Positions 1-64,000 of a DNA stretch of 64,000 nt are shown piece by piece; positions within the stretch are counted from its first letter, which is position 1, and each line of letters opens with the position of its first letter. The stretch covers positions 1-64,000 of the forward strand of contig JAEUSB010000108.1 of the NCBI GenBank assembly GCA_016788865.1, given 5' to 3'. This stretch comes from Leptospirales bacterium (GTDB taxonomy: Bacteria; Spirochaetota; Leptospiria; Leptospirales; Leptonemataceae). The notes under the pieces are model-generated. The model was not told where the DNA came from and ran no database searches. It saw only the letters and a list, made by a program, of their open reading frames with translations. Made by a program: the position numbers and the translations under genes.

Positions 1-396
1 CCTTTTCCCCACGATGCGCGACTCAGACGGGTCATTGAGTACCTACTCGATCAGAGTTTGGAAACAAATCCGGCCGTGGAGGAACTTTGTGCCGTAAGCA
101 ACCTATCGGAATCGCGGTTGCAGCATCTTTTCAAAGAGACACTTGGAATCTCGATTCGCAAATTCCGAACATGGTTTCGGTTGAAAGCTGCGGCCATTCT
201 GCTAAAAGAAGATCTAAGTATCACAGATGCCGCGATTGGCGCGGGATTCTATGACGCCGCGCATTTTGCGCACTGTTTTCGGGATACCTTCGGATTTGCG
301 CCATCGTCAATTTTTCGAGGCCGCCCTGTCCGCTGGTACATTGGCGATGAAGCGGAAACAAGAAGAATGTTAAAGCTTGTCCCTGAGAAACATTGA
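1..396 (+). CDS. AraC-family transcriptional regulator, C-terminal part (5' end outside window)
   Basis: The frame is open from the first base and ends at 396, so only the C-terminal part of the gene is present. The visible ~131 residues form a double helix-turn-helix of the AraC/XylS type: one helix pair around 'VEELCAVSNLSESRLQHLFKE', then the second pair, whose signature reads DAAIGAGFYDAAHFAHCFRDTFGFAPS. The TTG at 58 is in frame but lies inside the domain and is not a likely start. Any ligand-binding or membrane domain would lie upstream of the window, so the inducer cannot be inferred. The DNA-binding assignment is firm; the target is unknown. Confidence 0.85.
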   Translation, partial: PFPHDARLRRVIEYLLDQSLETNPAVEELCAVSNLSESRLQHLFKETLGISIRKFRTWFRLKAAAILLKEDLSITDAAIGAGFYDAAHFAHCFRDTFGFAPSSIFRGRPVRWYIGDEAETRRMLKLVPEKH

Positions 397-475
397 CTTT
401 TTCTTCCTCCATTAGCCTGAACTGCGATCGTTTCCTGCTTGCCCGCTAGCCCCCTCCGCCAGCCGATCAGTCATT

Positions 476-1003
476 ATGAAACTGCACCATGTCCAGTCCT
501 ATTCTCGCCCCGGCGAGGTTTCCCAGGAAATGCTAGTTAAGGCCATAGCAGAAATTGAGAGTCTGCCCGGTGAGCTGACAGAGACGCTCAGCAAACTTAA
601 CGCGGAACAGCTTGCTACCCCTACTCTTCCGGGCAAGTGGACCGTATCGCAGGTTGTGCACCACATCGCTGATAGTCATATGAATGCGTTCATCCGATGC
701 AAATTGGCCCTGACAGAAGATAAGCCTACGATCAAACCGTACGAAGAAGCTGAATGGGCGCGCAAGATAGACGCTGGAACGGCAATTCCGGCTAGAGTAT
801 CTGCGGAATTGTTAACTGCGCTTCATGCACGTTGGTGTCTTCTATTAAAGTCGCTTAGCCCGGAGGAATGGCGGCGTGCTTACTTTCATCCCGAAGCCAG
901 GCGGGAATTTCTCATGGAGGAAGTTGCGTGTCTCTACGCCTGGCATGGGCGGAATCATCTGGCACACATTCACGAATTAATGAAAGCCAAAGGTTGGATA
1001 TGA
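476..1003 (+). CDS. DinB/YfiT-like metal-dependent protein
   Basis: This 175-residue protein matches the DinB four-helix-bundle superfamily, YfiT/BstA-like branch. The first metal-binding helix carries VVHHIADSH (about residues 60-68) and a second His group, WHGRNHLAHI, lies near residues 160-169. Together they supply the usual His triad that binds one metal ion. Members of this branch include thiol transferases and hydrolases of unknown substrate. Length is normal for the family. No clear Shine-Dalgarno sequence precedes the ATG. It stands alone between the AraC fragment and the phosphotransferase fusion, so the neighbours do not identify a substrate. Confidence 0.75.
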   Translation: MKLHHVQSYSRPGEVSQEMLVKAIAEIESLPGELTETLSKLNAEQLATPTLPGKWTVSQVVHHIADSHMNAFIRCKLALTEDKPTIKPYEEAEWARKIDAGTAIPARVSAELLTALHARWCLLLKSLSPEEWRRAYFHPEARREFLMEEVACLYAWHGRNHLAHIHELMKAKGWI

Positions 1004-1044
1004 CTTGATTTGAGGTGTTTGTCGCAAACACTAAGCAAAGTTCC

Positions 1045-2562
1045 ATGCAACTGAACCAAATCGTCGAATTCTTCTGCAAGAATCCATCACTACTCGACGG
1101 ACCTGGGACGACTATCCGCACGGTAGAGACTCACATTTCAATTGTCCTGATTACTGAGAGGCTTGTCTTCAAGTTCAAGAAGGCCGTAAAGTTCCCTTTC
1201 GTTGATCAATCTCAATTGGGTGTTCGCATTCATTTCTGCAAGCAGGAAGTTGCACTGAATAGCCGTACCTCACCCAGCGTATACAAAGGGGTTTCTTTTG
1301 TTCACAGAGACCCATCCGGGTATGTCCTGAACAGCAGGGAACAAGGTGCAATCGAATCGTGCGTAGTGATGCGGCATCTCGAAGATAAGTTTCGTCTTTC
1401 GGAGTGCACGGATCAGGCACTCGACGATGAGTTGCTGCAGCGGATCGCCCTGGCGCTTTCCGATTTTCACCGTCAGGCGACTAAGCTGCCAGCCACCGCA
1501 AGAAATTTTGAAGCCTACTATCGGGAGAATCTCGACACCCTGGCAAACTACAGTGACCTGGTGCCATCTTCCGTGCTGAGTCAGGCGCAGGAATTATTCG
1601 GGCGGTATCGCACTGCTTGTCTGGCTCGAGCTCGAAAGGGGCGAGTTGTAGACGGTCATGGAGATCTGCGCCTTGATCACATATATTGCTTTCCGGATCG
1701 TATCGAGATAATTGATTGTGTTGAATTTAATGCAGAGTTACGCGCCGTCGATCCGTATGAGGACCTGGCCTTCACATTGTTGGGATTGCGCACGTCCGGG
1801 GATGCAGGAATCGCTGCCGCAGAGCGATTGACCAATCTCTATTTTGAACGTGGGCCAGATCCTGTTGGATTGGCACTGCTACCACTCTACGTCACTTACA
1901 GGGCCCTTGTTCGGTGCAAGGTCGACTGTTTGCAATTAGCTCAATGCGTCGAGAGAAACCAGACTGCAAAAGTTGAATACTATCGCGGGCGCATTCGTAC
2001 TTATCTAATGGTGCTTGCCTCGATTCACGATCGGAAACAGGAGGAGCCATGCATTCATGTTGTTGCCGGGTTGCCCGCAACCGGCAAATCAAAATATGCA
2101 GATGACCTCTCTCGCAAAATGGGGCTACCGGTATTGAGTTCGGATCGCGTGCGAAAGGCAATGCTGGGAATTGCGCCTGCAGAGGTTGCCGGCGCCGGGT
2201 TATACAATGGCGCCTATCGTTCAAACACGACCAGGAGAACCTATCGGAGACTGCGGGCTATGATCAAATTCCTGACGGAAATCGGAATCAATCCGATCGT
2301 CGATGCGAGCTTTTCCTTGCGGGAACAGCGGCGCAAATTGATCTTGCTGGCAGAGCGACTCAAGGCAAGGATCGTCTTCACTGTACTTGACGCGGATGAA
2401 GAGATCATTCGCAAAAGACTCGAGATTCGATCTCGGAATCCTTCTGTATCCGATGTGCGAAGCTTTGAACTCTGGAAAGAGATTCAGGCCAGGATTGAGC
2501 CGGTGTCGGAAGACGAGTTTGGTTCCGGTTTTCAGATCATCCGCCAGAGAGCCGCTGACTAA
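1045..2562 (+). CDS. Aminoglycoside-phosphotransferase-like / P-loop ATPase fusion protein
   Basis: A two-domain cytoplasmic protein of 505 residues. The N-terminal ~340 residues resemble the APH/choline-kinase fold: ETHIS near the start, then the catalytic-loop sequence DGHGDLRLDHIY and, further on, IIDCVEFNAELRAVDPYEDLAF, which matches the Brenner-type HGDLxxxN and metal-binding IDxxE pattern. The C-terminal part starts with a Walker A motif, GLPATGKSK, and looks like a gluconate-kinase-like AAA_33 domain. This fusion is widespread in bacteria; its substrate is unknown and antibiotic resistance should not be assumed. I chose the ATG at 1045 because family members begin close to this point; an in-frame GTG at 1015 would add ten residues. 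Confidence 0.75.
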   Translation: MQLNQIVEFFCKNPSLLDGPGTTIRTVETHISIVLITERLVFKFKKAVKFPFVDQSQLGVRIHFCKQEVALNSRTSPSVYKGVSFVHRDPSGYVLNSREQGAIESCVVMRHLEDKFRLSECTDQALDDELLQRIALALSDFHRQATKLPATARNFEAYYRENLDTLANYSDLVPSSVLSQAQELFGRYRTACLARARKGRVVDGHGDLRLDHIYCFPDRIEIIDCVEFNAELRAVDPYEDLAFTLLGLRTSGDAGIAAAERLTNLYFERGPDPVGLALLPLYVTYRALVRCKVDCLQLAQCVERNQTAKVEYYRGRIRTYLMVLASIHDRKQEEPCIHVVAGLPATGKSKYADDLSRKMGLPVLSSDRVRKAMLGIAPAEVAGAGLYNGAYRSNTTRRTYRRLRAMIKFLTEIGINPIVDASFSLREQRRKLILLAERLKARIVFTVLDADEEIIRKRLEIRSRNPSVSDVRSFELWKEIQARIEPVSEDEFGSGFQIIRQRAAD

Positions 2563-2645
2563 GATCATACGAAAATATTGAGATTCTGCCGTGCAGTTTA
2601 TCCAAACATCCCATTAATGTGTCCATATCCACCAGGGAGGACACT

Positions 2646-3050
2646 ATGTCAGGCAAACATGCCATTCAAGTTGAGGAAATCATGACCCGAGGCATTTTCA
2701 CGGCAAACCTCGATCAGACATGGAAAGATGTGGCCCGGAAAATGAGCGCAAAGCAGATCCATCATCTCGTCATCGTCGATAAGGACCATCGCCCCGTTTC
2801 TGTTCTATCAACTTTTGACTTTCTGCGTTTTGCGGGCGGAGAAGCTCCAAATCCAGAGAAAACCCTGGCTGAGACCATTAACTCACCCAAGCTTTTCTCG
2901 ATCCGGCAGGAAGCGACCCTGGCTGATGTGGTCAATGAATTGAACAACCACCACGTGGACTGCCTGGTAGTCGAAAGCGCAGAAAATAAGGTTGTAGGCA
3001 TAGTTACTCCGCGAGATGTTATGAACGTTCTATTCCGCGACGACGTCTAA
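2646..3050 (+). CDS. CBS-domain pair protein
   Basis: A 134-residue protein made almost entirely of two CBS motifs, the first beginning at VEEIMTRGIFTANLDQTW and the second at INSPKLFSIRQEATLADV. CBS pairs bind adenosine nucleotides and usually act as regulatory modules; a stand-alone pair gives no clue to the partner. The ATG at 2646 follows a strong ribosome-binding site (AGGGAGG at 2634-2640), which decides the start over an upstream in-frame codon at 2619. Confidence 0.85.
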   Translation: MSGKHAIQVEEIMTRGIFTANLDQTWKDVARKMSAKQIHHLVIVDKDHRPVSVLSTFDFLRFAGGEAPNPEKTLAETINSPKLFSIRQEATLADVVNELNNHHVDCLVVESAENKVVGIVTPRDVMNVLFRDDV

Positions 3051-3079
3051 ATTTTTATTCGCGGTTTCCTGGGGGCATC

Positions 3080-4024
3080 ATGAGTCTAAAAATTCCAGTC
3101 CTGATATTCTTCCTGCCCGTAGCCCTCTTTGCGGCGCCACCAATCAAGGTGACGCACGCTGTAAGTGGCAACAGGTTGGATATTACCCTCACGAATGTTT
3201 CTGCTGATAAACAGGACCTGGAGTTTTCTGTAAAGAATCCGGCCGAATTTGAATGGCCGCTTGGTTGGCCCTACAAGACAACATTGGAGAAAGGTAGAAG
3301 CCGCATTCTAACAATGAATATACGCAACACCAGCTCCTATTCAAAAGATTGGACAATGAAAACGCGTAAGTCTGGCACAACTACCTGGACCAGTCACAGT
3401 TCTACGTCCAGCACTGCGAGCACTACCCAAACAACTACAACTCCACAACAGGCAACTCATGTTAACGTGCCTCAGGATGATCCTGCAATTGCGGCCAGAG
3501 ACGCCATGCTGACCTCCGGATCATACTTCCTTCCGTATTCCAATGGAGCTTCATTTAGAATGACCAACGGTCCAATGCAATACGGATGGCATCAAAATCA
3601 GAATGCCTATGACTGGCCAATGCCAGTTGGAAAAAACATCTGTGCGGCCAAATCAGGAACTGTGGCCGCCGTTAAGAGCGACTCAAATCGCGGCGGTGCC
3701 TCGCAAACCTATCTGAACGACGCGAACTACGTGATCATCAGGCATTCAGACGGAACCCTTGCCAACTACTTGCACCTCTCGCAAAATAGTGTTACGGTTA
3801 GAGTCGGGCAAAAGGTAGCCGCAGGGACGTTAGTTGGCAAGAGCGGACAAACTGGTTGGGCAACAGAACCGCATTTACATTTTCATGTTGCGGACGCTAG
3901 CGGAAGAACTCTACCCTTGAAGTTCCTCACAAGGAATGGAGTACAAACACTCACGTCCGGGAACGCGTATCCGGGACACCATCCCTGGCGCGGGCAGAAT
4001 TCGTTGCCTACGGATTGTCCGTAG
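3080..4024 (+). CDS. Exported M23-family metallopeptidase (LytM-like)
   Basis: A 314-residue protein with an N-terminal signal peptide (hydrophobic core about residues 5-18, cleavage likely after LFA). A beta-rich N-terminal region is followed by a Ser/Thr-rich linker (about 105-125) and a C-terminal M23 peptidase fold. The zinc-site signatures are visible: a His and Asp in YGWHQNQNAYDW and the HLHFHV motif in the EPHLHFHV segment. M23 enzymes cleave peptidoglycan cross-links, or act as inactive activators of amidases; the complete set of His ligands suggests an active enzyme working in the periplasm or at the cell surface. It converges on the cupredoxin gene with only nine bases between them. 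Confidence 0.85.
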   Translation: MSLKIPVLIFFLPVALFAAPPIKVTHAVSGNRLDITLTNVSADKQDLEFSVKNPAEFEWPLGWPYKTTLEKGRSRILTMNIRNTSSYSKDWTMKTRKSGTTTWTSHSSTSSTASTTQTTTTPQQATHVNVPQDDPAIAARDAMLTSGSYFLPYSNGASFRMTNGPMQYGWHQNQNAYDWPMPVGKNICAAKSGTVAAVKSDSNRGGASQTYLNDANYVIIRHSDGTLANYLHLSQNSVTVRVGQKVAAGTLVGKSGQTGWATEPHLHFHVADASGRTLPLKFLTRNGVQTLTSGNAYPGHHPWRGQNSLPTDCP

Positions 4025-4033
4025 GCCTGACTC

Positions 4034-4441
4034 TCAATGCACAACAATCAAACCGCGCATGCCGGCCTGACGATGGCCGGGCACTGAGCAATAATACTCA
4101 AAGCGTCCGGCTTTCAATTGTACCACCGTTGATGCCATTTCCCCCGGTGCGGCAGCCAGGTGAATTTGGTCTCCGATTTCCGCATTCGCAGAGTGCGTCT
4201 GATGGTGGTTATGTTCGTGAAGGTCGGGCGCACCTATCGGATCGAGATTCCTGACGATCAAATCGTGAACTGCGCCCCCGTTGTTCTGGAGGATCAGTTT
4301 GACAGTTTTGCTGGAATCAACATGGATTTCTGCCGGCGCAAAGGACATTTCCTTTGCGATAACTGTAACTGTGGATTCAGGTAGATTTGTGGGTGAGCAG
4401 CTAATTCCCATTACCAATAGGACAATAACCAGTTTCTTCAT
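4034..4441 (-). CDS. Cupredoxin-like copper-binding lipoprotein
   Basis: A 135-residue protein with a lipoprotein signal peptide (lipobox MGISC, Cys15) and a single cupredoxin fold. The four type-1 copper ligands can be placed at His59 (in AVHDL), Cys118, His123 (CSVPGH) and Met128 (RQAGM). A His-rich insertion at about residues 74-84 (HEHNHHQTH) may be an additional metal-loading site. The protein is probably anchored in a membrane facing the periplasm, where it could carry electrons or buffer copper. It is divergent from the CorE-like sigma gene and has an ECF-type promoter identical in form to that of the DUF4396 gene. A ribosome-binding site (AGGAG) lies seven bases before the ATG. Confidence 0.85.
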   Translation of the reverse strand: MKKLVIVLLVMGISCSPTNLPESTVTVIAKEMSFAPAEIHVDSSKTVKLILQNNGGAVHDLIVRNLDPIGAPDLHEHNHHQTHSANAEIGDQIHLAAAPGEMASTVVQLKAGRFEYYCSVPGHRQAGMRGLIVVH

Positions 4442-4476
4442 ATTTCAACTCCTGGAACCAGTCGGTTCCATGCTGG

Positions 4477-4503
4477 GAAACGATCCCCGTGGCTTCCGGT
4501 TAC
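4477..4503 (-). promoter_or_regulatory. ECF-type promoter of the cupredoxin gene (GTAACC-N15-CGTTTC)
   Basis: Read on the minus strand, GTAACC at 4503-4498 is followed after 15 bases by CGTTTC at 4482-4477. The same two hexamers with the same 15-base spacing precede the DUF4396 gene at 5156-5182. The expected transcript start would lie about 30 bases before the cupredoxin ATG, leaving room for its ribosome-binding site. The site is located 50-76 bases from the start of the divergent sigma gene. Motif identity is seen; control by the adjacent sigma factor is inferred. Confidence 0.65.
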
Positions 4504-4552
4504 ACTTATTTCGCGATTGCACTCTAAATTTCGTATCGCAATACTAGGATTC

Positions 4553-5113
4553 ATGGACCAACTCAGCGAAAATCCGGATGCCGGTGAAGCCCTGAGCGTG
4601 ACATCACTCTTAAACCATAGATCTCGGCTGCTGGCATTTGTGCGACGTCGGGTCTCTGATCCAGATTTGGCGGAGGATATCTTTCAGGATTCCTTGTTGC
4701 GTGGTCTGCGCCAGGCCCCGACCTTTGAAGACGAATCTTCGCTTCTGGCGTGGTTTCATGCGGTACTTCGCAACGCCGTCATCGATACTTACCGTAGAAA
4801 TGCCGCCGACGCCCGCAAAACTCAGTCAGCAACCGCTATGCTTGGTGACATCCTCGATCCCAACGATGCGGCAGAGTTGTGTCAGTGCTTCCTGGAATTG
4901 CTTCCGGCTTTACGTCCTGAGAATCGGGATCTCATTGAGAAGATGGAACTGGGCGACGAGCAACCGGAAACGGCCGCACGGCGCCTTGGAATCAAACGCG
5001 AGACGTTGAAAGTCCGCCGTTTCCGCGCTCGACAGGAACTGAGACAGAGACTGGAAGAATCCTGTCGTACCTGCGCCAAACACGGATGTCTCGACTGTAC
5101 CTGCTCCAAATAG
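4553..5113 (+). CDS. CorE-like (ECF44-type) metal-sensing RNA polymerase sigma factor
   Basis: A 186-residue ECF sigma factor. Region 2 spans about residues 20-85 (DPDLAEDIFQDSLLRGL, then WFHAVLRNAVIDTYRR) and region 4 about 112-165 (PETAARRLGIKRETLKVRR). Two features are unusual for ECF factors: a Cys-x-Cys pair in the linker between the two regions (Cys110 and Cys112) and a cysteine-rich C-terminal tail with Cys171, 174, 179, 182 and 184. This combination is the hallmark, as I recall the family, of CorE-like factors, in which the cysteines sense copper or other soft metals directly and no anti-sigma factor is needed; none is encoded nearby. The ATG at 4553 follows an AGGA; upstream in-frame codons add nothing conserved. 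The neighbours, a cupredoxin and a His-rich DUF4396 protein, support a metal response. Confidence 0.85.
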   Translation: MDQLSENPDAGEALSVTSLLNHRSRLLAFVRRRVSDPDLAEDIFQDSLLRGLRQAPTFEDESSLLAWFHAVLRNAVIDTYRRNAADARKTQSATAMLGDILDPNDAAELCQCFLELLPALRPENRDLIEKMELGDEQPETAARRLGIKRETLKVRRFRARQELRQRLEESCRTCAKHGCLDCTCSK

Positions 5114-5154
5114 CCAGTCTCGCTGAGTCCATGAGGAGCCCCAAAAAAATTCTC

Positions 5155-5182
5155 GGTAACCTGCCGAGCTTACTTGCGTTTC
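5155..5182 (+). promoter_or_regulatory. ECF-type promoter of the DUF4396 gene (GTAACC-N15-CGTTTC)
   Basis: GGTAACC at 5155-5161 is followed by CGTTTC at 5177-5182, with 15 bases between GTAACC and CGTTTC. It matches the minus-strand promoter at 4503-4477 in both hexamers and spacing. A strong ribosome-binding site (AAGGAGG, 5192-5198) and the ATG at 5205 follow. The most economical reading is that the sigma factor encoded just upstream recognises both sites. Confidence 0.65.
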
Positions 5183-5204
5183 AGTTTCTATAAGGAGGCT
5201 TGTT

Positions 5205-5798
5205 ATGCAGACGCTAACTCGCGCACATCAATCATCAGGAATAGAAAAAGAGGAGCAGCCATCGACTGAACATGACCACACTTTATGCGTCACCGGGGAT
5301 ACACACGATGGATCCGGGATGCATCAGGGACACGATCACCATGGTCATTCACATGATAACCGCTCTCACAAGCAGACCGGCTCAAATTGGAAACTCGCAA
5401 CAATGGCCACACTTCACTGCTTGCTGGGTTGTGGAATTGGCGAAATCGTTGGAGTCATCGTTGGGACTGCCCTCGGGCTTGGAATGTGGGAAACTATGGC
5501 ACTTGCGATAGCCCTGGGTTTTGTTTTTGGTTTCGCCCTCGGTGTCATCCCGCTCGTAAGGGCCGGTTACGGAATGCGCCGGGCGTTTCAAGTGATTCTG
5601 GTTTCAGAAGGACTCAGTATTCTCGTGATGGAAGCTGCAGAAGCATTAACGCAGATTTTTGTTCCGGGCGTGATGCAAGCGGGACTGGCAGATGGCCTTT
5701 TCTGGGCCGGCATGCTACTGGCTCTCATCGCGGGATTCGTAGCGGCGTTTCCGGTGAATCTAATTCTGATTGGTCGGGGCATCAGACACGCTCACTGA
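5205..5798 (+). CDS. DUF4396 membrane protein with His-rich N-terminus
   Basis: A 197-residue protein. Residues 1-62 are hydrophilic and His-rich (for example HQGHDHHGHSHDNRSHK at about 40-56), which looks like a metal-binding tail. Residues 66-195 form about four membrane segments matching DUF4396, beginning with the conserved LHCLLGCGIGE segment and including glycine-rich helices and the PVNLILIGRGI end. The biochemical role of DUF4396 is not established. The His tail, the CorE-like sigma gene immediately upstream and the shared promoter suggest metal binding or export. AAGGAGG six bases before the ATG fixes the start. Confidence 0.8.
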   Translation: MQTLTRAHQSSGIEKEEQPSTEHDHTLCVTGDTHDGSGMHQGHDHHGHSHDNRSHKQTGSNWKLATMATLHCLLGCGIGEIVGVIVGTALGLGMWETMALAIALGFVFGFALGVIPLVRAGYGMRRAFQVILVSEGLSILVMEAAEALTQIFVPGVMQAGLADGLFWAGMLLALIAGFVAAFPVNLILIGRGIRHAH

Positions 5799-5820
5799 GA
5801 ATATGCTTGTGCTCCAAGAG

Positions 5821-5853
5821 TTCCAGGGAATCGCCAGGTGGGATTCTCTGGAA
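5821..5853 (+). terminator. Hairpin after the DUF4396 gene, possible terminator
   Basis: TTCCAGGGAATC (5821-5832) pairs with GATTCTCTGGAA (5842-5853) across a nine-base loop, twelve pairs including one G-T. It lies 23 bases after the DUF4396 stop codon. There is no T-run after it, so it could be a processing site or a terminator that needs other factors. Confidence 0.45.
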
Positions 5854-6042
5854 TTCGCGGCAATGTCAATCGCGTGGCAATCAGCAATGTAGAAAAAACC
5901 GATCCTGGCTTTCGATCTCCGTATCTAAATCGTTTGTTGATTTTTTTTGACGATTTGGAGGATTAGGCAAGTCCGCAACAGCATCAGGCTGGACCGGGCC
6001 GGACATTTTGCCTTAACTCAAAACAGCAAATTCGGAGGATCC

Positions 6043-6807
6043 ATGAAATTAACAGACAACACTATTCTCATCACAGGTGGAGGGTCGGGCATTGGCCTGG
6101 GGCTGGCGCAGGCGTTTCAGGCCCTTGGCAACAAGGTCATTGTCGCCACTCGATCGGCTCAGCGACTGGGAGCAGCAAAAGCGGCGGGGTTTCCTGCGTA
6201 TGAAGTAGATATGACCAAACCGGCCAGCATCGCGGCAATGGCTAAACAGGTTCTTAAGGAGCATCCAGCTTTGAATGCAGTAATTCAAAATGCCGGAATT
6301 ATGCAAGCCGAGGACTTGAAGAAAGGTGACTCACAACAGGTAATCGATGACACAATTTTCACCAATCTAATCGCGCCAATGCACTTAAACAATGCATTGA
6401 TCCCGCATCTTTTGAAAAAGGATACTGGCTTCATTATGACCGTTACGTCCGGGTTGGCATTCATGCCAATGGCAATGTTCCCCACATATTGCGCGACGAA
6501 AGCCGCAGTCCATTCATACTCCCAGAGTCTGCGTTACCAGTTGAAGGGAACCCCTATTCAAGTGATTGAGCTTGCCCCACCGTATGTGCAAACTCCTTTG
6601 ACGGGCGCACATCAAGAGAGTGATCCCAACGCCATGCCACTCAATGATTTCATTAAGGAAGTAATGGCGATTTTGAAAAACAAACCAGATGTGAAAGAGG
6701 TACTCGTCGAGCGTGTTAATTTCCTGCGTCTTGCTGAGGGCAAAGGCGTGGACAACTACTACACTCAATTTGACGCATTCAACGATCAGATGTCCGGTGC
6801 GCGATAG
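6043..6807 (+). CDS. Short-chain dehydrogenase/reductase, DltE-like
   Basis: A 254-residue classical SDR. The cofactor-binding TGGGSGIG motif is at about residues 10-17, the NAG motif is in VIQNAGIM (about 86), the catalytic Ser follows MTVTSG and the catalytic Tyr and Lys are in PTYCATKAA (Tyr and Lys four apart). It should catalyse NAD(P)-dependent oxidation or reduction of a small carbonyl or alcohol in the cytoplasm; similarity to DltE-type proteins does not define the substrate. The ATG at 6043 has GGAGG four bases upstream; an in-frame extension to 5947 lacks support. The next gene, an AraC regulator 14 bases downstream, is probably co-transcribed. Confidence 0.85.
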   Translation: MKLTDNTILITGGGSGIGLGLAQAFQALGNKVIVATRSAQRLGAAKAAGFPAYEVDMTKPASIAAMAKQVLKEHPALNAVIQNAGIMQAEDLKKGDSQQVIDDTIFTNLIAPMHLNNALIPHLLKKDTGFIMTVTSGLAFMPMAMFPTYCATKAAVHSYSQSLRYQLKGTPIQVIELAPPYVQTPLTGAHQESDPNAMPLNDFIKEVMAILKNKPDVKEVLVERVNFLRLAEGKGVDNYYTQFDAFNDQMSGAR

Positions 6808-6821
6808 TCCAATCGAGGCGT

Positions 6822-7721
6822 ATGGCAGCGAGAACGACAATTCCACCGGAGCTCATCGATCTTGCTGAGCGGTACTCGGGTGAAGGCCCGATTACCGACA
6901 CTGCGATCGATTCTCTGAAGATCGTACGTCGAGATCAGAAAACAGGGCCCAAGCATTCTCTGTACGAGCCCTCCATATGTTTTGTGGTTCAGGGCGAGAA
7001 GCTGGTAACGGTCGGAAAGACCCTCTACCGTTGCGAGCCGAGTAGATTCTTTGCAACCGCAGCAAACGTTCCGGTGGTTGGTGAGGTTGTGAAGGCGTCG
7101 ACCGGGCATCCGTATCTGTGTCTGTTCTTAAAGCTGAATCAGAAGATGGTATTCGATCTGGTCTCAGAAATCGGCCCACCTCAAAATGGTGCAACCCCGG
7201 AGGTAGGCGTTTTTGCGGACGACGTTAGTGGACCACTCACAGATGCGTTCTTGCGCTTGATGCGCACGCTCGGAAACGAAACTGACCGTAGCGTGCTCGC
7301 TCCGCTCATCATCAAGGAGATTCTCTATTACGTAATGAAGTCTCGCTTTGCCCACGTTCTCTATCAACTTGGAGTCAAGGGCAGTCAGATGCAACGAATC
7401 TTCGGCAGTATTGAAAGGATCCGCCGCGAGTTTGCTTCATCGCTAACCGTGGAAAGCCTGGCGCGAATGGCGCACATGAGTCCGTCAGCCTATTATCAAA
7501 AATTCAAAAAGGTAACACTTCTGAGCCCAATTCAGTTTCAGAAACACATTCGTTTGCAGGAGGGCAGAAGACTGCTGGCTACCGAGGTGGAGGATGTAAC
7601 GTCAGTCGCTTTTATGGTGGGATATGAAAGTCCCTCGCAATTCAGTCGAGAATACTCGCGACTGTTCGGTCTACCTCCATCCAAAGACATCAAGAATCTG
7701 CGCATGGGAGCCGGATTCTAA
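6822..7721 (+). CDS. AraC-family regulator with AraC_N ligand domain
   Basis: A 299-residue regulator. The N-terminal half matches the AraC_N cupin-like domain (characteristic PSICFVVQGEK segment near residues 50-60), and the C-terminal ~100 residues hold two helix-turn-helix motifs (ESLARMAHMSPSAYYQKFK and DVTSVAFMVGYESPSQFSREYSR). Proteins of this layout, such as YqhC, often control an adjacent oxidoreductase gene in response to aldehydes or other small electrophiles. The location 14 bases after an SDR gene fits that pattern. The ligand itself cannot be inferred. It ends just before a perfect palindrome that separates it from convergent genes. Confidence 0.85.
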   Translation: MAARTTIPPELIDLAERYSGEGPITDTAIDSLKIVRRDQKTGPKHSLYEPSICFVVQGEKLVTVGKTLYRCEPSRFFATAANVPVVGEVVKASTGHPYLCLFLKLNQKMVFDLVSEIGPPQNGATPEVGVFADDVSGPLTDAFLRLMRTLGNETDRSVLAPLIIKEILYYVMKSRFAHVLYQLGVKGSQMQRIFGSIERIRREFASSLTVESLARMAHMSPSAYYQKFKKVTLLSPIQFQKHIRLQEGRRLLATEVEDVTSVAFMVGYESPSQFSREYSRLFGLPPSKDIKNLRMGAGF

Positions 7722-7735
7722 ACTCGCTGGAAAGC

Positions 7736-7764
7736 GGATTCAACACCGCTGCGGTGTTGAATCC
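7736..7764. terminator. Perfect 29-base palindrome between convergent genes
   Basis: Two exactly complementary 14-base arms (7736-7749 and 7751-7764) flank a single T. It sits 14 bases after the AraC stop and 41 bases beyond the end of the convergent minus-strand gene. A bidirectional terminator is the simplest reading, although neither side has a T-run; a palindromic repetitive element is the alternative. Confidence 0.5.
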
Positions 7765-7805
7765 ATGGCCTTCGAGTCGGTCACGTCAGAAACAGAATCG
7801 GGATT

Positions 7806-9023
7806 TCACTCTTCTCCCTTTGCCACCATCTCTTCCAGGAATCGGATCCTGTCGTCTTTTTCCACCGATGTCCATTCATGATCACTGAAGTCGCGCGCAA
7901 GGTAGTGGCGTGTCACATATTCATCACCGGGTTTTAAATTCTCAAACTCCGGTTCGTTTTGCTTGATATTCTTTGGAATTCCGCCTGCCTGCATGAGACC
8001 TGCAAGTTGTCCTTCAACAATCGGCAGATTGATTCTGTGGCCACGTAGTTGAGTTACCTGGTATGGACCGTCCAAGCCCTTGTCGTTGATTACCTTTCCA
8101 AAGAAGATCAACGGGACCGTCTGGGTTCCCTTTTCGAGATGTCCCTTCCAATCCGAAGAAGCGATAGGCGTCTGGTCTCGGCTGTCTTTGAGGTTTGCCT
8201 GGAATGAATATGTACCTGCCTTGTGAATGAGAACTGGAACATTGATTTGCAAATGCCCTTCTTTCATTTCTTCGTTGGTGCCTTTCAAGAATTCGGCAAC
8301 GGTGTGGGGAGTGCTGTACCACCCGGTTGTCATGCTATGCTCCATGCCTTCCACAATGATTCTCACACCAACAAGCAACCAGCCCCAATCTGCTTTGCGA
8401 GGTCGCACAACTGCTGTGTAAATTCCATCTTTGGCTTTTGCATCTCCGTCCTGACCATCATCGCCTTGATGAATGGCTGGTGGCAGACGACCTTTGGTCA
8501 TTTGATTTACTATAGTAAGCTCTTTGATGCTGACAGGAATTGGTTCTCGTATGTCGTCGCGTTCTCTATGGCATTCAATGAATAGCTTCTGGTCTTCTGT
8601 GCCAACAGTGGCACGCTTGTCCAGGGACAGACTGCATGATACGTCTGACATCTTTGCGGGTTTGCTACATTTTTCCTTTGAGGTTGGGTCGGTCGGGCAA
8701 CCTTCGGGCCATTCTTTGACAACAGGCGTTGCCGGCTCCACTCCGCGATTTGGTTCGAGTAGATCAATTTGATCAGCCCCAAGAGGCCTGGAGAATGGAG
8801 GATACTTGGCCCAATTCTTATAATATTCAAGCTGTTTAGAAGGATCGACACCAACGATGAATCCACCTTCGGTAATCTTCGCCCATTCTTCCTGGCTTTG
8901 GCGATCAGATGATGGTCCGTTTCGATCTGCCCCCCCCATAAAAACAGCTGCAACATAAACGACGACTAGTAATGCGATTGCTATCCACGACATGCGTAGC
9001 AAACGTTTGGTATTTTTGGTCAT
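7806..9023 (-). CDS. Membrane-anchored exported protein of unknown function
   Basis: A 405-residue protein not recognised by name. It begins with a short basic stretch and one hydrophobic segment (about residues 10-30, ALLVVVYVAAVF), which could be an uncleaved anchor or signal peptide. The rest is hydrophilic, with a middle region containing a calcium-site-like run (DDGQDGDAKAKDGIYTAVV, about 190-210) followed by beta-rich sequence resembling immunoglobulin-like surface domains. Four Cys lie near residues 95-140. The second ATG (9023) is seven bases from AAGGGGAG and is preferred over the one at 9029. It lies downstream of the hydrolase-like gene on the same strand but beyond a good terminator, so it probably has its own promoter. 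Confidence 0.6.
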   Translation of the reverse strand: MTKNTKRLLRMSWIAIALLVVVYVAAVFMGGADRNGPSSDRQSQEEWAKITEGGFIVGVDPSKQLEYYKNWAKYPPFSRPLGADQIDLLEPNRGVEPATPVVKEWPEGCPTDPTSKEKCSKPAKMSDVSCSLSLDKRATVGTEDQKLFIECHRERDDIREPIPVSIKELTIVNQMTKGRLPPAIHQGDDGQDGDAKAKDGIYTAVVRPRKADWGWLLVGVRIIVEGMEHSMTTGWYSTPHTVAEFLKGTNEEMKEGHLQINVPVLIHKAGTYSFQANLKDSRDQTPIASSDWKGHLEKGTQTVPLIFFGKVINDKGLDGPYQVTQLRGHRINLPIVEGQLAGLMQAGGIPKNIKQNEPEFENLKPGDEYVTRHYLARDFSDHEWTSVEKDDRIRFLEEMVAKGEE

Positions 9024-9092
9024 TTTCATTCTCCCCTTGAAAAAATCAGACAGTTATTTCCGTCGAAGATTGTCGCCTTCTCCGGTACCACG

Positions 9093-9118
9093 AAAAGCCC
9101 GGGAGAAAGCCCCCGGGC
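9093..9118 (-). terminator. Rho-independent terminator of the exported hydrolase-like gene
   Basis: On the minus strand GCCCGGG (9118-9112) and CCCGGGC (9103-9097) form a seven-pair GC stem followed by TTTT (9096-9093). It begins about 50 bases after the stop of the gene ending at 9169 and lies before the start of the next minus-strand gene. Confidence 0.75.
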
Positions 9119-9168
9119 GAAATGATTCGAGAGATCGATTCGATTGAATCGCATCTACGAAAGTGCTT

Positions 9169-10170
9169 TCAGTATGTGGCGTAAGATCTCCAGTACTTCA
9201 CACCCTGGTTGTGATCTGACCCGTTCTGCTGAATCGTGTAGTACGGAGTGTACTTGCCGTAGTACGTGTAGCAGTTACTTGCATACAGGAACCCGCATGC
9301 ATAGCGATGGCGGAAAGTTACGTTCCCCATGCCGCAGACTGCTTTCACATCGGTTACACCGTTCACGTTGCATAAACTGTGGTTGGCCAGAACGCTATCG
9401 TCCAATCCCGGGAGTAGCGGGCCGGTCACTCCGCCAACGCTGGAGTATCCAGTGCCGGAAGTTGTCTGGTATCTGTAACCAAATGCCTGGTTTTTTCCTA
9501 ACCACTCCGCCCTCGCTCCATACGTAGTTACGGTTGGATCTACACCGACCGTGCTTGGTGTGAGAAACCACGCTGCAATTTGGCCGTAGGATCCAGCGCA
9601 CGCGCCGGCCCGAATACACTCGAGAATGTTCGCAAGTTCGGAACCACCTGTTGCAGCCGACATGAACTGAATGCGATTGATTCGAATACCAGCCGCGTTG
9701 ATATCAGCATTGTGATGTGCAATGAATGTGGATACGACAAGCGATCCGGTAGAATGAGTGTATATGTTACAAACATTTCCGTTTCTGCAATGTGCGTAGA
9801 GAGCGTACCAGATCTGGGTGCGCGCACCGCAGTATTCCCAGCTCCACGCTCCACCATTTACCGATCCACTCCAACCTACGTAGCGAACGTTCTCCAATGA
9901 ACCAATCCAATCCGCAGCGCCGGTTGCCCAGTACCCTGATGTATTGGATGGTGTACCACTTGCATTCCCGTCTGCCATTGCGACACTCTGGTATGCACTC
10001 CCGAATGGATCAATCTGTCCACCTTGCGATGCACAGTAGTCCTTATCTGAACGTCCATGTACAACCAGGTTGAACGTGGTCGCTGAAAGACTTCCAGCCA
10101 TGAGCATGACCAGCAAGGCGGAAAGACCGAGCATTCTACCTCCTGAAATCTCCGTTCTAATCTGTTTCAT
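9169..10170 (-). CDS. Exported alpha/beta-hydrolase-like protein under sigma-54 control (inferred)
   Basis: A 333-residue protein with a signal peptide (hydrophobic residues 13-30, cleavage after SLSA). The mature part starts with a strand FNLVVHGRS (33-41) that looks like the oxyanion strand of a lipase, and THSTGSLV around Ser140 resembles a nucleophile elbow with Thr replacing the first Gly of GxSxG. Several Cys suggest disulphides outside the cytoplasm. An esterase or lipase role is therefore possible but unproven; I could not place the catalytic acid and His with certainty. The start at 10170 follows an A-rich stretch with GAGGGGA upstream. A near-consensus sigma-54 promoter lies 77 bases upstream, facing this gene. 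Confidence 0.65.
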   Translation of the reverse strand: MKQIRTEISGGRMLGLSALLVMLMAGSLSATTFNLVVHGRSDKDYCASQGGQIDPFGSAYQSVAMADGNASGTPSNTSGYWATGAADWIGSLENVRYVGWSGSVNGGAWSWEYCGARTQIWYALYAHCRNGNVCNIYTHSTGSLVVSTFIAHHNADINAAGIRINRIQFMSAATGGSELANILECIRAGACAGSYGQIAAWFLTPSTVGVDPTVTTYGARAEWLGKNQAFGYRYQTTSGTGYSSVGGVTGPLLPGLDDSVLANHSLCNVNGVTDVKAVCGMGNVTFRHRYACGFLYASNCYTYYGKYTPYYTIQQNGSDHNQGVKYWRSYATY

Positions 10171-10246
10171 TTTTTTTGTTTCCCCTCTGATGAACCCTTG
10201 TGCCTTCCAGATTCCGGAATGCATGACTCACCAACGAAAGCCCTAG

Positions 10247-10262
10247 AGCAACAACCGTGCCC
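10247..10262 (-). promoter_or_regulatory. Sigma-54 promoter for the exported hydrolase-like gene
   Basis: On the minus strand 10262-10247 reads GGGCACGGTTGTTGCT, matching the sigma-54 consensus TGGCACG-N4-TTGCW at all but the first base, with the invariant GG and GC separated by ten bases. It faces the gene starting at 10170, giving a leader of roughly 65 bases. A sigma-54 activator gene is divergently encoded at 10601. Confidence 0.8.
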
Positions 10263-10520
10263 GGACAGATTCGCATTGTGTCCGGACAGTTATGCGGAAC
10301 GAAATCAGACATGACGCTGGCCGAAAAGGCTGCGAGGATCCCACGAAAATGAGCCGGTTTGGAGGGGTTGGTGAGCATCTGTGGATTTCTGCCCCAGTTG
10401 AATTCGCCGTGTTGACAGTCTTGTTGTCCGGGATCTGGACGCGCCTTTCCGCGAAATTTCGGTCCGTTTTTCGGACAGTACTGTCCGGTGGCCGACCGAA
10501 AATCGGACACAGTCTGTCCG
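10262..10520. promoter_or_regulatory. Cluster of TGTCCG/CGGACA half-sites, probable activator-binding sites
   Basis: I count eight exact half-sites: CGGACA at 10262, 10283, 10472 and 10504, and TGTCCG at 10279, 10425, 10482 and 10515. They form a perfect 16-base palindrome (CGGACAGTACTGTCCG, 10472-10487), a 17-base inverted repeat (10504-10520) and an overlapping pair, TGTCCGGACA (10279-10288). The two strong palindromes are about three helical turns apart and lie roughly 240-285 bases upstream of the predicted sigma-54 transcript start, a usual place for enhancer sites. No other gene lies in the interval. Confidence 0.75.
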
Positions 10521-10573
10521 AAAGACCAGGAATCGTGCTGGTTTTATGCGGCAGAGAGGCTGACAATGCCTGA

Positions 10574-10587
10574 GGCGCGGATCTTGC
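10574..10587 (+). promoter_or_regulatory. Second sigma-54-like element next to the activator start (weak)
   Basis: GGCGCGGATCTTGC has GG and GC separated by ten bases, as in sigma-54 promoters, and faces the activator gene. Transcription would start only one or two bases before the ATG at 10601, implying a leaderless message or a start codon further downstream. It may be coincidence. Confidence 0.3.
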
Positions 10588-10600
10588 AAAATCACAGGCA

Positions 10601-13069
10601 ATGGAAACACCGGTTGTAGTAATTCTGATTCAGGGATTTTCCGGTGGATCGCTTTTTCTTCTGACGCTCTTTGTCATCTGGAAGAAGCGGCCGCTCCTTC
10701 CGGTGCTGCCGTTTTTGCTCATGACAGGTTGTTGTTCGCTCTGGGTCCTTGTCGATGCGATGCGCGTCTGGACAGCATACGCACAGGGTCCTGTTCACCT
10801 GGTAAGTCCCATAGCCGGAATGCTTGTAGTCCTGACAGGTTGGACGGTCTTGAATTTTGGTGCGCGCTTCCATGCAAAGCCCGATCGCAATCGAATTCGC
10901 ATTCTTACGATTACCTTTATCGTTGCTCTCTGCGTATCGATGCTGACGTGGACGGACACCTGGTCTTACAATAGAAGATTCGATAGGGGAATGCCCGTTG
11001 CGGACAACGGCTGGCCTTACTTTGTGACGGCCGGATATGCCTTTTTGCAGATTCTCGCCGGTCTGGGTTATCTGCTCCGTCGGTATCTCCGCGAAGATTT
11101 GCCTATTCGAAAAGCTCAGATTCTCTACTGTATTCTTGGGATAGCAATTTTCACATTTTGCGCATACTTATTCTCGCTCGTCCTTCCTTTGTTGAATCTA
11201 AAACACTTATTCTTTCTGGGACCATCATCTGGAATTATCTTTGTGGGCATTCTTTCCTGGGCAATTCTCACCCGTCAGTTCTTTAGCATCCGAGCCGCGG
11301 CTCTTACGTCCGTACTCGCCCTGGTTTATTTCATTGTATTTTCGTTAGGGTTTTTCCTCGCCACTTCGCCATTCATTTCAAGCAACTCGATCTCTGGTTC
11401 GACCCGGTTGTATCTGGCCTTTGGCTTTGCTATGGTTCTTTCCTACTTTTACCTGAAAAAGCTCCATCCCTATCTGGAGCGGAAGGCTGCAAGGTATTCT
11501 GTTGATGTGAATGAATTGATCCGAAGTATCGTGAACACTACAACGGCATTTGCTCTTCGACAGTACGATTTTCTATGCTCCCGTATCGCGCAAAGTTTCC
11601 TGGAAATTTTGCGGATCGAGAAAGCAATTGTTTGCTACGAGAACGAGGACAAGCAAATCATCGCTCTTTCAGTCAATGGTAGAAACGAGCGTTTTCAGAA
11701 AGTTTTGCGTAAGCACCACCGTATTTTACATAGCATCACTCCGCGGCTCTTCCGAGAAAGCGCTCCAGTGAGTTTCTGGGTGGAAGACATTGCGGGAATT
11801 CAATCACTCGTACGACCGAATCGACATCCGCGCATGACTCGCATCATTGATGCCTTCAGAGACGACCTGATGGCACTCGGCATAGATCTGTTTCTACCGG
11901 TCAGCTATCAGAATCGTTTTCTGGCACACATCTTTCTTGGAAGAAAGAAGAACGGAGAGCCATATTACACCAAAGAGGTATCCAGGATTACTGGTCTATC
12001 CGGTGTTATTGCAGTGGCACTAAAGAATAGCCAGGTGTTCAGTGAACTGCTCAGACTGAAGGAGAGCCTGAAGACCGAAAATGAAGCGCTTATCCACTCT
12101 TCCAGTATTCTGACCCAGAAGATCGTTTCACTATCCGAGGATAGAAAGATCATCTATTCCGGTCCGGCCATGGCTGCTGTGGTTGAGTCCATCGAAAAGA
12201 CTGCGCTCAGCGATGAAACGGCCCTGATACTTGGAGAGTCCGGGACCGGAAAGGAACTATTCGCGCTAATGATTCATGAGAAAAGCGCTCGCGCGAAGAA
12301 GGCCTTTTTGTCTCTGAATTGCGGAACCCTGAATGATTCTCTGCTCCAGAGTGAACTTTTTGGACACGAGAAGGGTGCTTTCACCGGCGCAATTGATCGG
12401 CATCTGGGTGTTTTTGAACAGGCTTCGGGTGGTACTTTGTTCCTTGATGAAATTGGAGAGATGAGCGTCGCCGTGCAGGTGAAGTTTTTGCGTGTGCTTC
12501 AGGAGAAGAAGATCACGCGGGTAGGTGGTACGCAAGAAATCAAAGTAGATACCCGGATCATTGCAGCGACTAACGCAGATCTCAAAAAGATGGTTGATGC
12601 TGGAACGTTTCGGCTGGATCTCTTTTATCGATTGAATGTGATGAACATCTCTCTACCGCCGCTTCGGACAAGAAAGGAAGACATTCCCGTACTTGTTGAC
12701 CATTATCTGAGCGCCTTTGCTGAGAAGCTCAGCAAGGGGAAAAAAGAAATCACCATGGACGCTATGCAACTGCTCCAGGAGTATGAATGGCCCGGTAATA
12801 TACGACAGTTGGAGAATGCTTTGCTTCGAGCCATTATCAGTGCGAATTCAACCACGCTCACCGTCTCCGATTTTGCGGAGTTGGTACCTAGCGGATCTAG
12901 ATCTCCAGGTCCCGATATGGAAGAATCCAACCTCCTCGAGAAATCGGAAATCCAGAGCATCAAGACTGCGATGGAAAAATCGGCAGGTAATAAATCCCAT
13001 GCGGCCAAAATTCTTGGACTCAGTCGCTCCACGTTCTATCTGAAATTGCGAAAATATGGCCTGAGCTAA
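10601..13069 (+). CDS. Membrane-bound sigma-54-dependent transcriptional activator (7TM-GAF-AAA+-Fis)
   Basis: An 822-residue activator. Residues 1-300 hold about eight to nine membrane segments resembling the N-terminal 7TM input region of some histidine kinases; about 310-480 look like a GAF domain; a short coiled coil follows. The AAA+ domain (about 515-755) has Walker A GESGTGKE near residue 545 and GAFTGA near 592, the loop that contacts sigma-54. A Fis-type helix-turn-helix ends the protein (AAKILGLSRSTFYLKLRKYG). There is no receiver domain, so the signal is probably sensed directly in or at the membrane. The divergent exported-protein gene with a sigma-54 promoter and the half-site cluster between them are the likely target. 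No strong ribosome-binding site precedes the ATG. Confidence 0.9.
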   Translation: METPVVVILIQGFSGGSLFLLTLFVIWKKRPLLPVLPFLLMTGCCSLWVLVDAMRVWTAYAQGPVHLVSPIAGMLVVLTGWTVLNFGARFHAKPDRNRIRILTITFIVALCVSMLTWTDTWSYNRRFDRGMPVADNGWPYFVTAGYAFLQILAGLGYLLRRYLREDLPIRKAQILYCILGIAIFTFCAYLFSLVLPLLNLKHLFFLGPSSGIIFVGILSWAILTRQFFSIRAAALTSVLALVYFIVFSLGFFLATSPFISSNSISGSTRLYLAFGFAMVLSYFYLKKLHPYLERKAARYSVDVNELIRSIVNTTTAFALRQYDFLCSRIAQSFLEILRIEKAIVCYENEDKQIIALSVNGRNERFQKVLRKHHRILHSITPRLFRESAPVSFWVEDIAGIQSLVRPNRHPRMTRIIDAFRDDLMALGIDLFLPVSYQNRFLAHIFLGRKKNGEPYYTKEVSRITGLSGVIAVALKNSQVFSELLRLKESLKTENEALIHSSSILTQKIVSLSEDRKIIYSGPAMAAVVESIEKTALSDETALILGESGTGKELFALMIHEKSARAKKAFLSLNCGTLNDSLLQSELFGHEKGAFTGAIDRHLGVFEQASGGTLFLDEIGEMSVAVQVKFLRVLQEKKITRVGGTQEIKVDTRIIAATNADLKKMVDAGTFRLDLFYRLNVMNISLPPLRTRKEDIPVLVDHYLSAFAEKLSKGKKEITMDAMQLLQEYEWPGNIRQLENALLRAIISANSTTLTVSDFAELVPSGSRSPGPDMEESNLLEKSEIQSIKTAMEKSAGNKSHAAKILGLSRSTFYLKLRKYGLS

Positions 13070-13162
13070 TCCGTCCGAAGCCTGTAATTTCTCCGCCTGG
13101 AGCTCTTGGCCGCCAGGTCGGGATCACAGTGGGAATCGCCCGGACCCGGGAACTAGCATCTC

Positions 13163-14215
13163 ATGTTTTTGTTGCGTTCTAATGGCTTACATGTTTTTGA
13201 ATTGACTATGCGAGAATTCAAATCCTTTCCTCTGAAGCTCGCAGTGATTGATGCACTCATGGAAGAGGGCTTCCTGAAAGGGGAAATAGCAAACTTGCGA
13301 AAGCAATTTTCCGAGACGCAGGTTCGGCAGTACTACAGCAATAATCCCGGCAAGTATCAACAGCCGCATCCTGGAGTTTTCAAATACTTCAATGACCTGG
13401 ATATTGCAGAAAACCTTCTCCTCCGGGTGAAGTCTCTATCCTTTGAAGGTGGCAATGAAATCTACAGAATCGTTACGCCAGAATGGGATGGGGAAGACGA
13501 ACAGTTTACTGTGCGCGATCTGTCCGATCTCATTCACCTGCCCAATTTAGAAATCCTGATGGATACAACCCTGCTTGATATTGCTGACGCGAAGATTCTA
13601 CTTCAGCTTGCGAATTTGTCGTCTGTTGACGTGCAGTACGGATCGAGCATTCGCGACCTCGAGACAATCGCAGCTCTAGAGAAGAAGGGTGTTCGCATTG
13701 AAAACAAGGAGCTGCCCCCCTCCGAATCAGTTGACTCTGGTCCTGATCCGGAACTCCGTCTGTCCCTGGACTATAGTCGCGCGCAGGAATTGCTCTGGGA
13801 CGACGAAGACCCTGCAGCGGCTCTGGAATTGTTGGAAAAGATTCTGGCGCAGAATCCCGGCGACGCAGACTCCTGGTTCGAGAAGGGCAACGCTTTGGAC
13901 TCGCTCGGGAAATCAGATGCAGCCGCTACTGCCTGGAAATACTGCCTGACGTTGAAACCGAATTATCCGGAAGTCAACTATGGTCTGGCAAACTACTACA
14001 AGGACAAAGGCAACCTCCCGGAAGCGCTGGTTCAGATTAACGCGGCGCTGAACAATGGTCTGAAATCCTGCCCTGAAGCCTGGCATATCAGGGGGCAACT
14101 GGGTCTTGCGCTCGGTCAGGATACAGAGGCCATTGCAGATTTGAAAACAGCGCTGGAGCTATACCGGATGATGAAGAGGACAGGGCGGAAAACTTGTTTC
14201 AGATCGCCTGCCTGA
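13163..14215 (+). CDS. TPR-repeat protein, interrupted by a frameshift near its 3' end
   Basis: The 350-residue frame has an N-terminal region of unknown type (about 1-190, including a segment that reads like a short leucine-rich or 'island' domain) and then tetratricopeptide repeats from about residue 205 (EDPAAALELLEKILAQNPGDADSWFEKGNALDSLGK and two or three further units). The last residues (RMMKRTGRKTCFRSPA) do not fit a TPR and the expected continuation is found in the -1 frame from 14164. TPR proteins are scaffolds; no partner is evident. The ATG at 13163 has no clear ribosome-binding site; an in-frame ATG at 13208 is an alternative start. Confidence 0.7.
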   Translation: MFLLRSNGLHVFELTMREFKSFPLKLAVIDALMEEGFLKGEIANLRKQFSETQVRQYYSNNPGKYQQPHPGVFKYFNDLDIAENLLLRVKSLSFEGGNEIYRIVTPEWDGEDEQFTVRDLSDLIHLPNLEILMDTTLLDIADAKILLQLANLSSVDVQYGSSIRDLETIAALEKKGVRIENKELPPSESVDSGPDPELRLSLDYSRAQELLWDDEDPAAALELLEKILAQNPGDADSWFEKGNALDSLGKSDAAATAWKYCLTLKPNYPEVNYGLANYYKDKGNLPEALVQINAALNNGLKSCPEAWHIRGQLGLALGQDTEAIADLKTALELYRMMKRTGRKTCFRSPA

Positions 14216-14334
14216 GTGCATTGCTTAAAGATCCGATCGGCGCAGTCGACTATTTGCAGCAAGCGATTGCTCTCGATTCCTCCTTGCGCAAACGTGCAAA
14301 GTCGGATCCGGATCTATCAGGGATCAAAATTTAG
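14164..14334 (+). pseudogene. Out-of-frame C-terminus of the TPR protein
   Basis: In the frame beginning at 14164 the sequence reads PDDEEDRAENLFQIACLSALLKD and ends with AIALDSSLRKRAKSDPDLSGIKI, a typical last TPR unit and its capping 'DPDLxGI' ending, closing at TAG 14332-14334. A single missing base at about 14160-14166 (for example in the CC of TATACCGGAT) would join it to the gene at 13163. This is either a real frameshift or a sequencing error. Confidence 0.75.
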
Positions 14335-14399
14335 GTTGCGCGTTAATCCCATTCCGGCTAATCAAAGTATCGACCATCTATTAACAACGAGGTTTCTAA

Positions 14400-14942
14400 A
14401 TGAAGAAGATTCTTATTCTAAGCGCGCTGCTCGGCCTTCTGAGCACAGGCCTTCTGGCCGATGAGCAAGTCGTGCGCGGGGCATGCAAGGCAGACAAAGA
14501 GAAATTCTGCAAGGATGTACAGCAAGGAGAAGGACGCATCATGCAGTGTCTCTCCGAGAACAAGGCGCAACTCTCTGCAGACTGCCAGAAGAAGATAGGC
14601 AATTTTGACGGAAGTTTTCAGAAAGCCTGTGGAAGTGATCTGGAAAAACTTTGCGCCGGTGTCGAAAAAGGTAAGGGCCGCAAACTCAAATGTCTGAATG
14701 AAAAATCGGCACAGCTTACTCTGGTTTGTAAGACGAAGATGGATGAACTGAAAGCTTCGCATCAGGGCAAGATGGAAGAACGTAAGCAATTCCGTGAAGC
14801 CTGCAAGGAAGACACAAAGAAGCTTTGCAAGGGAGTTCCGCACGGTCAAGGTCGCGTGCTGCAATGTTTGCGTGAAAAGCAAGCCAGCGCTTCGCAAGCG
14901 TGTCAGGCGGAGCTTGCAAAAATTCCAGCTCCGCAGATGTAA
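14400..14942 (+). CDS. Exported cysteine-rich repeat protein (PF00839 type)
   Basis: A 180-residue protein with a signal peptide (LLGLLSTGLLA) and three tandem units of about 50 residues. Each follows the pattern AC-x(3)-D-x(2)-K-x-C-x(4-5)-G-x-GR-x(2-3)-CL-x(10)-C seen in eukaryotic Golgi apparatus protein 1 and in bacterial cysteine-rich repeat proteins, four Cys per unit. The units should be disulphide-bonded helices outside the cytoplasm. Function in bacteria is unknown. GAGG seven bases before the ATG supports the start. A second protein of this family is encoded at 30227-30817. Confidence 0.8.
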   Translation: MKKILILSALLGLLSTGLLADEQVVRGACKADKEKFCKDVQQGEGRIMQCLSENKAQLSADCQKKIGNFDGSFQKACGSDLEKLCAGVEKGKGRKLKCLNEKSAQLTLVCKTKMDELKASHQGKMEERKQFREACKEDTKKLCKGVPHGQGRVLQCLREKQASASQACQAELAKIPAPQM

Positions 14943-14976
14943 GTAGCGCACTGATTCACACGCGTTGCCAGCAACC

Positions 14977-15096
14977 CTACGGCTTTCTCCGCTTCTTCAT
15001 CCAATCAGGAAGCGGAGCCTGTTTGCCGTCGCTCGGTGGTTTCGCTGGCTCGGGGCTTGGCCGTAACAAATTCAGAATGATATTGGAGAAAGTTCG
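14977..15096 (-). pseudogene. Possible C-terminal remnant of a lost gene
   Basis: A minus-strand frame without an ATG or GTG reads NLLRPSPEPAKPPSDGKQ and ends in PLPDWMKKRRKP before TAG (14979-14977). It has the look of a proline-rich linker and basic C-terminus of a real protein. It begins right at the point where the plus-strand sigma factor coding sequence starts. If real, it is the tail of a gene whose 5' part has been deleted. Evidence is only compositional. Confidence 0.3.
14987..15017. other. Nine-pair hairpin in the 14.9-15.1 kb spacer
   Basis: CTCCGCTTC (14987-14995) is exactly complementary to GAAGCGGAG (15009-15017) with a 13-base loop, 45 bases after the Cys-rich repeat gene. It might terminate that transcript, though no T-run follows. 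Confidence 0.35.
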
Positions 15097-16370
15097 TTAA
15101 TCCTGAAAGAGACATCCAAAAAGTCCTGGATCAAATCTATCGCGACAGTTCGCGAAGGATTCTTGCGACGTTAATTCGTCTGCTCGGCGATTTCGATACT
15201 GCAGAAGAGGCGCTGCACGATGCTTTCTCTGCTGCTGTCGAAAAGTGGCCGCAAGACGGAGTTCCCGGGAACCCTGTGTCCTGGCTCATTTCCGCGGGAC
15301 GCTTCAAAGCAATCGATGCCATTCGCAGGCGGGCCCGCTTTGACGCGTCGTTAGCCACTATGGCCGCACAACTGGATCAACCAGCTGCGGAAGCTGGCAC
15401 CGACGATACATCGATAGCTGACGACCGTCTGCGTTTGGTTTTCACCTGTTGTCATCCTGCGCTGACCGATGAAGCGCGAGTCGCCCTGACTCTGCGCGAA
15501 GTTTGCGGACTCATGACGGAAGAAATTGCCCGTGCCTTTCTTACCAATGTCGCCACCCTGGCACAGCGGATCGTCCGCGCGAAAGCCAAGATACGCGAGG
15601 CGAAGATCCCGTTTGAGATTCCTCCTGAGGAAGATCTTGCAGAGCGTCTGGACGCGGTGTTAAAAGTTATCTATCTGGTTTTCAACGAAGGCTACCATGC
15701 TTCGTCCGGTGATGCGCTGACGCGCCCCGATCTTTCGGCGGAAGCCATCCGTCTGGGGCGCCTTGTGCTCGACTTGATATCAGAAGAACCCAATGCAGAT
15801 ACACTAACCGCACATCGCGGCGAAGCAATGGGCTTGTTGGCTCTCATGCTCCTCACAGAATCGCGCAGGCCGGCGCGCACTTCGCCGGAGGGTGACATAG
15901 TTCTACTCGAAGAACAAGATCGATCGCTCTGGAATCACTCGCTGATTGACGAAGGATTTCAGCTCATTGAACTGGCCGTTGCATCAAAGCGCGTTGGTCC
16001 GTATGTCCTGCAGGCAATGATTGCCGCCGTGCATTCTGAAGCTCCTGATGCTGCCCTCACGGATTGGAGGAAGATCGTCGCTCTCTATGAAGAGCTCTTG
16101 TCGCTTGCTCCTTCGCCTGTGATAGAACTCAACCGTGCCGTTGCCATAGCGATGCGGGATGGGATGGGCGTTGGCGGACCCCTCATTGACGTCATTCTCG
16201 AACGAGGTGACCTTGTGGACTATCCGGCAGCGCATACCGCTCGGGCGGAGCTCTCGCGCCGGGCAGGCGATATTTCATCGGCACGCGTTTCGTATGAGCG
16301 TGCCCTCAGCCTGGTTCATCAGGTACCGGAAAAAAGATTTCTCGAAAATCGTCTAAAGAACCTGGGTTAG
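15096..16370 (+). CDS. ECF42-type RNA polymerase sigma factor with C-terminal TPR-like extension; non-standard start
   Basis: The protein (about 424 residues) has ECF sigma region 2 at about 10-85 (SSRRILATLIRLLGDFDTAEEALHDAF, later IDAIRRRARFD), region 4 near 115-175 (LTLREVCGLMTEEIARAFL), and a long C-terminal domain of about 230 residues rich in helical repeats, as in ECF42 factors. These are encoded with YCII/DGPF proteins, exactly the next gene here. Coding similarity extends upstream of the first standard start (GTG at 15276), which would remove most of region 2. Family members start with M-N-P; here NPERD is preceded by GTT (15096-15098), with GGAG seven bases before it. No ATG, GTG or TTG is available in frame between the stop at 15078 and 15276. 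A mutated start codon, a non-canonical start or a base error is likely. Confidence 0.8.
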   Translation, partial: VNPERDIQKVLDQIYRDSSRRILATLIRLLGDFDTAEEALHDAFSAAVEKWPQDGVPGNPVSWLISAGRFKAIDAIRRRARFDASLATMAAQLDQPAAEAGTDDTSIADDRLRLVFTCCHPALTDEARVALTLREVCGLMTEEIARAFLTNVATLAQRIVRAKAKIREAKIPFEIPPEEDLAERLDAVLKVIYLVFNEGYHASSGDALTRPDLSAEAIRLGRLVLDLISEEPNADTLTAHRGEAMGLLALMLLTESRRPARTSPEGDIVLLEEQDRSLWNHSLIDEGFQLIELAVASKRVGPYVLQAMIAAVHSEAPDAALTDWRKIVALYEELLSLAPSPVIELNRAVAIAMRDGMGVGGPLIDVILERGDLVDYPAAHTARAELSRRAGDISSARVSYERALSLVHQVPEKRFLENRLKNLG

Positions 16371-16407
16371 TGTCGAAAACGGCAGTGGCCAATCGACAAA
16401 GGGGAAT

Positions 16408-16788
16408 ATGAAGTACATTTGCCTTGCATACGAAGACGAAAAGATTCTAAACAACCTCACTGCCGGGGAGTGGCATTCGCTACGAGACGAGACTGTCGCT
16501 TACCTGACCGAATTGCAGAAGAAAGGCCACATCCTTGCTGCGGAAGCGCTGCAGAGCATAAACCATGCAACTACGGTTCGCATGCGCGGGGGGAAAATCA
16601 ATCTCAGCGATGGTCCCTTTGCCGAGACCAAGGAGCAGTTGGGCGGTTTTCTTCTAATTGAAGCACGGGATCTCAATGAAGCGATTCAAATTGCGTCGAA
16701 ATGGCCCTCAGCACGTTTCGGTAGCATCGAAGTCCGGCCAATCGAGACGGAATTCAGAGACGAGGGACGATACGAGGTCCTTCGATAA
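16408..16788 (+). CDS. YCII-related (DGPF) domain protein
   Basis: A 126-residue dimeric alpha-beta barrel protein of the YCII/DGPF family. It contains the defining DGPFAETKEQLGGF motif (about residues 70-83) and ends in EVRPIE as usual for the family. DGPF proteins are the constant genomic partners of ECF42 sigma factors and are thought to take part in the same response, though their chemistry is unknown. GGGG before the ATG gives a plausible ribosome-binding site. Only 37 bases separate it from the sigma gene, indicating an operon. Confidence 0.9.
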   Translation: MKYICLAYEDEKILNNLTAGEWHSLRDETVAYLTELQKKGHILAAEALQSINHATTVRMRGGKINLSDGPFAETKEQLGGFLLIEARDLNEAIQIASKWPSARFGSIEVRPIETEFRDEGRYEVLR

Positions 16789-16856
16789 AAATTTTGCGCG
16801 TGATGTCGATTTGAGCGTTACCGTTCGACTACAGGCAAAACCCAAAAGGAGAATTT

Positions 16857-17228
16857 ATGAAAGTCCTCAAAAGTATAGGAGCAGTATTCGTCGGACTCCT
16901 GCTCATCTTCGCTCTCTCGCATGCCACGGATCTCGTGCTGGAAAAGACCAACATGATGGTCATTCCGTTTGATAAGAATCCATTATGGCTCATGCTGTTT
17001 GTGACCTTCTACCGACTGGTGTATGTTACAGTTGGAACATATGTTGCTGCACGGCTTGCACCTGCGCGTCCAATGCTACACGCAATGATTCTTGGCGGCG
17101 TCGGCTGCGTGCTGGGCATTCTTGGTGCTGTTGCTATGTGGGACCAGGGTGCTCACTGGTATCCAATTTCTCTTATCATACTCGGTTGGCCTGCCGCGTG
17201 GCTGGGCGGCAAGATTGTAGCTAAATGA
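16857..17228 (+). CDS. Small integral membrane protein of the sigma operon
   Basis: A 123-residue protein with four predicted membrane helices (about 5-24, 42-65, 72-93 and 100-118). The first resembles a signal anchor (SIGAVFVGLLLIFALS). No soluble domain or catalytic motif is visible. AGGAG lies five bases before the ATG and the gene follows the DGPF gene by 68 bases, so it probably belongs to the ECF42 operon. Its stop overlaps the start of the amidase remnant by four bases (ATGA). Confidence 0.7.
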   Translation: MKVLKSIGAVFVGLLLIFALSHATDLVLEKTNMMVIPFDKNPLWLMLFVTFYRLVYVTVGTYVAARLAPARPMLHAMILGGVGCVLGILGAVAMWDQGAHWYPISLIILGWPAAWLGGKIVAK

Positions 17229-17872
17229 AAGACCTCCACTTTCTAACATTGACGGAGACAGCTGAACTCATCCGCACCGGAAAAATTTCTCCGGTAGCGG
17301 TGACTGAAGCTTGTCTTGGACGAGTGGAGCGATTGAATTCCAGGCTCAATGCATTCATCATTGTGCTTGCAAACGAAGCTCGGGCAGCAGCGCTCGATGC
17401 AGAACAAGAAATCAAATCTGGCAACTATCGGGGACCTTTGCACGGAATACCTGTTGCCTTCAAAGATATGTATGACACTGCAGGTGTCAAAACGACGGCG
17501 GCTTTTGAGTATTTCAAGGATCGCACGCCTCAAAAGGATGCGATTGCCGTTCAAAAACTAAAAGCGGCCGGCGCCATTCTCATCGGCAAGACCAACATGC
17601 ACGAGCTTGCAATGGGCACTACTTCGGCCGTGAGTTTTTTTGGTGCGGTCAAGGAGGCGCAGGCGCTTTCCCCGCAAAACACGTTTCTTGCTAATTATTT
17701 TGGCCTTCCGGCAATCTCAGTTCCTTGCGGTTTCACTTCCAACGGCCTGCCAACGGGGCTTCAGCTTATGGGTAAACCGGGTGAAGACGCTACGCTGCTC
17801 CGTGTTGCAAAGTCATTTGAGGATGCAACGGAATGGACAAAGAAGCACCCGCCATGTCATATTGAACCCTGA
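17225..17872 (+). pseudogene. Amidase-signature enzyme with a large internal deletion
   Basis: The first ~145 residues match the N-terminus of amidase-signature enzymes (GatA-like): PLHGIPVAFKD with catalytic Lys80, then ILIGKTNMHELAMGTTSAV. The last ~65 residues match the C-terminal part (NYFGLPAISVPCGF and GLPTGLQLMGKPGEDATLLRVA). Between them, at about residue 146, roughly 200-250 residues are missing, including the Gly/Ser-rich signature with both catalytic Ser residues. The frame is intact across the junction. The product (215 residues against about 450-480) cannot carry out the usual Ser-cisSer-Lys hydrolysis. The ATG overlaps the preceding stop, so it may still be translated. Confidence 0.85.
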
Positions 17873-17902
17873 ATCCCGAGAGGGATTCCTGGAGCGGTTT
17901 GC

Positions 17903-19069
17903 ATGGCTAAAAATCAGTTCTATGAACCACTGCGCGGGGCGGCCATGATGGGGAACACTCAGGAAATACGCAAGCTCGTAGCTTCCGGAGCGGATCCAAA
18001 TTTAACCGGCGGCTACGGCACTATACTGGCTGCTGCCACGTGGTACAACAATTTGGAAGCTGTACAGACCCTGCTCGACCTGGGTGCCAAACCAAATCTA
18101 AACAACGGCGAGGCGCTGTGTAACGCAGTAACATCTCCAAACCAGAACGAACAGTCTCCAGATGTTGTGCGCGTACTGGCGCAAAAGGGAGCAGACGTCA
18201 ACCGCATCTACAAAGTACAAAGCGAATTACCTGAGGCTACGGCGCTGATGGCAGCAATCTTTTTCGGATATGTTAAAACGGCCGAGGCCTTAATTGAACT
18301 GGGTGCGGACCTTGCCTATCGGAACAAGAAGGATCAGAGTGCATTCAATCTGGCTAGCGATAACAATCTTTTGAAACTATGTCAGATGATGCTGGATCAC
18401 GGATACAAGCCAAACCCGCGAAGCAAAGCGTATGCGGCTTTTCTTAAGAAGGTAGCCGCAACCCCCGATCGTACAAACAACTACCTGGAACAAAGATATT
18501 TTTTGATGCCGGAGAAAATGCGCACGAATCATATCAGCGGTGAGAAAGACCTCAGACAGATTCTGGACGCGGAATTGTTGCCGCTCTGTCCCAATCCAGC
18601 CGTGAACTTGCTCTCATTGGACCTGCGGGAATTCAATGATCTCCCGGCGAAGATTCGTAGGATCGGCATTTTGCATGTTCCATTCTACTGCTGCAGCGAT
18701 TGCAACGGCGAACCGGACGAGCTGGAATTCAAGATCTCGCAAACAGGGAAGCTGAAACTCCTCAGCAACATTGAGGGAGACGTAAGTCACTGTGACAGCG
18801 AAGCGGCCTGTGGTCCCCACGAGCCTGCGTACCTGAAGATTGAAACGGAGGAGCCCGAGCGGCGCTGCGGCATTCTCATCGGCGGCAGTCCGGATTGGTG
18901 TCAATCTCCAGCATGGGCACAATGCTCCGAATGCGGAGAGAATGGATTTTTCATCGGGTCGATTAGCCAGGCACTTGTGCCGCCGGGCCATGGTGGGCCG
19001 GATAACGTGCTCTACATTTTTGTGTGTGGTGATTGTCGCACAGAGACGATTGTGCGTCAGATGACTTGA
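17903..19069 (+). CDS. Ankyrin-repeat protein with C-terminal DUF1963-like zinc-ribbon region
   Basis: A 388-residue protein without a signal peptide. Residues 5-175 contain four or five ankyrin repeats (for example AAMMGNTQEIRKLVASGADPNLTGG). The C-terminal ~170 residues carry two CxxC pairs (CSDCNGE and CSECGENGFF) and a final CGDC, within a segment GGSPDWCQSPAWAQC...FFIGS...VPPGHGG that resembles the end of DUF1963/YwqG-type proteins. The same ending occurs in the protein at 40219-41133. A cytoplasmic binding role is likely; partners are unknown. GGAG eight bases before the ATG supports the start, 30 bases after the amidase remnant. Confidence 0.75.
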   Translation: MAKNQFYEPLRGAAMMGNTQEIRKLVASGADPNLTGGYGTILAAATWYNNLEAVQTLLDLGAKPNLNNGEALCNAVTSPNQNEQSPDVVRVLAQKGADVNRIYKVQSELPEATALMAAIFFGYVKTAEALIELGADLAYRNKKDQSAFNLASDNNLLKLCQMMLDHGYKPNPRSKAYAAFLKKVAATPDRTNNYLEQRYFLMPEKMRTNHISGEKDLRQILDAELLPLCPNPAVNLLSLDLREFNDLPAKIRRIGILHVPFYCCSDCNGEPDELEFKISQTGKLKLLSNIEGDVSHCDSEAACGPHEPAYLKIETEEPERRCGILIGGSPDWCQSPAWAQCSECGENGFFIGSISQALVPPGHGGPDNVLYIFVCGDCRTETIVRQMT

Positions 19070-19116
19070 AGTCCGGCGATCACCCTATCGTCCGACTAAG
19101 ACTCAGATTTCCGCTT

Positions 19117-19133
19117 GTGTAAAAAGTTTACAC
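19117..19133. promoter_or_regulatory. Inverted repeat GTGTAAA-AAG-TTTACAC upstream of an exported-protein gene
   Basis: Seven-base arms separated by AAG form a perfect inverted repeat 17 bases before the ATG at 19150. Position and symmetry suggest an operator; a short hairpin in the leader is also possible. No regulator is identified. Confidence 0.4.
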
Positions 19134-19149
19134 CTTTTCTATTCTATTC

Positions 19150-20406
19150 ATGTGTTCACAGATCACCCTTCGCCGGCCCTTTGGCATGACGTTTCTCCTT
19201 CTGCTTTCGCTGTTTGTGATTCAAACTGGCCTTCATGCGCAGGAAGAGAAAGAGATTACTTCGGTAAGAACAAGCAGCAAAGGTACGATTGTGCTCCGCC
19301 GTGGCCGAATGCTCACTGATCGCGGCTGGCAGAATTACGCGGGGTACTCGGTGATTGTGGACACTGATCCTCGCATGGATTTCCCGGCCGAATGCAACCT
19401 CGATCAGACTCCAGAGCTTTCTTTGGGCCCCAAAGCGGAGCGGGCAGCCGTCCGATGTGCAAAGGGCGCTCCGTGGACCGTGTATTTCCTCAGGAAATCT
19501 GCCCCGAGAGCTTTTCTCATGTGTTCGGGTGTGCAGCTCCTGGACTGGAAAATTGTTCCATCGTTTGCGCAGGAACGTCCCAATCTCTTAAAGTGTGCCG
19601 CTCCGGAGACCGGACCATTTGAAAACTCCTTCAAGGAAATCTTGAAAGAGTCCAAACGGTCTGGTGGTGAGGATGAAGTTCTGACATTCTTGATCCAAAC
19701 ACTTGAGCTTGACACAGGCGGAGTAATGGATCCTGCCTCCGGCGACGAATGGGACAAGGCCTGGAGAGAGTTGGGTCGAAGTTCAAAGCAAAAAGGCTCA
19801 GTCAGATTGCATGAAGCATTGCGTCCCGGTTCCTCACGTTATGCGCTATTTAGAAGCCTGCGCCATTTGGACCTGAACCAAATGCCGCAGAGCCTTGAAA
19901 AGACCGCGGAATATCTGGCAGACTTGCCAGAACCGGAAGGCCTCGGGGGCTTTCGTGAGGTCATGCTCCAGCGAGCAGCGTTGGACATTGCACTCCGCAG
20001 GCTTGCCTGGAGCAATTCGGCTGCCTCGGCCCGATTGGCCTGCAGATACTCGGCGCGTTCTGCGCAAAACGGGAAATCTGTGTTTCTTCCGCGATCACAA
20101 CTAGCCCTTTTTGTAAAAGAGAAAACAAAATGCTCAATTGATCCCGTGTTCGAACGCGGCACCTGCAATATTACGTTTCTCTGCTGCCCAAGGGGATTCA
20201 CTTGCGCGGACACTGTCCGTAAAGAATGTACGGATCAGCAAATCCGTGACCTGAGTGAGCTTGAACTCTCCCGCCCGCCGCAGGAGCCCTGGCCGCCGAT
20301 GGGTGGTGGCACCGGCTTTGAACTATTGCTTGGGACGGCGCGTATCCAGAACACAGATGCGGCCAGAAAACTCATGACTCGTGTTGCGCCCGGATGCAAG
20401 GAGTAG
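19150..20406 (+). CDS. Exported protein of unknown function
   Basis: A 418-residue protein not recognised. A signal peptide covers about residues 1-30 (MTFLLLLSLFVIQTGLHA), cleaving before QEEKE. About ten Cys are scattered through the mature part, including a CCPRGFTCAD cluster near 345-355 followed by a Cys in KECTD, suggesting disulphides. The middle is rich in charged helical sequence. No ribosome-binding site precedes the ATG at 19150; an internal ATG at 19186 begins the hydrophobic core directly and is an alternative. It is preceded by the 19117-19133 inverted repeat and converges on the large lipoprotein gene. Confidence 0.6.
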   Translation: MCSQITLRRPFGMTFLLLLSLFVIQTGLHAQEEKEITSVRTSSKGTIVLRRGRMLTDRGWQNYAGYSVIVDTDPRMDFPAECNLDQTPELSLGPKAERAAVRCAKGAPWTVYFLRKSAPRAFLMCSGVQLLDWKIVPSFAQERPNLLKCAAPETGPFENSFKEILKESKRSGGEDEVLTFLIQTLELDTGGVMDPASGDEWDKAWRELGRSSKQKGSVRLHEALRPGSSRYALFRSLRHLDLNQMPQSLEKTAEYLADLPEPEGLGGFREVMLQRAALDIALRRLAWSNSAASARLACRYSARSAQNGKSVFLPRSQLALFVKEKTKCSIDPVFERGTCNITFLCCPRGFTCADTVRKECTDQQIRDLSELELSRPPQEPWPPMGGGTGFELLLGTARIQNTDAARKLMTRVAPGCKE

Positions 20407-20457
20407 GAAGTAGGCCAGTTGCGAACTCAGGCCCCTCACCGAGAGGCCGTTAGTTCT

Positions 20458-23004
20458 TCAAGCCCGCCGAATCCGCTTCAAGAGAACAATACCTCCAGCG
20501 CTCACGACCACTAAGGCGAGCGCCAACCATATGATCCCTTTAGACGGAGTGTTCTGGAGGAAGAAGGCAGAAAGATCGGATCTTTGCGAATCACCAACAC
20601 GCGTGATTGTGATCGACTCAATCTGCAATGAGAGCCCCTCCGTCGCTGTTTCAGGATTTGCCCAGGCCACATTTAGCTTCTTGTCGCCGCGCCTGAGATC
20701 CAACGTTGTTTTTCCAACCTGAGACTTTGTTTCGGAAGCCGGGATCGATGCTCTTCCTTCCACACCGTCACCAAATACTCGCAAATCGAAAGATTTGAAT
20801 GTTGCTGGAAGTTTGCCATGGCTTCTCCCTTTGATAGCCACCTCATATTTCCCGGAGATCATATCTTCAAAGCAATAGGCAGAAATTCCACCAGGGTCAT
20901 TTGCAAAGATGATTTTGGTATCACCGTAGAAGCGCCCAATCATCTCGCAGAATTTTCCGGCTTTCGCAGTGGAAGCTGGCGCCGGGGGAATTCCCTTCAT
21001 TGCAGCGAGTGTGATGCTCTTGATCTGCAAATTCGCATCGTAGACGTCCGTCAGATAGGCGTCATTGGTCCATTTCACCTGTAGATCAGAATCACCGCTG
21101 TCTATCCAAACAGGTACTGTTGCTGAACTGTATGCCTCCCCGCTAGCCGGGATCGACAGGCCGTAGTTCTTTTCGTCCCTTTCATTTCTGACGCTGACAT
21201 AGAATGCCTTATACCAGGCCGGTAGTGGTCCTCCGTGATTCATTGCGGTGATTTTCAGGTTGTACCAGCCCGGCTTGCAGTTCCCGCGAACGCGCACGTA
21301 GAGTTTTTCATAGTCCCAGAACGAGTGAATGCCTTTTACCTTGAGGGTTTTTCCGGAAGCAGTTTGGATCTCTGTGGCAGGTGTTTCGAACCAGCGCCCC
21401 TGTGTTGTATCTACCGTGATCTTATTGAGACATTCTGTCGTTGGTGGAGGTGTCTGCTGTTGCGTGTTGCAGCGAAATGCGTTATTCGCATACCAGTATT
21501 GCGATTCCGTGCCGAGATACAGGCTTGTGTTTGGATATTCCTGGTCTGGATCGATCGGTTCGGAGCGAATCCTTACAAATCGATCGCAATTCTGCTGCGC
21601 AGTATTCAGGTCAACGGCATCTGCAACAATGGCCTCGGTAAACTCATTTGGTTCACCCGGGTGGTGAATGCAGAGTGCAACCGGTGGATACGCCGAATTA
21701 GACCCGGCTGGAAACATTGGCGTTTCCCAGGAATCACCCACTGCCGGCATGATATTCCATGTGCCCGGATTCAATCGTTCAACAAGAGTTGGCCGCAACT
21801 GATTGCAAGATTTGTCCGCGGGATCTACAACATCAAAAGCCGGCCCGGATCCCAGTGCGCGACTGTAGTCGCGCGGAGTTACAGGCGCTACTTGTCCTGG
21901 TGCATACGCGCTGAAGTGGCGCATGAAATGACACACTCCATGGCCATAGCCACCCTGGGTCGCTTCATAATAAGATGGGTAACAAGGAGCGGCGGCAGTT
22001 GTGAATTCAGTGCCCAGGAAAGAATTCGGCGTGCCGGAGATGTCGCCCAGTGCATTTGTATCTCCTAAAAGAGTACCGCTCTGCGCCTGGAGAGCCGGCG
22101 AGACTAAGACTCTGTATGTAGTGTTTGGTTCAAAAGCACTTCCGTTCAAGAGCCCGGAGAAATCGCCCGAGTCAAATTTTGCCTGGCGAATTGCGTCATC
22201 ATAAACGCCCGGACCCAAATGCATACTGCTGACACCGCAATTGATTCGTGTCTGTACCTGCGAAAAACTTCCATCTGAATTCCTCTTCCAGAGTCCCACA
22301 ACTTCACCTACAAGCGACGAACTGCACCGGATAGACTGGTTGAAAAACAGTGTGATACCGTATTCCGGGAGGTGTTTACCTTCGTAAGGATAGAGCGCCA
22401 CTCGATCCAGAGCAAAGTCTGCCACTGGCTCCGGGGGGGCCGGAACCATTGGTGCGTTGTTCACAACCACGGGCGGACAATAATCTCGCAGCAGTGCATT
22501 CAGTTCTGGCGCCAGAGGAAGGGTAACTTTGCCGCGTTCCGGGATGTAAATCTCGTTTCCCCCGGCTGCGAGGGAATAATTTTTGCACACGTCAGCTACC
22601 CATTCGTCATCGTAGCTGACCGGGTGACCGGGATACACCTGGGGCTTGTTATGGGGAATATATACAATATGCGCAGGGGAATCTGCGGATTGATAATTGT
22701 ATCTGACTACGCAGGCGCCGAAATTGGCAGCCGGTCCCCAGGGACTCGGGTGACAGGCAATTTTATAAGGTGTCACACCCGCAAGTTCAGTGCTCCACAT
22801 CTCAATAGCAGAACCGCTGACCTGCGAAGGAGCAGCACTTCCCGAAGAAGACGATGGACTCACCGGAGCCGGTGATCCTGCCATGCCAACCAGGAGAAGC
22901 GAACTGCCGTCAGATCCCTTGGAGCCCGAGCACCCCGCTTGAGTCAAGATGCAGACGAGAACGACAGATAGAAGATTTTTCACTGAGAATACAGTTTGCG
23001 ACAT
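20458..23004 (-). CDS. Large surface lipoprotein with Ig-like region and C-terminal membrane segment
   Basis: An 848-residue protein with a lipoprotein signal (lipobox LTQAGC, Cys24) followed by a Gly/Ser/Pro-rich linker. Around residues 195-330 is a beta-sandwich resembling a bacterial Ig-like (Big_5) domain (VALYPYEGKHLPEYGITLFFNQSI). Two later segments share a pattern ending in VxWxxDxxxx...LQIxSITL (about 610-660 and 740-800), resembling carbohydrate-binding modules of the CBM60 kind. A hydrophobic helix and basic residues (about 822-848) form a C-terminal anchor, unusual for a protein that is also lipidated. AGGA before the ATG supports the start. Probable role: surface binding or adhesion; unproven. 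Confidence 0.65.
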   Translation of the reverse strand: MSQTVFSVKNLLSVVLVCILTQAGCSGSKGSDGSSLLLVGMAGSPAPVSPSSSSGSAAPSQVSGSAIEMWSTELAGVTPYKIACHPSPWGPAANFGACVVRYNYQSADSPAHIVYIPHNKPQVYPGHPVSYDDEWVADVCKNYSLAAGGNEIYIPERGKVTLPLAPELNALLRDYCPPVVVNNAPMVPAPPEPVADFALDRVALYPYEGKHLPEYGITLFFNQSIRCSSSLVGEVVGLWKRNSDGSFSQVQTRINCGVSSMHLGPGVYDDAIRQAKFDSGDFSGLLNGSAFEPNTTYRVLVSPALQAQSGTLLGDTNALGDISGTPNSFLGTEFTTAAAPCYPSYYEATQGGYGHGVCHFMRHFSAYAPGQVAPVTPRDYSRALGSGPAFDVVDPADKSCNQLRPTLVERLNPGTWNIMPAVGDSWETPMFPAGSNSAYPPVALCIHHPGEPNEFTEAIVADAVDLNTAQQNCDRFVRIRSEPIDPDQEYPNTSLYLGTESQYWYANNAFRCNTQQQTPPPTTECLNKITVDTTQGRWFETPATEIQTASGKTLKVKGIHSFWDYEKLYVRVRGNCKPGWYNLKITAMNHGGPLPAWYKAFYVSVRNERDEKNYGLSIPASGEAYSSATVPVWIDSGDSDLQVKWTNDAYLTDVYDANLQIKSITLAAMKGIPPAPASTAKAGKFCEMIGRFYGDTKIIFANDPGGISAYCFEDMISGKYEVAIKGRSHGKLPATFKSFDLRVFGDGVEGRASIPASETKSQVGKTTLDLRRGDKKLNVAWANPETATEGLSLQIESITITRVGDSQRSDLSAFFLQNTPSKGIIWLALALVVVSAGGIVLLKRIRRA

Positions 23005-23085
23005 AGCTTCCTATAACCAGCCTATTACGGATTTCTTGCGCGAAAAATACCAACGCGACGGTCACCTGCAGCGGCTATTTTTAGC

Positions 23086-23895
23086 TTATAAATGGGTAAG
23101 GGCGCAGGATTTGCCCAGGGCAGCGAAAACTTTCATCCCGATGAAGACTAGCGGCACATAGAGCCAGGGACTGATACCGGAGCTCTCCTTGCTGCCCGAT
23201 TTTGCAGATGGCAGAACCTCTGCGCGTGTTCGCTTCATGTGGCGCATCTTCGCGTAGATTTCATTTAATCGCAATTGGTGATTGTTCGTACCACTTGAAA
23301 GTTCCTTCCATCCAAACACAGGCGCGCAGATTTCCATGATGTTTTCCGCAAGTGGGTAAAGGCCCCATCCACCGTCCTCCTGAACAAGCATATCCTGCGT
23401 AACTAGATCGAGCATTTCCAGGGTTGCATCTTCCAGATCCTGACGAAATACCAGGTCTTCATTCGCTCGAGCGATTTTGAAATGTTCTCGAAACAGGTTC
23501 ACCGCGCTCATGACGCCTGTTCTTTCGTACTCTTCGCGAACCTGGCGCATTAGGATCTGGTTAGGACTTTCAGAATGTGCTGGACTCAGAAGTTCTTGAA
23601 ACTCTTCGCTCTCCGGGTGCGATTGCTCGCGAAGATTCTCGAAGGTGCCCTCTTCAGACTGTTGATTCTCTAGTAGTCTCAAAGCAACGGCTGGATCTTC
23701 AGTGTGCACCCAGGTAACTGACTCAGTCCCTGAATCGCAAATCAAGAGTGCAAACTCGTATGCACTTCTGAGCTCCGTAAATGCACTCGAATCCTTCTGA
23801 TCGAGTGTTTTGAGTTTTCTTGCATAGGCCTTTCTTACCGCCACGCGATCGGAGTCGGCCGGGATTTCGAGAATGTTCCAGGGGTATTGATCCAA
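23086..23895 (-). CDS. Membrane-anchored J-like protein, partner of HscC (DjlB/DjlC type)
   Basis: A 269-residue protein. Residues 1-60 look like a J domain (WNILEIPADSDRVAVRKAYARKLKTL and FTELRSAYEFALLI) but the HPD tripeptide essential for stimulating Hsp70 ATPase in ordinary J proteins is absent; the corresponding loop reads TLDQKDSSA. The middle is a charged helical region and one membrane segment lies near the C-terminus (about 243-262). E. coli HscC is paired with DjlB and DjlC, which have the same N-terminal J-like and C-terminal anchor layout. Here the hscC gene lies 11 bases upstream on the same strand. The start is TTG. Confidence 0.75.
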   Translation of the reverse strand: MDQYPWNILEIPADSDRVAVRKAYARKLKTLDQKDSSAFTELRSAYEFALLICDSGTESVTWVHTEDPAVALRLLENQQSEEGTFENLREQSHPESEEFQELLSPAHSESPNQILMRQVREEYERTGVMSAVNLFREHFKIARANEDLVFRQDLEDATLEMLDLVTQDMLVQEDGGWGLYPLAENIMEICAPVFGWKELSSGTNNHQLRLNEIYAKMRHMKRTRAEVLPSAKSGSKESSGISPWLYVPLVFIGMKVFAALGKSCALTHL

Positions 23896-23906
23896 AGCAG
23901 CCCTCT

Positions 23907-25598
23907 TTATCCGAACGGATCTTCCTCTATTTCATCGAGCTGTGCTGCCATGCGATCTCGCATTTGCGCAATCTCATTGGGGTCCTGGCGATTCAATACG
24001 GCTTTGAATTCAGCAATCATTTGACTGACGTATTCCCGCTTATGTTTCAAACTCTGACTGTATACTCTCTCCGCGCGACTCAGCAATGCCCGATTCTCTG
24101 CAGCGTCCGCCGGGGCGATTTTCAAGTGTTCCAGTTGTTTCAGTCGCTTTTCGATTTCCTCTCTTGCCATCATGCCCGGAGCTTCTTCGATAACAACCCG
24201 AACCTCTTTGCCGGTTGACGTCACATGCGCCTGAACTTCCAGGACACCATTCACATCATACGTAAATCGAATGTCAGCAGATTGTGCCTCAGCTTTGTCT
24301 CGTGGCACAGGGATTCTGATGGATCCGATTTTAACATTCTCTGTCGCGGATCGATTCTCTCCTTGAAAGATGCTGATGTGCATTTCCTTTTGATTGTCCT
24401 GGACTGTGCATATGTTCTTTACCCTGCTGGCCGGAATGACTGTATTCCTTTCAATGATTGGCAACAGGACGTTCCATTCGTATTCCTTTTCAGAAACCCT
24501 TTCTGCGACACTGATGCCCAATGTAAACGGAGCAACATCGGTCAAGACTCGCTCTTGAAGCGAAACGTCCTTCATTTCTAATCCGGCCGCAATTGTTGCC
24601 CCAAGAGCCACTGCTTCGTCAGGCTGGAGACCAAAAGAAGGCAGCCTCCCAAACATTCGCGCAACCAGATCTCGAATCATTGGCATTCGAGTGGCGCCGC
24701 CAACCAGGAGGACTTGATCCAGTTCGCGTGCGCGAATCCGCGAATCTCTCAGGGCTTGTTCTACCGGTCTTCGCAATTTTTCCACGAGGGGAGCGCTCAA
24801 CTCTTGAAACTCATCTCGAGTGAGTCTGTATGAGTACGATTTGCCATCCATCTCAAAGGCAACTGAAACTTCTGGCTGGTCAGTAAGTCGAACCTTCACG
24901 GATTCGGCAAAAGCTTGAATCATGGATTGCGCTTCCAGTGACATACTGCGTATGTCTAACTTTCGCTTCATGTCTGCAGCAATAGCGGTTACAAAATCAT
25001 CACCGCCAAGAAAGTTATCTCCGGCAGTGGCGCGTACTTCCATTACGCCCTCAAAATACTCGAGTATCGAAACATCAAAAGTCCCGCCCCCCAGATCAAA
25101 GATTAGAACGCGCTGTTCCTCTTCTTCAAGATTCAAGCCATACGACAGCGCGGCTGCAGTGGGCTCATTCAGCAGTCGCCGAACCTGGAGCCCCGCCAGT
25201 TCACCGGCAGTGCGGGTTGCCTTTCGCTGCGCGTCGCGGAAATAGGCGGGCACAGTGATGACTGCTTCATTAACGGGCTGTCCCAGAGCCCGTTCAGCAT
25301 CCGCTTTCAGGGACTTCAGAATCAACGCGGATAATTCCTCAGGACGAAACTCTTTCTTGCCGAGCCGCAACGTTTTTGCTGTGCCCATGAATCTTTTGAA
25401 TCCCGACGATGTCAGGTTCGGAGCCGTTACCTGTCTATCCCTGGCGACCGCTCCCGTGACAACTTCTCCGCTCTGGTCGATTCCCACAGACGAGGGAGTC
25501 AAGAATTTCCCGTGCGAATTTGGAAGGAGCCGAGGCTTGCCTTCATCCATCCACCCTACGAGACTATTGGAAGTACCCAGATCGATTCCGATGATCAT
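23907..25598 (-). CDS. hscC: HscC-type Hsp70 chaperone
   Basis: A 563-residue Hsp70 with the nucleotide-binding fold complete: phosphate-1 loop GIDLGTSNS (4-12), phosphate-2 loop [12 protein letters not shown] (about 185-196) and adenosine motif [11 protein letters not shown] (about 320). It is shorter than DnaK because the C-terminal lid is reduced, and it aligns along its length with HscC (for example [16 protein letters not shown] and NFLGGDDF). HscC acts with J-like membrane proteins on a limited set of clients, possibly including RNA polymerase components in E. coli. The ATG at 25598 has AAGGAG upstream and overlaps the stop of a small upstream frame (TAATG). The J-like partner follows directly. 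Confidence 0.9.
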
Positions 25599-25825
25599 TA
25601 TCTCCTTCCGTGGCAAATGTTGTGCGGTCGCGCAATAACATTTCGCAGGCCTTCGCCTCGCTGCCGCTGTACTTGTATGGTCTGGTCGGCGAGAATCCCG
25701 CGTTTGTTGTTGAGCATTGAGTTGCCATCATATATCAGTGGTGTGGACGGGGTTTCTGTTTGCATGCGGCAAGGGCCAATCCAGCACTTGGCTGGAGTCA
25801 CTCGCTCCTTTGAGCAAGCTTCCAA
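25598..25825 (-). CDS. Candidate small protein upstream of hscC
   Basis: A 75-codon frame from a TTG at 25825, or a slightly shorter one from an internal GTG preceded by AAAGGAG, ends in a TAA that overlaps the hscC ATG by one base (TAATG), the arrangement of translationally coupled genes. The sequence is hydrophilic with four Cys and no recognised domain (for example [20 protein letters not shown]). It may be a small partner of the chaperone pair or an accidental frame. Confidence 0.4.
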
Positions 25826-25846
25826 AGCCGTTTTTGAAAAAATGTC

Positions 25847-26680
25847 ATGAATCTTGAAAGATACAACCGCCCAATCTTCTTCTATTTAATGTCGCTCATC
25901 ATTCCCTGGTGCTTGTGGCTTTTCGTGGCTTATCTGAGTCACCTGGAAAATCGCGACGTGTGGCTCCAGGCGATTCAGGCAGGATTGGGGATGATGGGAC
26001 TGATAAGTCCCGTGCTGGTTGCAGGCTATCTGTTTTCCCGGGACAGGAGCCTTATTGAAGACTTGAAGGTTCGCTTTCTTTCATTTGCTGGTTTTCCGGT
26101 CCGCTACACATTCATTACGCTCCTTCTCATCCCTGTTTCCATCATCGCTGCGCAGCTTCTCTCTGTCTTGATTGGGCATGGGCTTGAGCAGTTCGTCATT
26201 TCCGGTAGACCAACTTTCACCTCGATGCTACTTCCCCCGTGGTTCATTCTCTTGTTTGCGCCCGTGGTTGAAGAGATTGCCTGGCATTCCTACGGGACAG
26301 ATACCCTGCGGCGGCGATTCAATCTGTTTACGACATCCATGATTTTTGCCGCCTACTGGGTAGTCTGGCATATTCCCCTGGCATTTATTAAGGGCTACTA
26401 TCAAAGCAACGTGATTGCAGAAGGCCCCATTCATTCGCTGAATTTCGCATTCAGCCTGTTTGTTTTTGTCATCTTGATGAACTGGCTGTATTACAAAACG
26501 AATCGCAGCATTGTCGTTGCAGTTCTGTTTCATCTAACAGCCAATATCTCGAACGAGATTTTTGCCACGCATCCGGACAGTAAGGTTATACAGACCGCGA
26601 TTCTGCTTCTGGTAAGCGGCTACGTCCTCATTGCCGAAAGAGAAATGTTCTTTTCAAAGACGTTACCGACTAACGCATGA
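25847..26680 (+). CDS. CPBP-family (Abi/CAAX-like) intramembrane protease
   Basis: A 277-residue polytopic protein with about eight membrane helices. The family motif 1 appears as PVVEEIAWHSYG (about residues 142-153); the two Glu are present but the usual Arg three positions later (EExxxR) is His. Motif 2 is represented by YWVVWHIPLA (about 174-183) with its conserved His. Members process peptides or protect against bacteriocins; no partner is encoded next to it. The ATG at 25847 lacks a clear ribosome-binding site. It is divergent from the chaperone genes. Confidence 0.8.
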   Translation: MNLERYNRPIFFYLMSLIIPWCLWLFVAYLSHLENRDVWLQAIQAGLGMMGLISPVLVAGYLFSRDRSLIEDLKVRFLSFAGFPVRYTFITLLLIPVSIIAAQLLSVLIGHGLEQFVISGRPTFTSMLLPPWFILLFAPVVEEIAWHSYGTDTLRRRFNLFTTSMIFAAYWVVWHIPLAFIKGYYQSNVIAEGPIHSLNFAFSLFVFVILMNWLYYKTNRSIVVAVLFHLTANISNEIFATHPDSKVIQTAILLLVSGYVLIAEREMFFSKTLPTNA

Positions 26681-26740
26681 GAACACCTGCCGCTCAAGGC
26701 TTGACATGCCCGAATACCAGAGCCGAATGTGGCTGGTCAT

Positions 26741-27598
26741 ATGAGAAATTTCAGCTTTACTACTATTGTCTTTGGTTTGATCTGCTTATCCCTGACTTCC
26801 CTTCGAGCAAGTCCGGAGGATGACTTTGTAACCGCCGCCGAGCGCGGTGAACTTGAGACAGTCAAAACAGCACTCAAATCCGGAATGTCGATCAACGCGA
26901 GACGCAGTGACGGTGATACCGCCCTCATGGTGTCTGTGCGCGAAGGGCAAAGCGACGTGGCCCGGTACCTAATAGAAAAGAACGCTGACCTAAACATTCA
27001 GAAAGAAAACGGATTCTGTGCCCTGTCCGCCGCTGCGTCCAACAATCGGCTCGAGATTCTGAAACTGCTACTTCAGAAGGGCGCCCTTGTTAAGGGGCCC
27101 AGGGCTCCCAAGATAGTGGGAGTGCTCGGCGCATATCACGGCGGGCATCATGATGCCCTTGAACTTCTTTTGAAAAGTGGAGCAAGCCCGGAAGAAGAAA
27201 CGTTCGTTGGCCACACCGCACTCATCTTTGCATCCGGAAAAGGCGATGTCAAGAGTATCCGCCTGCTTCTCAAATACAAAGCAAATCCAAATAACGGCGA
27301 TTTCAGGAACTCCACCGCATTGCATGACGCCGCGTCGTTGGAGTCCTCAGAATCCCTTGCTTTGCTCCTTGCTGCTGGTGGTAATCCAAACGCGCAGGAC
27401 GAGGATGGGATCACGCCGCTAATGGAGGCTGTCAAGAGCAAGAAGATCGAGAATGTGCGCTTACTCATGAGGGCTGGCGCAAATCCCAGTCTTAAGGATA
27501 AGAACGGAGAGGACGCTCTTGCAAAGGCTGGTGATTCAAATGAAATCAAAACCATCCTCAATGCAAAGGCTGATTCCTCCAAAGCGACCAGGAATTGA
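26741..27598 (+). CDS. Exported ankyrin-repeat protein
   Basis: A 285-residue protein with a signal peptide (MRNFSFTTIVFGLICLSLTSLRA) and then seven ankyrin repeats nearly to the end (for example DDFVTAAERGELETVKTALKSG and ITPLMEAVKSKKIENVRLLMRAG). It has no other domain, so it is probably a periplasmic or surface binding protein. I chose the ATG at 26741, which starts the signal peptide; an in-frame GTG at 26729 would add four residues. Three further ankyrin proteins are encoded at 17903, 37737 and 62534. Confidence 0.8.
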   Translation: MRNFSFTTIVFGLICLSLTSLRASPEDDFVTAAERGELETVKTALKSGMSINARRSDGDTALMVSVREGQSDVARYLIEKNADLNIQKENGFCALSAAASNNRLEILKLLLQKGALVKGPRAPKIVGVLGAYHGGHHDALELLLKSGASPEEETFVGHTALIFASGKGDVKSIRLLLKYKANPNNGDFRNSTALHDAASLESSESLALLLAAGGNPNAQDEDGITPLMEAVKSKKIENVRLLMRAGANPSLKDKNGEDALAKAGDSNEIKTILNAKADSSKATRN

Positions 27599-27666
27599 TC
27601 TCATCGATTTCTCGTTAAAGCTCGGCTCCAGGCACGCGCTCGGAATGCTGAATTGATTGGAAGAAG

Positions 27667-30018
27667 CTAGCCCTTGTCTCTTCGGCCGGAATCGAACGTT
27701 TGTGGAATGGATGTAGCCTGGGTCAGGAATGAAAGGAGTTCGTTAAACGGCATAGGTTTTGCCCACCAGTACCCCTGCATGAGGTCGCAGGCGTGCAATT
27801 GAAGGAAGTCACGTTGCTCGTTTGTTTCAACTCCTTCGGCAATCACGTTTAATCTCAGACTGTGCGCCAGACTTATAATGGCCCGAACGATGGATGCATT
27901 GTCCGCATCGACGGTTACATCGCGGACGAATGATTTGTCAATTTTCAAATAGTGTATCTTCAGTTGTCGCAGGTAGCTCAAAGAAGAATAGCCGATACCA
28001 AAGTCATCGATAGAAAACTTTATTCCAAGATCGGAGAGGTATTGGATCGCAAGAATCGATTTCTCGGTGTCTTCCATTAGCATGCTTTCAGTTACTTCGA
28101 GTTCAAGACGATGCGGATCGAACCTGAACTTCTGAATTGTTCCTTCAATGCTCTGGCAAAAATGTTCATCCTGGAGTTGCCTGGCGCTGACGTTAACCGA
28201 AATTCGGACATGTCCCAGAGAGACTGCGTCCAGATCAGCAAAGCGCTGCGCCACTTCTTCCATCACCCATTTGCCAATCTCAAGAATCTGTCCCGATTCC
28301 TCTGCGATTGGGATAAATCGCTCGGGCGGAATGTTTCCCCAGATGGGATGTCGCCAGCGAATTAGCGCTTCGCATGCGTCCGCTGTTCTCGTTCGAAAAT
28401 CAAGTTGCGGTTGGTAGTGGACTTCGAGTTGATTCAGATAGATCGCGTCTCGTAAGGCCCTTTCCATTTCAATGCGTTCATGAGTGACGCGATTCAGTTC
28501 TGCCGAATAGAACTGAAATTGATTTCTGCCGTTCTCCTTTGCATGATACATTGCAATGTCTGAATTCTTCAGCAGGATATCGGGTGTAAGGCCGTCGCGT
28601 GGATAAATGGCAATTCCGATGCTGGCGCTGGTCGTGATCCTCACACCGTCGATCATCATAGGCTGAGCAATCGATTCGCAGATCTTGCGAGCCAGGTGGG
28701 CTGCATCATCGGCATCCTGCCCCGGCAACAGTAAGATGAATTCATCGCCGCTGCGTCGGGAGACAGTGTCAATCGGACTAACGCATTCCAGGAGCAACTC
28801 TGTTGCCCGTTTCAACACCAGATCTCCATGGTGATGTCCAAGTGAATCGTTAATCTTTTTGAAATGGTCAATATCCAAAAATAGCAAAGCAAATGAAGTC
28901 TGTTGCGTATCAGCGACAGTGATTGCATGCTCTAATCGGTCGGCAAACAATACCCGATTGGGCAAGCCAGTGAGCATGTCGTGATGGCCAAGGTAACGAA
29001 TTTGTGCTTCTGCCTGGGAGCGTTGAATTTCTGAAGCGGCTCTGGCTGCAAAAATTTCGAGCATTGTTCGCGCGTAGCCGGCTTTTTGTAGAGGTTGATC
29101 GTGTAGCAATGTGAGCACGCCAATCTGGTTCTGGTCTCTATCTGTCAGCATAATCCCAAAATGAGTTATATTGGGCTGCGCCCCGAGTTCCTTCCATGGG
29201 ATTTCTACCACTTTGTATCTAAAGTTGCCGACGAGCTGATTCCGCGACCAGACTGCCAGCGATTGAACTTCTTGTTTGCCACCTAAAAGTTCACCGACGA
29301 TTGCATACTGGGCGGAGAATGCTCCAGCGAGTTCTCTTACCATTGCGCGAAAGAATTCCTCTCCGGTGCCTGTCGTTCCTGCGGCAACCTTTCGAAGCAG
29401 CGCCTCGCGCTGTTCGAATTCCAGAATGGAACCAAGCAAGCGAGCGCTGAGTGCAATAAAGAATGCAAGTATACCAAAGTGCACAACGTGAACTTTACCA
29501 GAGAATAGGCCCATCGCATAGAGCAAGTCCGTGACGCCCGTAATGCCCATCATCGTGGCTCCAACGATGACGGACAGATTCTCACGATCTTTCCGAATGG
29601 TAGGTATCAGCACGAGCATCCAGATAGGAATCGAAACCAGCAGGCTGATCTGATAGATCGGAAGGAGCGATTCTAAACGTCCGTCCGGAAGAAGAACATA
29701 GAGCAGAGACCCCGTGACCAGGACCGCGTAGAATTGCCAGAGACGCCTCAGTAAATTCTTGTATCCGCTGCCAAAGAGCACGGCGAAAAACAGAGCGAGT
29801 GCAAGGGGCATGCTGTAGAAGGCGGTCAGCTCCACGCCCCGCCAGGAGCCCTGATAGATAAGCCCCCTGGCCGAACTTACGCTGAGGGTCCAAAGGCCAA
29901 TGGCACATGAGAAGGCTGAGTAGGATAGAAGGAGTGGTCGAAATCGTCGCGTCAGGGAGAGTGCAAACCCGAGCAGGCCAGCAGCAATATAGAGCAGAGC
30001 AATTATGAATGTTTCCAA
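27667..30018 (-). CDS. 7TM-GAF-GGDEF-EAL cyclic-di-GMP enzyme
   Basis: A 783-residue membrane protein. About residues 1-195 are six to seven membrane helices resembling the histidine-kinase N-terminal 7TM region; about 195-335 look like a GAF domain; the GGDEF domain (about 340-505) has SGDEF at the active loop near residue 420 in place of GGDEF; the EAL domain (about 515-765) carries EALIRWRHP, ESMLMED, DDFGIGYSSL and KIDKSFV, the residues expected for an active phosphodiesterase. First-position Ser is tolerated in some active cyclases, so both activities are possible. The start is a TTG seven bases after AGGAGG. Confidence 0.88.
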   Translation of the reverse strand: METFIIALLYIAAGLLGFALSLTRRFRPLLLSYSAFSCAIGLWTLSVSSARGLIYQGSWRGVELTAFYSMPLALALFFAVLFGSGYKNLLRRLWQFYAVLVTGSLLYVLLPDGRLESLLPIYQISLLVSIPIWMLVLIPTIRKDRENLSVIVGATMMGITGVTDLLYAMGLFSGKVHVVHFGILAFFIALSARLLGSILEFEQREALLRKVAAGTTGTGEEFFRAMVRELAGAFSAQYAIVGELLGGKQEVQSLAVWSRNQLVGNFRYKVVEIPWKELGAQPNITHFGIMLTDRDQNQIGVLTLLHDQPLQKAGYARTMLEIFAARAASEIQRSQAEAQIRYLGHHDMLTGLPNRVLFADRLEHAITVADTQQTSFALLFLDIDHFKKINDSLGHHHGDLVLKRATELLLECVSPIDTVSRRSGDEFILLLPGQDADDAAHLARKICESIAQPMMIDGVRITTSASIGIAIYPRDGLTPDILLKNSDIAMYHAKENGRNQFQFYSAELNRVTHERIEMERALRDAIYLNQLEVHYQPQLDFRTRTADACEALIRWRHPIWGNIPPERFIPIAEESGQILEIGKWVMEEVAQRFADLDAVSLGHVRISVNVSARQLQDEHFCQSIEGTIQKFRFDPHRLELEVTESMLMEDTEKSILAIQYLSDLGIKFSIDDFGIGYSSLSYLRQLKIHYLKIDKSFVRDVTVDADNASIVRAIISLAHSLRLNVIAEGVETNEQRDFLQLHACDLMQGYWWAKPMPFNELLSFLTQATSIPQTFDSGRRDKG

Positions 30019-30098
30019 GACCGCCCTCCTACCGCCGCGCCTATCCTGGGTGCTTGAGTCTCTGTCAATTGCAAGAACTATTGGGTTTGAAATCGAAC

Positions 30099-30135
30099 AA
30101 AAAAAAATGACGCTTCACCTAACACCCGTTCGTCA
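30099..30135 (-). terminator. Possible terminator of the second Cys-rich repeat gene
   Basis: On the minus strand TGACG (30135-30131) and CGTCA (30112-30108) can pair around an 18-base loop and are followed by nine T (30107-30099). The stem is short but the T-run is long and the position, about 90 bases after the stop at 30227, is right. Confidence 0.5.
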
Positions 30136-30226
30136 GGAGCCTGTTCCGAGGCAAGACGGGAACGTCGCATAGATGCCGTATAACGTTAGTGAGCGTAAAG
30201 TTCGAAGTGATTGGCGCAACCAAAAC

Positions 30227-30817
30227 TCAGTCATGCATGTGTGATTTGCATGCGGCCGACAGTTGTTCCTGTTTCGTCCTCAGGCAGGCATATTGAGGAT
30301 GTTCTCCGCTAACGGACCCGCAGTGAGCACGCAAATCCTTCCCGCAGTCAGTATTGAACTTCTTCTGTCGAGCTCTGCTGTCCCGTCGATCCTTCAAATG
30401 AGCACGACAAACTTCTGAGACACGCGATTCGTTGTCATACAGACATTTCCCGGCGCTCACCCCTTGCCTTCCATAACAAATGGTCTGTCTCTCTTGATCG
30501 CATGCGTTTCGATTCAAATAGGGCGCATCCGATTTCTTGATGATCCCAAGTTCCAATTTGCAATCATCGCTGAGTTCTGTTTCACGCTTGCCCAGGCAGG
30601 CCAGTGCTCCATCCACGGATGTCTCCGTCTTACAGAGCTTTGCCCGATCAAGAATGCAACCGGCGCGTTCCCATTCATCCCGAAGGCGAATGTCCGATCC
30701 CGGTCCAACTGGACCAGGTGTCGGCGCAGTCTTGCAAAACGAAATAGCGGCCAGCAGAACCAATGCGATGGTTAGTATGGCGCGTTCTGCTGAGGATGTG
30801 TGGAATCTATAATTCAT
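30227..30817 (-). CDS. Cysteine-rich repeat lipoprotein (PF00839 type)
   Basis: A 196-residue protein with a hydrophobic N-terminus and a lipobox-like LAAISFC (Cys28), then a Pro/Gly-rich linker and three Cys-rich units (starting near RAGCILDRAKLCKTE, RNACDQERQTICYG and NTDCGKDLRAHCGS), each with four Cys spaced as in the PF00839 repeat. Sequence between Cys differs widely from the protein at 14400-14942, so the two are not recent duplicates. Likely membrane-anchored and disulphide-bonded; role unknown. Confidence 0.75.
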   Translation of the reverse strand: MNYRFHTSSAERAILTIALVLLAAISFCKTAPTPGPVGPGSDIRLRDEWERAGCILDRAKLCKTETSVDGALACLGKRETELSDDCKLELGIIKKSDAPYLNRNACDQERQTICYGRQGVSAGKCLYDNESRVSEVCRAHLKDRRDSRARQKKFNTDCGKDLRAHCGSVSGEHPQYACLRTKQEQLSAACKSHMHD

Positions 30818-30960
30818 CCAGCCGAAGCTTTCGGAACTGCAGGGAGACGGTCAAGCGATTACAAGCTCAAGCCGGGGTCCAATTTATCGGTGTCCCTGAA
30901 TTCTAGTGTTCACGCAACCTGGCATTCCGATTCAAAGAATTGCGGAGCGATTAGACGGGG

Positions 30961-32703
30961 CTATTCGGGCTTCAGTGAAGTCAGTACCTTGTTGCGGGTG
31001 TCCACGACAATTATCCCACCCGTTTTGAAATCAGGGAGGAGCTGGGTGATGGTCCAGAGGCCGACCGAATTGACCTTTGGTCCCCCGGATTTGGCAACGG
31101 CCTCATAAAACGTATCGATCGAAATCTCGCCAATGTCGAATGTCCTGTTGGCCTTTGGACGGAGTCGGATCAAGCGGGAACGATCCCCAACGGAGAACCA
31201 TGTTTGTCTGTGTTCCGTGTAACCTGTTGCGGTATCTACCTTGCCTACCGCGACGCTGTCGATTTTTGTTGCCAGAGCGTACCAGATATCACCGTTAGGC
31301 GCTATTGTCGGCCCGGTGAGATAGATTCCCTTGGTAGGGAAGCCCAAGCGTCCCAGTGGTATCATCTCTCCTGCGGGCGTGAGTCGATAGAGAAAATCTT
31401 CAAATGCGTTTACAAAGTTTTGATTCTCGTCCACGCATCCGCCGGCGAAGAATGCATAGAGGTTCTTTCTTGGAACTGGTTTTCCGTTAATCGTTGGCTC
31501 CACACGTTTTGCCGACCATCCGCCATCTGATTGTCTTTCCATGAAGAACGGAGTTGTGGAATAGTTCTTGCCTGATGTGTCTTCGGGGCCTTTAACAAAC
31601 AACCAGGCGTTACCTGCTCGTGTGGAGAGAACTGTGGACGCATCCCCGCCGGTCTTCCAACCGTTTCCAATCTTTGCAAGCTGTGAGGGTTTGGCGACGA
31701 ATGCAGGTGAGGCAAGGTTTTCATCAAAGCTCATGAATGCGTTGTGATCCTCAAGGGTCATTCCAAGGATCAATCCCTTTGGAAGAATTTGCAGCTGATG
31801 AATAGGATAGTTGCTGAGAAAGAACGCGTCCCCCTTCTCGCCAGCTTTCTTTGCCAGATTCAACACTGAAAGCCGTGTGATGGCAGTTGCCTTTGGCTTG
31901 TCAAAATTTGTCATGCGAGAGACGGCAAGTGCCCTCTCCGTGTTTGCGTAGGTTCCGAAAGTTTTCTCTATTAAGAAGATTTCGCCCTTCTCATTGCGGG
32001 GAGTGAGTATTAGATCTGAGTCGTATAAGCCAACGACAGACACGGCCGTTCCACCCGAGATGGTAAACTTCACTGGAGTGAGCTTTGCGGATTCTGCTTG
32101 GATTGTTCCGGAAACAAACTGATCCGCGGCGGGGCCGGTTTGCTCGAAGATGTGTGTTGCCGTGGCAGGCTGATTGTTTGCCTGCGTGTTTGCCGCGGTG
32201 CTGGCCGGTCTGCTAATCGCTACTGTTTCCAGTAGTGGGCTCCATACTGCCACTATCGTTCTGAATTTTGCTGCGTTGTCTGACATTATCACGAAGGCCT
32301 GCATTGTGTCCGCTGAGGTTCCAAATGCGTAATACAGCGCGTAGACAGTCTCCTGGCCTTTTTGGAGGACCCTGGATTGCGCAACAAATGGAACCCCGCT
32401 CTTTGTTTTGCCGGATGCAATTTGATCCGGATTCTTTTTTGCGACGGTGTAGTCACGCTTCATGCTTTCCATAAAGCGTTCCAGGAATACTTCCGGTTTG
32501 TCCTTCCAGGCAATGACCTTTGTTACCAGGGCGATCCCGTCATCGCGACTCAGGGAAAGTCCAAAATCCTGTTCCTTTTTGGAAGTGGGGCTTCCATCGG
32601 ATGTGAACGTGAGGGATCCAAATGTCAGTGGCGCAGCACTTAATGCCCCCGAGCAAACTATTGCAAGTATGGGAAGAATCTGGCGCATACATACAGGACG
32701 CAT
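30961..32703 (-). CDS. Exported protein of unknown function, probable beta-propeller
   Basis: A 580-residue protein not recognised. A signal peptide is clear (MRQILPILAIVCSGALSA). About residues 25-170 form one alpha/beta region; from about 190 on the sequence is a succession of beta-strand segments with recurrent Gly and Trp (for example GGCVDENQNFVNAFEDFLYRLTPAGE and GPTIAPNGDIWYALATKID), typical of a propeller. The start is ambiguous: AGGGG is only two bases before the codon at 32703, while the ATG at 32688 begins the signal peptide but lacks a ribosome-binding site. It stands between two plus-strand-facing spacers, with no obvious operon partner. Confidence 0.6.
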   Translation of the reverse strand: MRPVCMRQILPILAIVCSGALSAAPLTFGSLTFTSDGSPTSKKEQDFGLSLSRDDGIALVTKVIAWKDKPEVFLERFMESMKRDYTVAKKNPDQIASGKTKSGVPFVAQSRVLQKGQETVYALYYAFGTSADTMQAFVIMSDNAAKFRTIVAVWSPLLETVAISRPASTAANTQANNQPATATHIFEQTGPAADQFVSGTIQAESAKLTPVKFTISGGTAVSVVGLYDSDLILTPRNEKGEIFLIEKTFGTYANTERALAVSRMTNFDKPKATAITRLSVLNLAKKAGEKGDAFFLSNYPIHQLQILPKGLILGMTLEDHNAFMSFDENLASPAFVAKPSQLAKIGNGWKTGGDASTVLSTRAGNAWLFVKGPEDTSGKNYSTTPFFMERQSDGGWSAKRVEPTINGKPVPRKNLYAFFAGGCVDENQNFVNAFEDFLYRLTPAGEMIPLGRLGFPTKGIYLTGPTIAPNGDIWYALATKIDSVAVGKVDTATGYTEHRQTWFSVGDRSRLIRLRPKANRTFDIGEISIDTFYEAVAKSGGPKVNSVGLWTITQLLPDFKTGGIIVVDTRNKVLTSLKPE

Positions 32704-32813
32704 CCCCTGAATAATCGTGCGACTCTTTTTCCTGGCGTGCGGGAAAAATGCTCATGACTGACGGAACTGACGATCACCAGGTGCCCTGTTAGGAGAAATC
32801 CTCGGAGCATGTG

Positions 32814-33578
32814 ATGCCAGACTCAAATGGTTTTGTTCAAAGATTGGTTGACTTAGTTAAAAACAAGAAGTTCGCCGACTACATTAAAGACTCACCGGAA
32901 ACAGTTGCTGAAAGTTTACGCGGCCGGCACGTTTTTGTTTCGGCGGAGTTTGGCGAAGGAGAACCCGAACCAGGTCAATCAAAAGTCGGCGGAAAGCCGG
33001 ATCTTCCGGAAAAGGTGGCATGGCCGGCTGAGTACGACTCGGAGAGCCCGCTGGCTTTCATCGCCCAAATCAACCTTGCGGAGGTGCATCCACATGATTT
33101 AGTGGGGCGCCTGCCGGAAAAAGGAATGTTGTGGTTTTTTACAATCGCTGACGGCGACAGAGCATACGGTGAAGGAATCGACGAGGCAACTTCCGCTCTG
33201 TTATATGACGCCAATCCGGGCCCTCTTTCTCCCCGTGAAATTCCGGCAGAACTTGACGAGAACGAATATGCAATGATTGAGGAGCGAGCCCTGGAGTTTG
33301 GCGCCGCCATCTCTCTGTCAGGGTACCACGATAGGGGGATAACGGATCGAATCGTTGATGCTTTGCGTGAAATCGGAGGCAGGTACGGTCCTGTGCACAT
33401 GCTGACTAAACATCACGCCGAGGATGGTTCGGAAATGGTGTCCTTAATCGACATGAATGGTTACGAGATCTCAAGCGATGTCTTCATTGAAGGAATTCTT
33501 GAGTTCGTTCTGAGCGACGCTGATCTTGCTGCCGGAAAACTTGAACTGGCTTCGTGTAAATTCACGCCAGGAACTTAG
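32814..33578 (+). CDS. DUF1963 (YwqG-like) protein
   Basis: A 254-residue cytoplasmic protein. The DUF1963 signature is present: SKVGGKPDLPEKVAWP (about 57-72), PLAFIAQINLAEV (about 80-92) and LPEKGMLWFFT (about 100-110). In this family the segments form a duplicated beta fold; function is unknown, though members occur near polymorphic-toxin and ankyrin genes. GGAG six bases before the ATG at 32814 decides against the GTG at 32811. The related C-terminal region occurs in two other proteins of the window (17903 and 40219). Confidence 0.8.
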   Translation: MPDSNGFVQRLVDLVKNKKFADYIKDSPETVAESLRGRHVFVSAEFGEGEPEPGQSKVGGKPDLPEKVAWPAEYDSESPLAFIAQINLAEVHPHDLVGRLPEKGMLWFFTIADGDRAYGEGIDEATSALLYDANPGPLSPREIPAELDENEYAMIEERALEFGAAISLSGYHDRGITDRIVDALREIGGRYGPVHMLTKHHAEDGSEMVSLIDMNGYEISSDVFIEGILEFVLSDADLAAGKLELASCKFTPGT

Positions 33579-33727
33579 CCGTGCAGATCTCGGAATCACG
33601 ATTAAAGCGCGAGGACTGAAACTTTCAATGGCGGCGGGCAACAGATTTGTTTCCATTATTTTCGTTTACTCGGCCATCACGCAAGCCCCGAGGATTCGAT
33701 CAAGCTCTTGAAACAATAACGGAATTT

Positions 33728-34258
33728 CTATTCCAGTAATTTTCCCGTATTGATGAAGGCGATGCCCGTCAGGCGGCCCGTGTCGTCTGTCAGCGCGAGA
33801 ACGCTCAGGTAGTCGTGGATCATCGCACTCATACGCAGCACGATCTTCCCACATTCGTACGCTTGCCCCATTTTCGAACGCTGGCCTTGCAACTTGACGG
33901 CAAAGGGAGTTGCGTTTGTAGTTAAGCGGGCCGTATTGAGATCGAGTCCTGCGGGGACTCCGTCGGCTACGAGCACGGACCAGCGGCTTGTCGCTTTGTA
34001 ACCATTTACGTTTAGCAAGCGGCGCATCTGGATTACCTGGCCGCATGCAAGGCGAGCGGGTTCCTGGATTTGCTTTTGATTGTCGTAATCCAGGTGGTTA
34101 CCTTCCCAGAATGACACCTTGTGCGCGCTCTGAGCCAGGATTGTGGAGCTACCCAGAATCGCCACGGCGAGAAGCAACCAGAAGCGGTACCACTTTGCTT
34201 TTATCATGATCCAATTGGACGGAGTTCCTGGCTTTGAGTTCATGCTTTTCGGTAGCAT
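33728..34258 (-). CDS. Exported protein of unknown function
   Basis: A 176-residue protein. AGGGGGA lies five to six bases before the ATG at 34258. A hydrophobic segment at about residues 25-43 (FWLLLAVAILGSSTILA) follows an unusually long polar N-terminus and can act as a signal peptide or anchor. The mature part has two Cys and no recognised domain; it contains RWSVLVADGVPAGLDLNTARL and ends in a strand-rich region. The longer in-frame extension to 34519 would run through the divergent gene's 5' region and is unlikely. Confidence 0.6.
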   Translation of the reverse strand: MLPKSMNSKPGTPSNWIMIKAKWYRFWLLLAVAILGSSTILAQSAHKVSFWEGNHLDYDNQKQIQEPARLACGQVIQMRRLLNVNGYKATSRWSVLVADGVPAGLDLNTARLTTNATPFAVKLQGQRSKMGQAYECGKIVLRMSAMIHDYLSVLALTDDTGRLTGIAFINTGKLLE

Positions 34259-34322
34259 GTTTTCCCCCTGCAATAGCCTATTGACCTGGAATAGATCCCT
34301 TTTCAAACTTGGTCGTGAGGCT

Positions 34323-35203
34323 ATGCTAAGCGTTGAGACGGGACCAGAAACAAGAATGAAAGAGTACGAAAGAGTATATTCCGCACTGAAAACACCTGAG
34401 ATAGGGTTACAAATAATCGAAGGTAAGATTAAGTTACCTTCATACGACACGAGCCAGCCCGCAAAGAAGGAGTATGGCTTTCCACCGGCGTTTATTCCAT
34501 GGTGGAGTTCATCCTCCATTCCACACTACTTCGGCTATTGGATGCACTTTTTTAGCTCATCAAGAAAATTGACATTCGCACAATTGAATACAAATATTGG
34601 TCTTGGTGGCCCTCATCACGCGCTCGAAATCGCGCGAACCTTCGCCCAATTCTTCTCAGCACTGTCTTTGCGCACATTTGCATATTCGAGGAATTGGGCG
34701 AAGAAACTAAAGAGTTCGCACGTGCCGCCGGGGTCAACGCGCCAGAACAGCTTTTGAAAATAGCAATGGAGATTGACTCGACTCCCCGGGGTCTCCGGAG
34801 TCATTCCGCATTCAAGGAAGACACGCCAATCGTTTGCTTCAACGATGATGAGTTAGATTCGTACAAGTTTGATTTCCCTCATAATAAGATGAAGTTAACT
34901 CCGGATACTATGAGACAAATCTGCACAGTGGAAATATACGACACACTGCATAAAAGAATCTCTGAAATGGTAAACCCACCGGAATGGTTCATCACAACTT
35001 CGCAGAAAGATACATTTGATCGGCTAATAAAGGAAAAAGACTTTACTGGCGCATGGATGTGCCTGAATTCCAAAGGGTGGCTTTTTAAGGATGCACGAAA
35101 AGCACTTGAAAATCTCGCCGGCGCCGTTGGAGATCCAATTCTCAACCTGGTCACGGAAGCCTGGGTAAAAATTCCGCACGAGGGGTATGAGGACCATTAT
35201 TGA
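34323..35203 (+). pseudogene. Frameshifted gene for a protein of unknown family
   Basis: The first part, in the frame of the ATG at 34323 (or 34356), reads MKEYERVYSALKTPEIG, then IPWWSSSSIPHYFGYWMHFF and HHALEIARTFAQF. From about 34650 the coding signal moves to another frame, which reads STVFAHICIFEELGEETKEFARAAG and continues to the stop at 35203. A single lost base at about 34640-34665 would join them into a protein of about 290 residues. The pattern recalls a set of small bacterial cytoplasmic proteins with a YFGxWxHWF motif and an EIAR segment, but I cannot name the family. Whether the lesion is biological or an assembly error is open. Confidence 0.65.
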
Positions 35204-35254
35204 TGTATTGATGCACTCACAATGGCCGTATTCCTTTGAGGGATTTCTCTGCGT

Positions 35255-35851
35255 ATGGATGACCACCTACTCATCGATGTTCATCAGCTGAATCCAGAGA
35301 CATTTCGTCTGGGTCTTTCCGGAGATTGGAGCATCGATAGTTCCGGTGTGTGGACTGCTTGCCTGGCGAACCTTCTGCCGGGCAAACAAACAAAGATTAT
35401 AATAAACCTGTCAGGTGTAAAGTATCTCGATTCAACTGGGCTGGGTCAGCAGGTTCGCCTCAAGGGTATGGTACTGGAACTTGCCTTCTCTGAAATGACA
35501 CCGGGAATAAGAAAAGTATTCTTGGCTACATCATTGCATTCGGTTCCCTTCGCAGAGTTCGCGAACGATGAGAAGGCAATAAGATATTTGCAAGCACTCA
35601 GATCTTCTCCTGATGCCACAATTGATGTCGAAAGCCAAATTGACGCGGCCTATGCTTTCCAGAAAGCCGGGGATCATGAATCTGCCCTTCAGGTGTTCTT
35701 CGCTCTCGATCGGAGAAAATTGAAACTCTCTCCTAATTTACAGTCCGGCATCTGGGCGGCAATGGCATTGAGTATGGAAAAGTGCGGTTACGACAACTTT
35801 CGCTTCTGGCAAAGAAAAGCCAAACGGATTCTGGAACAAAATTCCAAATGA
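35255..35851 (+). CDS. STAS-domain protein (anti-sigma-factor antagonist-like)
   Basis: A 198-residue protein. Residues 1-115 form a STAS domain with the characteristic NLSGVKYLDSTGLGQQV segment; Ser60 is at the position phosphorylated by RsbW/SpoIIAB kinases in antagonists of this type. The C-terminal ~80 residues (IDAAYAFQKAGDHESALQVFF) look like one or two TPR-like helices. It may be the substrate of receptor proteins with RsbW-like ATPase domains encoded at 41315 and 55074; that link is inferred. No ribosome-binding site is obvious. Confidence 0.75.
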   Translation: MDDHLLIDVHQLNPETFRLGLSGDWSIDSSGVWTACLANLLPGKQTKIIINLSGVKYLDSTGLGQQVRLKGMVLELAFSEMTPGIRKVFLATSLHSVPFAEFANDEKAIRYLQALRSSPDATIDVESQIDAAYAFQKAGDHESALQVFFALDRRKLKLSPNLQSGIWAAMALSMEKCGYDNFRFWQRKAKRILEQNSK

Positions 35852-35862
35852 CAAACTCTTTT

Positions 35863-35888
35863 CACGCCGACCCGGCAGGGCCGGCGTG
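35863..35888. terminator. GC-rich hairpin between convergent genes
   Basis: CACGCCG (35863-35869) pairs with CGGCGTG (35882-35888) around a 12-base loop, 12 bases after the STAS stop and about 100 before the end of the convergent gene. On the minus strand it is followed by an A-rich tract rather than T. Probable but not certain terminator. Confidence 0.45.
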
Positions 35889-35986
35889 TGATCAATTGTT
35901 CGAAACATATGCTTGAGTGCTCGACCATTCTGCAGGGCAATCATCTTGCAGGTCGCACAGCAAGGTGATAGATGGAGTCAATCCCA

Positions 35987-36349
35987 TCAATCTTCCGAGT
36001 AGGAGACTGCAGAATACTTTCCGCAGGTATTGCACTTAACTTCATAATCATAATAGGCGTCCCCGGATTGCGGTGATACTACGCCCTGGAGTGCAACCAC
36101 GAGCACATCTTTACCTTCGCAGAACAGACAGTCTGCATGATCCATCGCATATTCCAGAACGCGCATTTCGTCGCGCATTGGATGATCGGCGGGACGAATG
36201 CCAGTGCCGTAGTACCAGGTCTGCCCGTTCCAGTCCACGCTCTGGCATGGCTCACTTGACGCCAATGCAAGCTGCCGCGTAGCTTCGAGGATTGGTCCGT
36301 CCGACCGTCGTACGCTCTGGTTCAGCCATTCAACCTTGTGTTCTTGCAA
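35987..36349 (-). CDS. Small protein with zinc-binding Cys pairs, unknown function
   Basis: A 120-residue protein, TTG start with AGAGGA five bases upstream. The N-terminal third (VEWLNQSVRRSDGPILEATR) is followed by LYGTG-like sequence and a C-terminal region with CLFCEG and CNTCGKY, four Cys that could bind one zinc. No family recognised. A degraded copy of its first ~33 codons, including the start, lies at 47297-47396 on the other strand, so the gene family has been mobile or duplicated in this genome. Confidence 0.6.
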   Translation of the reverse strand: MQEHKVEWLNQSVRRSDGPILEATRQLALASSEPCQSVDWNGQTWYYGTGIRPADHPMRDEMRVLEYAMDHADCLFCEGKDVLVVALQGVVSPQSGDAYYDYEVKCNTCGKYSAVSYSED

Positions 36350-36565
36350 AGCTTTCCTCTGTATGTAATGCCCTGATCTGCACCACTGCCGATTGCCGGT
36401 AAACGTTCTCTGGCTAACTGAACTAATGGATGGAGCTCGAGCATGTCAATTCTGATCGGGATTATTTCTTCGGAGAGGGAAGGATGGAGCGTTGATCTGG
36501 TTGACACATGTCCGGACTGCTACAAACTTCAAGTCTGGTCCATAAATGAGAAGAGCAACCTCCGA

Positions 36566-37717
36566 ATGAAAGTCCTGCAGCTGATTCCGCCCAGTGTCCT
36601 ACTGAGCATGATGCTGATGCTTTTTTCTGCGTGTTTCCTGCTTACCAAGCCCAAGCGGGGTCTTCACGATCTGATAGGTCTTTTCTGGATCGCCTTTGTT
36701 TCGCTGGCCATAACGCGACGCGGGATTCAAGCGAACTTTGGGCCAGATGCTTTCCTTCCATTTATTCGAGTCACGGGATATTTCCTCGCATACGGACCGT
36801 TCCTGTATCTGTACACGCGATCTCTCATGGTTGAGAAGCCCAGACTCAGATGGATTGATGGGCTACATTTTCTACCTTTTCTGATTTCATTCTTACTGGC
36901 ACTGACTACGGACTTTAGATTTGAACTCGCTACAATCGGAGATGCTACACCAACCCTTGGACCGGTAATCCATTTGTATCTCGCAGCCGGTCCGATCAGT
37001 ATGCTCGCCTACAATGTGCGAACCATCTACGTACTGCGATTGCACAAAGGCAGAGTGCGCGATTTTTTTGCCAATGTTTCAGAGGCCAATTCGCTGGCAT
37101 GGGTCAACGTGATTTGTTGGCTATTTATGCTAGGGTTTTGCGCTCAGGTGACATCTCACTCATTGGAGTTGAACGATTCATGGAGACTGTACACGACCGA
37201 ACTCGTTAACGCCACCTTCATTGCCTATCTGACTATGCTTTGCTTTTTCATCATGAGACAGCCGACGATCTTCAGCAAGGCCGGACCTACCGTTGAAGAA
37301 ATCGACGGGCGACGGGGCAATCCAAAGTATGCAAAATCGCGGTTGGAGACGGACAAAGCCAGGCAGCTACTGGAAACCCTTCTGCAACATATGGAGGAGA
37401 GAAAGCCCTATTTGAACGAAGATCTCGACATCACCGAGATTGCCAGATCCATCGGTACCACAACAAACAATGTGAGCCAGGTTTTGAACACCTTGCTGCA
37501 AAAGAATTTCTATTCCTTTGTAAATGACTATCGAGTCAGAGAAGTCACAACACGACTACAGCAGGACGAGTTCAGGAATTATCCCATCATCCGCGTGGCC
37601 CTCGAATGTGGATTCAATTCCAAATCAACGTTTAATGCAATCTTTCGCAAGTACACTGGATTGACCCCGAGCGAATACAAAGCTACGCTCCTGGTCCGCG
37701 ACGATGCTCCTACTTGA
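36566..37717 (+). CDS. Membrane-bound AraC-family regulator
   Basis: A 383-residue protein with seven membrane helices over about residues 8-250 and a C-terminal AraC helix-turn-helix pair (ITEIARSIGTTTNNVSQVLNTLLQKNFYSFVNDYR and VALECGFNSKSTFNAIFRKYTGLTPSEYK). This layout is common in Leptospira and Bacteroidetes and implies direct sensing at the membrane by a regulator tethered near the DNA. I prefer the ATG at 36566, where the hydrophobic domain begins; an ATG at 36443 is in frame but would add 41 polar residues. The targets are unknown. Confidence 0.82.
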   Translation: MKVLQLIPPSVLLSMMLMLFSACFLLTKPKRGLHDLIGLFWIAFVSLAITRRGIQANFGPDAFLPFIRVTGYFLAYGPFLYLYTRSLMVEKPRLRWIDGLHFLPFLISFLLALTTDFRFELATIGDATPTLGPVIHLYLAAGPISMLAYNVRTIYVLRLHKGRVRDFFANVSEANSLAWVNVICWLFMLGFCAQVTSHSLELNDSWRLYTTELVNATFIAYLTMLCFFIMRQPTIFSKAGPTVEEIDGRRGNPKYAKSRLETDKARQLLETLLQHMEERKPYLNEDLDITEIARSIGTTTNNVSQVLNTLLQKNFYSFVNDYRVREVTTRLQQDEFRNYPIIRVALECGFNSKSTFNAIFRKYTGLTPSEYKATLLVRDDAPT

Positions 37718-37736
37718 AATTTGTCTCGTCGTTGAA

Positions 37737-39812
37737 CTATCCTCCCGGCGGTACGGCGACAGCAGGCATAGTTGCAGTTCTCGCCGGGAACGCAAAGCCG
37801 GGTTGCTTGGCCAGGGGTGAGGCAAGCATTCCTGCTTCGATTGCGCGCGCTGTTTCGGGAAAACCGCGTTTGCGGGCAATCCGAGCGGCGTCCCATCCGC
37901 CGACGGTTGCGAATGGATTGGCCCCGGCCTTGAGCAGCGCCTGCACGAGAGCCGTACGGCCAAAATATGCTGAATACAGGAGTGCCGTCCAACCGTTATA
38001 CGCACTATCAATGCGGTCCGCATCTAGTTTTCCCATCTTGCTACTGTTACCGGCGTAGGCAGCGGCCAGAAACTTCTGATGCTTGTCAGAAAGACCTACG
38101 GAGAGCGTTCGCATTGCCATAACGGGCATAAGCTTTCTGTGCTGTTCGTAAAGAGCCTTCATTTCGTTGTCGTTCAACGCTCTCTCGTAAATGAACAGGT
38201 TGTCGATAGATCCTTTCATTATCCAGCCGCAGGGACCGAAATCGAAAACGGCCATATTGCTATTTTCGTTCTTTGTGTACAATTTTTGAAACAACCCACT
38301 CAAAACGACGTCTTTCTGCCGTTTGCCATCCAGAGTCAATGAAACCCTTTTTGTTTTAGGATCCACACGAGCAACCAGGTCGTGCCACGTGTTGAAAGTA
38401 ACAACGTCGTCGCTGACGTAATCGCCATCAAAGTAGGTGGAGTTCTGCCCCTGGGGTAGACTTTTATCTGCGCGAAGGGAGACGTGCAATCGATGATTAA
38501 GGACAGAAACCTTGATGTAGTCGCCCCACGCTGCCAGGAGAAAACCGTCACCCAATCCTGCCTCGCGCTGCTGGAGGTTGAAATTCAGGTGAATGGTCAG
38601 GCCATCCTTCGGTTCGTCACGAACGATGCCAAATCCGGCGCCTGAATCGTCGCGGATGTCTTCTCCCGTGCTATTGAGCGTTCCGCCAGAAATGGAAAAC
38701 GCAGACTCACCGTTGCTCACCAGGAATTGCTGCGTGGCCCCCGGCGCGGAGTTTTTGGGACCGTTGTCAAAATTAAACGTACCTGCAAGTTCGTCGGAAA
38801 GGCGCAAATCCCCGGGCACAGAAATCGGTTCCGCGATGAACGGTTCGTCGGGACCCAATTCATACGGAATGCCATTCTCCCTCAAGGTTTTCCTCGCCCA
38901 ATTACGAACGAAAGATGTTCTCACCTCCTGATCGGCAATAGCGGCTTTCACGACCTTCCCCTTCCAGATGAGATATAAGACATCCCAGCCAAAGAGGTCG
39001 TGATTTAAAATATTGCCCCCGTCGACATCGATAGTTGCAACATTCACACCTTTGAGGTCGTGCAATGCATACTTGAATACCGACGAAGTTGTTCCGCATG
39101 CGAAATAGGCGACGGCGATGATGGGTTTCACGCGGCTTTGTTCCTTCCAGTTTGCTTCGGTGAGTGTTACTATATTAGTGGAGGCGGTCGGGCTCGGAGA
39201 CGGAGCTTTCTTCTCCAAATATTGAGCGAGCTCAACGTGTCCGCGCTTTCGGGCAAGATCGGCAGCAGAGCAAAGCATGCCGGGATTCCCAGGCTCGCAC
39301 CAGTCCCCGCTGGCTTTTGGACCTGGATCAGCGCCCTTGCTGAGCAGGAGTTCAACCAATTGTCTGTCTCCCTGCTCTGCGGCACCCATCAACGGTGTGC
39401 GTTCGGTGGCCGGGTCTACGTAGTTTGCATCAGCGCCGCGTTCCAACATTAGAAATGCAACCTGGCGCATTGGGTCGTTTGGGCTGACCGACTCGTAGCT
39501 CTGAATGGCCCACATCAGTGCGCTGTATGAGTTCCGTGGGTGCAGGTTCACTTTGGCTCCCACGGAAAGCAAATAGCGAGCGATCTCGGGACGACCCCCA
39601 TAGCAGTAGCAGGCTATCAGGAGTGGATAGTTGTCACCGTCACCCTGCTTCTCATTTACGTTGGCCCCGGCGCGTACCAATTCCTGCACCCGCGAAAGGT
39701 CATTGTCGCAAATGGCTGTTTCCAATGGAGTTTCCGCCGATAGCGCAACCGGCAGTAAGACAGCCAAAACAATGGCCAGTGTCTGGATTCGTGGGGCGCC
39801 CATTTTCGGCAT
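37737..39812 (-). CDS. Exported ankyrin-thioredoxin-LamG-ankyrin protein
   Basis: A 691-residue protein with a signal peptide (LAIVLAVLLPVALSA). Ankyrin repeats occupy about 27-215 (ETPLETAICDNDLSRVQELVRAGANVN). Next comes a thioredoxin-like segment (about 225-320) in which the position of CxxC reads ACGTTSS, so redox activity is unlikely. A LamG/concanavalin-like domain (about 340-570) has the typical DGFLLAAWGDY, NTWHDLVARVD and SIDNLFIYERALNDNEMKALYEQ segments. Ankyrin repeats return at about 600-680. GGAG seven bases before the ATG at 39812 decides the start. Likely a surface or periplasmic binding protein; the architecture is unusual. Confidence 0.75.
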   Translation of the reverse strand: MPKMGAPRIQTLAIVLAVLLPVALSAETPLETAICDNDLSRVQELVRAGANVNEKQGDGDNYPLLIACYCYGGRPEIARYLLSVGAKVNLHPRNSYSALMWAIQSYESVSPNDPMRQVAFLMLERGADANYVDPATERTPLMGAAEQGDRQLVELLLSKGADPGPKASGDWCEPGNPGMLCSAADLARKRGHVELAQYLEKKAPSPSPTASTNIVTLTEANWKEQSRVKPIIAVAYFACGTTSSVFKYALHDLKGVNVATIDVDGGNILNHDLFGWDVLYLIWKGKVVKAAIADQEVRTSFVRNWARKTLRENGIPYELGPDEPFIAEPISVPGDLRLSDELAGTFNFDNGPKNSAPGATQQFLVSNGESAFSISGGTLNSTGEDIRDDSGAGFGIVRDEPKDGLTIHLNFNLQQREAGLGDGFLLAAWGDYIKVSVLNHRLHVSLRADKSLPQGQNSTYFDGDYVSDDVVTFNTWHDLVARVDPKTKRVSLTLDGKRQKDVVLSGLFQKLYTKNENSNMAVFDFGPCGWIMKGSIDNLFIYERALNDNEMKALYEQHRKLMPVMAMRTLSVGLSDKHQKFLAAAYAGNSSKMGKLDADRIDSAYNGWTALLYSAYFGRTALVQALLKAGANPFATVGGWDAARIARKRGFPETARAIEAGMLASPLAKQPGFAFPARTATMPAVAVPPGG

Positions 39813-40036
39813 GGTAATCTCCGTGGGGCGCCGATGGGCCTTGTTCCCTCGCCAGTGAACGCGACTGCGAACAAAGGGCAATCAATTTTACACCATCTGC
39901 GGAAACATCAGTGACGTTTCCAGCATCGTTATGGATCAGAGTCTAACAGCCAGTATGCGCAGGGATATGTTATTCCGGGAAACATCTCTCCGCATCACAA
40001 AACAGGCATGACGAGGTCAATGGAGTGACTTAAATA
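39813..40036. other. Spacer without a recognisable gene
   Basis: Between the ankyrin-LamG gene and the broken small gene at 40037. I see no convincing coding frame, hairpin with T-run or promoter here; the part next to 39812 should hold the promoter of the ankyrin-LamG gene. Confidence 0.5.
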
Positions 40037-40222
40037 CTAAAATTCCTTTAGTAGTTTCAGTAGAACGTCCGGCTTGTTTGAAAGAGTATTGTCTGGCCCA
40101 GCCTCTATCGTAGTTTTCCCTTGCGGTCGCAAACTATTGCCGCATAATCTCCTGATTTATTTGGGCCCTGGACCTATGACTGAAAAGATCGGAATAGCGC
40201 GCTCATGACGTGCGCCACTCAT
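40037..40222 (-). pseudogene. Small coupled gene broken by two compensating single-base indels
   Basis: Its ATG (40222-40220) overlaps the stop of the gene at 40219 (ATGA), typical of translational coupling. Reading starts MSGARHERAIPIFSVIGPGP, meets a stop after 21 codons, but continues sensibly in the next frame as KSGDYAAIVCDRKGK and then back in the first frame as TTIEAGPDNTLSNKPDVLLKLL before TAG (40039-40037). Both switches are at A-runs (CCCAAATAAATCA and GGGAAAACT), one extra A and one missing A. The whole span is 186 bases, a multiple of three. The repaired product would have 61 residues; family unknown. Confidence 0.5.
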
Positions 40223-41133
40223 GTGCACTGCATGACAATGCTTGCAACTGCACACGCTTCGCAGAGAAAAACGTTCAGCAGTTGATCGCCGCCGGCATTT
40301 CCAGGTGGGACCTGAATGGCTTGCACCTCTGCGATGAAAAACATTGGTTGGGCGCAGTCAGGACAATCGGGCCATTCCGGCGACTGCCACCAGGTTGGCG
40401 CTCCACCAACTCGGATTCCCCGCACATCGAGGCGATCGGGATCGGGCGCATCAAGGAAGAGATCCCACTCCGGACCGCCCTGCACATCTTCCGGTTCTCC
40501 GCCGCCACATGACGTTTCGAACTCCTCGGCTCTGTCGATTGCGACACGACCATCCTTGCCTCTGCGAAATGACATTCTCCCGCTTCCATTCGGATCATCG
40601 AGCATCCAGGCGTCACACTCCTCATGGTTTGAATAAAGGATATGCAGCTTTCCGTAATCGCGCACTTTCTCAGGGAAAATTTCAATTTGGTCGAGGTCGA
40701 TTGTGGCCACATGGATTGGCGGGAGTTGACATCCAGGGAAATGTGTCCCGTCAAAGATCGCCGACAAATCGCGCAGATTTGCAGAGTGAGGCGACTTACC
40801 CTCATGCAATCCAAACGAACCGATCAGAAATTCTTTGCTGAAACGCCCGGCAACAGCATCTTCTTCGCGAAGCTCTGGCGGGTCCTCTGGCTCATCAACG
40901 CAAACGAATCCATCTGATTTTCGCTTCTTTGCCAGATCGAGTGCGTAAAGCTGTGCCGCCCTGTAAGAAGGAAAATCCTGATCTTCAACTTCGTAAGACA
41001 CGCTTTCGCTATCTTTTGTGACTTCTTCTATTGTAGTAACGCTTGCCGTTCCCTTGTAAGAAGGGCTGAGACTGATTTGCCATTCCGTCCCGTTTACCTT
41101 GTTCCCCTTGAAGAAATTTAAGCCGGATTTCAT
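40219..41133 (-). CDS. WGR-like / DUF1963-like protein with C-terminal zinc ribbon
   Basis: A 304-residue cytoplasmic protein. The N-terminal ~70 residues (GTEWQISLSPSYKGTASVTTIEEVTKD, then YRAAQLYALDLAKKRKSDGFV) have the rhythm of a WGR domain, tentatively. The rest resembles DUF1963-type proteins: LPPIHVATIDLDQIEIFP, a central Cys, and an ending GGAPTWWQSPEWPDCPDC...FFIAEVQ...VPPGNAGG...CEAC that matches the end of the ankyrin protein at 17903-19069. The start at 41133 is where family similarity begins; upstream codons to 41196 add nothing. A small broken gene overlaps its stop. Confidence 0.65.
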   Translation of the reverse strand: MKSGLNFFKGNKVNGTEWQISLSPSYKGTASVTTIEEVTKDSESVSYEVEDQDFPSYRAAQLYALDLAKKRKSDGFVCVDEPEDPPELREEDAVAGRFSKEFLIGSFGLHEGKSPHSANLRDLSAIFDGTHFPGCQLPPIHVATIDLDQIEIFPEKVRDYGKLHILYSNHEECDAWMLDDPNGSGRMSFRRGKDGRVAIDRAEEFETSCGGGEPEDVQGGPEWDLFLDAPDPDRLDVRGIRVGGAPTWWQSPEWPDCPDCAQPMFFIAEVQAIQVPPGNAGGDQLLNVFLCEACAVASIVMQCT

Positions 41134-41314
41134 GCTACCAGAATACGGGAGTCGGAAAATACTTGCATTTAAAAATTGCGGACATAGCAGAGTCAATGGT
41201 CAGGTCATGCGCATTGGTTTCACAGCGAGGGAAGAAACTGCCTTGAACCATTTCCGCGTATAGCTGGTCTTTGTAGAAAGCTTGCTTCCTCCACTAGAAT
41301 TCGGACATTAGCGT

Positions 41315-43378
41315 ATGAGGTGGCTTGCGCTCTTTGTGTTGCCCGCTTTCGCGCACTGTAGTCCGGAAGTCACCGGAGCCGCCCGCGCGGGTTCGATTGA
41401 CCTCGGTAATCTGAGCCGTCCGCTTGAAATCCGCGGAGAGTGGAGTTTTTACCCGGCGCGCTTCTTGTCCGCAACGCCACTGCAAGAAGCTGAAAAACAA
41501 GATTCTAAAAGTGTTGTTCGAGTTATGGTGCCCGGTTCCTGGAACTATTACAGATCGGGTGGTTTTCCGGACGGCAAAGGCTTTGGCACTTTCCGCCTGG
41601 CTGCCCGCGTTCCAAACCAGCGCCTCAGCCTTGCAATGATGGAGCAGGGAACTGCAGTTCGCGTAATTGCAAACGGAAAAGAAGTCTGCAAGTCTGGAGA
41701 ACCATCATCAGATCCAAAGACTTTCCGCCCTGACACCGTTCCCCTCTTGTGTGAACTCAGGGGCACCGAGGATGGGCGCCTGGAGATCCTCCTCGAAGTC
41801 TCAAACTTCAACTACAGAAAAGGAGGCATGTGGAGCGCGCCAGTTATAGGCGAGCGATCAGCCATGGAAGCGGCCTTTCGACTGCAGAGAGAACTCGAAC
41901 TCATGGTCGTTGCTATCGCTTTTATCATGGGTCTATACCATGTAATGCTTTATGTGTACCACAGATCCGACAACGTGCCTCTGTGGTTTGGACTTTTCAG
42001 CCTCGCGATTTTTGTGCGTGCTATTTCGACGAACTTCAGGCTGGTAACAGAATTTATTCCGGGAATCCCATTTGATGTGTACAGTCGCCTGGAGTTTTTT
42101 TCCTGGTTCTGGATTCCGGCGCTCGGCCTGAAATATACTTCATGCGTTTTCGCGGGCCGTATTCCCCAGGTTGTCGTTAAGGTTTTTCTTGCGGCGGCAG
42201 TTCTGCAGAGCAGTTTGCTTGTATTCCCCGTGAGTTTCTACAGTCACCTGGTCGTTCCATCCCAGATTCTTTCCATTCTGGCCTTTGCATTTTGCCTCGC
42301 TGCCCCTATCCTGGCTTTGCGTGTGAACGTCGAAGGAGCTCTGGCCTTCTTCCTGTCCGAAATTCTAGGGCTAATTGCAGTAGGAAACGATCTACTCCAC
42401 ACAAACGAAATCATACGAACAGCGCATCTTGGACCCTATGGACTTTTTTTTGTAATTCTGTCACAGTCATTGATAATTTCGCGAAAGCTACTCCGGACTC
42501 ACAGGCTCTTAATAGAATCTGATCGACGCTACAGATCCGTCATCGATGGCTCGCGACGGCTGGTGTTTTCTCTCGACCGCGAGTTTCGTTTTATCTGGGC
42601 CAATCGAGCATTGCTGAACATAGTCGGAGCATCGGCGCGCGAAATCGAGGGAAGAGATTTTCTGGATTTCGTGCGCGCGGAAAGCATGGAGGAAAAGCAA
42701 GTCATTCGAGCCGCGCTTGAGGAAGCAGTGCGCACACAAAGAAATTACGGTTTTCCCATTGGTCTACAGCAGGTAATTGGCGCGGAGCCCGTTACCTCTG
42801 ATTTCGTATTTGAAGTCGTAGAGGCATCAGGTCGATGGGAACTACAGGGGCGGGCAGAGTCTGAGATGCGCGATCATTTGCTTCCAAGATTTGTTAGGGA
42901 GCGCCAGTGTTTCGAAATCACAAACAGCCTTGTTGAGGCGGAAGAGATTTCACACCGACTTGTTCAGAATATTGCGCGATATACGGACGTTAGGGACGCG
43001 CAGGACCTGCGTCTGGGCCTTCGTGAAATCGTGATCAATGCTATTGAGCACGGAAATCTGGCCGTAAGTTTTGAGGACAAAACCCGAGCTCAGAAGGACG
43101 GGGATTATCTTAAGTTTTTGCAAATGCGATGCCAGCTGCCTCAATACCGTATGCGTACAGTTCGCATAGATTATTCCCTGAATGAATCGCGAGTGCTCTA
43201 TAAGATCACTGATCAAGGGCTTGGCTTTCCATTTGAAGACCTCCTTGGCGAAATTCGCGCCGTGGAATCATCGCAGCTTGAACATGGCAGGGGGATCTTG
43301 ATTACTCTGGGATTGTTCGATGTAGTGCGTTACAAAGCGCCTGGCAATGTTGTCTATTTGATTAAGAAGTTCAAGTGA
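41315..43378 (+). CDS. 7TM-DISM receptor with PAS and RsbW-like ATPase domain
   Basis: A 687-residue receptor. A short signal peptide precedes a jelly-roll ectodomain (about 25-180; IRGEWSFYPARFL, VMVPGSWNYY) of the type found in 7TM-DISM proteins; seven membrane helices span about 187-395; a PAS domain lies at about 405-515; the C-terminal ~150 residues are an HATPase_c_2 domain with LRLGLREIVINAIEHGN and ITDQGLGFPF as N and G1 boxes. There is no DHp helix with phospho-His, so it is probably a Ser/Thr anti-sigma-type kinase rather than a two-component kinase. STAS proteins are the expected substrates; one is encoded at 35255. The protein at 55074 has the same C-terminal module. Confidence 0.85.
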   Translation: MRWLALFVLPAFAHCSPEVTGAARAGSIDLGNLSRPLEIRGEWSFYPARFLSATPLQEAEKQDSKSVVRVMVPGSWNYYRSGGFPDGKGFGTFRLAARVPNQRLSLAMMEQGTAVRVIANGKEVCKSGEPSSDPKTFRPDTVPLLCELRGTEDGRLEILLEVSNFNYRKGGMWSAPVIGERSAMEAAFRLQRELELMVVAIAFIMGLYHVMLYVYHRSDNVPLWFGLFSLAIFVRAISTNFRLVTEFIPGIPFDVYSRLEFFSWFWIPALGLKYTSCVFAGRIPQVVVKVFLAAAVLQSSLLVFPVSFYSHLVVPSQILSILAFAFCLAAPILALRVNVEGALAFFLSEILGLIAVGNDLLHTNEIIRTAHLGPYGLFFVILSQSLIISRKLLRTHRLLIESDRRYRSVIDGSRRLVFSLDREFRFIWANRALLNIVGASAREIEGRDFLDFVRAESMEEKQVIRAALEEAVRTQRNYGFPIGLQQVIGAEPVTSDFVFEVVEASGRWELQGRAESEMRDHLLPRFVRERQCFEITNSLVEAEEISHRLVQNIARYTDVRDAQDLRLGLREIVINAIEHGNLAVSFEDKTRAQKDGDYLKFLQMRCQLPQYRMRTVRIDYSLNESRVLYKITDQGLGFPFEDLLGEIRAVESSQLEHGRGILITLGLFDVVRYKAPGNVVYLIKKFK

Positions 43379-43476
43379 ACGCACTGGCAATGCCAAAGAT
43401 TGCAGCCGCGCTGGACTTAGACTGGCGCAATGCCGTCCACCATTCGTTCGGTTTCCAGTGGTTTGATTCAAAGTAG

Positions 43477-44781
43477 TTATTTCTTTAAAGACGCGTCTAA
43501 CCAGAGAGAAAGCGGATAACGTTTGCAGTCAGAGTATTGTTCCTGCCATTCGCAGTAATCCTTGTGCGGATCCCGATATTCGCTCGGCCAGACTTTGGGC
43601 AGGGTTTCCGTGTTTTCAATCTCCTTATCGAGCATCTTGACCTGGGGCTTTACCCGGTAACTGGTCAAAGCCTGGATTGCATACACCTGCGCCGGATGAA
43701 CGTCATAAATTAAGTCGTCTCTGTGGATGCTAAGAACCCGCTGCAATGCGGCAGTGAGCCCGGGATTGCTCAATGGGAGTTTGTGCGCGTGTGCTGCAAT
43801 GGCCCAGAGCATTGGATTAAAGTCCCAGTTGTGATAAACCCGGTAGTTGCTGTCAGAGTTTTCCATTTCCTGAGTAAACCGCAGCAGCGACTCGGCTAGA
43901 AGTTTCTGGTCAGACTTGTCCGGAGCGGCGGACAGAATCATCGCAGCATAGGAAACTGCATTCACGCCCAGATTCTGTTGCCCCAGGTATTTGTGAATCA
44001 ACGGTCTTGCCTGAGGGTACTGGGGATAGAATCGCATCAGGAATTCTAGCCGCTCTTTTGTCAGTGGGAAGTTCCGTGAGACTTCAAGTGCACCCTTCAG
44101 TGCAGCCATGTAAATCTTTTCGTTGACCTGATAATCCTGGAGAAACCGGTCGGTGAGCTCAACCACACCATCCTCCGACGCTGAATCAATTGTACGAAAA
44201 GCTGGAGGTTCCTCTTTGTATCCGGCGGTACGAAACCTTTCGTCCTTTGTAAACTGTAGATCAGCAAGCAGCATTGCCGCGTACTCTTCAAGAGGTGGGA
44301 ACTCTTTCCAGAAGCCTTCGCCCGCCGGCGGGTGAAATGGTCTTTCGCGGTGAAACAGGATTGCGCGACTCTTAGTATCAAGGGCAACGTAACCGTAGAC
44401 CTTGCCGTCATATGTAATGGCCAGCTTTGTTCCGTCCGGTGAGAAGCGCAGGTTGTAATCCCGCGAAACAAGCCCGTAGATATATTCCGATTCCGATGTG
44501 AGCGGGAGCGTTCCCTTTTCCAGAATGAACTCCTGGTTTTCGGCTCCCGGTCGGTACAACCGCAGGTCCACTGTGATCGTATGAAAAGTTGTGCCACCTC
44601 CATGGCCGCCGGCGTAACCTTTTTCGTGACTGGTAGTAACAGTGGCTCGCCGCCAGTACGCGTTTGCAGGTGCTTCCGCGTAACCGCTTAAGCGGTCCCC
44701 AGGCCAGATGCCCAACCGGGCAGTGGTGCTCCAGCAGGACAAGAGCAGCGTAAGCATCGGAAGCAGGCAGTAGCGTGTCAT
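43477..44781 (-). CDS. Lipoprotein of unknown function
   Basis: A 434-residue protein with a lipoprotein signal (lipobox LTLLLSC, Cys16). A beta-rich N-terminal half (about 30-175; DYNLRFSPDGTKLAITYDGKVYGYVALD recalls a single WD-like blade) is followed by an all-helical half (about 180-400) with hints of repeats (LTKERLEFLMRFYPQYPQARPLIHKYL). No catalytic motif or named family. It converges on the receptor gene at 41315 and is divergent from the GAF-cyclase gene, so it might modulate either at the membrane; this is speculation from position. Confidence 0.6.
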   Translation of the reverse strand: MTRYCLLPMLTLLLSCWSTTARLGIWPGDRLSGYAEAPANAYWRRATVTTSHEKGYAGGHGGGTTFHTITVDLRLYRPGAENQEFILEKGTLPLTSESEYIYGLVSRDYNLRFSPDGTKLAITYDGKVYGYVALDTKSRAILFHRERPFHPPAGEGFWKEFPPLEEYAAMLLADLQFTKDERFRTAGYKEEPPAFRTIDSASEDGVVELTDRFLQDYQVNEKIYMAALKGALEVSRNFPLTKERLEFLMRFYPQYPQARPLIHKYLGQQNLGVNAVSYAAMILSAAPDKSDQKLLAESLLRFTQEMENSDSNYRVYHNWDFNPMLWAIAAHAHKLPLSNPGLTAALQRVLSIHRDDLIYDVHPAQVYAIQALTSYRVKPQVKMLDKEIENTETLPKVWPSEYRDPHKDYCEWQEQYSDCKRYPLSLWLDASLKK

Positions 44782-44994
44782 GGGAAAAGTCTGTCATTAG
44801 CAGGCCAGGCGTAAAGAACTTGTGAATCACCTGCTACGGGTACTGTTCGAGCCCTGATATGATTTTCAACCAGGTTTCCGTAACGGGACTGGAAATGAGT
44901 CAGCTTGCACGATCGCTGGAAACAGCAATTGATTGGGGAGGTGCTTTTAAGAGGGCTCTGTATATAACCATTCGACTCACCGATACTTGAGACA

Positions 44995-46380
44995 GTGAGC
45001 GAAGATGCCATAATTCAGTACGGTCGTCGCGGGACCGACCTCCTGCCTGGTGTGCTTGTGCGCGAGGATGGACGCTACTATATCAGGGCAGCCCAGCTGA
45101 ATGGTCTGCACAATCAGCTCGCGCGGCTGTCTCAGCTCATGGACGTCGCGCGGTCCATCATGGCAGAGATAAGCCTGGACACGCTGCTCGGCCAAATCAT
45201 TGAGAAGGTGACAGAGGTCATGAGTGCGGACAGGTCCACGCTTTTCATACTCGATTCACAGAATGCACAACTCTGGTCGCGCGTTGCTCAAGGCGGCGCA
45301 GAGATTCGCATTCCCCTGGGTGCAGGTATTGCCGGTGACGTTGCCGCATCCGGTGTGACGGCAAATATTCCTGACGCGTATGCGGACCCTCGTTTTAATG
45401 CGGAGTTCGATCGCAAATCCGGCTATTTGACAAAATCCATTCTGTGCATGGCCATTAAGAATCCCAGAGCAGAAACTATCGGCGTAATTCAAGTGCTGAA
45501 CAAGAAGGATGGCAGTCCATTCTCATCTACCGATGAAGAATTGCTCAGTGCATTCTGCTCTCTTGCGGGCATTTCTCTGGAGAATGCTCGCGCGTATGAT
45601 GAGCTTGCAAAGGAAAAGGACTCTCTCGAGATTAAGGTTCAGGATCGCACCAAGGATCTCGCCCTGGAAAAGAGAAAATCCGATGATCTGCTCTTGAATA
45701 TCTTGCCTGAGCAGGTTGCAACCGAGCTAAAGACAAAAGGTCGCGCTGAACCAAAGCGGTTTGATTTGGCTACTGTTCTATTCACGGACTTCAAGGGATT
45801 CACAAGCGCGGCAGAAAAATTGGATCCTGCCGCTCTGATTGAAGAATTGGATAAGTGCTTTTTCTATTTTGACGAGGTTGCCGTTCGGTTTGGTTTGGAA
45901 AAGATCAAGACGATTGGGGATTCTTATATGTGCGCGGGCGGTCTACCCAAACCAAACCAAACTAATCCCGTGGATGCAATTCTGGCCGCCCTTGAGATCA
46001 ATAACTTCATGTTGCAAATGAGAGAAATCAAGATCGCTTTGAATGAACCATTCTGGGAGATTAGAATTGGAGTTCATTCAGGGCCAGTCATTGCAGGCGT
46101 CGTAGGCAAATTCAAATTTGCGTACGACATCTGGGGAGACACCGTCAATACCGCAAGTCGAATGGAATCCAGCGGCAGCGTAGGCAAAGTAAACATCTCT
46201 GAGGTAACCTACGCGTTGGTAAAAGATTTCTTCACATGCGCTTACAGGGGTAAGGTGGAGGCCAAGAGCAAGGGTGAGATCAGTATGTATTTTGTTGAGG
46301 GAATCAAACCGGAATTGTCCATTGGCGGGCAGGGCACAGTCCCAAATGATGCGTTTCGCGCCATGCTTGCTCAACTTTGA
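44995..46380 (+). CDS. GAF-domain class III adenylate cyclase
   Basis: A 461-residue soluble protein. A ~40-residue lead with no known fold is followed by a GAF domain (about 45-205; STLFILDSQNAQLWSRVAQGG), a coiled coil (about 207-235) and a class III cyclase domain (about 255-445). Active-site elements are complete: metal-binding Asp in LFTDFKGFTS, the adenine-selecting Lys in KIKTIGDSYM and Asp in FAYDIWGDTVNTASRM, and the Asn/Arg pair in the last motif. It should make cAMP, with activity set by a small ligand bound to GAF. The start is GTG with only a weak ribosome-binding site. Its catalytic domain is paralogous to that of 48648-50594. Confidence 0.88.
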   Translation: MSEDAIIQYGRRGTDLLPGVLVREDGRYYIRAAQLNGLHNQLARLSQLMDVARSIMAEISLDTLLGQIIEKVTEVMSADRSTLFILDSQNAQLWSRVAQGGAEIRIPLGAGIAGDVAASGVTANIPDAYADPRFNAEFDRKSGYLTKSILCMAIKNPRAETIGVIQVLNKKDGSPFSSTDEELLSAFCSLAGISLENARAYDELAKEKDSLEIKVQDRTKDLALEKRKSDDLLLNILPEQVATELKTKGRAEPKRFDLATVLFTDFKGFTSAAEKLDPAALIEELDKCFFYFDEVAVRFGLEKIKTIGDSYMCAGGLPKPNQTNPVDAILAALEINNFMLQMREIKIALNEPFWEIRIGVHSGPVIAGVVGKFKFAYDIWGDTVNTASRMESSGSVGKVNISEVTYALVKDFFTCAYRGKVEAKSKGEISMYFVEGIKPELSIGGQGTVPNDAFRAMLAQL

Positions 46381-46435
46381 TTGTTGCTTAATCTGAACGC
46401 GTTTCAAAAAGTGCAGGCGCTTCGTCTAATGCTGT

Positions 46436-47275
46436 GTGAGGCTTTCAGTCGTTTGTTCGATTCTATTGTTGTCATCCGGTCTTTTTGCGGACCCCTGGAG
46501 CGGCACGTATTTCCCTTTTGTATCGCACGATGGAAAGATCACAATGCAGTTACAACCCCAGGTCTCCCGCGGCGACGGTTCGAGTTCCGCAGACGATTGG
46601 ATGCTCAACATTGTTCGGACTGGTGAGGGATATCTGGTAGTGCACGCAGGTTTTGTGATTCCGATGCGGGAAAAGAATGATCAGTTGGTTTCAGATGTAC
46701 TGCCAGCCACTGACGACTGTCCATTTCAGCGCAGGCAGTGCGATCCCCCAATCACAAGCGTAAAACGAATCAAAAATGGGTTCGCCGCGGGACAGAGAAA
46801 TTACCGCGCTCCCGATGAGCCGCACTTCACGGCACCGCGGAAGCGTCTCGAATTGAAGTCAATTCAGAACGGTCCCATGCGCGCGGTGTTTGAAAATGGG
46901 CTGGTAGGGTTCGGCTTTAGGCGGAACGAAAAAGAAAAGTGCAGCATTGGAATTCTAGCTCCGTATGGAAAGAATGAGCAACCTCAGAAGTCGGAAGAGT
47001 ATTCGCTCAAAGCCTTTCCGGTTATGCTCGTTTCACTGAAAGAGACGGACGGTTGCGACAAGATTTCGGTAACCGACGACTTCCGGCACTCAAAGTTTGA
47101 TCCGGTCGGAGGCCTGGTGGTCGATGCAAGCGGCAGACCGGTGTGCATAGTGATTGTTGGTTATATGTTCCAGGAAATGCTAGTGGATCCTTCTCTTTCG
47201 CGAGAAGAAATGAAAGCTGCTGTGCAGCTGGGCTTTAAAGCTATCGGCATTGGTAAGGATGAGACGTATCAGTGA
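46436..47275 (+). CDS. Exported protein of unknown function
   Basis: A 279-residue protein with a signal peptide (MRLSVVCSILLLSSGLFA, GTG start). The mature part contains five Cys and a C-terminal segment (DPVGGLVVDASGRPVCIVIVG near 220-240) that resembles the substrate-binding side of trypsin-like folds (GGxVVD-xx-GxPV), but no catalytic Ser-His-Asp set is evident. It follows the GAF-cyclase gene by 55 bases and may be co-transcribed. No family recognised. Confidence 0.6.
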   Translation: MRLSVVCSILLLSSGLFADPWSGTYFPFVSHDGKITMQLQPQVSRGDGSSSADDWMLNIVRTGEGYLVVHAGFVIPMREKNDQLVSDVLPATDDCPFQRRQCDPPITSVKRIKNGFAAGQRNYRAPDEPHFTAPRKRLELKSIQNGPMRAVFENGLVGFGFRRNEKEKCSIGILAPYGKNEQPQKSEEYSLKAFPVMLVSLKETDGCDKISVTDDFRHSKFDPVGGLVVDASGRPVCIVIVGYMFQEMLVDPSLSREEMKAAVQLGFKAIGIGKDETYQ

Positions 47276-47296
47276 CACAGTCGTAGAGAAAGAGCG

Positions 47297-47396
47297 TTGC
47301 AAGAATACACAGGTTGATTGGTTCAATCAGTGCGCGCGACGATCTGACGGTTCGATCCTTGAGGCTACAAGGCAGGTTGCCCTGGCGTCGAGTAAA
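47297..47396 (+). pseudogene. Degraded copy of the start of the 35987-36349 gene
   Basis: From TTGCAAGAATAC at 47297 the sequence runs parallel to the first ~95 bases of the gene starting at 36349: after one inserted base it reads VDWFNQCARRSDGSILEATRQVALASS, against VEWLNQSVRRSDGPILEATRQLALASS in the intact gene. Similarity includes the TTG start and stops abruptly at about 47396, where the convergent LamG gene ends. A truncated and frameshifted duplicate is the only simple reading. Confidence 0.75.
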
Positions 47397-48524
47397 CTAC
47401 TGTGTTTCCTGTGCACCCACTTGCGGTGTTAAACCAAGGGTTACATTCCTGTGCGTGAACGCGTAGTAATCTGCAGATCGGAGCGTGTCCGAGATTCGCA
47501 CTTCATCGATGATGCCGGAGAAAAAGAAGTTGGCAGCTCCAAAATTCTGAGCCCCAACCGAAAGGGGCTGCGCCCATGTGTTGCCCGGAAGTGCGCCGGC
47601 ACGTGTTTCGGCGAATGCACCGTCGAGGTAAAAATCTACCTGGTTGGATGTGTCGTTCAAATTGGCGGCTAGCGTGTGATATGTCCCGGTCGTCATGGGC
47701 ACGGTTCCTGTAACATCTACATATGTCGATGACGCATCGCGGAACTCAAAGGCCGCACATCCCACGGCGGCTGTGCAAGTAAAGGCACCGTTCTTCTTTA
47801 GATACAGCGCGTAGTTATCAAAATCACTGTCTCCTTTCTCTACAAGGTAATGCGCATTTGCCGAGTAAGGATTGGCTCTGTAAATAACCTCAATGCTAGC
47901 GTTGGAGGGAATGCGCAGCGTTGCAGAGTCAGGTGCTTTCAAATATTGCGTCGTACCGTTGAATGTCATTCCATATGTAGAATTTGTGGCCGTTAGATTT
48001 GCTGCCGTCATAGCCGTGGCCGTCAGCGAATTGGTATTCGCGGAATCAGGAACCGCGGATGACGGGTCAGAACTTAAATGGTACACTGCGCGGTACGAAG
48101 AATCCCAGACACTGCCCGCCGAAGGACAACTCGATGAACTGCCATAGTAGACGTAGATAGAGTTATCTCCGGAGGCAAGATCGGTCCGTATCCAGAATGC
48201 CGCATCAGAAGAGGTGAACACATCTTTCTCTGAAGGCAATTGCACAGAAGCCGCAGATGTAAAACATACGTCGGCTCCGCTGGCCTGAGCAGTAGAAAAT
48301 GAAAAGTTCGCGGAAGTCAGGTGGACAAGAACAGGCATTCCGGGCAAGGCCCCACCGGTGTTGTTGATTGTGATGGGTCGCCTGGCGCTCCAGGAGCGAT
48401 CCCACCAGGGACCAGAGGGGCTATTCAACGCAAGAAGTGCGAACCAGCCCTGGGTTGCATTGTACCGAGCACATTGTGAGGCTAAGAGGAGTATCAGAAT
48501 TGCAGTACTCCGTAAGAAAAGCAT
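47397..48524 (-). CDS. DUF2341/LamG lipoprotein
   Basis: A 375-residue protein with a lipoprotein signal (lipobox LLASQC, Cys18). Residues about 40-165 match DUF2341 (WDRSWSARRPITINNTGG, YVYYGSSSSC), and about 185-365 a LamG-like jelly roll (MTFNGTTQYLKAPDSATLRI, GTYHTLAANLNDTSNQVDFYLDG, FSGIIDEVRISDTLRSADY). Such proteins are commonly surface-exposed and bind glycans or proteins. AAGGGA seven bases before the ATG supports the start. It is divergent from the 7TM-DISM cyclase gene. Confidence 0.82.
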   Translation of the reverse strand: MLFLRSTAILILLLASQCARYNATQGWFALLALNSPSGPWWDRSWSARRPITINNTGGALPGMPVLVHLTSANFSFSTAQASGADVCFTSAASVQLPSEKDVFTSSDAAFWIRTDLASGDNSIYVYYGSSSSCPSAGSVWDSSYRAVYHLSSDPSSAVPDSANTNSLTATAMTAANLTATNSTYGMTFNGTTQYLKAPDSATLRIPSNASIEVIYRANPYSANAHYLVEKGDSDFDNYALYLKKNGAFTCTAAVGCAAFEFRDASSTYVDVTGTVPMTTGTYHTLAANLNDTSNQVDFYLDGAFAETRAGALPGNTWAQPLSVGAQNFGAANFFFSGIIDEVRISDTLRSADYYAFTHRNVTLGLTPQVGAQETQ

Positions 48525-48647
48525 TGGATTATCCCTTTACGATTGTGGGCCAGGCAATGCCATGATCAATCACTTCTTCCTCGACACATCCGGAATTTCT
48601 CTTGCTCACGATGGCGCCAAAGCTTTTGTGAAAGCGGAGTACTCTGA

Positions 48648-50594
48648 GTGTCAAGAATCTGCTTTTTGTGTCTTTTGATCGCCTTCTCGGGATCCTGCGT
48701 CCGTGAACGGGAGAGTTTCGTTCCGCCCAGGATAGCCGATGGTCGGGCCGACTTGCGAGAATGGGATTTCGGAAAGCGAGGCCCGCTCCAGCTTTCAGGC
48801 GATTGGGAGTTTCATTGGAACGAACTGGATGCCCCCGTAGGCCTTGAGGGTTCGCTCAAAGGGGCGCGTACCGTTCCCGTCCCCGCGCATTGGACCTCTT
48901 ATACATTAGAAGAAAAGCCCCTGCCGATCGATGGCAAAGCGACGTTTCGTCTCGTCGTAGAACTACCTCGCGGCTCGCGTGATCTGGCCTTGCGCCTACC
49001 TTCGGCGGATACAGTGTTCGTGCTTTACGTAAATGGAACCGAGCGCACTCGCAACGGCAACATTCTTGAAGGATCCGAGCGTACAAAGCCGATCTATTAT
49101 GCACCGATCGTCCTGCCTCTGGAAAGTTCTGATAAACTCGAAATTGTGATGCACTTTGCGAATTCAATTTATCCCCGCCCCGGTTTCCGTGACCCGCTTG
49201 AGATCGGGACGCGGCAGGACCTTGAGGGAGCTCAGAACAGGAAGATCTGGTTTGATATCTTTCTCTTTGGTTCTCTTTTCGTGATGGCGCTTTATCACTT
49301 TGGACTTTTTGCTCTACGCCCGCAGGACCGCTCGCCGCTATATTTTGCCGTTTTTTGTCTTGCGATGGGTGTGCGGCTGTTTGTTACCGGGGAAGCATTT
49401 GCGTTTCGCATTCTGCCGATCACCTGGCAAGTTTCTACCTTCCTTGAATACCTGACCTTCTATCTGGCCGGGCCCGCAATTCTGCTGTTCCTTTCGTCTC
49501 TCTTCCCGGAGGAACGATTGATCTGGATCGATCGCTCAATTGTCATTGTGACAGCTTTGTTTTCGGCTGTAGTCATCTTCGCTCCACTGCCCATCTACAC
49601 ACAGACGCTTGTAGCGTACCAGATACTCGTCCTGATCTTTGCCGTGTATGCGGTATATCTAGTCGCGGTTGCAACAATCCGAAAGCGCGAAACCGCTCGA
49701 ACATTTCTCGTGGGCGCGAGTATCCTCCTCCTTTCCGTAGTCAACGACATCGCGTACGCAATGCGACTTATCCAGTCGACATTTCTGGTGCCCCTGGGTG
49801 TGTTTGTGTTCTTTTTCTCCCAGGCATTCTTGCTATCGCGTCGCTTCGCAACGGCATTTAACACGGCGGAGGTTCTTTCGAAGAAGATGGAAGAGAAAGT
49901 AGTGGAGCGAACTGCGGAACTAGTCGAAGCCCGCGATCGTTCAGACGGCCTGCTTCGCAACATTCTGCCGGCAGCGGTTGCAGAAGAGCTCAAGGAAACC
50001 GGCCGGGTTAAGCCAACCTACTTGCCCTCCGTCACCGTTCTTTTTACCGACTTCGAAGGGTTTACGTCCGCCGCTGAAAAGATGCCACCGGACGCTCTTG
50101 TCACAGAGCTCGATCGCTGCTTCCGCTATTTTGACGGGCTAATGGACAAATACGGACTGGAAAAACTGAAGACCATTGGCGATTCGTACATGTGCGCTGG
50201 TGGTCTCCCCCGACAGAACATGACTCACGCATTGGACGCAACGTTATGCGCTCTGGATATGCTCGCATTCATGCAATCCCTGGCCTCGCGCTTTCAAAGT
50301 CAGACATCATGGAATATTCGGATCGGCCTCCATACCGGGCCGGTTGTGGCGGGTGTAATCGGCGAGAAGAAGTTTGTCTACGATATCTGGGGGGACACCG
50401 TGAATGTAGCAAGTCGCATGGAAGAAGCGGGTCAGATTGCTCGCCTGAATGTATCGGAGACAACCTACGCATTGATCCGCGAATACGTAGAAGCCGAAGA
50501 ACGCGGCCTCATTCAGGTTAAGGGTAAGAGTGACATTCGGATGTTCTTTATCAACGGATTGAAGCCGGAATTTGCCGCGTCCCTGAAAGCTTAA
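48648..50594 (+). CDS. 7TM-DISM receptor adenylate cyclase
   Basis: A 648-residue protein. The N-terminus is a lipoprotein-type signal (FSGSC, Cys17), followed by a jelly-roll ectodomain (about 35-190; LSGDWEFHWNELD, VPAHWTSY), seven membrane helices (about 200-400), a coiled coil (about 405-430) and a class III cyclase domain (about 455-640). The catalytic residues are present: VLFTDFEGFTS, KLKTIGDSYMCAGG and FVYDIWGDTVNVASRME, indicating ATP as substrate. An extracytoplasmic ligand would be converted directly to cAMP. The start is GTG with GGAG six to seven bases upstream. Closest relative in the window is the cyclase at 44995. Confidence 0.88.
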   Translation: MSRICFLCLLIAFSGSCVRERESFVPPRIADGRADLREWDFGKRGPLQLSGDWEFHWNELDAPVGLEGSLKGARTVPVPAHWTSYTLEEKPLPIDGKATFRLVVELPRGSRDLALRLPSADTVFVLYVNGTERTRNGNILEGSERTKPIYYAPIVLPLESSDKLEIVMHFANSIYPRPGFRDPLEIGTRQDLEGAQNRKIWFDIFLFGSLFVMALYHFGLFALRPQDRSPLYFAVFCLAMGVRLFVTGEAFAFRILPITWQVSTFLEYLTFYLAGPAILLFLSSLFPEERLIWIDRSIVIVTALFSAVVIFAPLPIYTQTLVAYQILVLIFAVYAVYLVAVATIRKRETARTFLVGASILLLSVVNDIAYAMRLIQSTFLVPLGVFVFFFSQAFLLSRRFATAFNTAEVLSKKMEEKVVERTAELVEARDRSDGLLRNILPAAVAEELKETGRVKPTYLPSVTVLFTDFEGFTSAAEKMPPDALVTELDRCFRYFDGLMDKYGLEKLKTIGDSYMCAGGLPRQNMTHALDATLCALDMLAFMQSLASRFQSQTSWNIRIGLHTGPVVAGVIGEKKFVYDIWGDTVNVASRMEEAGQIARLNVSETTYALIREYVEAEERGLIQVKGKSDIRMFFINGLKPEFAASLKA

Positions 50595-50749
50595 AAAACG
50601 GGTCCGTCGATCTGCCCAATGAAGGTGATTCTTCCGGCGGGCTATGCGATGTTCTGTCGTATTGTTCCACAACAGGCCACTAACCGGGCACTGTCTCTCG
50701 CTCGAGTTTTCAGATTCTGGCATTGCCCGCGTCCCATCATATGCTCTAA

Positions 50750-51274
50750 ATGGATAGACATTTCGGAGGCCGAAATCCACCTACAGAGGATATGAGGTTC
50801 AGGCCGCAAAAAGTTTCGCCTGCGTGGCTCCTCGTAGGCATGATCCTTCTCGCCGTGGCTTCGACGATCACGACCATAGCGGTTCTATACCGAACAGCAT
50901 ACCGGGAGACAATCCGTGAGATGGAACAATCGGCGAGCATGCTCGCAGGCCTGATGGAAGTCGTGGGGGAGTTTGACGCGCAGCATGGTGCGCACACGAA
51001 AGCGGATGGTTCGCGGTCTGCAACGTTGATCCAAATTAGCCAGGGCCTGCTCCGCGCAGAATCAGCGCATCGCGGTGAAGAACTGGTCCTCGGCGAGCTT
51101 GATGAGAATGCAAATATGCGCATTATACGGCGCACGCCCTCCGGTGAATTGGGAGAAACGATTGTTTCCGCGCAAGACATCCGTCCATCCGAACCAATGC
51201 GGCTTGCCCTTGGAGGAACGCGAGGCGGCGGCGAATTCACGGACTACAAAGGTACAATTGTTCGCAATCTTTAA
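50750..51274 (+). pseudogene. N-terminal sensor fragment of a split PAS histidine kinase
   Basis: A 174-residue fragment with one membrane helix (about 26-46) followed by the first half of an extracytoplasmic sensor (ETIREMEQSASMLAGLMEVVGEFD, then ELDENANMRIIRRTPSGELG). It stops at GGGEFTDYKG. In related kinases this last segment is followed by the second half of the sensor, a second membrane helix and then PAS domains. Here those parts are missing and the PAS domains resume about ten bases later in a different frame. An ATG at 50792 is an alternative start. Confidence 0.65.
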
Positions 51275-51290
51275 TAACTCCAATACCATA

Positions 51291-53444
51291 ATGCTGCTGC
51301 TGGATCCGGATACCGCCGCCATACTTGATGCAAATCCGGCAGCGTGCAGGTATTACAATTTTAGTCGAGAGCATCTACTCACACTCAAGATTACAGATAT
51401 CAATCCGTTGCCGGCAAAAGAAATTTCCGGGCAACTGAAATCCGCAAAAGTCGGAGAACGCGGGCACTTCTTCTTTAAGCACAAGCTTGCCAATGGAACG
51501 TTACGCGATGTTGAGGTGTATGCCGGGCCTGTCGTTCTAAGCGAGGGTACGCGGATTTTCTCCATCATTCACGATATCACAGATCGTCTTAGCATGGAAA
51601 CGGCGCTCCGTGACAAAGAAGAACGCTACCGAACGCTTGCAGAAGCCAGTACTTCAGGTATCTGGCAAATCGACTCCACTGGCCACACTGTCTACATGAA
51701 TCACGCAATGTGCCAAATGTTAGAGATCTCAGGCATCGCTGATGTTTCGGGTCAGACGTTTCACGACTTTTTCCCACAGGCAAGCCTGGAAAAGATGAAA
51801 GTTGAACATGCAAAACGGGCTCAAGGAATCATGTCCAGCTATGAAGTGGAACTGATTGGTCGCAAGGGCAAACGACTGAACGTGATTGTAGGCGGAGCGC
51901 CTCTGATCGATGCCACAGGAAAACTGCAAGGGTTGATCGGTACTTTTACAGACGTCACCCAGCATAAAGAATTGGAAGGAGCACTCAGGGAAAGCGAGCG
52001 TCGTTTTGCCTACGCGCTGGCAGCCACGTCCGACGGTGTTTGGGAATGGAATTACGTAACCGGGAAGACGTACTACACGGCTCGCTGGTACGAAATGCTG
52101 GGTTACAAAGACCAGGAGTTCTCAATGGATTTTGAAACCTGGAAAGGACTCTGTCAGCCTGATGATTTTGAGATGGCTGTCCCCACAATTCAGAAGGTCC
52201 TGGCCGAGCAGCAAGATGGCTACGAGGTGGAATTCAGGATGCGACACAAGCAAGGGCATTGGGTGTGGATACTGGGGCGCGGAAATGTTGTAGAAAGGAA
52301 CCCTGATGGATCACCCCTTCTACTGGCCGGAACAAACACGGACATTACGGAGCGCAAGCTTGCCAGTGAGCGTATCCGCAATACTTCTGCTCGATTACAA
52401 GCGCTGCTGAGTACTATACCCGATCTTATCTGGCTAAAGGACGTCGAAGGAAGATATCTTGCCTGCAATAAGATGTTTGAGCGATATGTTGGAGCTAGAG
52501 AGAAAGACATTGTTGGAAAAACCGACTATGACTTCTGGGACCAAGAGTTGGCGGATTCTACTAGAGCTCAGGACGCCCGGGCAATCGCGGTTGGCGGCTC
52601 GATTACGAATGAGGAATGGATTCGGTTTGCGGACACAGGCAAGGACGCGCTCCTTGAAACAATCAAAACACCAATGTTCGACTCAGACGGAACGCTCATT
52701 GGCGTGCTGGGAATAGGCCGGGATATTACGGCTCGCAAGGAAACGGAAGCAGAACTCCGGCGAAAGAGCGAGGAGATTGAACGTTTCACTTACACGGTCT
52801 CCCATGATTTGAGGAGTCCCCTTGTAACGATCCAATCGTTTGCGGGCTTCGCAAGGCAGGACGCACTCGCAGAAGATAAGGAAAACTTTGAGCGGGACCT
52901 CCGTACCATTGAAAGAGCGGGACAGAAAATGGATAGCCTGCTCCAAGAGCTGCTTGAGTTCACCAGGATTGGACGCAAAGACAATATCCCGGTTGAGTGT
53001 GTGCTCAGTGACATTGTTCAGGAGGCAACGCAATTGGTTGCAGGGCGTCTGGCTCAACGCAAAGTCAAAATCGCCATGGAAGATTTGCCGTGGAGAGTCA
53101 GTGGAGATCGATCACGTCTAGTAGCCTTGTTCCAGAACTTAATCGACAATGCCGCAAAGTTTATGGGTACTCAGGAATTCCCAATTATTGAGATCGGTAG
53201 TGAGATCCAGGACCAGGGACGGGTATTCTTTGTCCGAGACAATGGAATGGGAATAGATCCTAAATACCTGGATCGATTATTTCGAATTTTCGAGAAATTG
53301 GATCCGGCAGCAGAAGGAATCGGGATGGGTCTGGCCATCGCACAGAAAATTGTCGAGGTTCATCGGGGGCGAATTTATGCACACTCGGAGGGACAAGGCC
53401 GAGGCACGACGATCTTCCTCAGTCTGCCCATCACTGGTCCATAA
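51291..53444 (+). CDS. PAS-repeat histidine kinase, lacking its membrane sensor
   Basis: The coding signal begins near 51255 (LFAIFNNSNTIM); the first ATG in it is 51291, giving 717 residues. Four PAS domains (about 1-105, 115-235, 245-365 and 375-490) precede a DHp helix with phospho-acceptor His505 (TVSHDLRSPL) and an ATPase domain with LIDNAAKFMG, DNGMGIDPKY and EGIGMGLAIAQ as N, G1 and G2 boxes, all intact. No receiver domain is attached. No ribosome-binding site precedes 51291, so its expression is uncertain; the N-terminal fragment of the same ancestral gene is at 50750-51274. Confidence 0.8.
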   Translation: MLLLDPDTAAILDANPAACRYYNFSREHLLTLKITDINPLPAKEISGQLKSAKVGERGHFFFKHKLANGTLRDVEVYAGPVVLSEGTRIFSIIHDITDRLSMETALRDKEERYRTLAEASTSGIWQIDSTGHTVYMNHAMCQMLEISGIADVSGQTFHDFFPQASLEKMKVEHAKRAQGIMSSYEVELIGRKGKRLNVIVGGAPLIDATGKLQGLIGTFTDVTQHKELEGALRESERRFAYALAATSDGVWEWNYVTGKTYYTARWYEMLGYKDQEFSMDFETWKGLCQPDDFEMAVPTIQKVLAEQQDGYEVEFRMRHKQGHWVWILGRGNVVERNPDGSPLLLAGTNTDITERKLASERIRNTSARLQALLSTIPDLIWLKDVEGRYLACNKMFERYVGAREKDIVGKTDYDFWDQELADSTRAQDARAIAVGGSITNEEWIRFADTGKDALLETIKTPMFDSDGTLIGVLGIGRDITARKETEAELRRKSEEIERFTYTVSHDLRSPLVTIQSFAGFARQDALAEDKENFERDLRTIERAGQKMDSLLQELLEFTRIGRKDNIPVECVLSDIVQEATQLVAGRLAQRKVKIAMEDLPWRVSGDRSRLVALFQNLIDNAAKFMGTQEFPIIEIGSEIQDQGRVFFVRDNGMGIDPKYLDRLFRIFEKLDPAAEGIGMGLAIAQKIVEVHRGRIYAHSEGQGRGTTIFLSLPITGP

Positions 53445-53462
53445 CTCGAGCACTGGCCAATC

Positions 53463-53654
53463 TCAAGACTGATTTGCTGGTTGGCTGGCAGCATGGGTCT
53501 GTGTTTCGGAAGATGTCCTACCCAACCTCAGTGCTACCACTTTCATCTCCTCGCGGTTCTTCAGGTGGAAGCGGTAGCCGCAATAAACTGCTTGAGGGGC
53601 GATGAGAAAGAAAAGTAGAACGGGAATGAGTGCAATCGCCAGAGCGGTCAGAAT
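53463..53654 (-). CDS. Candidate small membrane protein without a standard start codon
   Basis: A 63-codon frame overlapping the end of the propeller gene. It reads LTALAIALIPVLLFFLIAP as one membrane helix, then QAVYCGYRFHLKNREEMKVV and a polar tail to TGA (53465-53463). The hydrophobic-then-charged pattern is protein-like. The only possible starts are ATT (53654) or CTG (53651), right at the TGA of the upstream gene, suggesting coupling or the remains of a larger gene. No family is recognised. Confidence 0.35.
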   Translation of the reverse strand: MLTALAIALIPVLLFFLIAPQAVYCGYRFHLKNREEMKVVALRLGRTSSETQTHAASQPANQS

Positions 53655-54868
53655 TTGTTAAAGTATCCTGACAACGCTATGGGACTGCAGAAGTTCCCGC
53701 GTGCGTTAGGCTGAATGTAGCGATAGGCCGTATTGTTAGCTGAGGCAAGATAGATATTTCCGTTGAACGCGAGCACCCCTCCGATATGCGCACCTCCGCC
53801 CGGCGCAGCAGGGCCAAACGTACCCACGGAATCATCCGTTGTGTCAATGTATCGATAAGCGGCTGCACTGTCCGGTACCAGATAGATTCTCCCGTTAGGT
53901 GCAAGTACACCTCCGGAATACGCTCCGCCTCCCGGCGCGGCTGGCCCGAACGTACCGATGGTGTCGTTTGACGTATCGATGTATCGGTACGCTGTGTTGC
54001 CGTATGGAACAAGATAGATTCTTCCATTGGGGCTAAGGACTCCGCCGACATAGGCTCCACTGCCAGGTGCCGCAGGTCCGAATGTGTTGACTGTATTGTT
54101 TGTCGTGTCAATGTATCTGTACGACGTGTTGTTAAACGGAACCAAATAAATCTTGCCGTTGGGTCCGAGCACTCCGCCGCGATATGCGTTCACGCCCGAT
54201 GCTGCAGCGAAAGTAGTTACGGTATCGTTTGACGGATCTATATACTGGTAGGGTTGATTGTTATACGGGAGGAGGTAGATTTTCCCGTTGGGTGCCTGGA
54301 TAGCGCTGGCATATGCGAAGGCTCCACCTGCAGTGGGGCCCAATACGCCCAGGGAATTGTTTGTTGTATTTGTGAATTGATAGGCCGTGTTGCCCCAGGG
54401 TGCATAATAGATCTTCTCGTTTAGAGAAAGTGCCCCGCCACCGGTCCCGCCGGTGGATGATGCGTAAATTGTTACTGTATTAGAGGACGGATCGATAATA
54501 CGATAACTTGGGTTATTGTCCGCACCAAGATAGACCTTACCGCTCGGTGCAAGCGTTGCCGCGAAATGGGCATTGCTTCCCGGCGCCGCCGGACCGAATA
54601 CACTTACGGTCTCGGTTGCGGACTGTCCCCTGGCAATCTGTGCGCGAATCTCCCTCTGAACAAGCGGCCAGTTCGAAGGCTGAATGACAGTCAGGTGATC
54701 CTGATAACAGATCCCGGTGCGGTCCAGATTGAAAAGGAAGATCAATTCGACGGCAAGTTCGTTTTCTTTGGAAGAAGAAGGGAACGCTTTTGCACAGCTC
54801 GATCCCAGGAGGCAGATGGAAAGAGTCAGGATGGCACTCCAAACGGATTTATGCTCAGGGTAATACAT
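53648..54868 (-). CDS. Seven-bladed beta-propeller lipoprotein
   Basis: A 406-residue protein with a lipoprotein signal (LLGSSC, Cys25), a short helical lead (about 30-90) and seven repeats of about 44 residues over about 90-395. Each unit has the form GGVLxPNGxIYLVPxxNTxYRYIDTxxxxVxTFGPAAPGxxAY, expected to fold as a seven-bladed propeller. The last repeats are more alike than the first ones. No catalytic residue is apparent; such proteins usually bind ligands at the cell surface. It converges on the PAS kinase gene. Confidence 0.78.
   Translation of the reverse strand: MYYPEHKSVWSAILTLSICLLGSSCAKAFPSSSKENELAVELIFLFNLDRTGICYQDHLTVIQPSNWPLVQREIRAQIARGQSATETVSVFGPAAPGSNAHFAATLAPSGKVYLGADNNPSYRIIDPSSNTVTIYASSTGGTGGGALSLNEKIYYAPWGNTAYQFTNTTNNSLGVLGPTAGGAFAYASAIQAPNGKIYLLPYNNQPYQYIDPSNDTVTTFAAASGVNAYRGGVLGPNGKIYLVPFNNTSYRYIDTTNNTVNTFGPAAPGSGAYVGGVLSPNGRIYLVPYGNTAYRYIDTSNDTIGTFGPAAPGGGAYSGGVLAPNGRIYLVPDSAAAYRYIDTTDDSVGTFGPAAPGGGAHIGGVLAFNGNIYLASANNTAYRYIQPNARGNFCSPIALSGYFNKF
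53690..54600. repeat. Tandem ~132-base repeats within the propeller gene
   Basis: The seven protein repeats are visible at DNA level as about seven direct repeats of roughly 132 bases. Units between 53760 and 54200 are the most alike (for example GATGTATCGGTACGC versus AATGTATCGATAAGC at equivalent positions). The similarity could allow gain or loss of blades by recombination. Confidence 0.65.
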
Positions 54869-55073
54869 TTGGACGTTCTACTCTGAGTGGAGCACCTCGC
54901 GTTGATTCGGTCAAACTCTTTTCATCAGTTTCTACTCGCTCATCAAGGCACTCCGGTGGCAACAGATGCAAGATTTCTCGCAACCAGAGTTGAGGCCTGG
55001 CTCCCGGAGCGGCTAAAAGACGTAACGGCGGAATGCTGTGCAGCAATCACAGCGCACATAGCCGTTATCGGTC

Positions 55074-57155
55074 TCATGCGTATTCTGGATTTTTTCTGTC
55101 CTCAGGCTCAGGTCGTGTCCCATGAACGTATTTTACCAGAGTAACCTCATTGCCGCGGTCATTGTACCGCACCAGATCGAACATAGCCCGCGCAATAGCG
55201 ATGCCTCTGCCGTGGCTTTCGTCAAGATTTCGAAGACGCTCGTGCTCCTTCTTTGCCATAGAAGCGTGATCAAAGCCGGCTCCCTCATCCTTGATGCGAA
55301 ACCAGGCGCGCCGAGCATTCAGCGAATACCAAACATCCACTTTTCTGTCGCGGAGAGCGGCTGATTTCTGGCGCCTGGCAATCAAGTCCAGATAGCTGTC
55401 GTCCTTCTGTGCGGCGGTTTTTTCATCGTAGGTGATTTCAAGATTTCCGTGTTCTACGGCGTTTGTGAGAATTTCTCGCAGCCCGTATTCTATATTGTCT
55501 GCATCCTCGGTTGAAAAATACCTGCTCAGATTCCGCGTAATTCTTCGGTTGATCAACTCGGCAGTCGTCACATAGTTGGGAATTGTATATCTCCCTTTGC
55601 TCTGTCTTAGAAATTCAAGCAGTGAGTCGTTGATAGAAACAGACCCTCTGCCAAGAATCATTCCATCTCCGGCGGTTCCTACGGCCTCCAGTCGAAATCC
55701 TACCTTCACAGGTTCGCCGTTTTTTTGTGCCAGCCGCGCCTGGAAGGTTACGGGAGCAGATTTTAGCGAGGACAGCCAGTCGCGCAGGAGAATTTCTTGT
55801 AGGCCACTCGAACCAGCGGGGCTCCTGTAAAGGAGCTCATACAGGGATTTGCCTGTAAGGGAGTCCGGCTCGTAACCAAGAAGATTTCTGGCGGCGCTAT
55901 TGATTGTCACAATTCTGGAATGCTTGTCCAGTGAGAAAACAAGATCGCGCGTATCTTCAACTAGAGTTCTGTACTTCTTTTCAGAGATTTCGAGACCGTG
56001 ACGGAGCAAATTGATTCGATGCGACAGTGCGAAGGCGAATAACGTCAGCTGGACCAAAACACCTCCTTGCAGCCCGTATTCCGTTAGTGCATTGTGCGGA
56101 ACTACACCGTTAACTTCGAGAATCAAAGTGACGGCGCCGGCGGCGAAACTGAAGAAGGCCAGCACAAAGAACTTTGCCGGAGCGTAGCCGGACTTCCATC
56201 TATAAATCCCGATTGCCATAACCTGCGCAATGAGAAGGAGAGCGATCAGAGAGTTCGTGCGGGGAAAGAAAGGAAACGGGATTTGCTCGAGTGGCGTGAC
56301 CAATAGGACGGCCAGAGAAGCCCCGACAGTCACCTTCAGAAGCAGGTCGAATGGCCCCACCTGCTCTGTGCGAAGGAAAGCTCGTGCAAAAATTCCGAGC
56401 CAGATGCAGTAGAGCGCAGTTCCCGCCGGGAGAAGACGCATCATTGCAAATTCGCTGATTGATGGAAAGAACTGAGCAGCAAACCCTTGCTGCGCGAAAA
56501 AGAAGAACGCCGTCGACAATGTCAGACCCGCGTAGCCTGGGTAGCCTTTCTCTCTGGTGCTAGCGTAAACGACGAGATGATAGAGCGTCATGATGAAAAG
56601 TGCTCCAAAGAAGAGGCCGTAGCCCATGTTGTCTATGTCACGCTTGCTCTGGAAGGCTTCTGGTGTCAAAATACGAAGGGGAAAACGAAACGCCTGATGG
56701 GCGCGCACTCGAAAATAGAACGCAGTTCTGCCCGCCTCCAGGTGGACTTGAAAAAAGGGCAGACGGTACCGGTTGGCCGGATCTTTCAATCTCGCGGCGA
56801 TGCCTGCATCCACCGGCATTTTCTGATTCATGACGGTTCCCGTTGCATCAACCTGAAACATGTCGAGTTCGCTGATGACGGGTGATTGTACCAGGAATAC
56901 CCACGCAGACCTCTCTTTCACGTCTACGATGACGCGAAACCACACCGTCTCGTCGATGATACCGAGATTCGGATCTCCTGATGAAGAGTGCCTGGTCCAT
57001 GTCTCTGAAGCGACAGCTTTGTCTATTGTCTGAATGTTACCGCGGAGCACTTCAAGGGACTCGGCGGCCGAGTTTTCCCTATCCGAAACTAAAGTGAGAG
57101 GCTCTGCTGCAATGGATGAAACGGTCAGAATGACCAGTGCAACGATCTTCTTCAT
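55074..57155 (-). CDS. 7TM-DISM receptor with PAS and RsbW-like ATPase domain
   Basis: A 693-residue receptor with a signal peptide (MKKIVALVILTVSSIAA). The ectodomain (about 25-175) is of the 7TMR-DISMED2 kind (DETVWFRVIVDVKERSAWVF, SPVISELDMFQVD), different from that of the receptor at 41315. Seven membrane helices (about 180-385) are followed by a PAS domain (about 395-520) and a C-terminal HATPase_c_2 domain (GLREILTNAVEHGN; IKDEGAGFDH). Its catalytic module and the preceding linker are clearly paralogous to 41315-43378. A role in Ser/Thr phosphorylation of STAS antagonists is inferred. It is divergent from the receptor kinase at 57613. Confidence 0.85.
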   Translation of the reverse strand: MKKIVALVILTVSSIAAEPLTLVSDRENSAAESLEVLRGNIQTIDKAVASETWTRHSSSGDPNLGIIDETVWFRVIVDVKERSAWVFLVQSPVISELDMFQVDATGTVMNQKMPVDAGIAARLKDPANRYRLPFFQVHLEAGRTAFYFRVRAHQAFRFPLRILTPEAFQSKRDIDNMGYGLFFGALFIMTLYHLVVYASTREKGYPGYAGLTLSTAFFFFAQQGFAAQFFPSISEFAMMRLLPAGTALYCIWLGIFARAFLRTEQVGPFDLLLKVTVGASLAVLLVTPLEQIPFPFFPRTNSLIALLLIAQVMAIGIYRWKSGYAPAKFFVLAFFSFAAGAVTLILEVNGVVPHNALTEYGLQGGVLVQLTLFAFALSHRINLLRHGLEISEKKYRTLVEDTRDLVFSLDKHSRIVTINSAARNLLGYEPDSLTGKSLYELLYRSPAGSSGLQEILLRDWLSSLKSAPVTFQARLAQKNGEPVKVGFRLEAVGTAGDGMILGRGSVSINDSLLEFLRQSKGRYTIPNYVTTAELINRRITRNLSRYFSTEDADNIEYGLREILTNAVEHGNLEITYDEKTAAQKDDSYLDLIARRQKSAALRDRKVDVWYSLNARRAWFRIKDEGAGFDHASMAKKEHERLRNLDESHGRGIAIARAMFDLVRYNDRGNEVTLVKYVHGTRPEPEDRKNPEYA

Positions 57156-57183
57156 TTCTGGCGTCAGTTGAACAATCTGCTAA

Positions 57184-57384
57184 CAATGCTGCAAGGATTC
57201 TCTTGCGATTTTCAAGGGAAAAGCAGGTGCTTTGCCCTGGCTGCGCGGGCAAAAATGTGAGTGTATTGCCAATGAGATGATCAAGGACCGTGATGATGCG
57301 ACACTGGAGCGGATCGATACTTCGGCAGACAAGACAGAAGCTGCGACCGCAGTGCGGGCCGCGATTGCAGCCTGTCCGCAATAG
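57184..57384 (+). pseudogene. Remnant frame of a small Cys-containing protein
   Basis: Between a TAA at 57181 and a TAG at 57382 a frame without ATG reads LAIFKGKAGALP, then KCECIANEMIKDRDDATLERID and ends AVRAAIAACPQ. Charged helical sequence with a CxC and a terminal Cys looks protein-like. A TTG at 57232 could start a 50-residue version. It is more likely the 3' part of a lost gene. Confidence 0.35.
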
Positions 57385-57430
57385 ACACTCCAACCGATTC
57401 ATCGCTTGGAGGAGGGCCACTGAATCCGGG

Positions 57431-57504
57431 CTAAGTCAACTTTCCAAATTCCGTTCTCAAGGTAAAAGTGAACGGAAGCCAATCATTCCTTCTGTACGCC
57501 ATAA
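57431..57504 (-). pseudogene. Deleted duplicate of part of the WD40 gene
   Basis: Positions 57431-57480 match 59750-59799 at 47 of 50 bases, and 57479-57503 continue with 24-26 bases matching 59890-59915 (one gap, one mismatch). The ~90 bases lying between these two blocks in the WD40 gene are absent here. Read on the minus strand the first block encodes FHFYLENGIWKVDL, against FHFYLESGIWKVDL in the intact gene. The copy is cut off on both sides. Confidence 0.85.
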
Positions 57505-57612
57505 AAGAGCTAAGAAACGTGGAACTTTGTCATCGCAAAGGGCTAAGCATCCTTGCCAGCCACGGGAACTGAAATGAAGTTGCCGGTGTAGTTCGGTTAC
57601 AGAACATCAAGC

Positions 57613-59538
57613 ATGTTTTTTTCCGGCGGCGCCCGCCTGGCGTGGGGGGCAGGGTTTCTGATGCTCGCACTCCCGCACGCAGTATTATGGAGCCAATCCT
57701 CCGTCGACCGGCCGATTGTTATCACGGATGCTGTCGTGGAGTATCCCATTGATGCGCAGGCCGAATTTCTGGAAGACTCCTCGGGCCTGCTTACGATTGG
57801 CGAAGTGGCCGCGCCTTCAAGGACGGGCTGGCAGAGGCCGGGTCGCTCCGCCTTGAACTTCGGCATCAGCAAATCTACATACTGGATCCGGTTTAGCGTC
57901 CGGAGCGAGTCGGTCCGCCCGGATTGGGTTCTTGCCTTCGACTCTGCGATTTTGGACTCCATCACGCTCTACTCACCCTCCACGTCCGGTACTTTCACAG
58001 AGAGGCGTTCGGGTCGCGTACTGCCTTTTGGCGCTCGCGAGTTTGCGCACAGGAAAGTCGCGTTTTCGGTGGATCCGGGTTCGCGCGCAGGCGCTGTGCA
58101 GACTTTCTACGTTCGCGTCGTTTCGGAAGGCTCGCTGAACTGCACGCTGTCGCTCTTGCCGCGCGAAGCGCTGAATAGAAAGGCGATTCAGCAAGAGTTC
58201 TTGCTAGGCCTCTTTTTCGGCATACTCTTGATCATGGCGCTCTACAACTTCTCGCTGTTTATTTCAATCCGTGACGGCGCGTATCTTTTCTACACGCTTT
58301 TTGTCATGGCCGTCATCCTCTTGCAACTGTCTCTCGAAGGGCTGACTCTGAAGTACCTGTTTCCTGAAAGACCGCTCCTCGCCAAATCCTTGCTCATTCC
58401 ATTCCAGGCATTGAGCGTCATCTTTGCGCTGGCCTTCTCACTGCGCTTCCTGCGTATCGAGAGCCATGCTCCGCGCCTGCGTTATGCGCTTCAAGCTCTC
58501 ATGGCTATTGCCGCGGGTTACGGCTCCTGGGGTTTTTTTGATTACGGAGGGGCCGTCCGGATCAGTGCGCTTTTCGGAGGCTTAATTACTCCGCTGGTTT
58601 TGATGGCCGTCGGCGCTCTTGCATGGCGCCGCGGTTACCGGCCCGCCAAATACTATCTTTACGCATGGAGCATACTGCTGGTCGGCACATTGCTTTTTGG
58701 ACTGCGTACCGCGGGCCTCATTCCGCCTTCGTTCGTAACCGAGCACGGCTCCCAGCTCGGCGGAGCCCTGGAGGTCCTGCTCCTCTCCCTGGCCCTGGCC
58801 GACCGGTACAATCTTCTACAGAAGGAACTGATCGAAAAACAAAGCGAAGCACTGCGCCTGGAGAAAGAACTCGTCGCGCAACAAAGGATGGCGGCCGTCG
58901 GTTCTATGGCTGCGGGAATCGCGCACGATTTCAAAAATCCGATCGGTGTGATCATGGGTCTTGCGGAAATGGCTGAGGACGATTCCATCAGCCGCGATGA
59001 GCGCCTTGAGTATCTGCGGATCATAGGACAGGAATCCAAACGACTGGCGTCGATGGTACAGGATGTGATGGATTACTCACGCGGGTCTATGACGACGGAA
59101 AAGAAAGCCGTCGATCTGGCTGAATATCTGGTGAATGCAGAAAGAAGTCTGAAGCCCTATTTTGCGGACAAAGGCGTTCATTTCGAAATCAAAAGGGAAT
59201 GCGCAGGCCAGATCGCGATCGATCCTGACCGATTTTTACGAGTGCTCATTAACATTGCCGGGAACGCAGCCGATGTGCTGAGCCGCGAGGGACGATTCCA
59301 CATTCGCGTACGCCAGGACGGTGCTTTCGTCGTTTTTGAATTGGAAGATAACGGACCCGGTATTCCGGAATCCATTCGCTCCACGCTCTTTGAGCCGTTT
59401 GTAACACTCGGGAAATCACACGGGACCGGTCTGGGAATGGCCATTACCAAAAGCATGGTGGAAGCGCACGGCGGACGGATTTCCTTTACAACGCAGGCCG
59501 GGATCGGGACAAGATTCGTGATAGCTATTCCCGCCTGA
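57613..59538 (+). CDS. 7TM-DISM receptor histidine kinase
   Basis: A 641-residue receptor kinase. After a signal-like N-terminus, a 7TMR-DISMED2 ectodomain lies at about 35-185 (STYWIRFSVRSESVRPDWVL), seven membrane helices at about 190-395, a coiled coil at about 395-420, and a DHp helix with His437 region GIAHDFKNPIGVIMGLAEM. The ATPase domain has IAGNAADVLSREG, LEDNGPGIPE and GTGLGMAITKS. It is a complete sensor kinase with no response regulator nearby. Codons here are noticeably GC-rich compared with the neighbours. No ribosome-binding site is evident. Confidence 0.87.
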   Translation: MFFSGGARLAWGAGFLMLALPHAVLWSQSSVDRPIVITDAVVEYPIDAQAEFLEDSSGLLTIGEVAAPSRTGWQRPGRSALNFGISKSTYWIRFSVRSESVRPDWVLAFDSAILDSITLYSPSTSGTFTERRSGRVLPFGAREFAHRKVAFSVDPGSRAGAVQTFYVRVVSEGSLNCTLSLLPREALNRKAIQQEFLLGLFFGILLIMALYNFSLFISIRDGAYLFYTLFVMAVILLQLSLEGLTLKYLFPERPLLAKSLLIPFQALSVIFALAFSLRFLRIESHAPRLRYALQALMAIAAGYGSWGFFDYGGAVRISALFGGLITPLVLMAVGALAWRRGYRPAKYYLYAWSILLVGTLLFGLRTAGLIPPSFVTEHGSQLGGALEVLLLSLALADRYNLLQKELIEKQSEALRLEKELVAQQRMAAVGSMAAGIAHDFKNPIGVIMGLAEMAEDDSISRDERLEYLRIIGQESKRLASMVQDVMDYSRGSMTTEKKAVDLAEYLVNAERSLKPYFADKGVHFEIKRECAGQIAIDPDRFLRVLINIAGNAADVLSREGRFHIRVRQDGAFVVFELEDNGPGIPESIRSTLFEPFVTLGKSHGTGLGMAITKSMVEAHGGRISFTTQAGIGTRFVIAIPA

Positions 59539-59594
59539 TGTATCCTCTATCCATGACTTGCCCGGTGCTGCCGTAAGAACCATTTGGATGAACC

Positions 59595-62225
59595 TCAACG
59601 AGAACGGCTAACAGGAGGTTTATAAATTTCCTGGGTAACTTTTTTTCCCGTAAGGGACTCGAGAGCCTTGAAAATAAATTCTTCCTCCGTCATTCCTCTT
59701 TGCTTGATCATCTCAAGAATCGTCATGTTCGACATTGCCGAAAGTTGTTCTAAGTCAACTTTCCAAATTCCGCTCTCAAGGTAAAAGTGAAAGGGAGCCG
59801 TTTCCTTGCCGCCTCGAGAAACGGAAACTTTCGCAAATTTATCGTTTATGGTTACCTTTTCCACACGCAAGTCTATGACGGACGACTTTCCAATCATTCC
59901 ATTCTCTACGCCATATACGAAAACAGATTCTCCGGAATAGTCACGGCTCAGTAACTTTTCCGTCGGCGTTCGCGCTCGCATCGACAAGGCCATAAGTCGA
60001 TTCATAAATGACAGTTTCAGAAGTGTCGCCTTGTCAGCCTCACGCGCGTGCGCAAATATGGAAGCAAACCACTTAAGAGTCTGCGAATTCACGTAGCGAA
60101 CTGCAGTCTTGCCATCGGAGTTCAGAATCGCTTTTTGATACGCAAGAAACGATTTCTCCGGGTCCGATGTTTGAGATGCAGGTTGAATTGTGGCTTGAGT
60201 TGTTTTTGCGAAAAGCCCAGGTACAAAAAGGTCGCGCGGAATTTCTTCAATAGACAGAAGCTTACTTGTGCCGCCCTGACGGAATACAACTCTTGATTTC
60301 AGATTCGCATCCGCAGTGTCAAAGCGACCGTCGGGCGTGTAAAAAATCGTGCCGGACTCAAGGATACGCAGAGTCCCCACATGCTCCATGGATGGCAGGG
60401 AGTAAATACGAAGCGTGTCATCGCCGGCGTGACCTGCGATTGCCAATTTTCCGTCTGCGGAAAATTCTACTGACTCAGGGTAATGGGAATGGCCTGCGCT
60501 GCTTCCAATAAATCTGCCTGTAACTGAATCGTGCAGCTTGACGGACCTGTCTGCGTCACCTGGCAGCAGAAGGAAGCGTCCGTCGCTAGACAGCGCGTTA
60601 CCAGTTACACCCCGCTTCGGTCCGGGGGCGACCCTTGATACGCGCGGGTCCGCTACACTGATGAATTGGATGAGACTGGCATCACCGTCAAACGTAAGTG
60701 CAATCAATGTACTTGCATCGCGCGAAAACAAAAGTGAATCCAGGTGGCTGAGGGGTTGCACCAAGCGAGCAACTAGCCGCCCGGTCCGGGTAGACCATAC
60801 AGTCATCGAATGCGCGACTACCTCGATGGCGCAGAGGCTGCCGTCAGCCGATAAGACGACCGTACGAGGCCCTGATTCGACTGCAAACTTTTGTAGAACG
60901 GAACCGTTCTCAGTACTCACAACAATCACCTGATTTTCGGGGCCGATGATTGCGGCGAGTTTTCCGTCAGCAGAAAAATCGGCAGGATAACCGACAGCCT
61001 CCGGGAAGTCCAACTTTCGCAACAGCGATCCGTCTTGCGTGTTCCAGGTTTCGATAGAACGGGAAGCTGCGGTGAACGCCCGTTTTCCGTCGGCGCTGAA
61101 AGCAACATCATAAGCGCTCGCCCCCTGCCGAAGCCGTTTCACCAGCCTACCTGTAGTGAAATCAATCAGGTAGACAGAATCGGAATGAGCAACCAGTAGA
61201 GTACTACCGGCGGGAGAGATGCGTACATGTGAGGTTTTGTCGTGCCAGCCTTCGGTCTTCCGAGCCAGGCCACAGTCGCTGGCGCGAAGAATGGAAGCAT
61301 TACGCTTATGATCGGCCAGAACGATGTGCTTTCCATCTCTGGTAAATTGAGCCGCATTGCCGGTTGCTTTGGTCTCGCACAGAGTCTTGCCGGACGCAAT
61401 GTCAATCAAGTGTGATCCGAATTGTTCCGGGGTCATCTTCCCATTTACAAAGCCTTTAACCGCGAATACGGACTTCCCATCCGGCGACAGCGCGACGACT
61501 TGAAGGTTTGTCTGATTTGTTAAACGAGCTATCCTCTCCCCGGTGCGCGTGTTCCAGACTCGAATCCCTTCGTCGTCCCCAACTGTGACGATGCGGCTTC
61601 CGTCCGCGGAAAAGTCCATGTCGCGAATCCATTTTGAGTGAGCGATAAACTCTCTTACTTTGGTACCGGCATCATTGTAAATCGCAACCGATCCTTCAGC
61701 GGGTTGTCCCGCAACCCATTTGCCATCCGTGGTTGTTTCCATCAAAGGGGTGGCCAATCTTCCGATCTCTTTCCCTGTTTCAGGTGAAATGGCGATGGTA
61801 TAATCGAACTGGCTGACAAGCGCCCGCTTCCCGGAAAATCTAACATAAACAGAACGATCCTGCATGTTGGCCGCGAGTACGCGCGAGACTCCTGTTTCTA
61901 TATCCCAGAGCCGGACCGTCCTGTCCTCACTGCCTGAAAGAGCGAATCGACTGTCCGCTGAGAATGCCACAGATGAAACAACGAATGTATGCCCGGAGAA
62001 CACTCGAATCAAACGCCCGGTTTTAAAATCCCAGAGCCGCACGGTCCAATCCTCGGCACCGGTCAGCACGAACCGACTGTCAGGCGAGACTGCAACGGAT
62101 GTGATGCGGCTTGCATGCCCGAGCTGCTCCACAAGAAGCGGCTTGCCGGGTCGCTCGGATTCGTTTGCGGAGGCCGCGTGAAAGCAGAACGCGGAGAGAA
62201 GAAAGGTCAAAAGCAACAGTCGCAT
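59595..62225 (-). CDS. Exported WD40-repeat beta-propeller protein
   Basis: An 876-residue protein with a signal peptide (MRLLLLTFLLSAFCFHAASA). At least twelve WD40-like blades follow (for example ITSVAVSPDSRFVLTGAEDWTVRLWD and VSSVAFSADSRFALSGSEDRTVRLWD), so probably two propellers covering about 30-660. The C-terminal ~200 residues are mixed helix-strand, with a NTF2-like or DUF-type region (HFYLESGIWKVDLEQ). WD40 proteins with export signals are unusual in bacteria and act as binding scaffolds. The ATG at 62225 begins the signal peptide; a TTG at 62264 is in frame. Part of its C-terminal coding region is duplicated at 57431. Confidence 0.8.
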   Translation of the reverse strand: MRLLLLTFLLSAFCFHAASANESERPGKPLLVEQLGHASRITSVAVSPDSRFVLTGAEDWTVRLWDFKTGRLIRVFSGHTFVVSSVAFSADSRFALSGSEDRTVRLWDIETGVSRVLAANMQDRSVYVRFSGKRALVSQFDYTIAISPETGKEIGRLATPLMETTTDGKWVAGQPAEGSVAIYNDAGTKVREFIAHSKWIRDMDFSADGSRIVTVGDDEGIRVWNTRTGERIARLTNQTNLQVVALSPDGKSVFAVKGFVNGKMTPEQFGSHLIDIASGKTLCETKATGNAAQFTRDGKHIVLADHKRNASILRASDCGLARKTEGWHDKTSHVRISPAGSTLLVAHSDSVYLIDFTTGRLVKRLRQGASAYDVAFSADGKRAFTAASRSIETWNTQDGSLLRKLDFPEAVGYPADFSADGKLAAIIGPENQVIVVSTENGSVLQKFAVESGPRTVVLSADGSLCAIEVVAHSMTVWSTRTGRLVARLVQPLSHLDSLLFSRDASTLIALTFDGDASLIQFISVADPRVSRVAPGPKRGVTGNALSSDGRFLLLPGDADRSVKLHDSVTGRFIGSSAGHSHYPESVEFSADGKLAIAGHAGDDTLRIYSLPSMEHVGTLRILESGTIFYTPDGRFDTADANLKSRVVFRQGGTSKLLSIEEIPRDLFVPGLFAKTTQATIQPASQTSDPEKSFLAYQKAILNSDGKTAVRYVNSQTLKWFASIFAHAREADKATLLKLSFMNRLMALSMRARTPTEKLLSRDYSGESVFVYGVENGMIGKSSVIDLRVEKVTINDKFAKVSVSRGGKETAPFHFYLESGIWKVDLEQLSAMSNMTILEMIKQRGMTEEEFIFKALESLTGKKVTQEIYKPPVSRSR

Positions 62226-62533
62226 GGGTTTGAAAATCAGATTCAAACTCCCCGGCCGCGACAATACAGGTGAAAACTCGGGCTAATCAGCTTTGCGATC
62301 ATTACAATTCCTTTAGTATCTGAGCTGCGGGCCTTCCATCTCGTCATTCTATTTTTTGATTGCAGAGGAGGACCATGAACAATCACACTCGTGCATTCTT
62401 TCGAACTCCCGATTGCCCAACTCCTGTCCTGAGGGTGAAGTCTTTCTTGAGTGTGAAAGAGCCAGGAAGCGTGCAACCTTGGTCATGGCTACCACGTCTA
62501 AGCTACGTTTCTACAAGAAGCTGGAGTCCAACT
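62226..62533 (+). other. Divergent spacer with an unused strong ribosome-binding site
   Basis: This spacer separates the WD40 gene from the last gene. AGAGGAGG (62363-62370) stands just before an ATG at 62375 that is in frame with the gene starting at 62534, without stops between. It would add 53 polar residues in front of the signal peptide. No other feature is seen. Confidence 0.45.
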
Positions 62534-64000
62534 ATGCGATTTGCCTTCCGTATTCTCGCCCTATCTTCGTTTGCGCTGGCTTCAGGGCCCGCTGAGGCTG
62601 ACTCTGTAGCGTCAGCAATGGCGGCCAGAGCACAAAAGTATTCCGTTCCCGTGCCAGGGGGGCATTACGTCGGCAAGAATGATCCCACTTACACCTACTC
62701 CATGTCAGACGGGTATCTGACCAAACCAATCCTTGTGGTTTGCAAGAGCGGGCAGAGATTTCTTGCATACAATGACTCCGATTGGAACGGTCGCATAGTA
62801 CTTCTCGACAACAATTTCAAAGTTCAAAAAGAAATCGTAAGGCTCAGCAACAAAAGAATCCAGGACATGATTGCGGATGAGGATTCCGTTGTGGCTCTTC
62901 TGGCTGAATTCACCCCCAAGCGGGAGAACGGATATGTGGATCGCGAAATCCACACGGCGCACATTGAAAAATACAATCTGACTGGTGGAAAAATTTTCTC
63001 AACAAGAATCGTTGGAACACTTGAATATAAGAAAGAAGGCGACCAGGGAATATCATCGAGCTTTGCCGCGTTCAATATTTCGAAAGGCAAAACTCAATAT
63101 GCAACATACTTTACCACTTACCGCAGATGGCGGGATGGCATCACACACCAGAGCGAGTACCTTGCCCTTTTTGATCGATCGTCCGGCAAACTGGAAATGG
63201 ATCCTGAAAATAAAAAATACGCTCTGGGCTTCACGTGGAACGTAAGTCATAGCTTTAGGCCCAGATTCGTATTCGATGGCGAGCGTTTTGTCATGGCGAA
63301 AGTGGGAGACGCATATCCCAGAGGTTTTGTAGTAGAAAGTTTTCCGAGACAAAAGCAGAACATGGTGGTTGCAGTTCCGCCGGCTGCACAGGGTGAGACA
63401 TACCAGGAAGTTGCAGTCAGTACGGGAGATCTTTATGGAAGAAACGGCAATGCCTGGGTTGTTTTCGATTCTGCAATCGGTAGATCCAGCTATGATATCG
63501 GTTTGGTACGAGTGCAGGGTGGAAACGTTGGCGCGCCAATCTGGCTTACCAATTCATCCGGCATCAGGGAAAGAATCCCGCGGATAACTGCTTATGGCAA
63601 AAACTTTTTGATCATCTGGGGCGTGGACACCGGAAAACAGAAATGGTATCCAGCTAACGCGGATATTCAATTGCAGGCTGCCATGATTGGCGAATCCGGG
63701 AATCTGATTTCAGCACCGGCCAACTTTGGTGGAAAGGGTGAGTTTAAAATGCGCGGTGACGCACGCTTTTTTGAGATTCCTGAAGCTGGAATTGGATGGG
63801 TGAATGATCATACAGGGGATGCCAGCAAACTTGAAATCGTCTTCATTCCCTACGACGGGGTTCAGCCACCACAGAATACAAATCAGACAACAGAAATAGA
63901 TCAGCCCTCGATCAATGCGGATCTGAATTATCCATTGCTCGATGCGATCTACGAAGGTCAGGAGTCAGACGCAATCCGCTTGCTTTCACAGGGCGCGGAC
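62534..64000 (+). CDS. Exported propeller-like protein with ankyrin repeats (3' end outside window)
   Basis: The frame runs open from 62534 to the window end (489 codons). A signal peptide (MRFAFRILALSSFALASGPAEA) is followed by about 400 residues of beta-rich sequence with short recurring hydrophobic strands (RFLAYNDSDWNGRIVLLDNN, FLIIWGVDTGKQKWYP), probably a propeller. From about residue 470 an ankyrin repeat begins (NYPLLDAIYEGQESDAIRLLSQGAD) and is cut by the edge. GGAG seven bases before the ATG and the signal peptide decide the start; an in-frame ATG at 62375 with a stronger ribosome-binding site is the alternative. It resembles the ankyrin protein at 37737 in ending exported repeats with ankyrin units. 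Confidence 0.8.
   Translation, partial: MRFAFRILALSSFALASGPAEADSVASAMAARAQKYSVPVPGGHYVGKNDPTYTYSMSDGYLTKPILVVCKSGQRFLAYNDSDWNGRIVLLDNNFKVQKEIVRLSNKRIQDMIADEDSVVALLAEFTPKRENGYVDREIHTAHIEKYNLTGGKIFSTRIVGTLEYKKEGDQGISSSFAAFNISKGKTQYATYFTTYRRWRDGITHQSEYLALFDRSSGKLEMDPENKKYALGFTWNVSHSFRPRFVFDGERFVMAKVGDAYPRGFVVESFPRQKQNMVVAVPPAAQGETYQEVAVSTGDLYGRNGNAWVVFDSAIGRSSYDIGLVRVQGGNVGAPIWLTNSSGIRERIPRITAYGKNFLIIWGVDTGKQKWYPANADIQLQAAMIGESGNLISAPANFGGKGEFKMRGDARFFEIPEAGIGWVNDHTGDASKLEIVFIPYDGVQPPQNTNQTTEIDQPSINADLNYPLLDAIYEGQESDAIRLLSQGAD

Follow-up and report, generated by a model that had tools for sequence, protein, structure and literature searches.

The sigma factor group formerly known as ECF44 is called ECF238 in the current nomenclature. 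The described systems most comparable with the locus reported here are the metal-responsive factors CorE and CorE2 of M. xanthus. CorE carries tail cysteines at positions 181, 184, 189, 192, 194 and 206 (PMC3107203), and its published promoter geometry sets an AAC and a G 16–18 nt apart; a review notes that the new classification scheme leaves CorE itself unclassified (PMC8999054). CorE2, a Cd/Zn factor with the same CxC linker and a cysteine-rich tail (PMC8999054, PMC9023288), owes its metal specificity to an additional cysteine placed directly after the second tail cysteine (PMC9023288). For the membrane protein family DUF4396 (PF14342), the literature searched yielded no function, and one paper mentions it merely as the neighbour of a heavy-metal cluster with mobile elements (PMC7760498).

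We assessed how a three-gene locus of a Leptospirales bacterium compares with these systems. The locus lies in a 64-kb stretch of DNA (the window, meaning the whole stretch analysed), and its features are as follows.

4034–4441, minus strand: cupredoxin, probable lipoprotein (PF00127, 46.5 bits against a cut-off of 21.2)
4477–4503, minus strand: predicted cupredoxin promoter, GTAACC (4503–4498), N15, CGTTTC (4482–4477), from a motif search, with an orthologous site at the cupredoxin gene of L014/L035
4553–5113, plus strand: CorE-like ECF sigma factor, 186 aa (PF04542 and PF08281 above cut-off; 41% identity to M. xanthus CorE)
4880–4888, plus strand: CQC (C110, C112) in the sigma2–sigma4 linker, read from the sequence, both cysteines invariant in 61 relatives
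5063–5104, plus strand: cysteine-rich tail CRTCAKHGCLDCTC (C171, C174, C179, C182, C184), spaced as CorE C181/184/189/192/194
5156–5182, plus strand: predicted DUF4396 promoter, GTAACC (5156–5161), N15, CGTTTC (5177–5182), from a motif search, with the same motif at five other sigma-adjacent DUF4396 genes
5192–5198, plus strand: ribosome-binding site AAGGAGG of DUF4396, read from the sequence
5205–5798, plus strand: DUF4396 protein, 197 aa (PF14342, 122.5 bits against 27)

It is highly probable that the three genes act together as a copper-stress unit under the control of a CorE-like, self-sensing ECF sigma factor. A preliminary description had picked out the same arrangement; its observation is confirmed, and its interpretation as a metal-response unit largely holds. 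The cupredoxin, sigma and DUF4396 genes were recovered by profile matches at the positions it gave, the CxC pair and five-cysteine tail it ascribed to the sigma factor are present, and so is the extra His cluster of the cupredoxin (HEHNHHQTH). The His-rich tail it assigned to DUF4396 was misplaced: the His-rich part is an N-terminal extension (approximately residues 20–55), and the C terminus ends RHAH. The neighbours of the sigma gene are the cupredoxin, DUF4396, an M23 peptidase and a short-chain dehydrogenase, so that no anti-sigma gene adjoins it, as had been proposed. Neither the sigma factor nor DUF4396 was found in the two same-genus genomes searched, in which the genes flanking the unit are arranged differently.

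The sigma factor consists of sigma2 (PF04542, residues 22–84) and sigma4 (PF08281, residues 111–163) domains only, and is 41% identical over 172 residues to the protein at L094, which is evidently M. xanthus CorE (its first tail cysteine is residue 181 counted from the first Met, and a sixth cysteine falls at the spacing of 206). The tail pattern is CxxC-x4-CxxCxC. The four invariant CorE tail cysteines (181, 184, 192 and 194) correspond at equal spacing to C171, C174, C182 and C184, and C179 is the counterpart of CorE Cys189, while C206 has no counterpart because the tail stops two residues past its last cysteine. In the alignment of 61 relatives all seven cysteines (C110, C112, C171, C174, C179, C182 and C184) are invariant, of which C110, C112, C171 and C174 provide independent evidence, given that C179, C182 and C184 belonged to the search pattern. 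The factor thus carries the hallmarks described for CorE/ECF44-type factors (PMC3107203, PMC8999054), an assignment judged by the cysteine signature only, and it shares with CorE the two-domain build, the CxC linker, the absence of an anti-sigma gene and a neighbourhood of copper genes, including a P-type ATPase and a multicopper oxidase in relatives. It differs from CorE in lying in the other half of the sigma tree with a different sigma4 helix, and in having DUF4396 among its predicted targets. The AlphaFold model has low confidence in the linker (residues 89–106) and tail (176–186), where it cannot decide whether the CxC pair contacts the tail. The best NCBIfam match, SigZ (TIGR02959), was rejected at 88.5 bits against a curated cut-off of 168.65; this match leaves the cysteine tail outside.

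The cupredoxin is supported by two profiles (PF00127, E 5e-12; PF13473, E 1e-8) and retains all four type-1 copper ligands, H, C, H and M (VHD...YYCSVPGH...AGM). Upstream of it and of DUF4396, the preliminary description had recognized a shared motif, GTAACC-N15-CGTTTC, which does occur at both sites and nowhere else in the window (two copies, compared with a mean of 0.03 in shuffled sequences, 0 of 100 of which reached two). From the end of the -10-like box it is 36 nt to the ATG of the cupredoxin gene (4441) and 23 nt to that of DUF4396, whose copy of the motif is without the T normally found ahead of GTAACC. Across the host genome, a pattern search for GTAACC-N14-16-CGTYT showed no enrichment (11 matches compared with 34 for the reversed control), and most other matches sit inside genes or before unrelated genes. 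Given this lack of genome-wide enrichment, the motif by itself does not reveal the full regulon, and the argument is built on where it lies and on its conservation in other genomes. One additional host site is plausible, the only such among the extra matches: a GTAACC-N16-CGTTTC (G000:C22:30529-30502; L020 13530-13503, minus strand) lies approximately 40 nt upstream of a gene for a small secreted His/Cys-rich protein, which is followed by genes for an outer-membrane efflux protein, a P-type ATPase, and CusB-like and CusA/CzcA-family proteins. The sigma factor may have this Cus-like operon as a third target, in which case the two-gene regulon originally proposed would be too small.

To place the motif among related loci, we searched genome_contigs, a collection in which each of 84,980 species is represented by one genome, using a five-sequence sigma alignment, chosen over one including distant Leptospirales and alphaproteobacterial sigma factors that was too diverse for a genome scan, and kept the best 80 loci. 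Thirty of these share the sigma4 helix type of the window (NNLKVRRHRA-like) and are referred to as the close clade; the other 50, CorE included, make up the distant clade. Of the 30 close-clade loci, 23 have GTAACC-N14/15-CGTY no further than 1 kb from the sigma gene, compared with 2 of the 50 distant loci; for 1000 letter permutations of the motif, the number of close-clade loci averaged 0.47 and never exceeded 5 of the 30. Nearly all sites have a spacing of 14–15. An enumeration of six-plus-four-letter box pairs that presupposed no motif, performed on the flanks of 25 de-duplicated loci (near-identical pairs removed), returned TGTAAC/GTAACC...CGTC as the top pair (17 of 25 loci), and the extended consensus is TGTAACC-N14/15-CGTCTA. 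This geometry agrees with the published AAC...G spacing of CorE, albeit that GTAACC-N14/15-CGTY itself was not found near CorE, and the enumeration, when run on the distant CorE clade, gave GC-rich noise only and hence no motif. The seven close-clade loci whose sigma gene has no motif inside this 1-kb range include two from spirochaetes (L041 and L051), in the latter of which the motif precedes a copper ATPase 3.7 kb from the sigma gene. Five loci carry the motif before the sigma gene itself (L054, L055, L056 and L062, plus L069, which is outside the close clade).

We argue that the motif is the sigma factor's own promoter, since it tracks the sigma subclade and precedes the sigma gene in these five loci. 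Direct use of the promoter by the sigma factor is strongly supported by these sequence comparisons, by which the factor is a CorE-like member of a subclade with its own predicted promoter code. Given that the motif is short and that its pattern in the host genome is no commoner than the reversed control, it might instead belong to another regulator or sigma factor, with its proximity to the sigma gene being a by-product of copper gene clustering. We regard this as highly improbable: the difference between clades (23 of 30 compared with 2 of 50), the sites before sigma genes and the CorE-like ECF promoter geometry all argue against it, as does the absence of the motif from DUF4396/multicopper oxidase loci that have no sigma gene. 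Many of the related loci come from metagenome assemblies, and two pairs of near-identical sigma genes (L036/L039 and L054/L055) are in assemblies labelled with different phyla, which suggests recent transfer or binning error.

The motif is also conserved at orthologous genes. The nearest relative, a Spirochaetaceae assembly (G003, L014/L035), has two divergently oriented copies (GTAACC-N15-CGTTT), one serving a His-rich cupredoxin gene and the other a CopZ-CopA operon. Across the close clade the gene behind the motif encodes a P1B ATPase (L035, L036, L039, L042, L044, L046, L050, L051, L061 and L065), DUF4396 (L038, L043, L059, L060 and L063) or a YHS protein (L045, L048, L049 and L052), and on Manganitrophus plasmids two tandem copies lie between the sigma gene and a copper ATPase. 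The four YHS loci are from Bacteroidota, where the protein is small and CGTCAT is a frequent -10 box. The motif-driven P1B ATPases have CPH or CPC wherever the site is readable, six of them CPH, and all those scored exceed the cut-off of the copper-ATPase model. The common theme of the motif-driven genes is copper export.

Copper is accordingly the likely metal sensed by the unit. The preliminary description had allowed copper or related metals, including cadmium and zinc; copper is favoured because the conserved targets are copper genes, and cadmium and zinc are less supported. A unit of the same kind that senses another metal (zinc or cadmium, as in CorE2, or silver or mercury) is conceivable insofar as small changes in the tail switch the metal, as CorE2 shows (PMC9023288), soft metals share thiol sites, and CPC-type ATPases alone do not distinguish copper from zinc or cadmium; in some Streptomyces, mercury and arsenic genes also occur in the vicinity of DUF4396. 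We consider such a unit unlikely in view of the CorE spacing of the tail, in which Ala175 occupies the place of the CorE2 specificity residue (Cys174 of CorE2), the CPH sites and copper-model scores of the motif-driven ATPases, and neighbours that include cupredoxins, CopZ and multicopper oxidases.

The DUF4396 protein of the window is a full-length family match (PF14342, E 2e-35, profile positions 1–140 of 141), here with a His-rich N terminus and a predicted CorE-type promoter. Its AlphaFold model consists of four long, predicted membrane helices (residues 53–89, 94–119, 124–152 and 164–194), in which the alignment shows C72-x3-C76 and M142-E143 to be conserved; these residues are candidate ligands. 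Both termini and the loop between helices 2 and 3 are flanked by positively charged residues (Arg and Lys), so that by the positive-inside rule both ends are probably cytoplasmic. The CopB/CopA P1B copper ATPases of sister loci occupy the same position, next to the sigma gene and behind the same promoter, and likewise have His-rich N termini; unlike them, DUF4396 has no ATPase domain and only the four modelled helices. All five DUF4396 genes in the best 80 loci (the window copy not counted) directly adjoin the sigma gene behind the motif, and in the five sister genomes the sigma-adjacent gene is the sole DUF4396, in a family whose cut-off was passed in 3 of 120 genomes searched. Adjacency of DUF4396 requires at least five changes on the sigma tree, indicating that the link arose, or survived losses elsewhere, repeatedly.

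As a hold-out, 301 genomes of the phylum of L059 (Chloroflexota) were sampled without reference to the sigma factor. Among the 18 Chloroflexota DUF4396 loci fetched, none had the sigma gene or the motif, and a multicopper oxidase adjoins DUF4396 in eight. The DUF4396 beside the oxidase is a longer form (L176, L179, L180, L181 and L184–L187). In a spirochaete relative (G023, L023/L194 244-918, minus strand) an N-terminal HMA domain is fused to DUF4396, with a CusA-like pump gene approximately 1 kb away, and copper-related genes lie within 5 kb of DUF4396 on five of six annotated plasmids.

It might be objected that the sigma factor and cupredoxin form a copper unit to which DUF4396 belongs only as a passenger, its own role being a general one in the membrane or in stress. 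Three loci (L178, L182 and L183) and one plasmid have no recognized copper gene near DUF4396, a Foldseek search of the model against the PDB gave no match at E < 0.5, and in the single paper that mentions the family it merely flanks a heavy-metal cluster (PMC7760498). A passenger role nevertheless appears improbable, considering that DUF4396 is found repeatedly in the promoter-proximal target slot of a CorE-like sigma factor, that it bears His- or Met-rich extensions or a fused HMA domain, and that multicopper oxidases adjoin it in the eight Chloroflexota loci. The metal role that had been suggested for DUF4396 can thus be narrowed to a copper-handling hypothesis along four lines (shared promoter, copper ATPase slot, multicopper oxidase coupling and heavy-metal-domain fusion), which gives a family with no assigned function a specific and testable role. 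More tentatively, and with somewhat less than even confidence, DUF4396 proteins may be membrane copper transporters, or copper-transfer proteins, of a new family, in which cytoplasmic His-rich, Met-rich or HMA domains would feed the Cys-x3-Cys site of a four-helix bundle. They could then take the place of the P1B copper ATPase as the principal product switched on by a widespread subclade of CorE-like sigma factors that uses a promoter code of its own, TGTAACC-N14/15-CGTCTA.

For the copper-stress unit as a whole, we envisage that copper entering the cytoplasm would load the CxC/tail site of the sigma factor, which, by analogy with CorE, would then become competent without an anti-sigma factor and bring RNA polymerase to both GTAACC-N15-CGTTTC promoters. 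The divergently encoded cupredoxin, at the surface or in the periplasm, would bind copper outside the cytoplasm, while the cytoplasmic His-rich N terminus of DUF4396 may collect copper and pass it into or across the inner membrane, DUF4396 putatively filling the slot held by the P1B copper ATPase in sister loci. The unit adds a spirochaete to the bacteria with CorE-type sensing, and its promoter signature is found again in distant bacteria, ahead of genes for copper pumps and for DUF4396. For the CorE-like subclade, with records labelled with approximately 10 bacterial phyla, this provides a sharp promoter signature, making regulons predictable from sequence.

Divergent CorE-like sigma factors were also observed in three genomes from another family of the same class (G037, G032 and G045; L011–L013, L018 and L019), and the window motif was not seen near them. 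In G032 the sigma gene follows outer-membrane efflux and multicopper oxidase genes, and in G045 similar genes are present, with a CusA-like pump and a P-type ATPase nearby.
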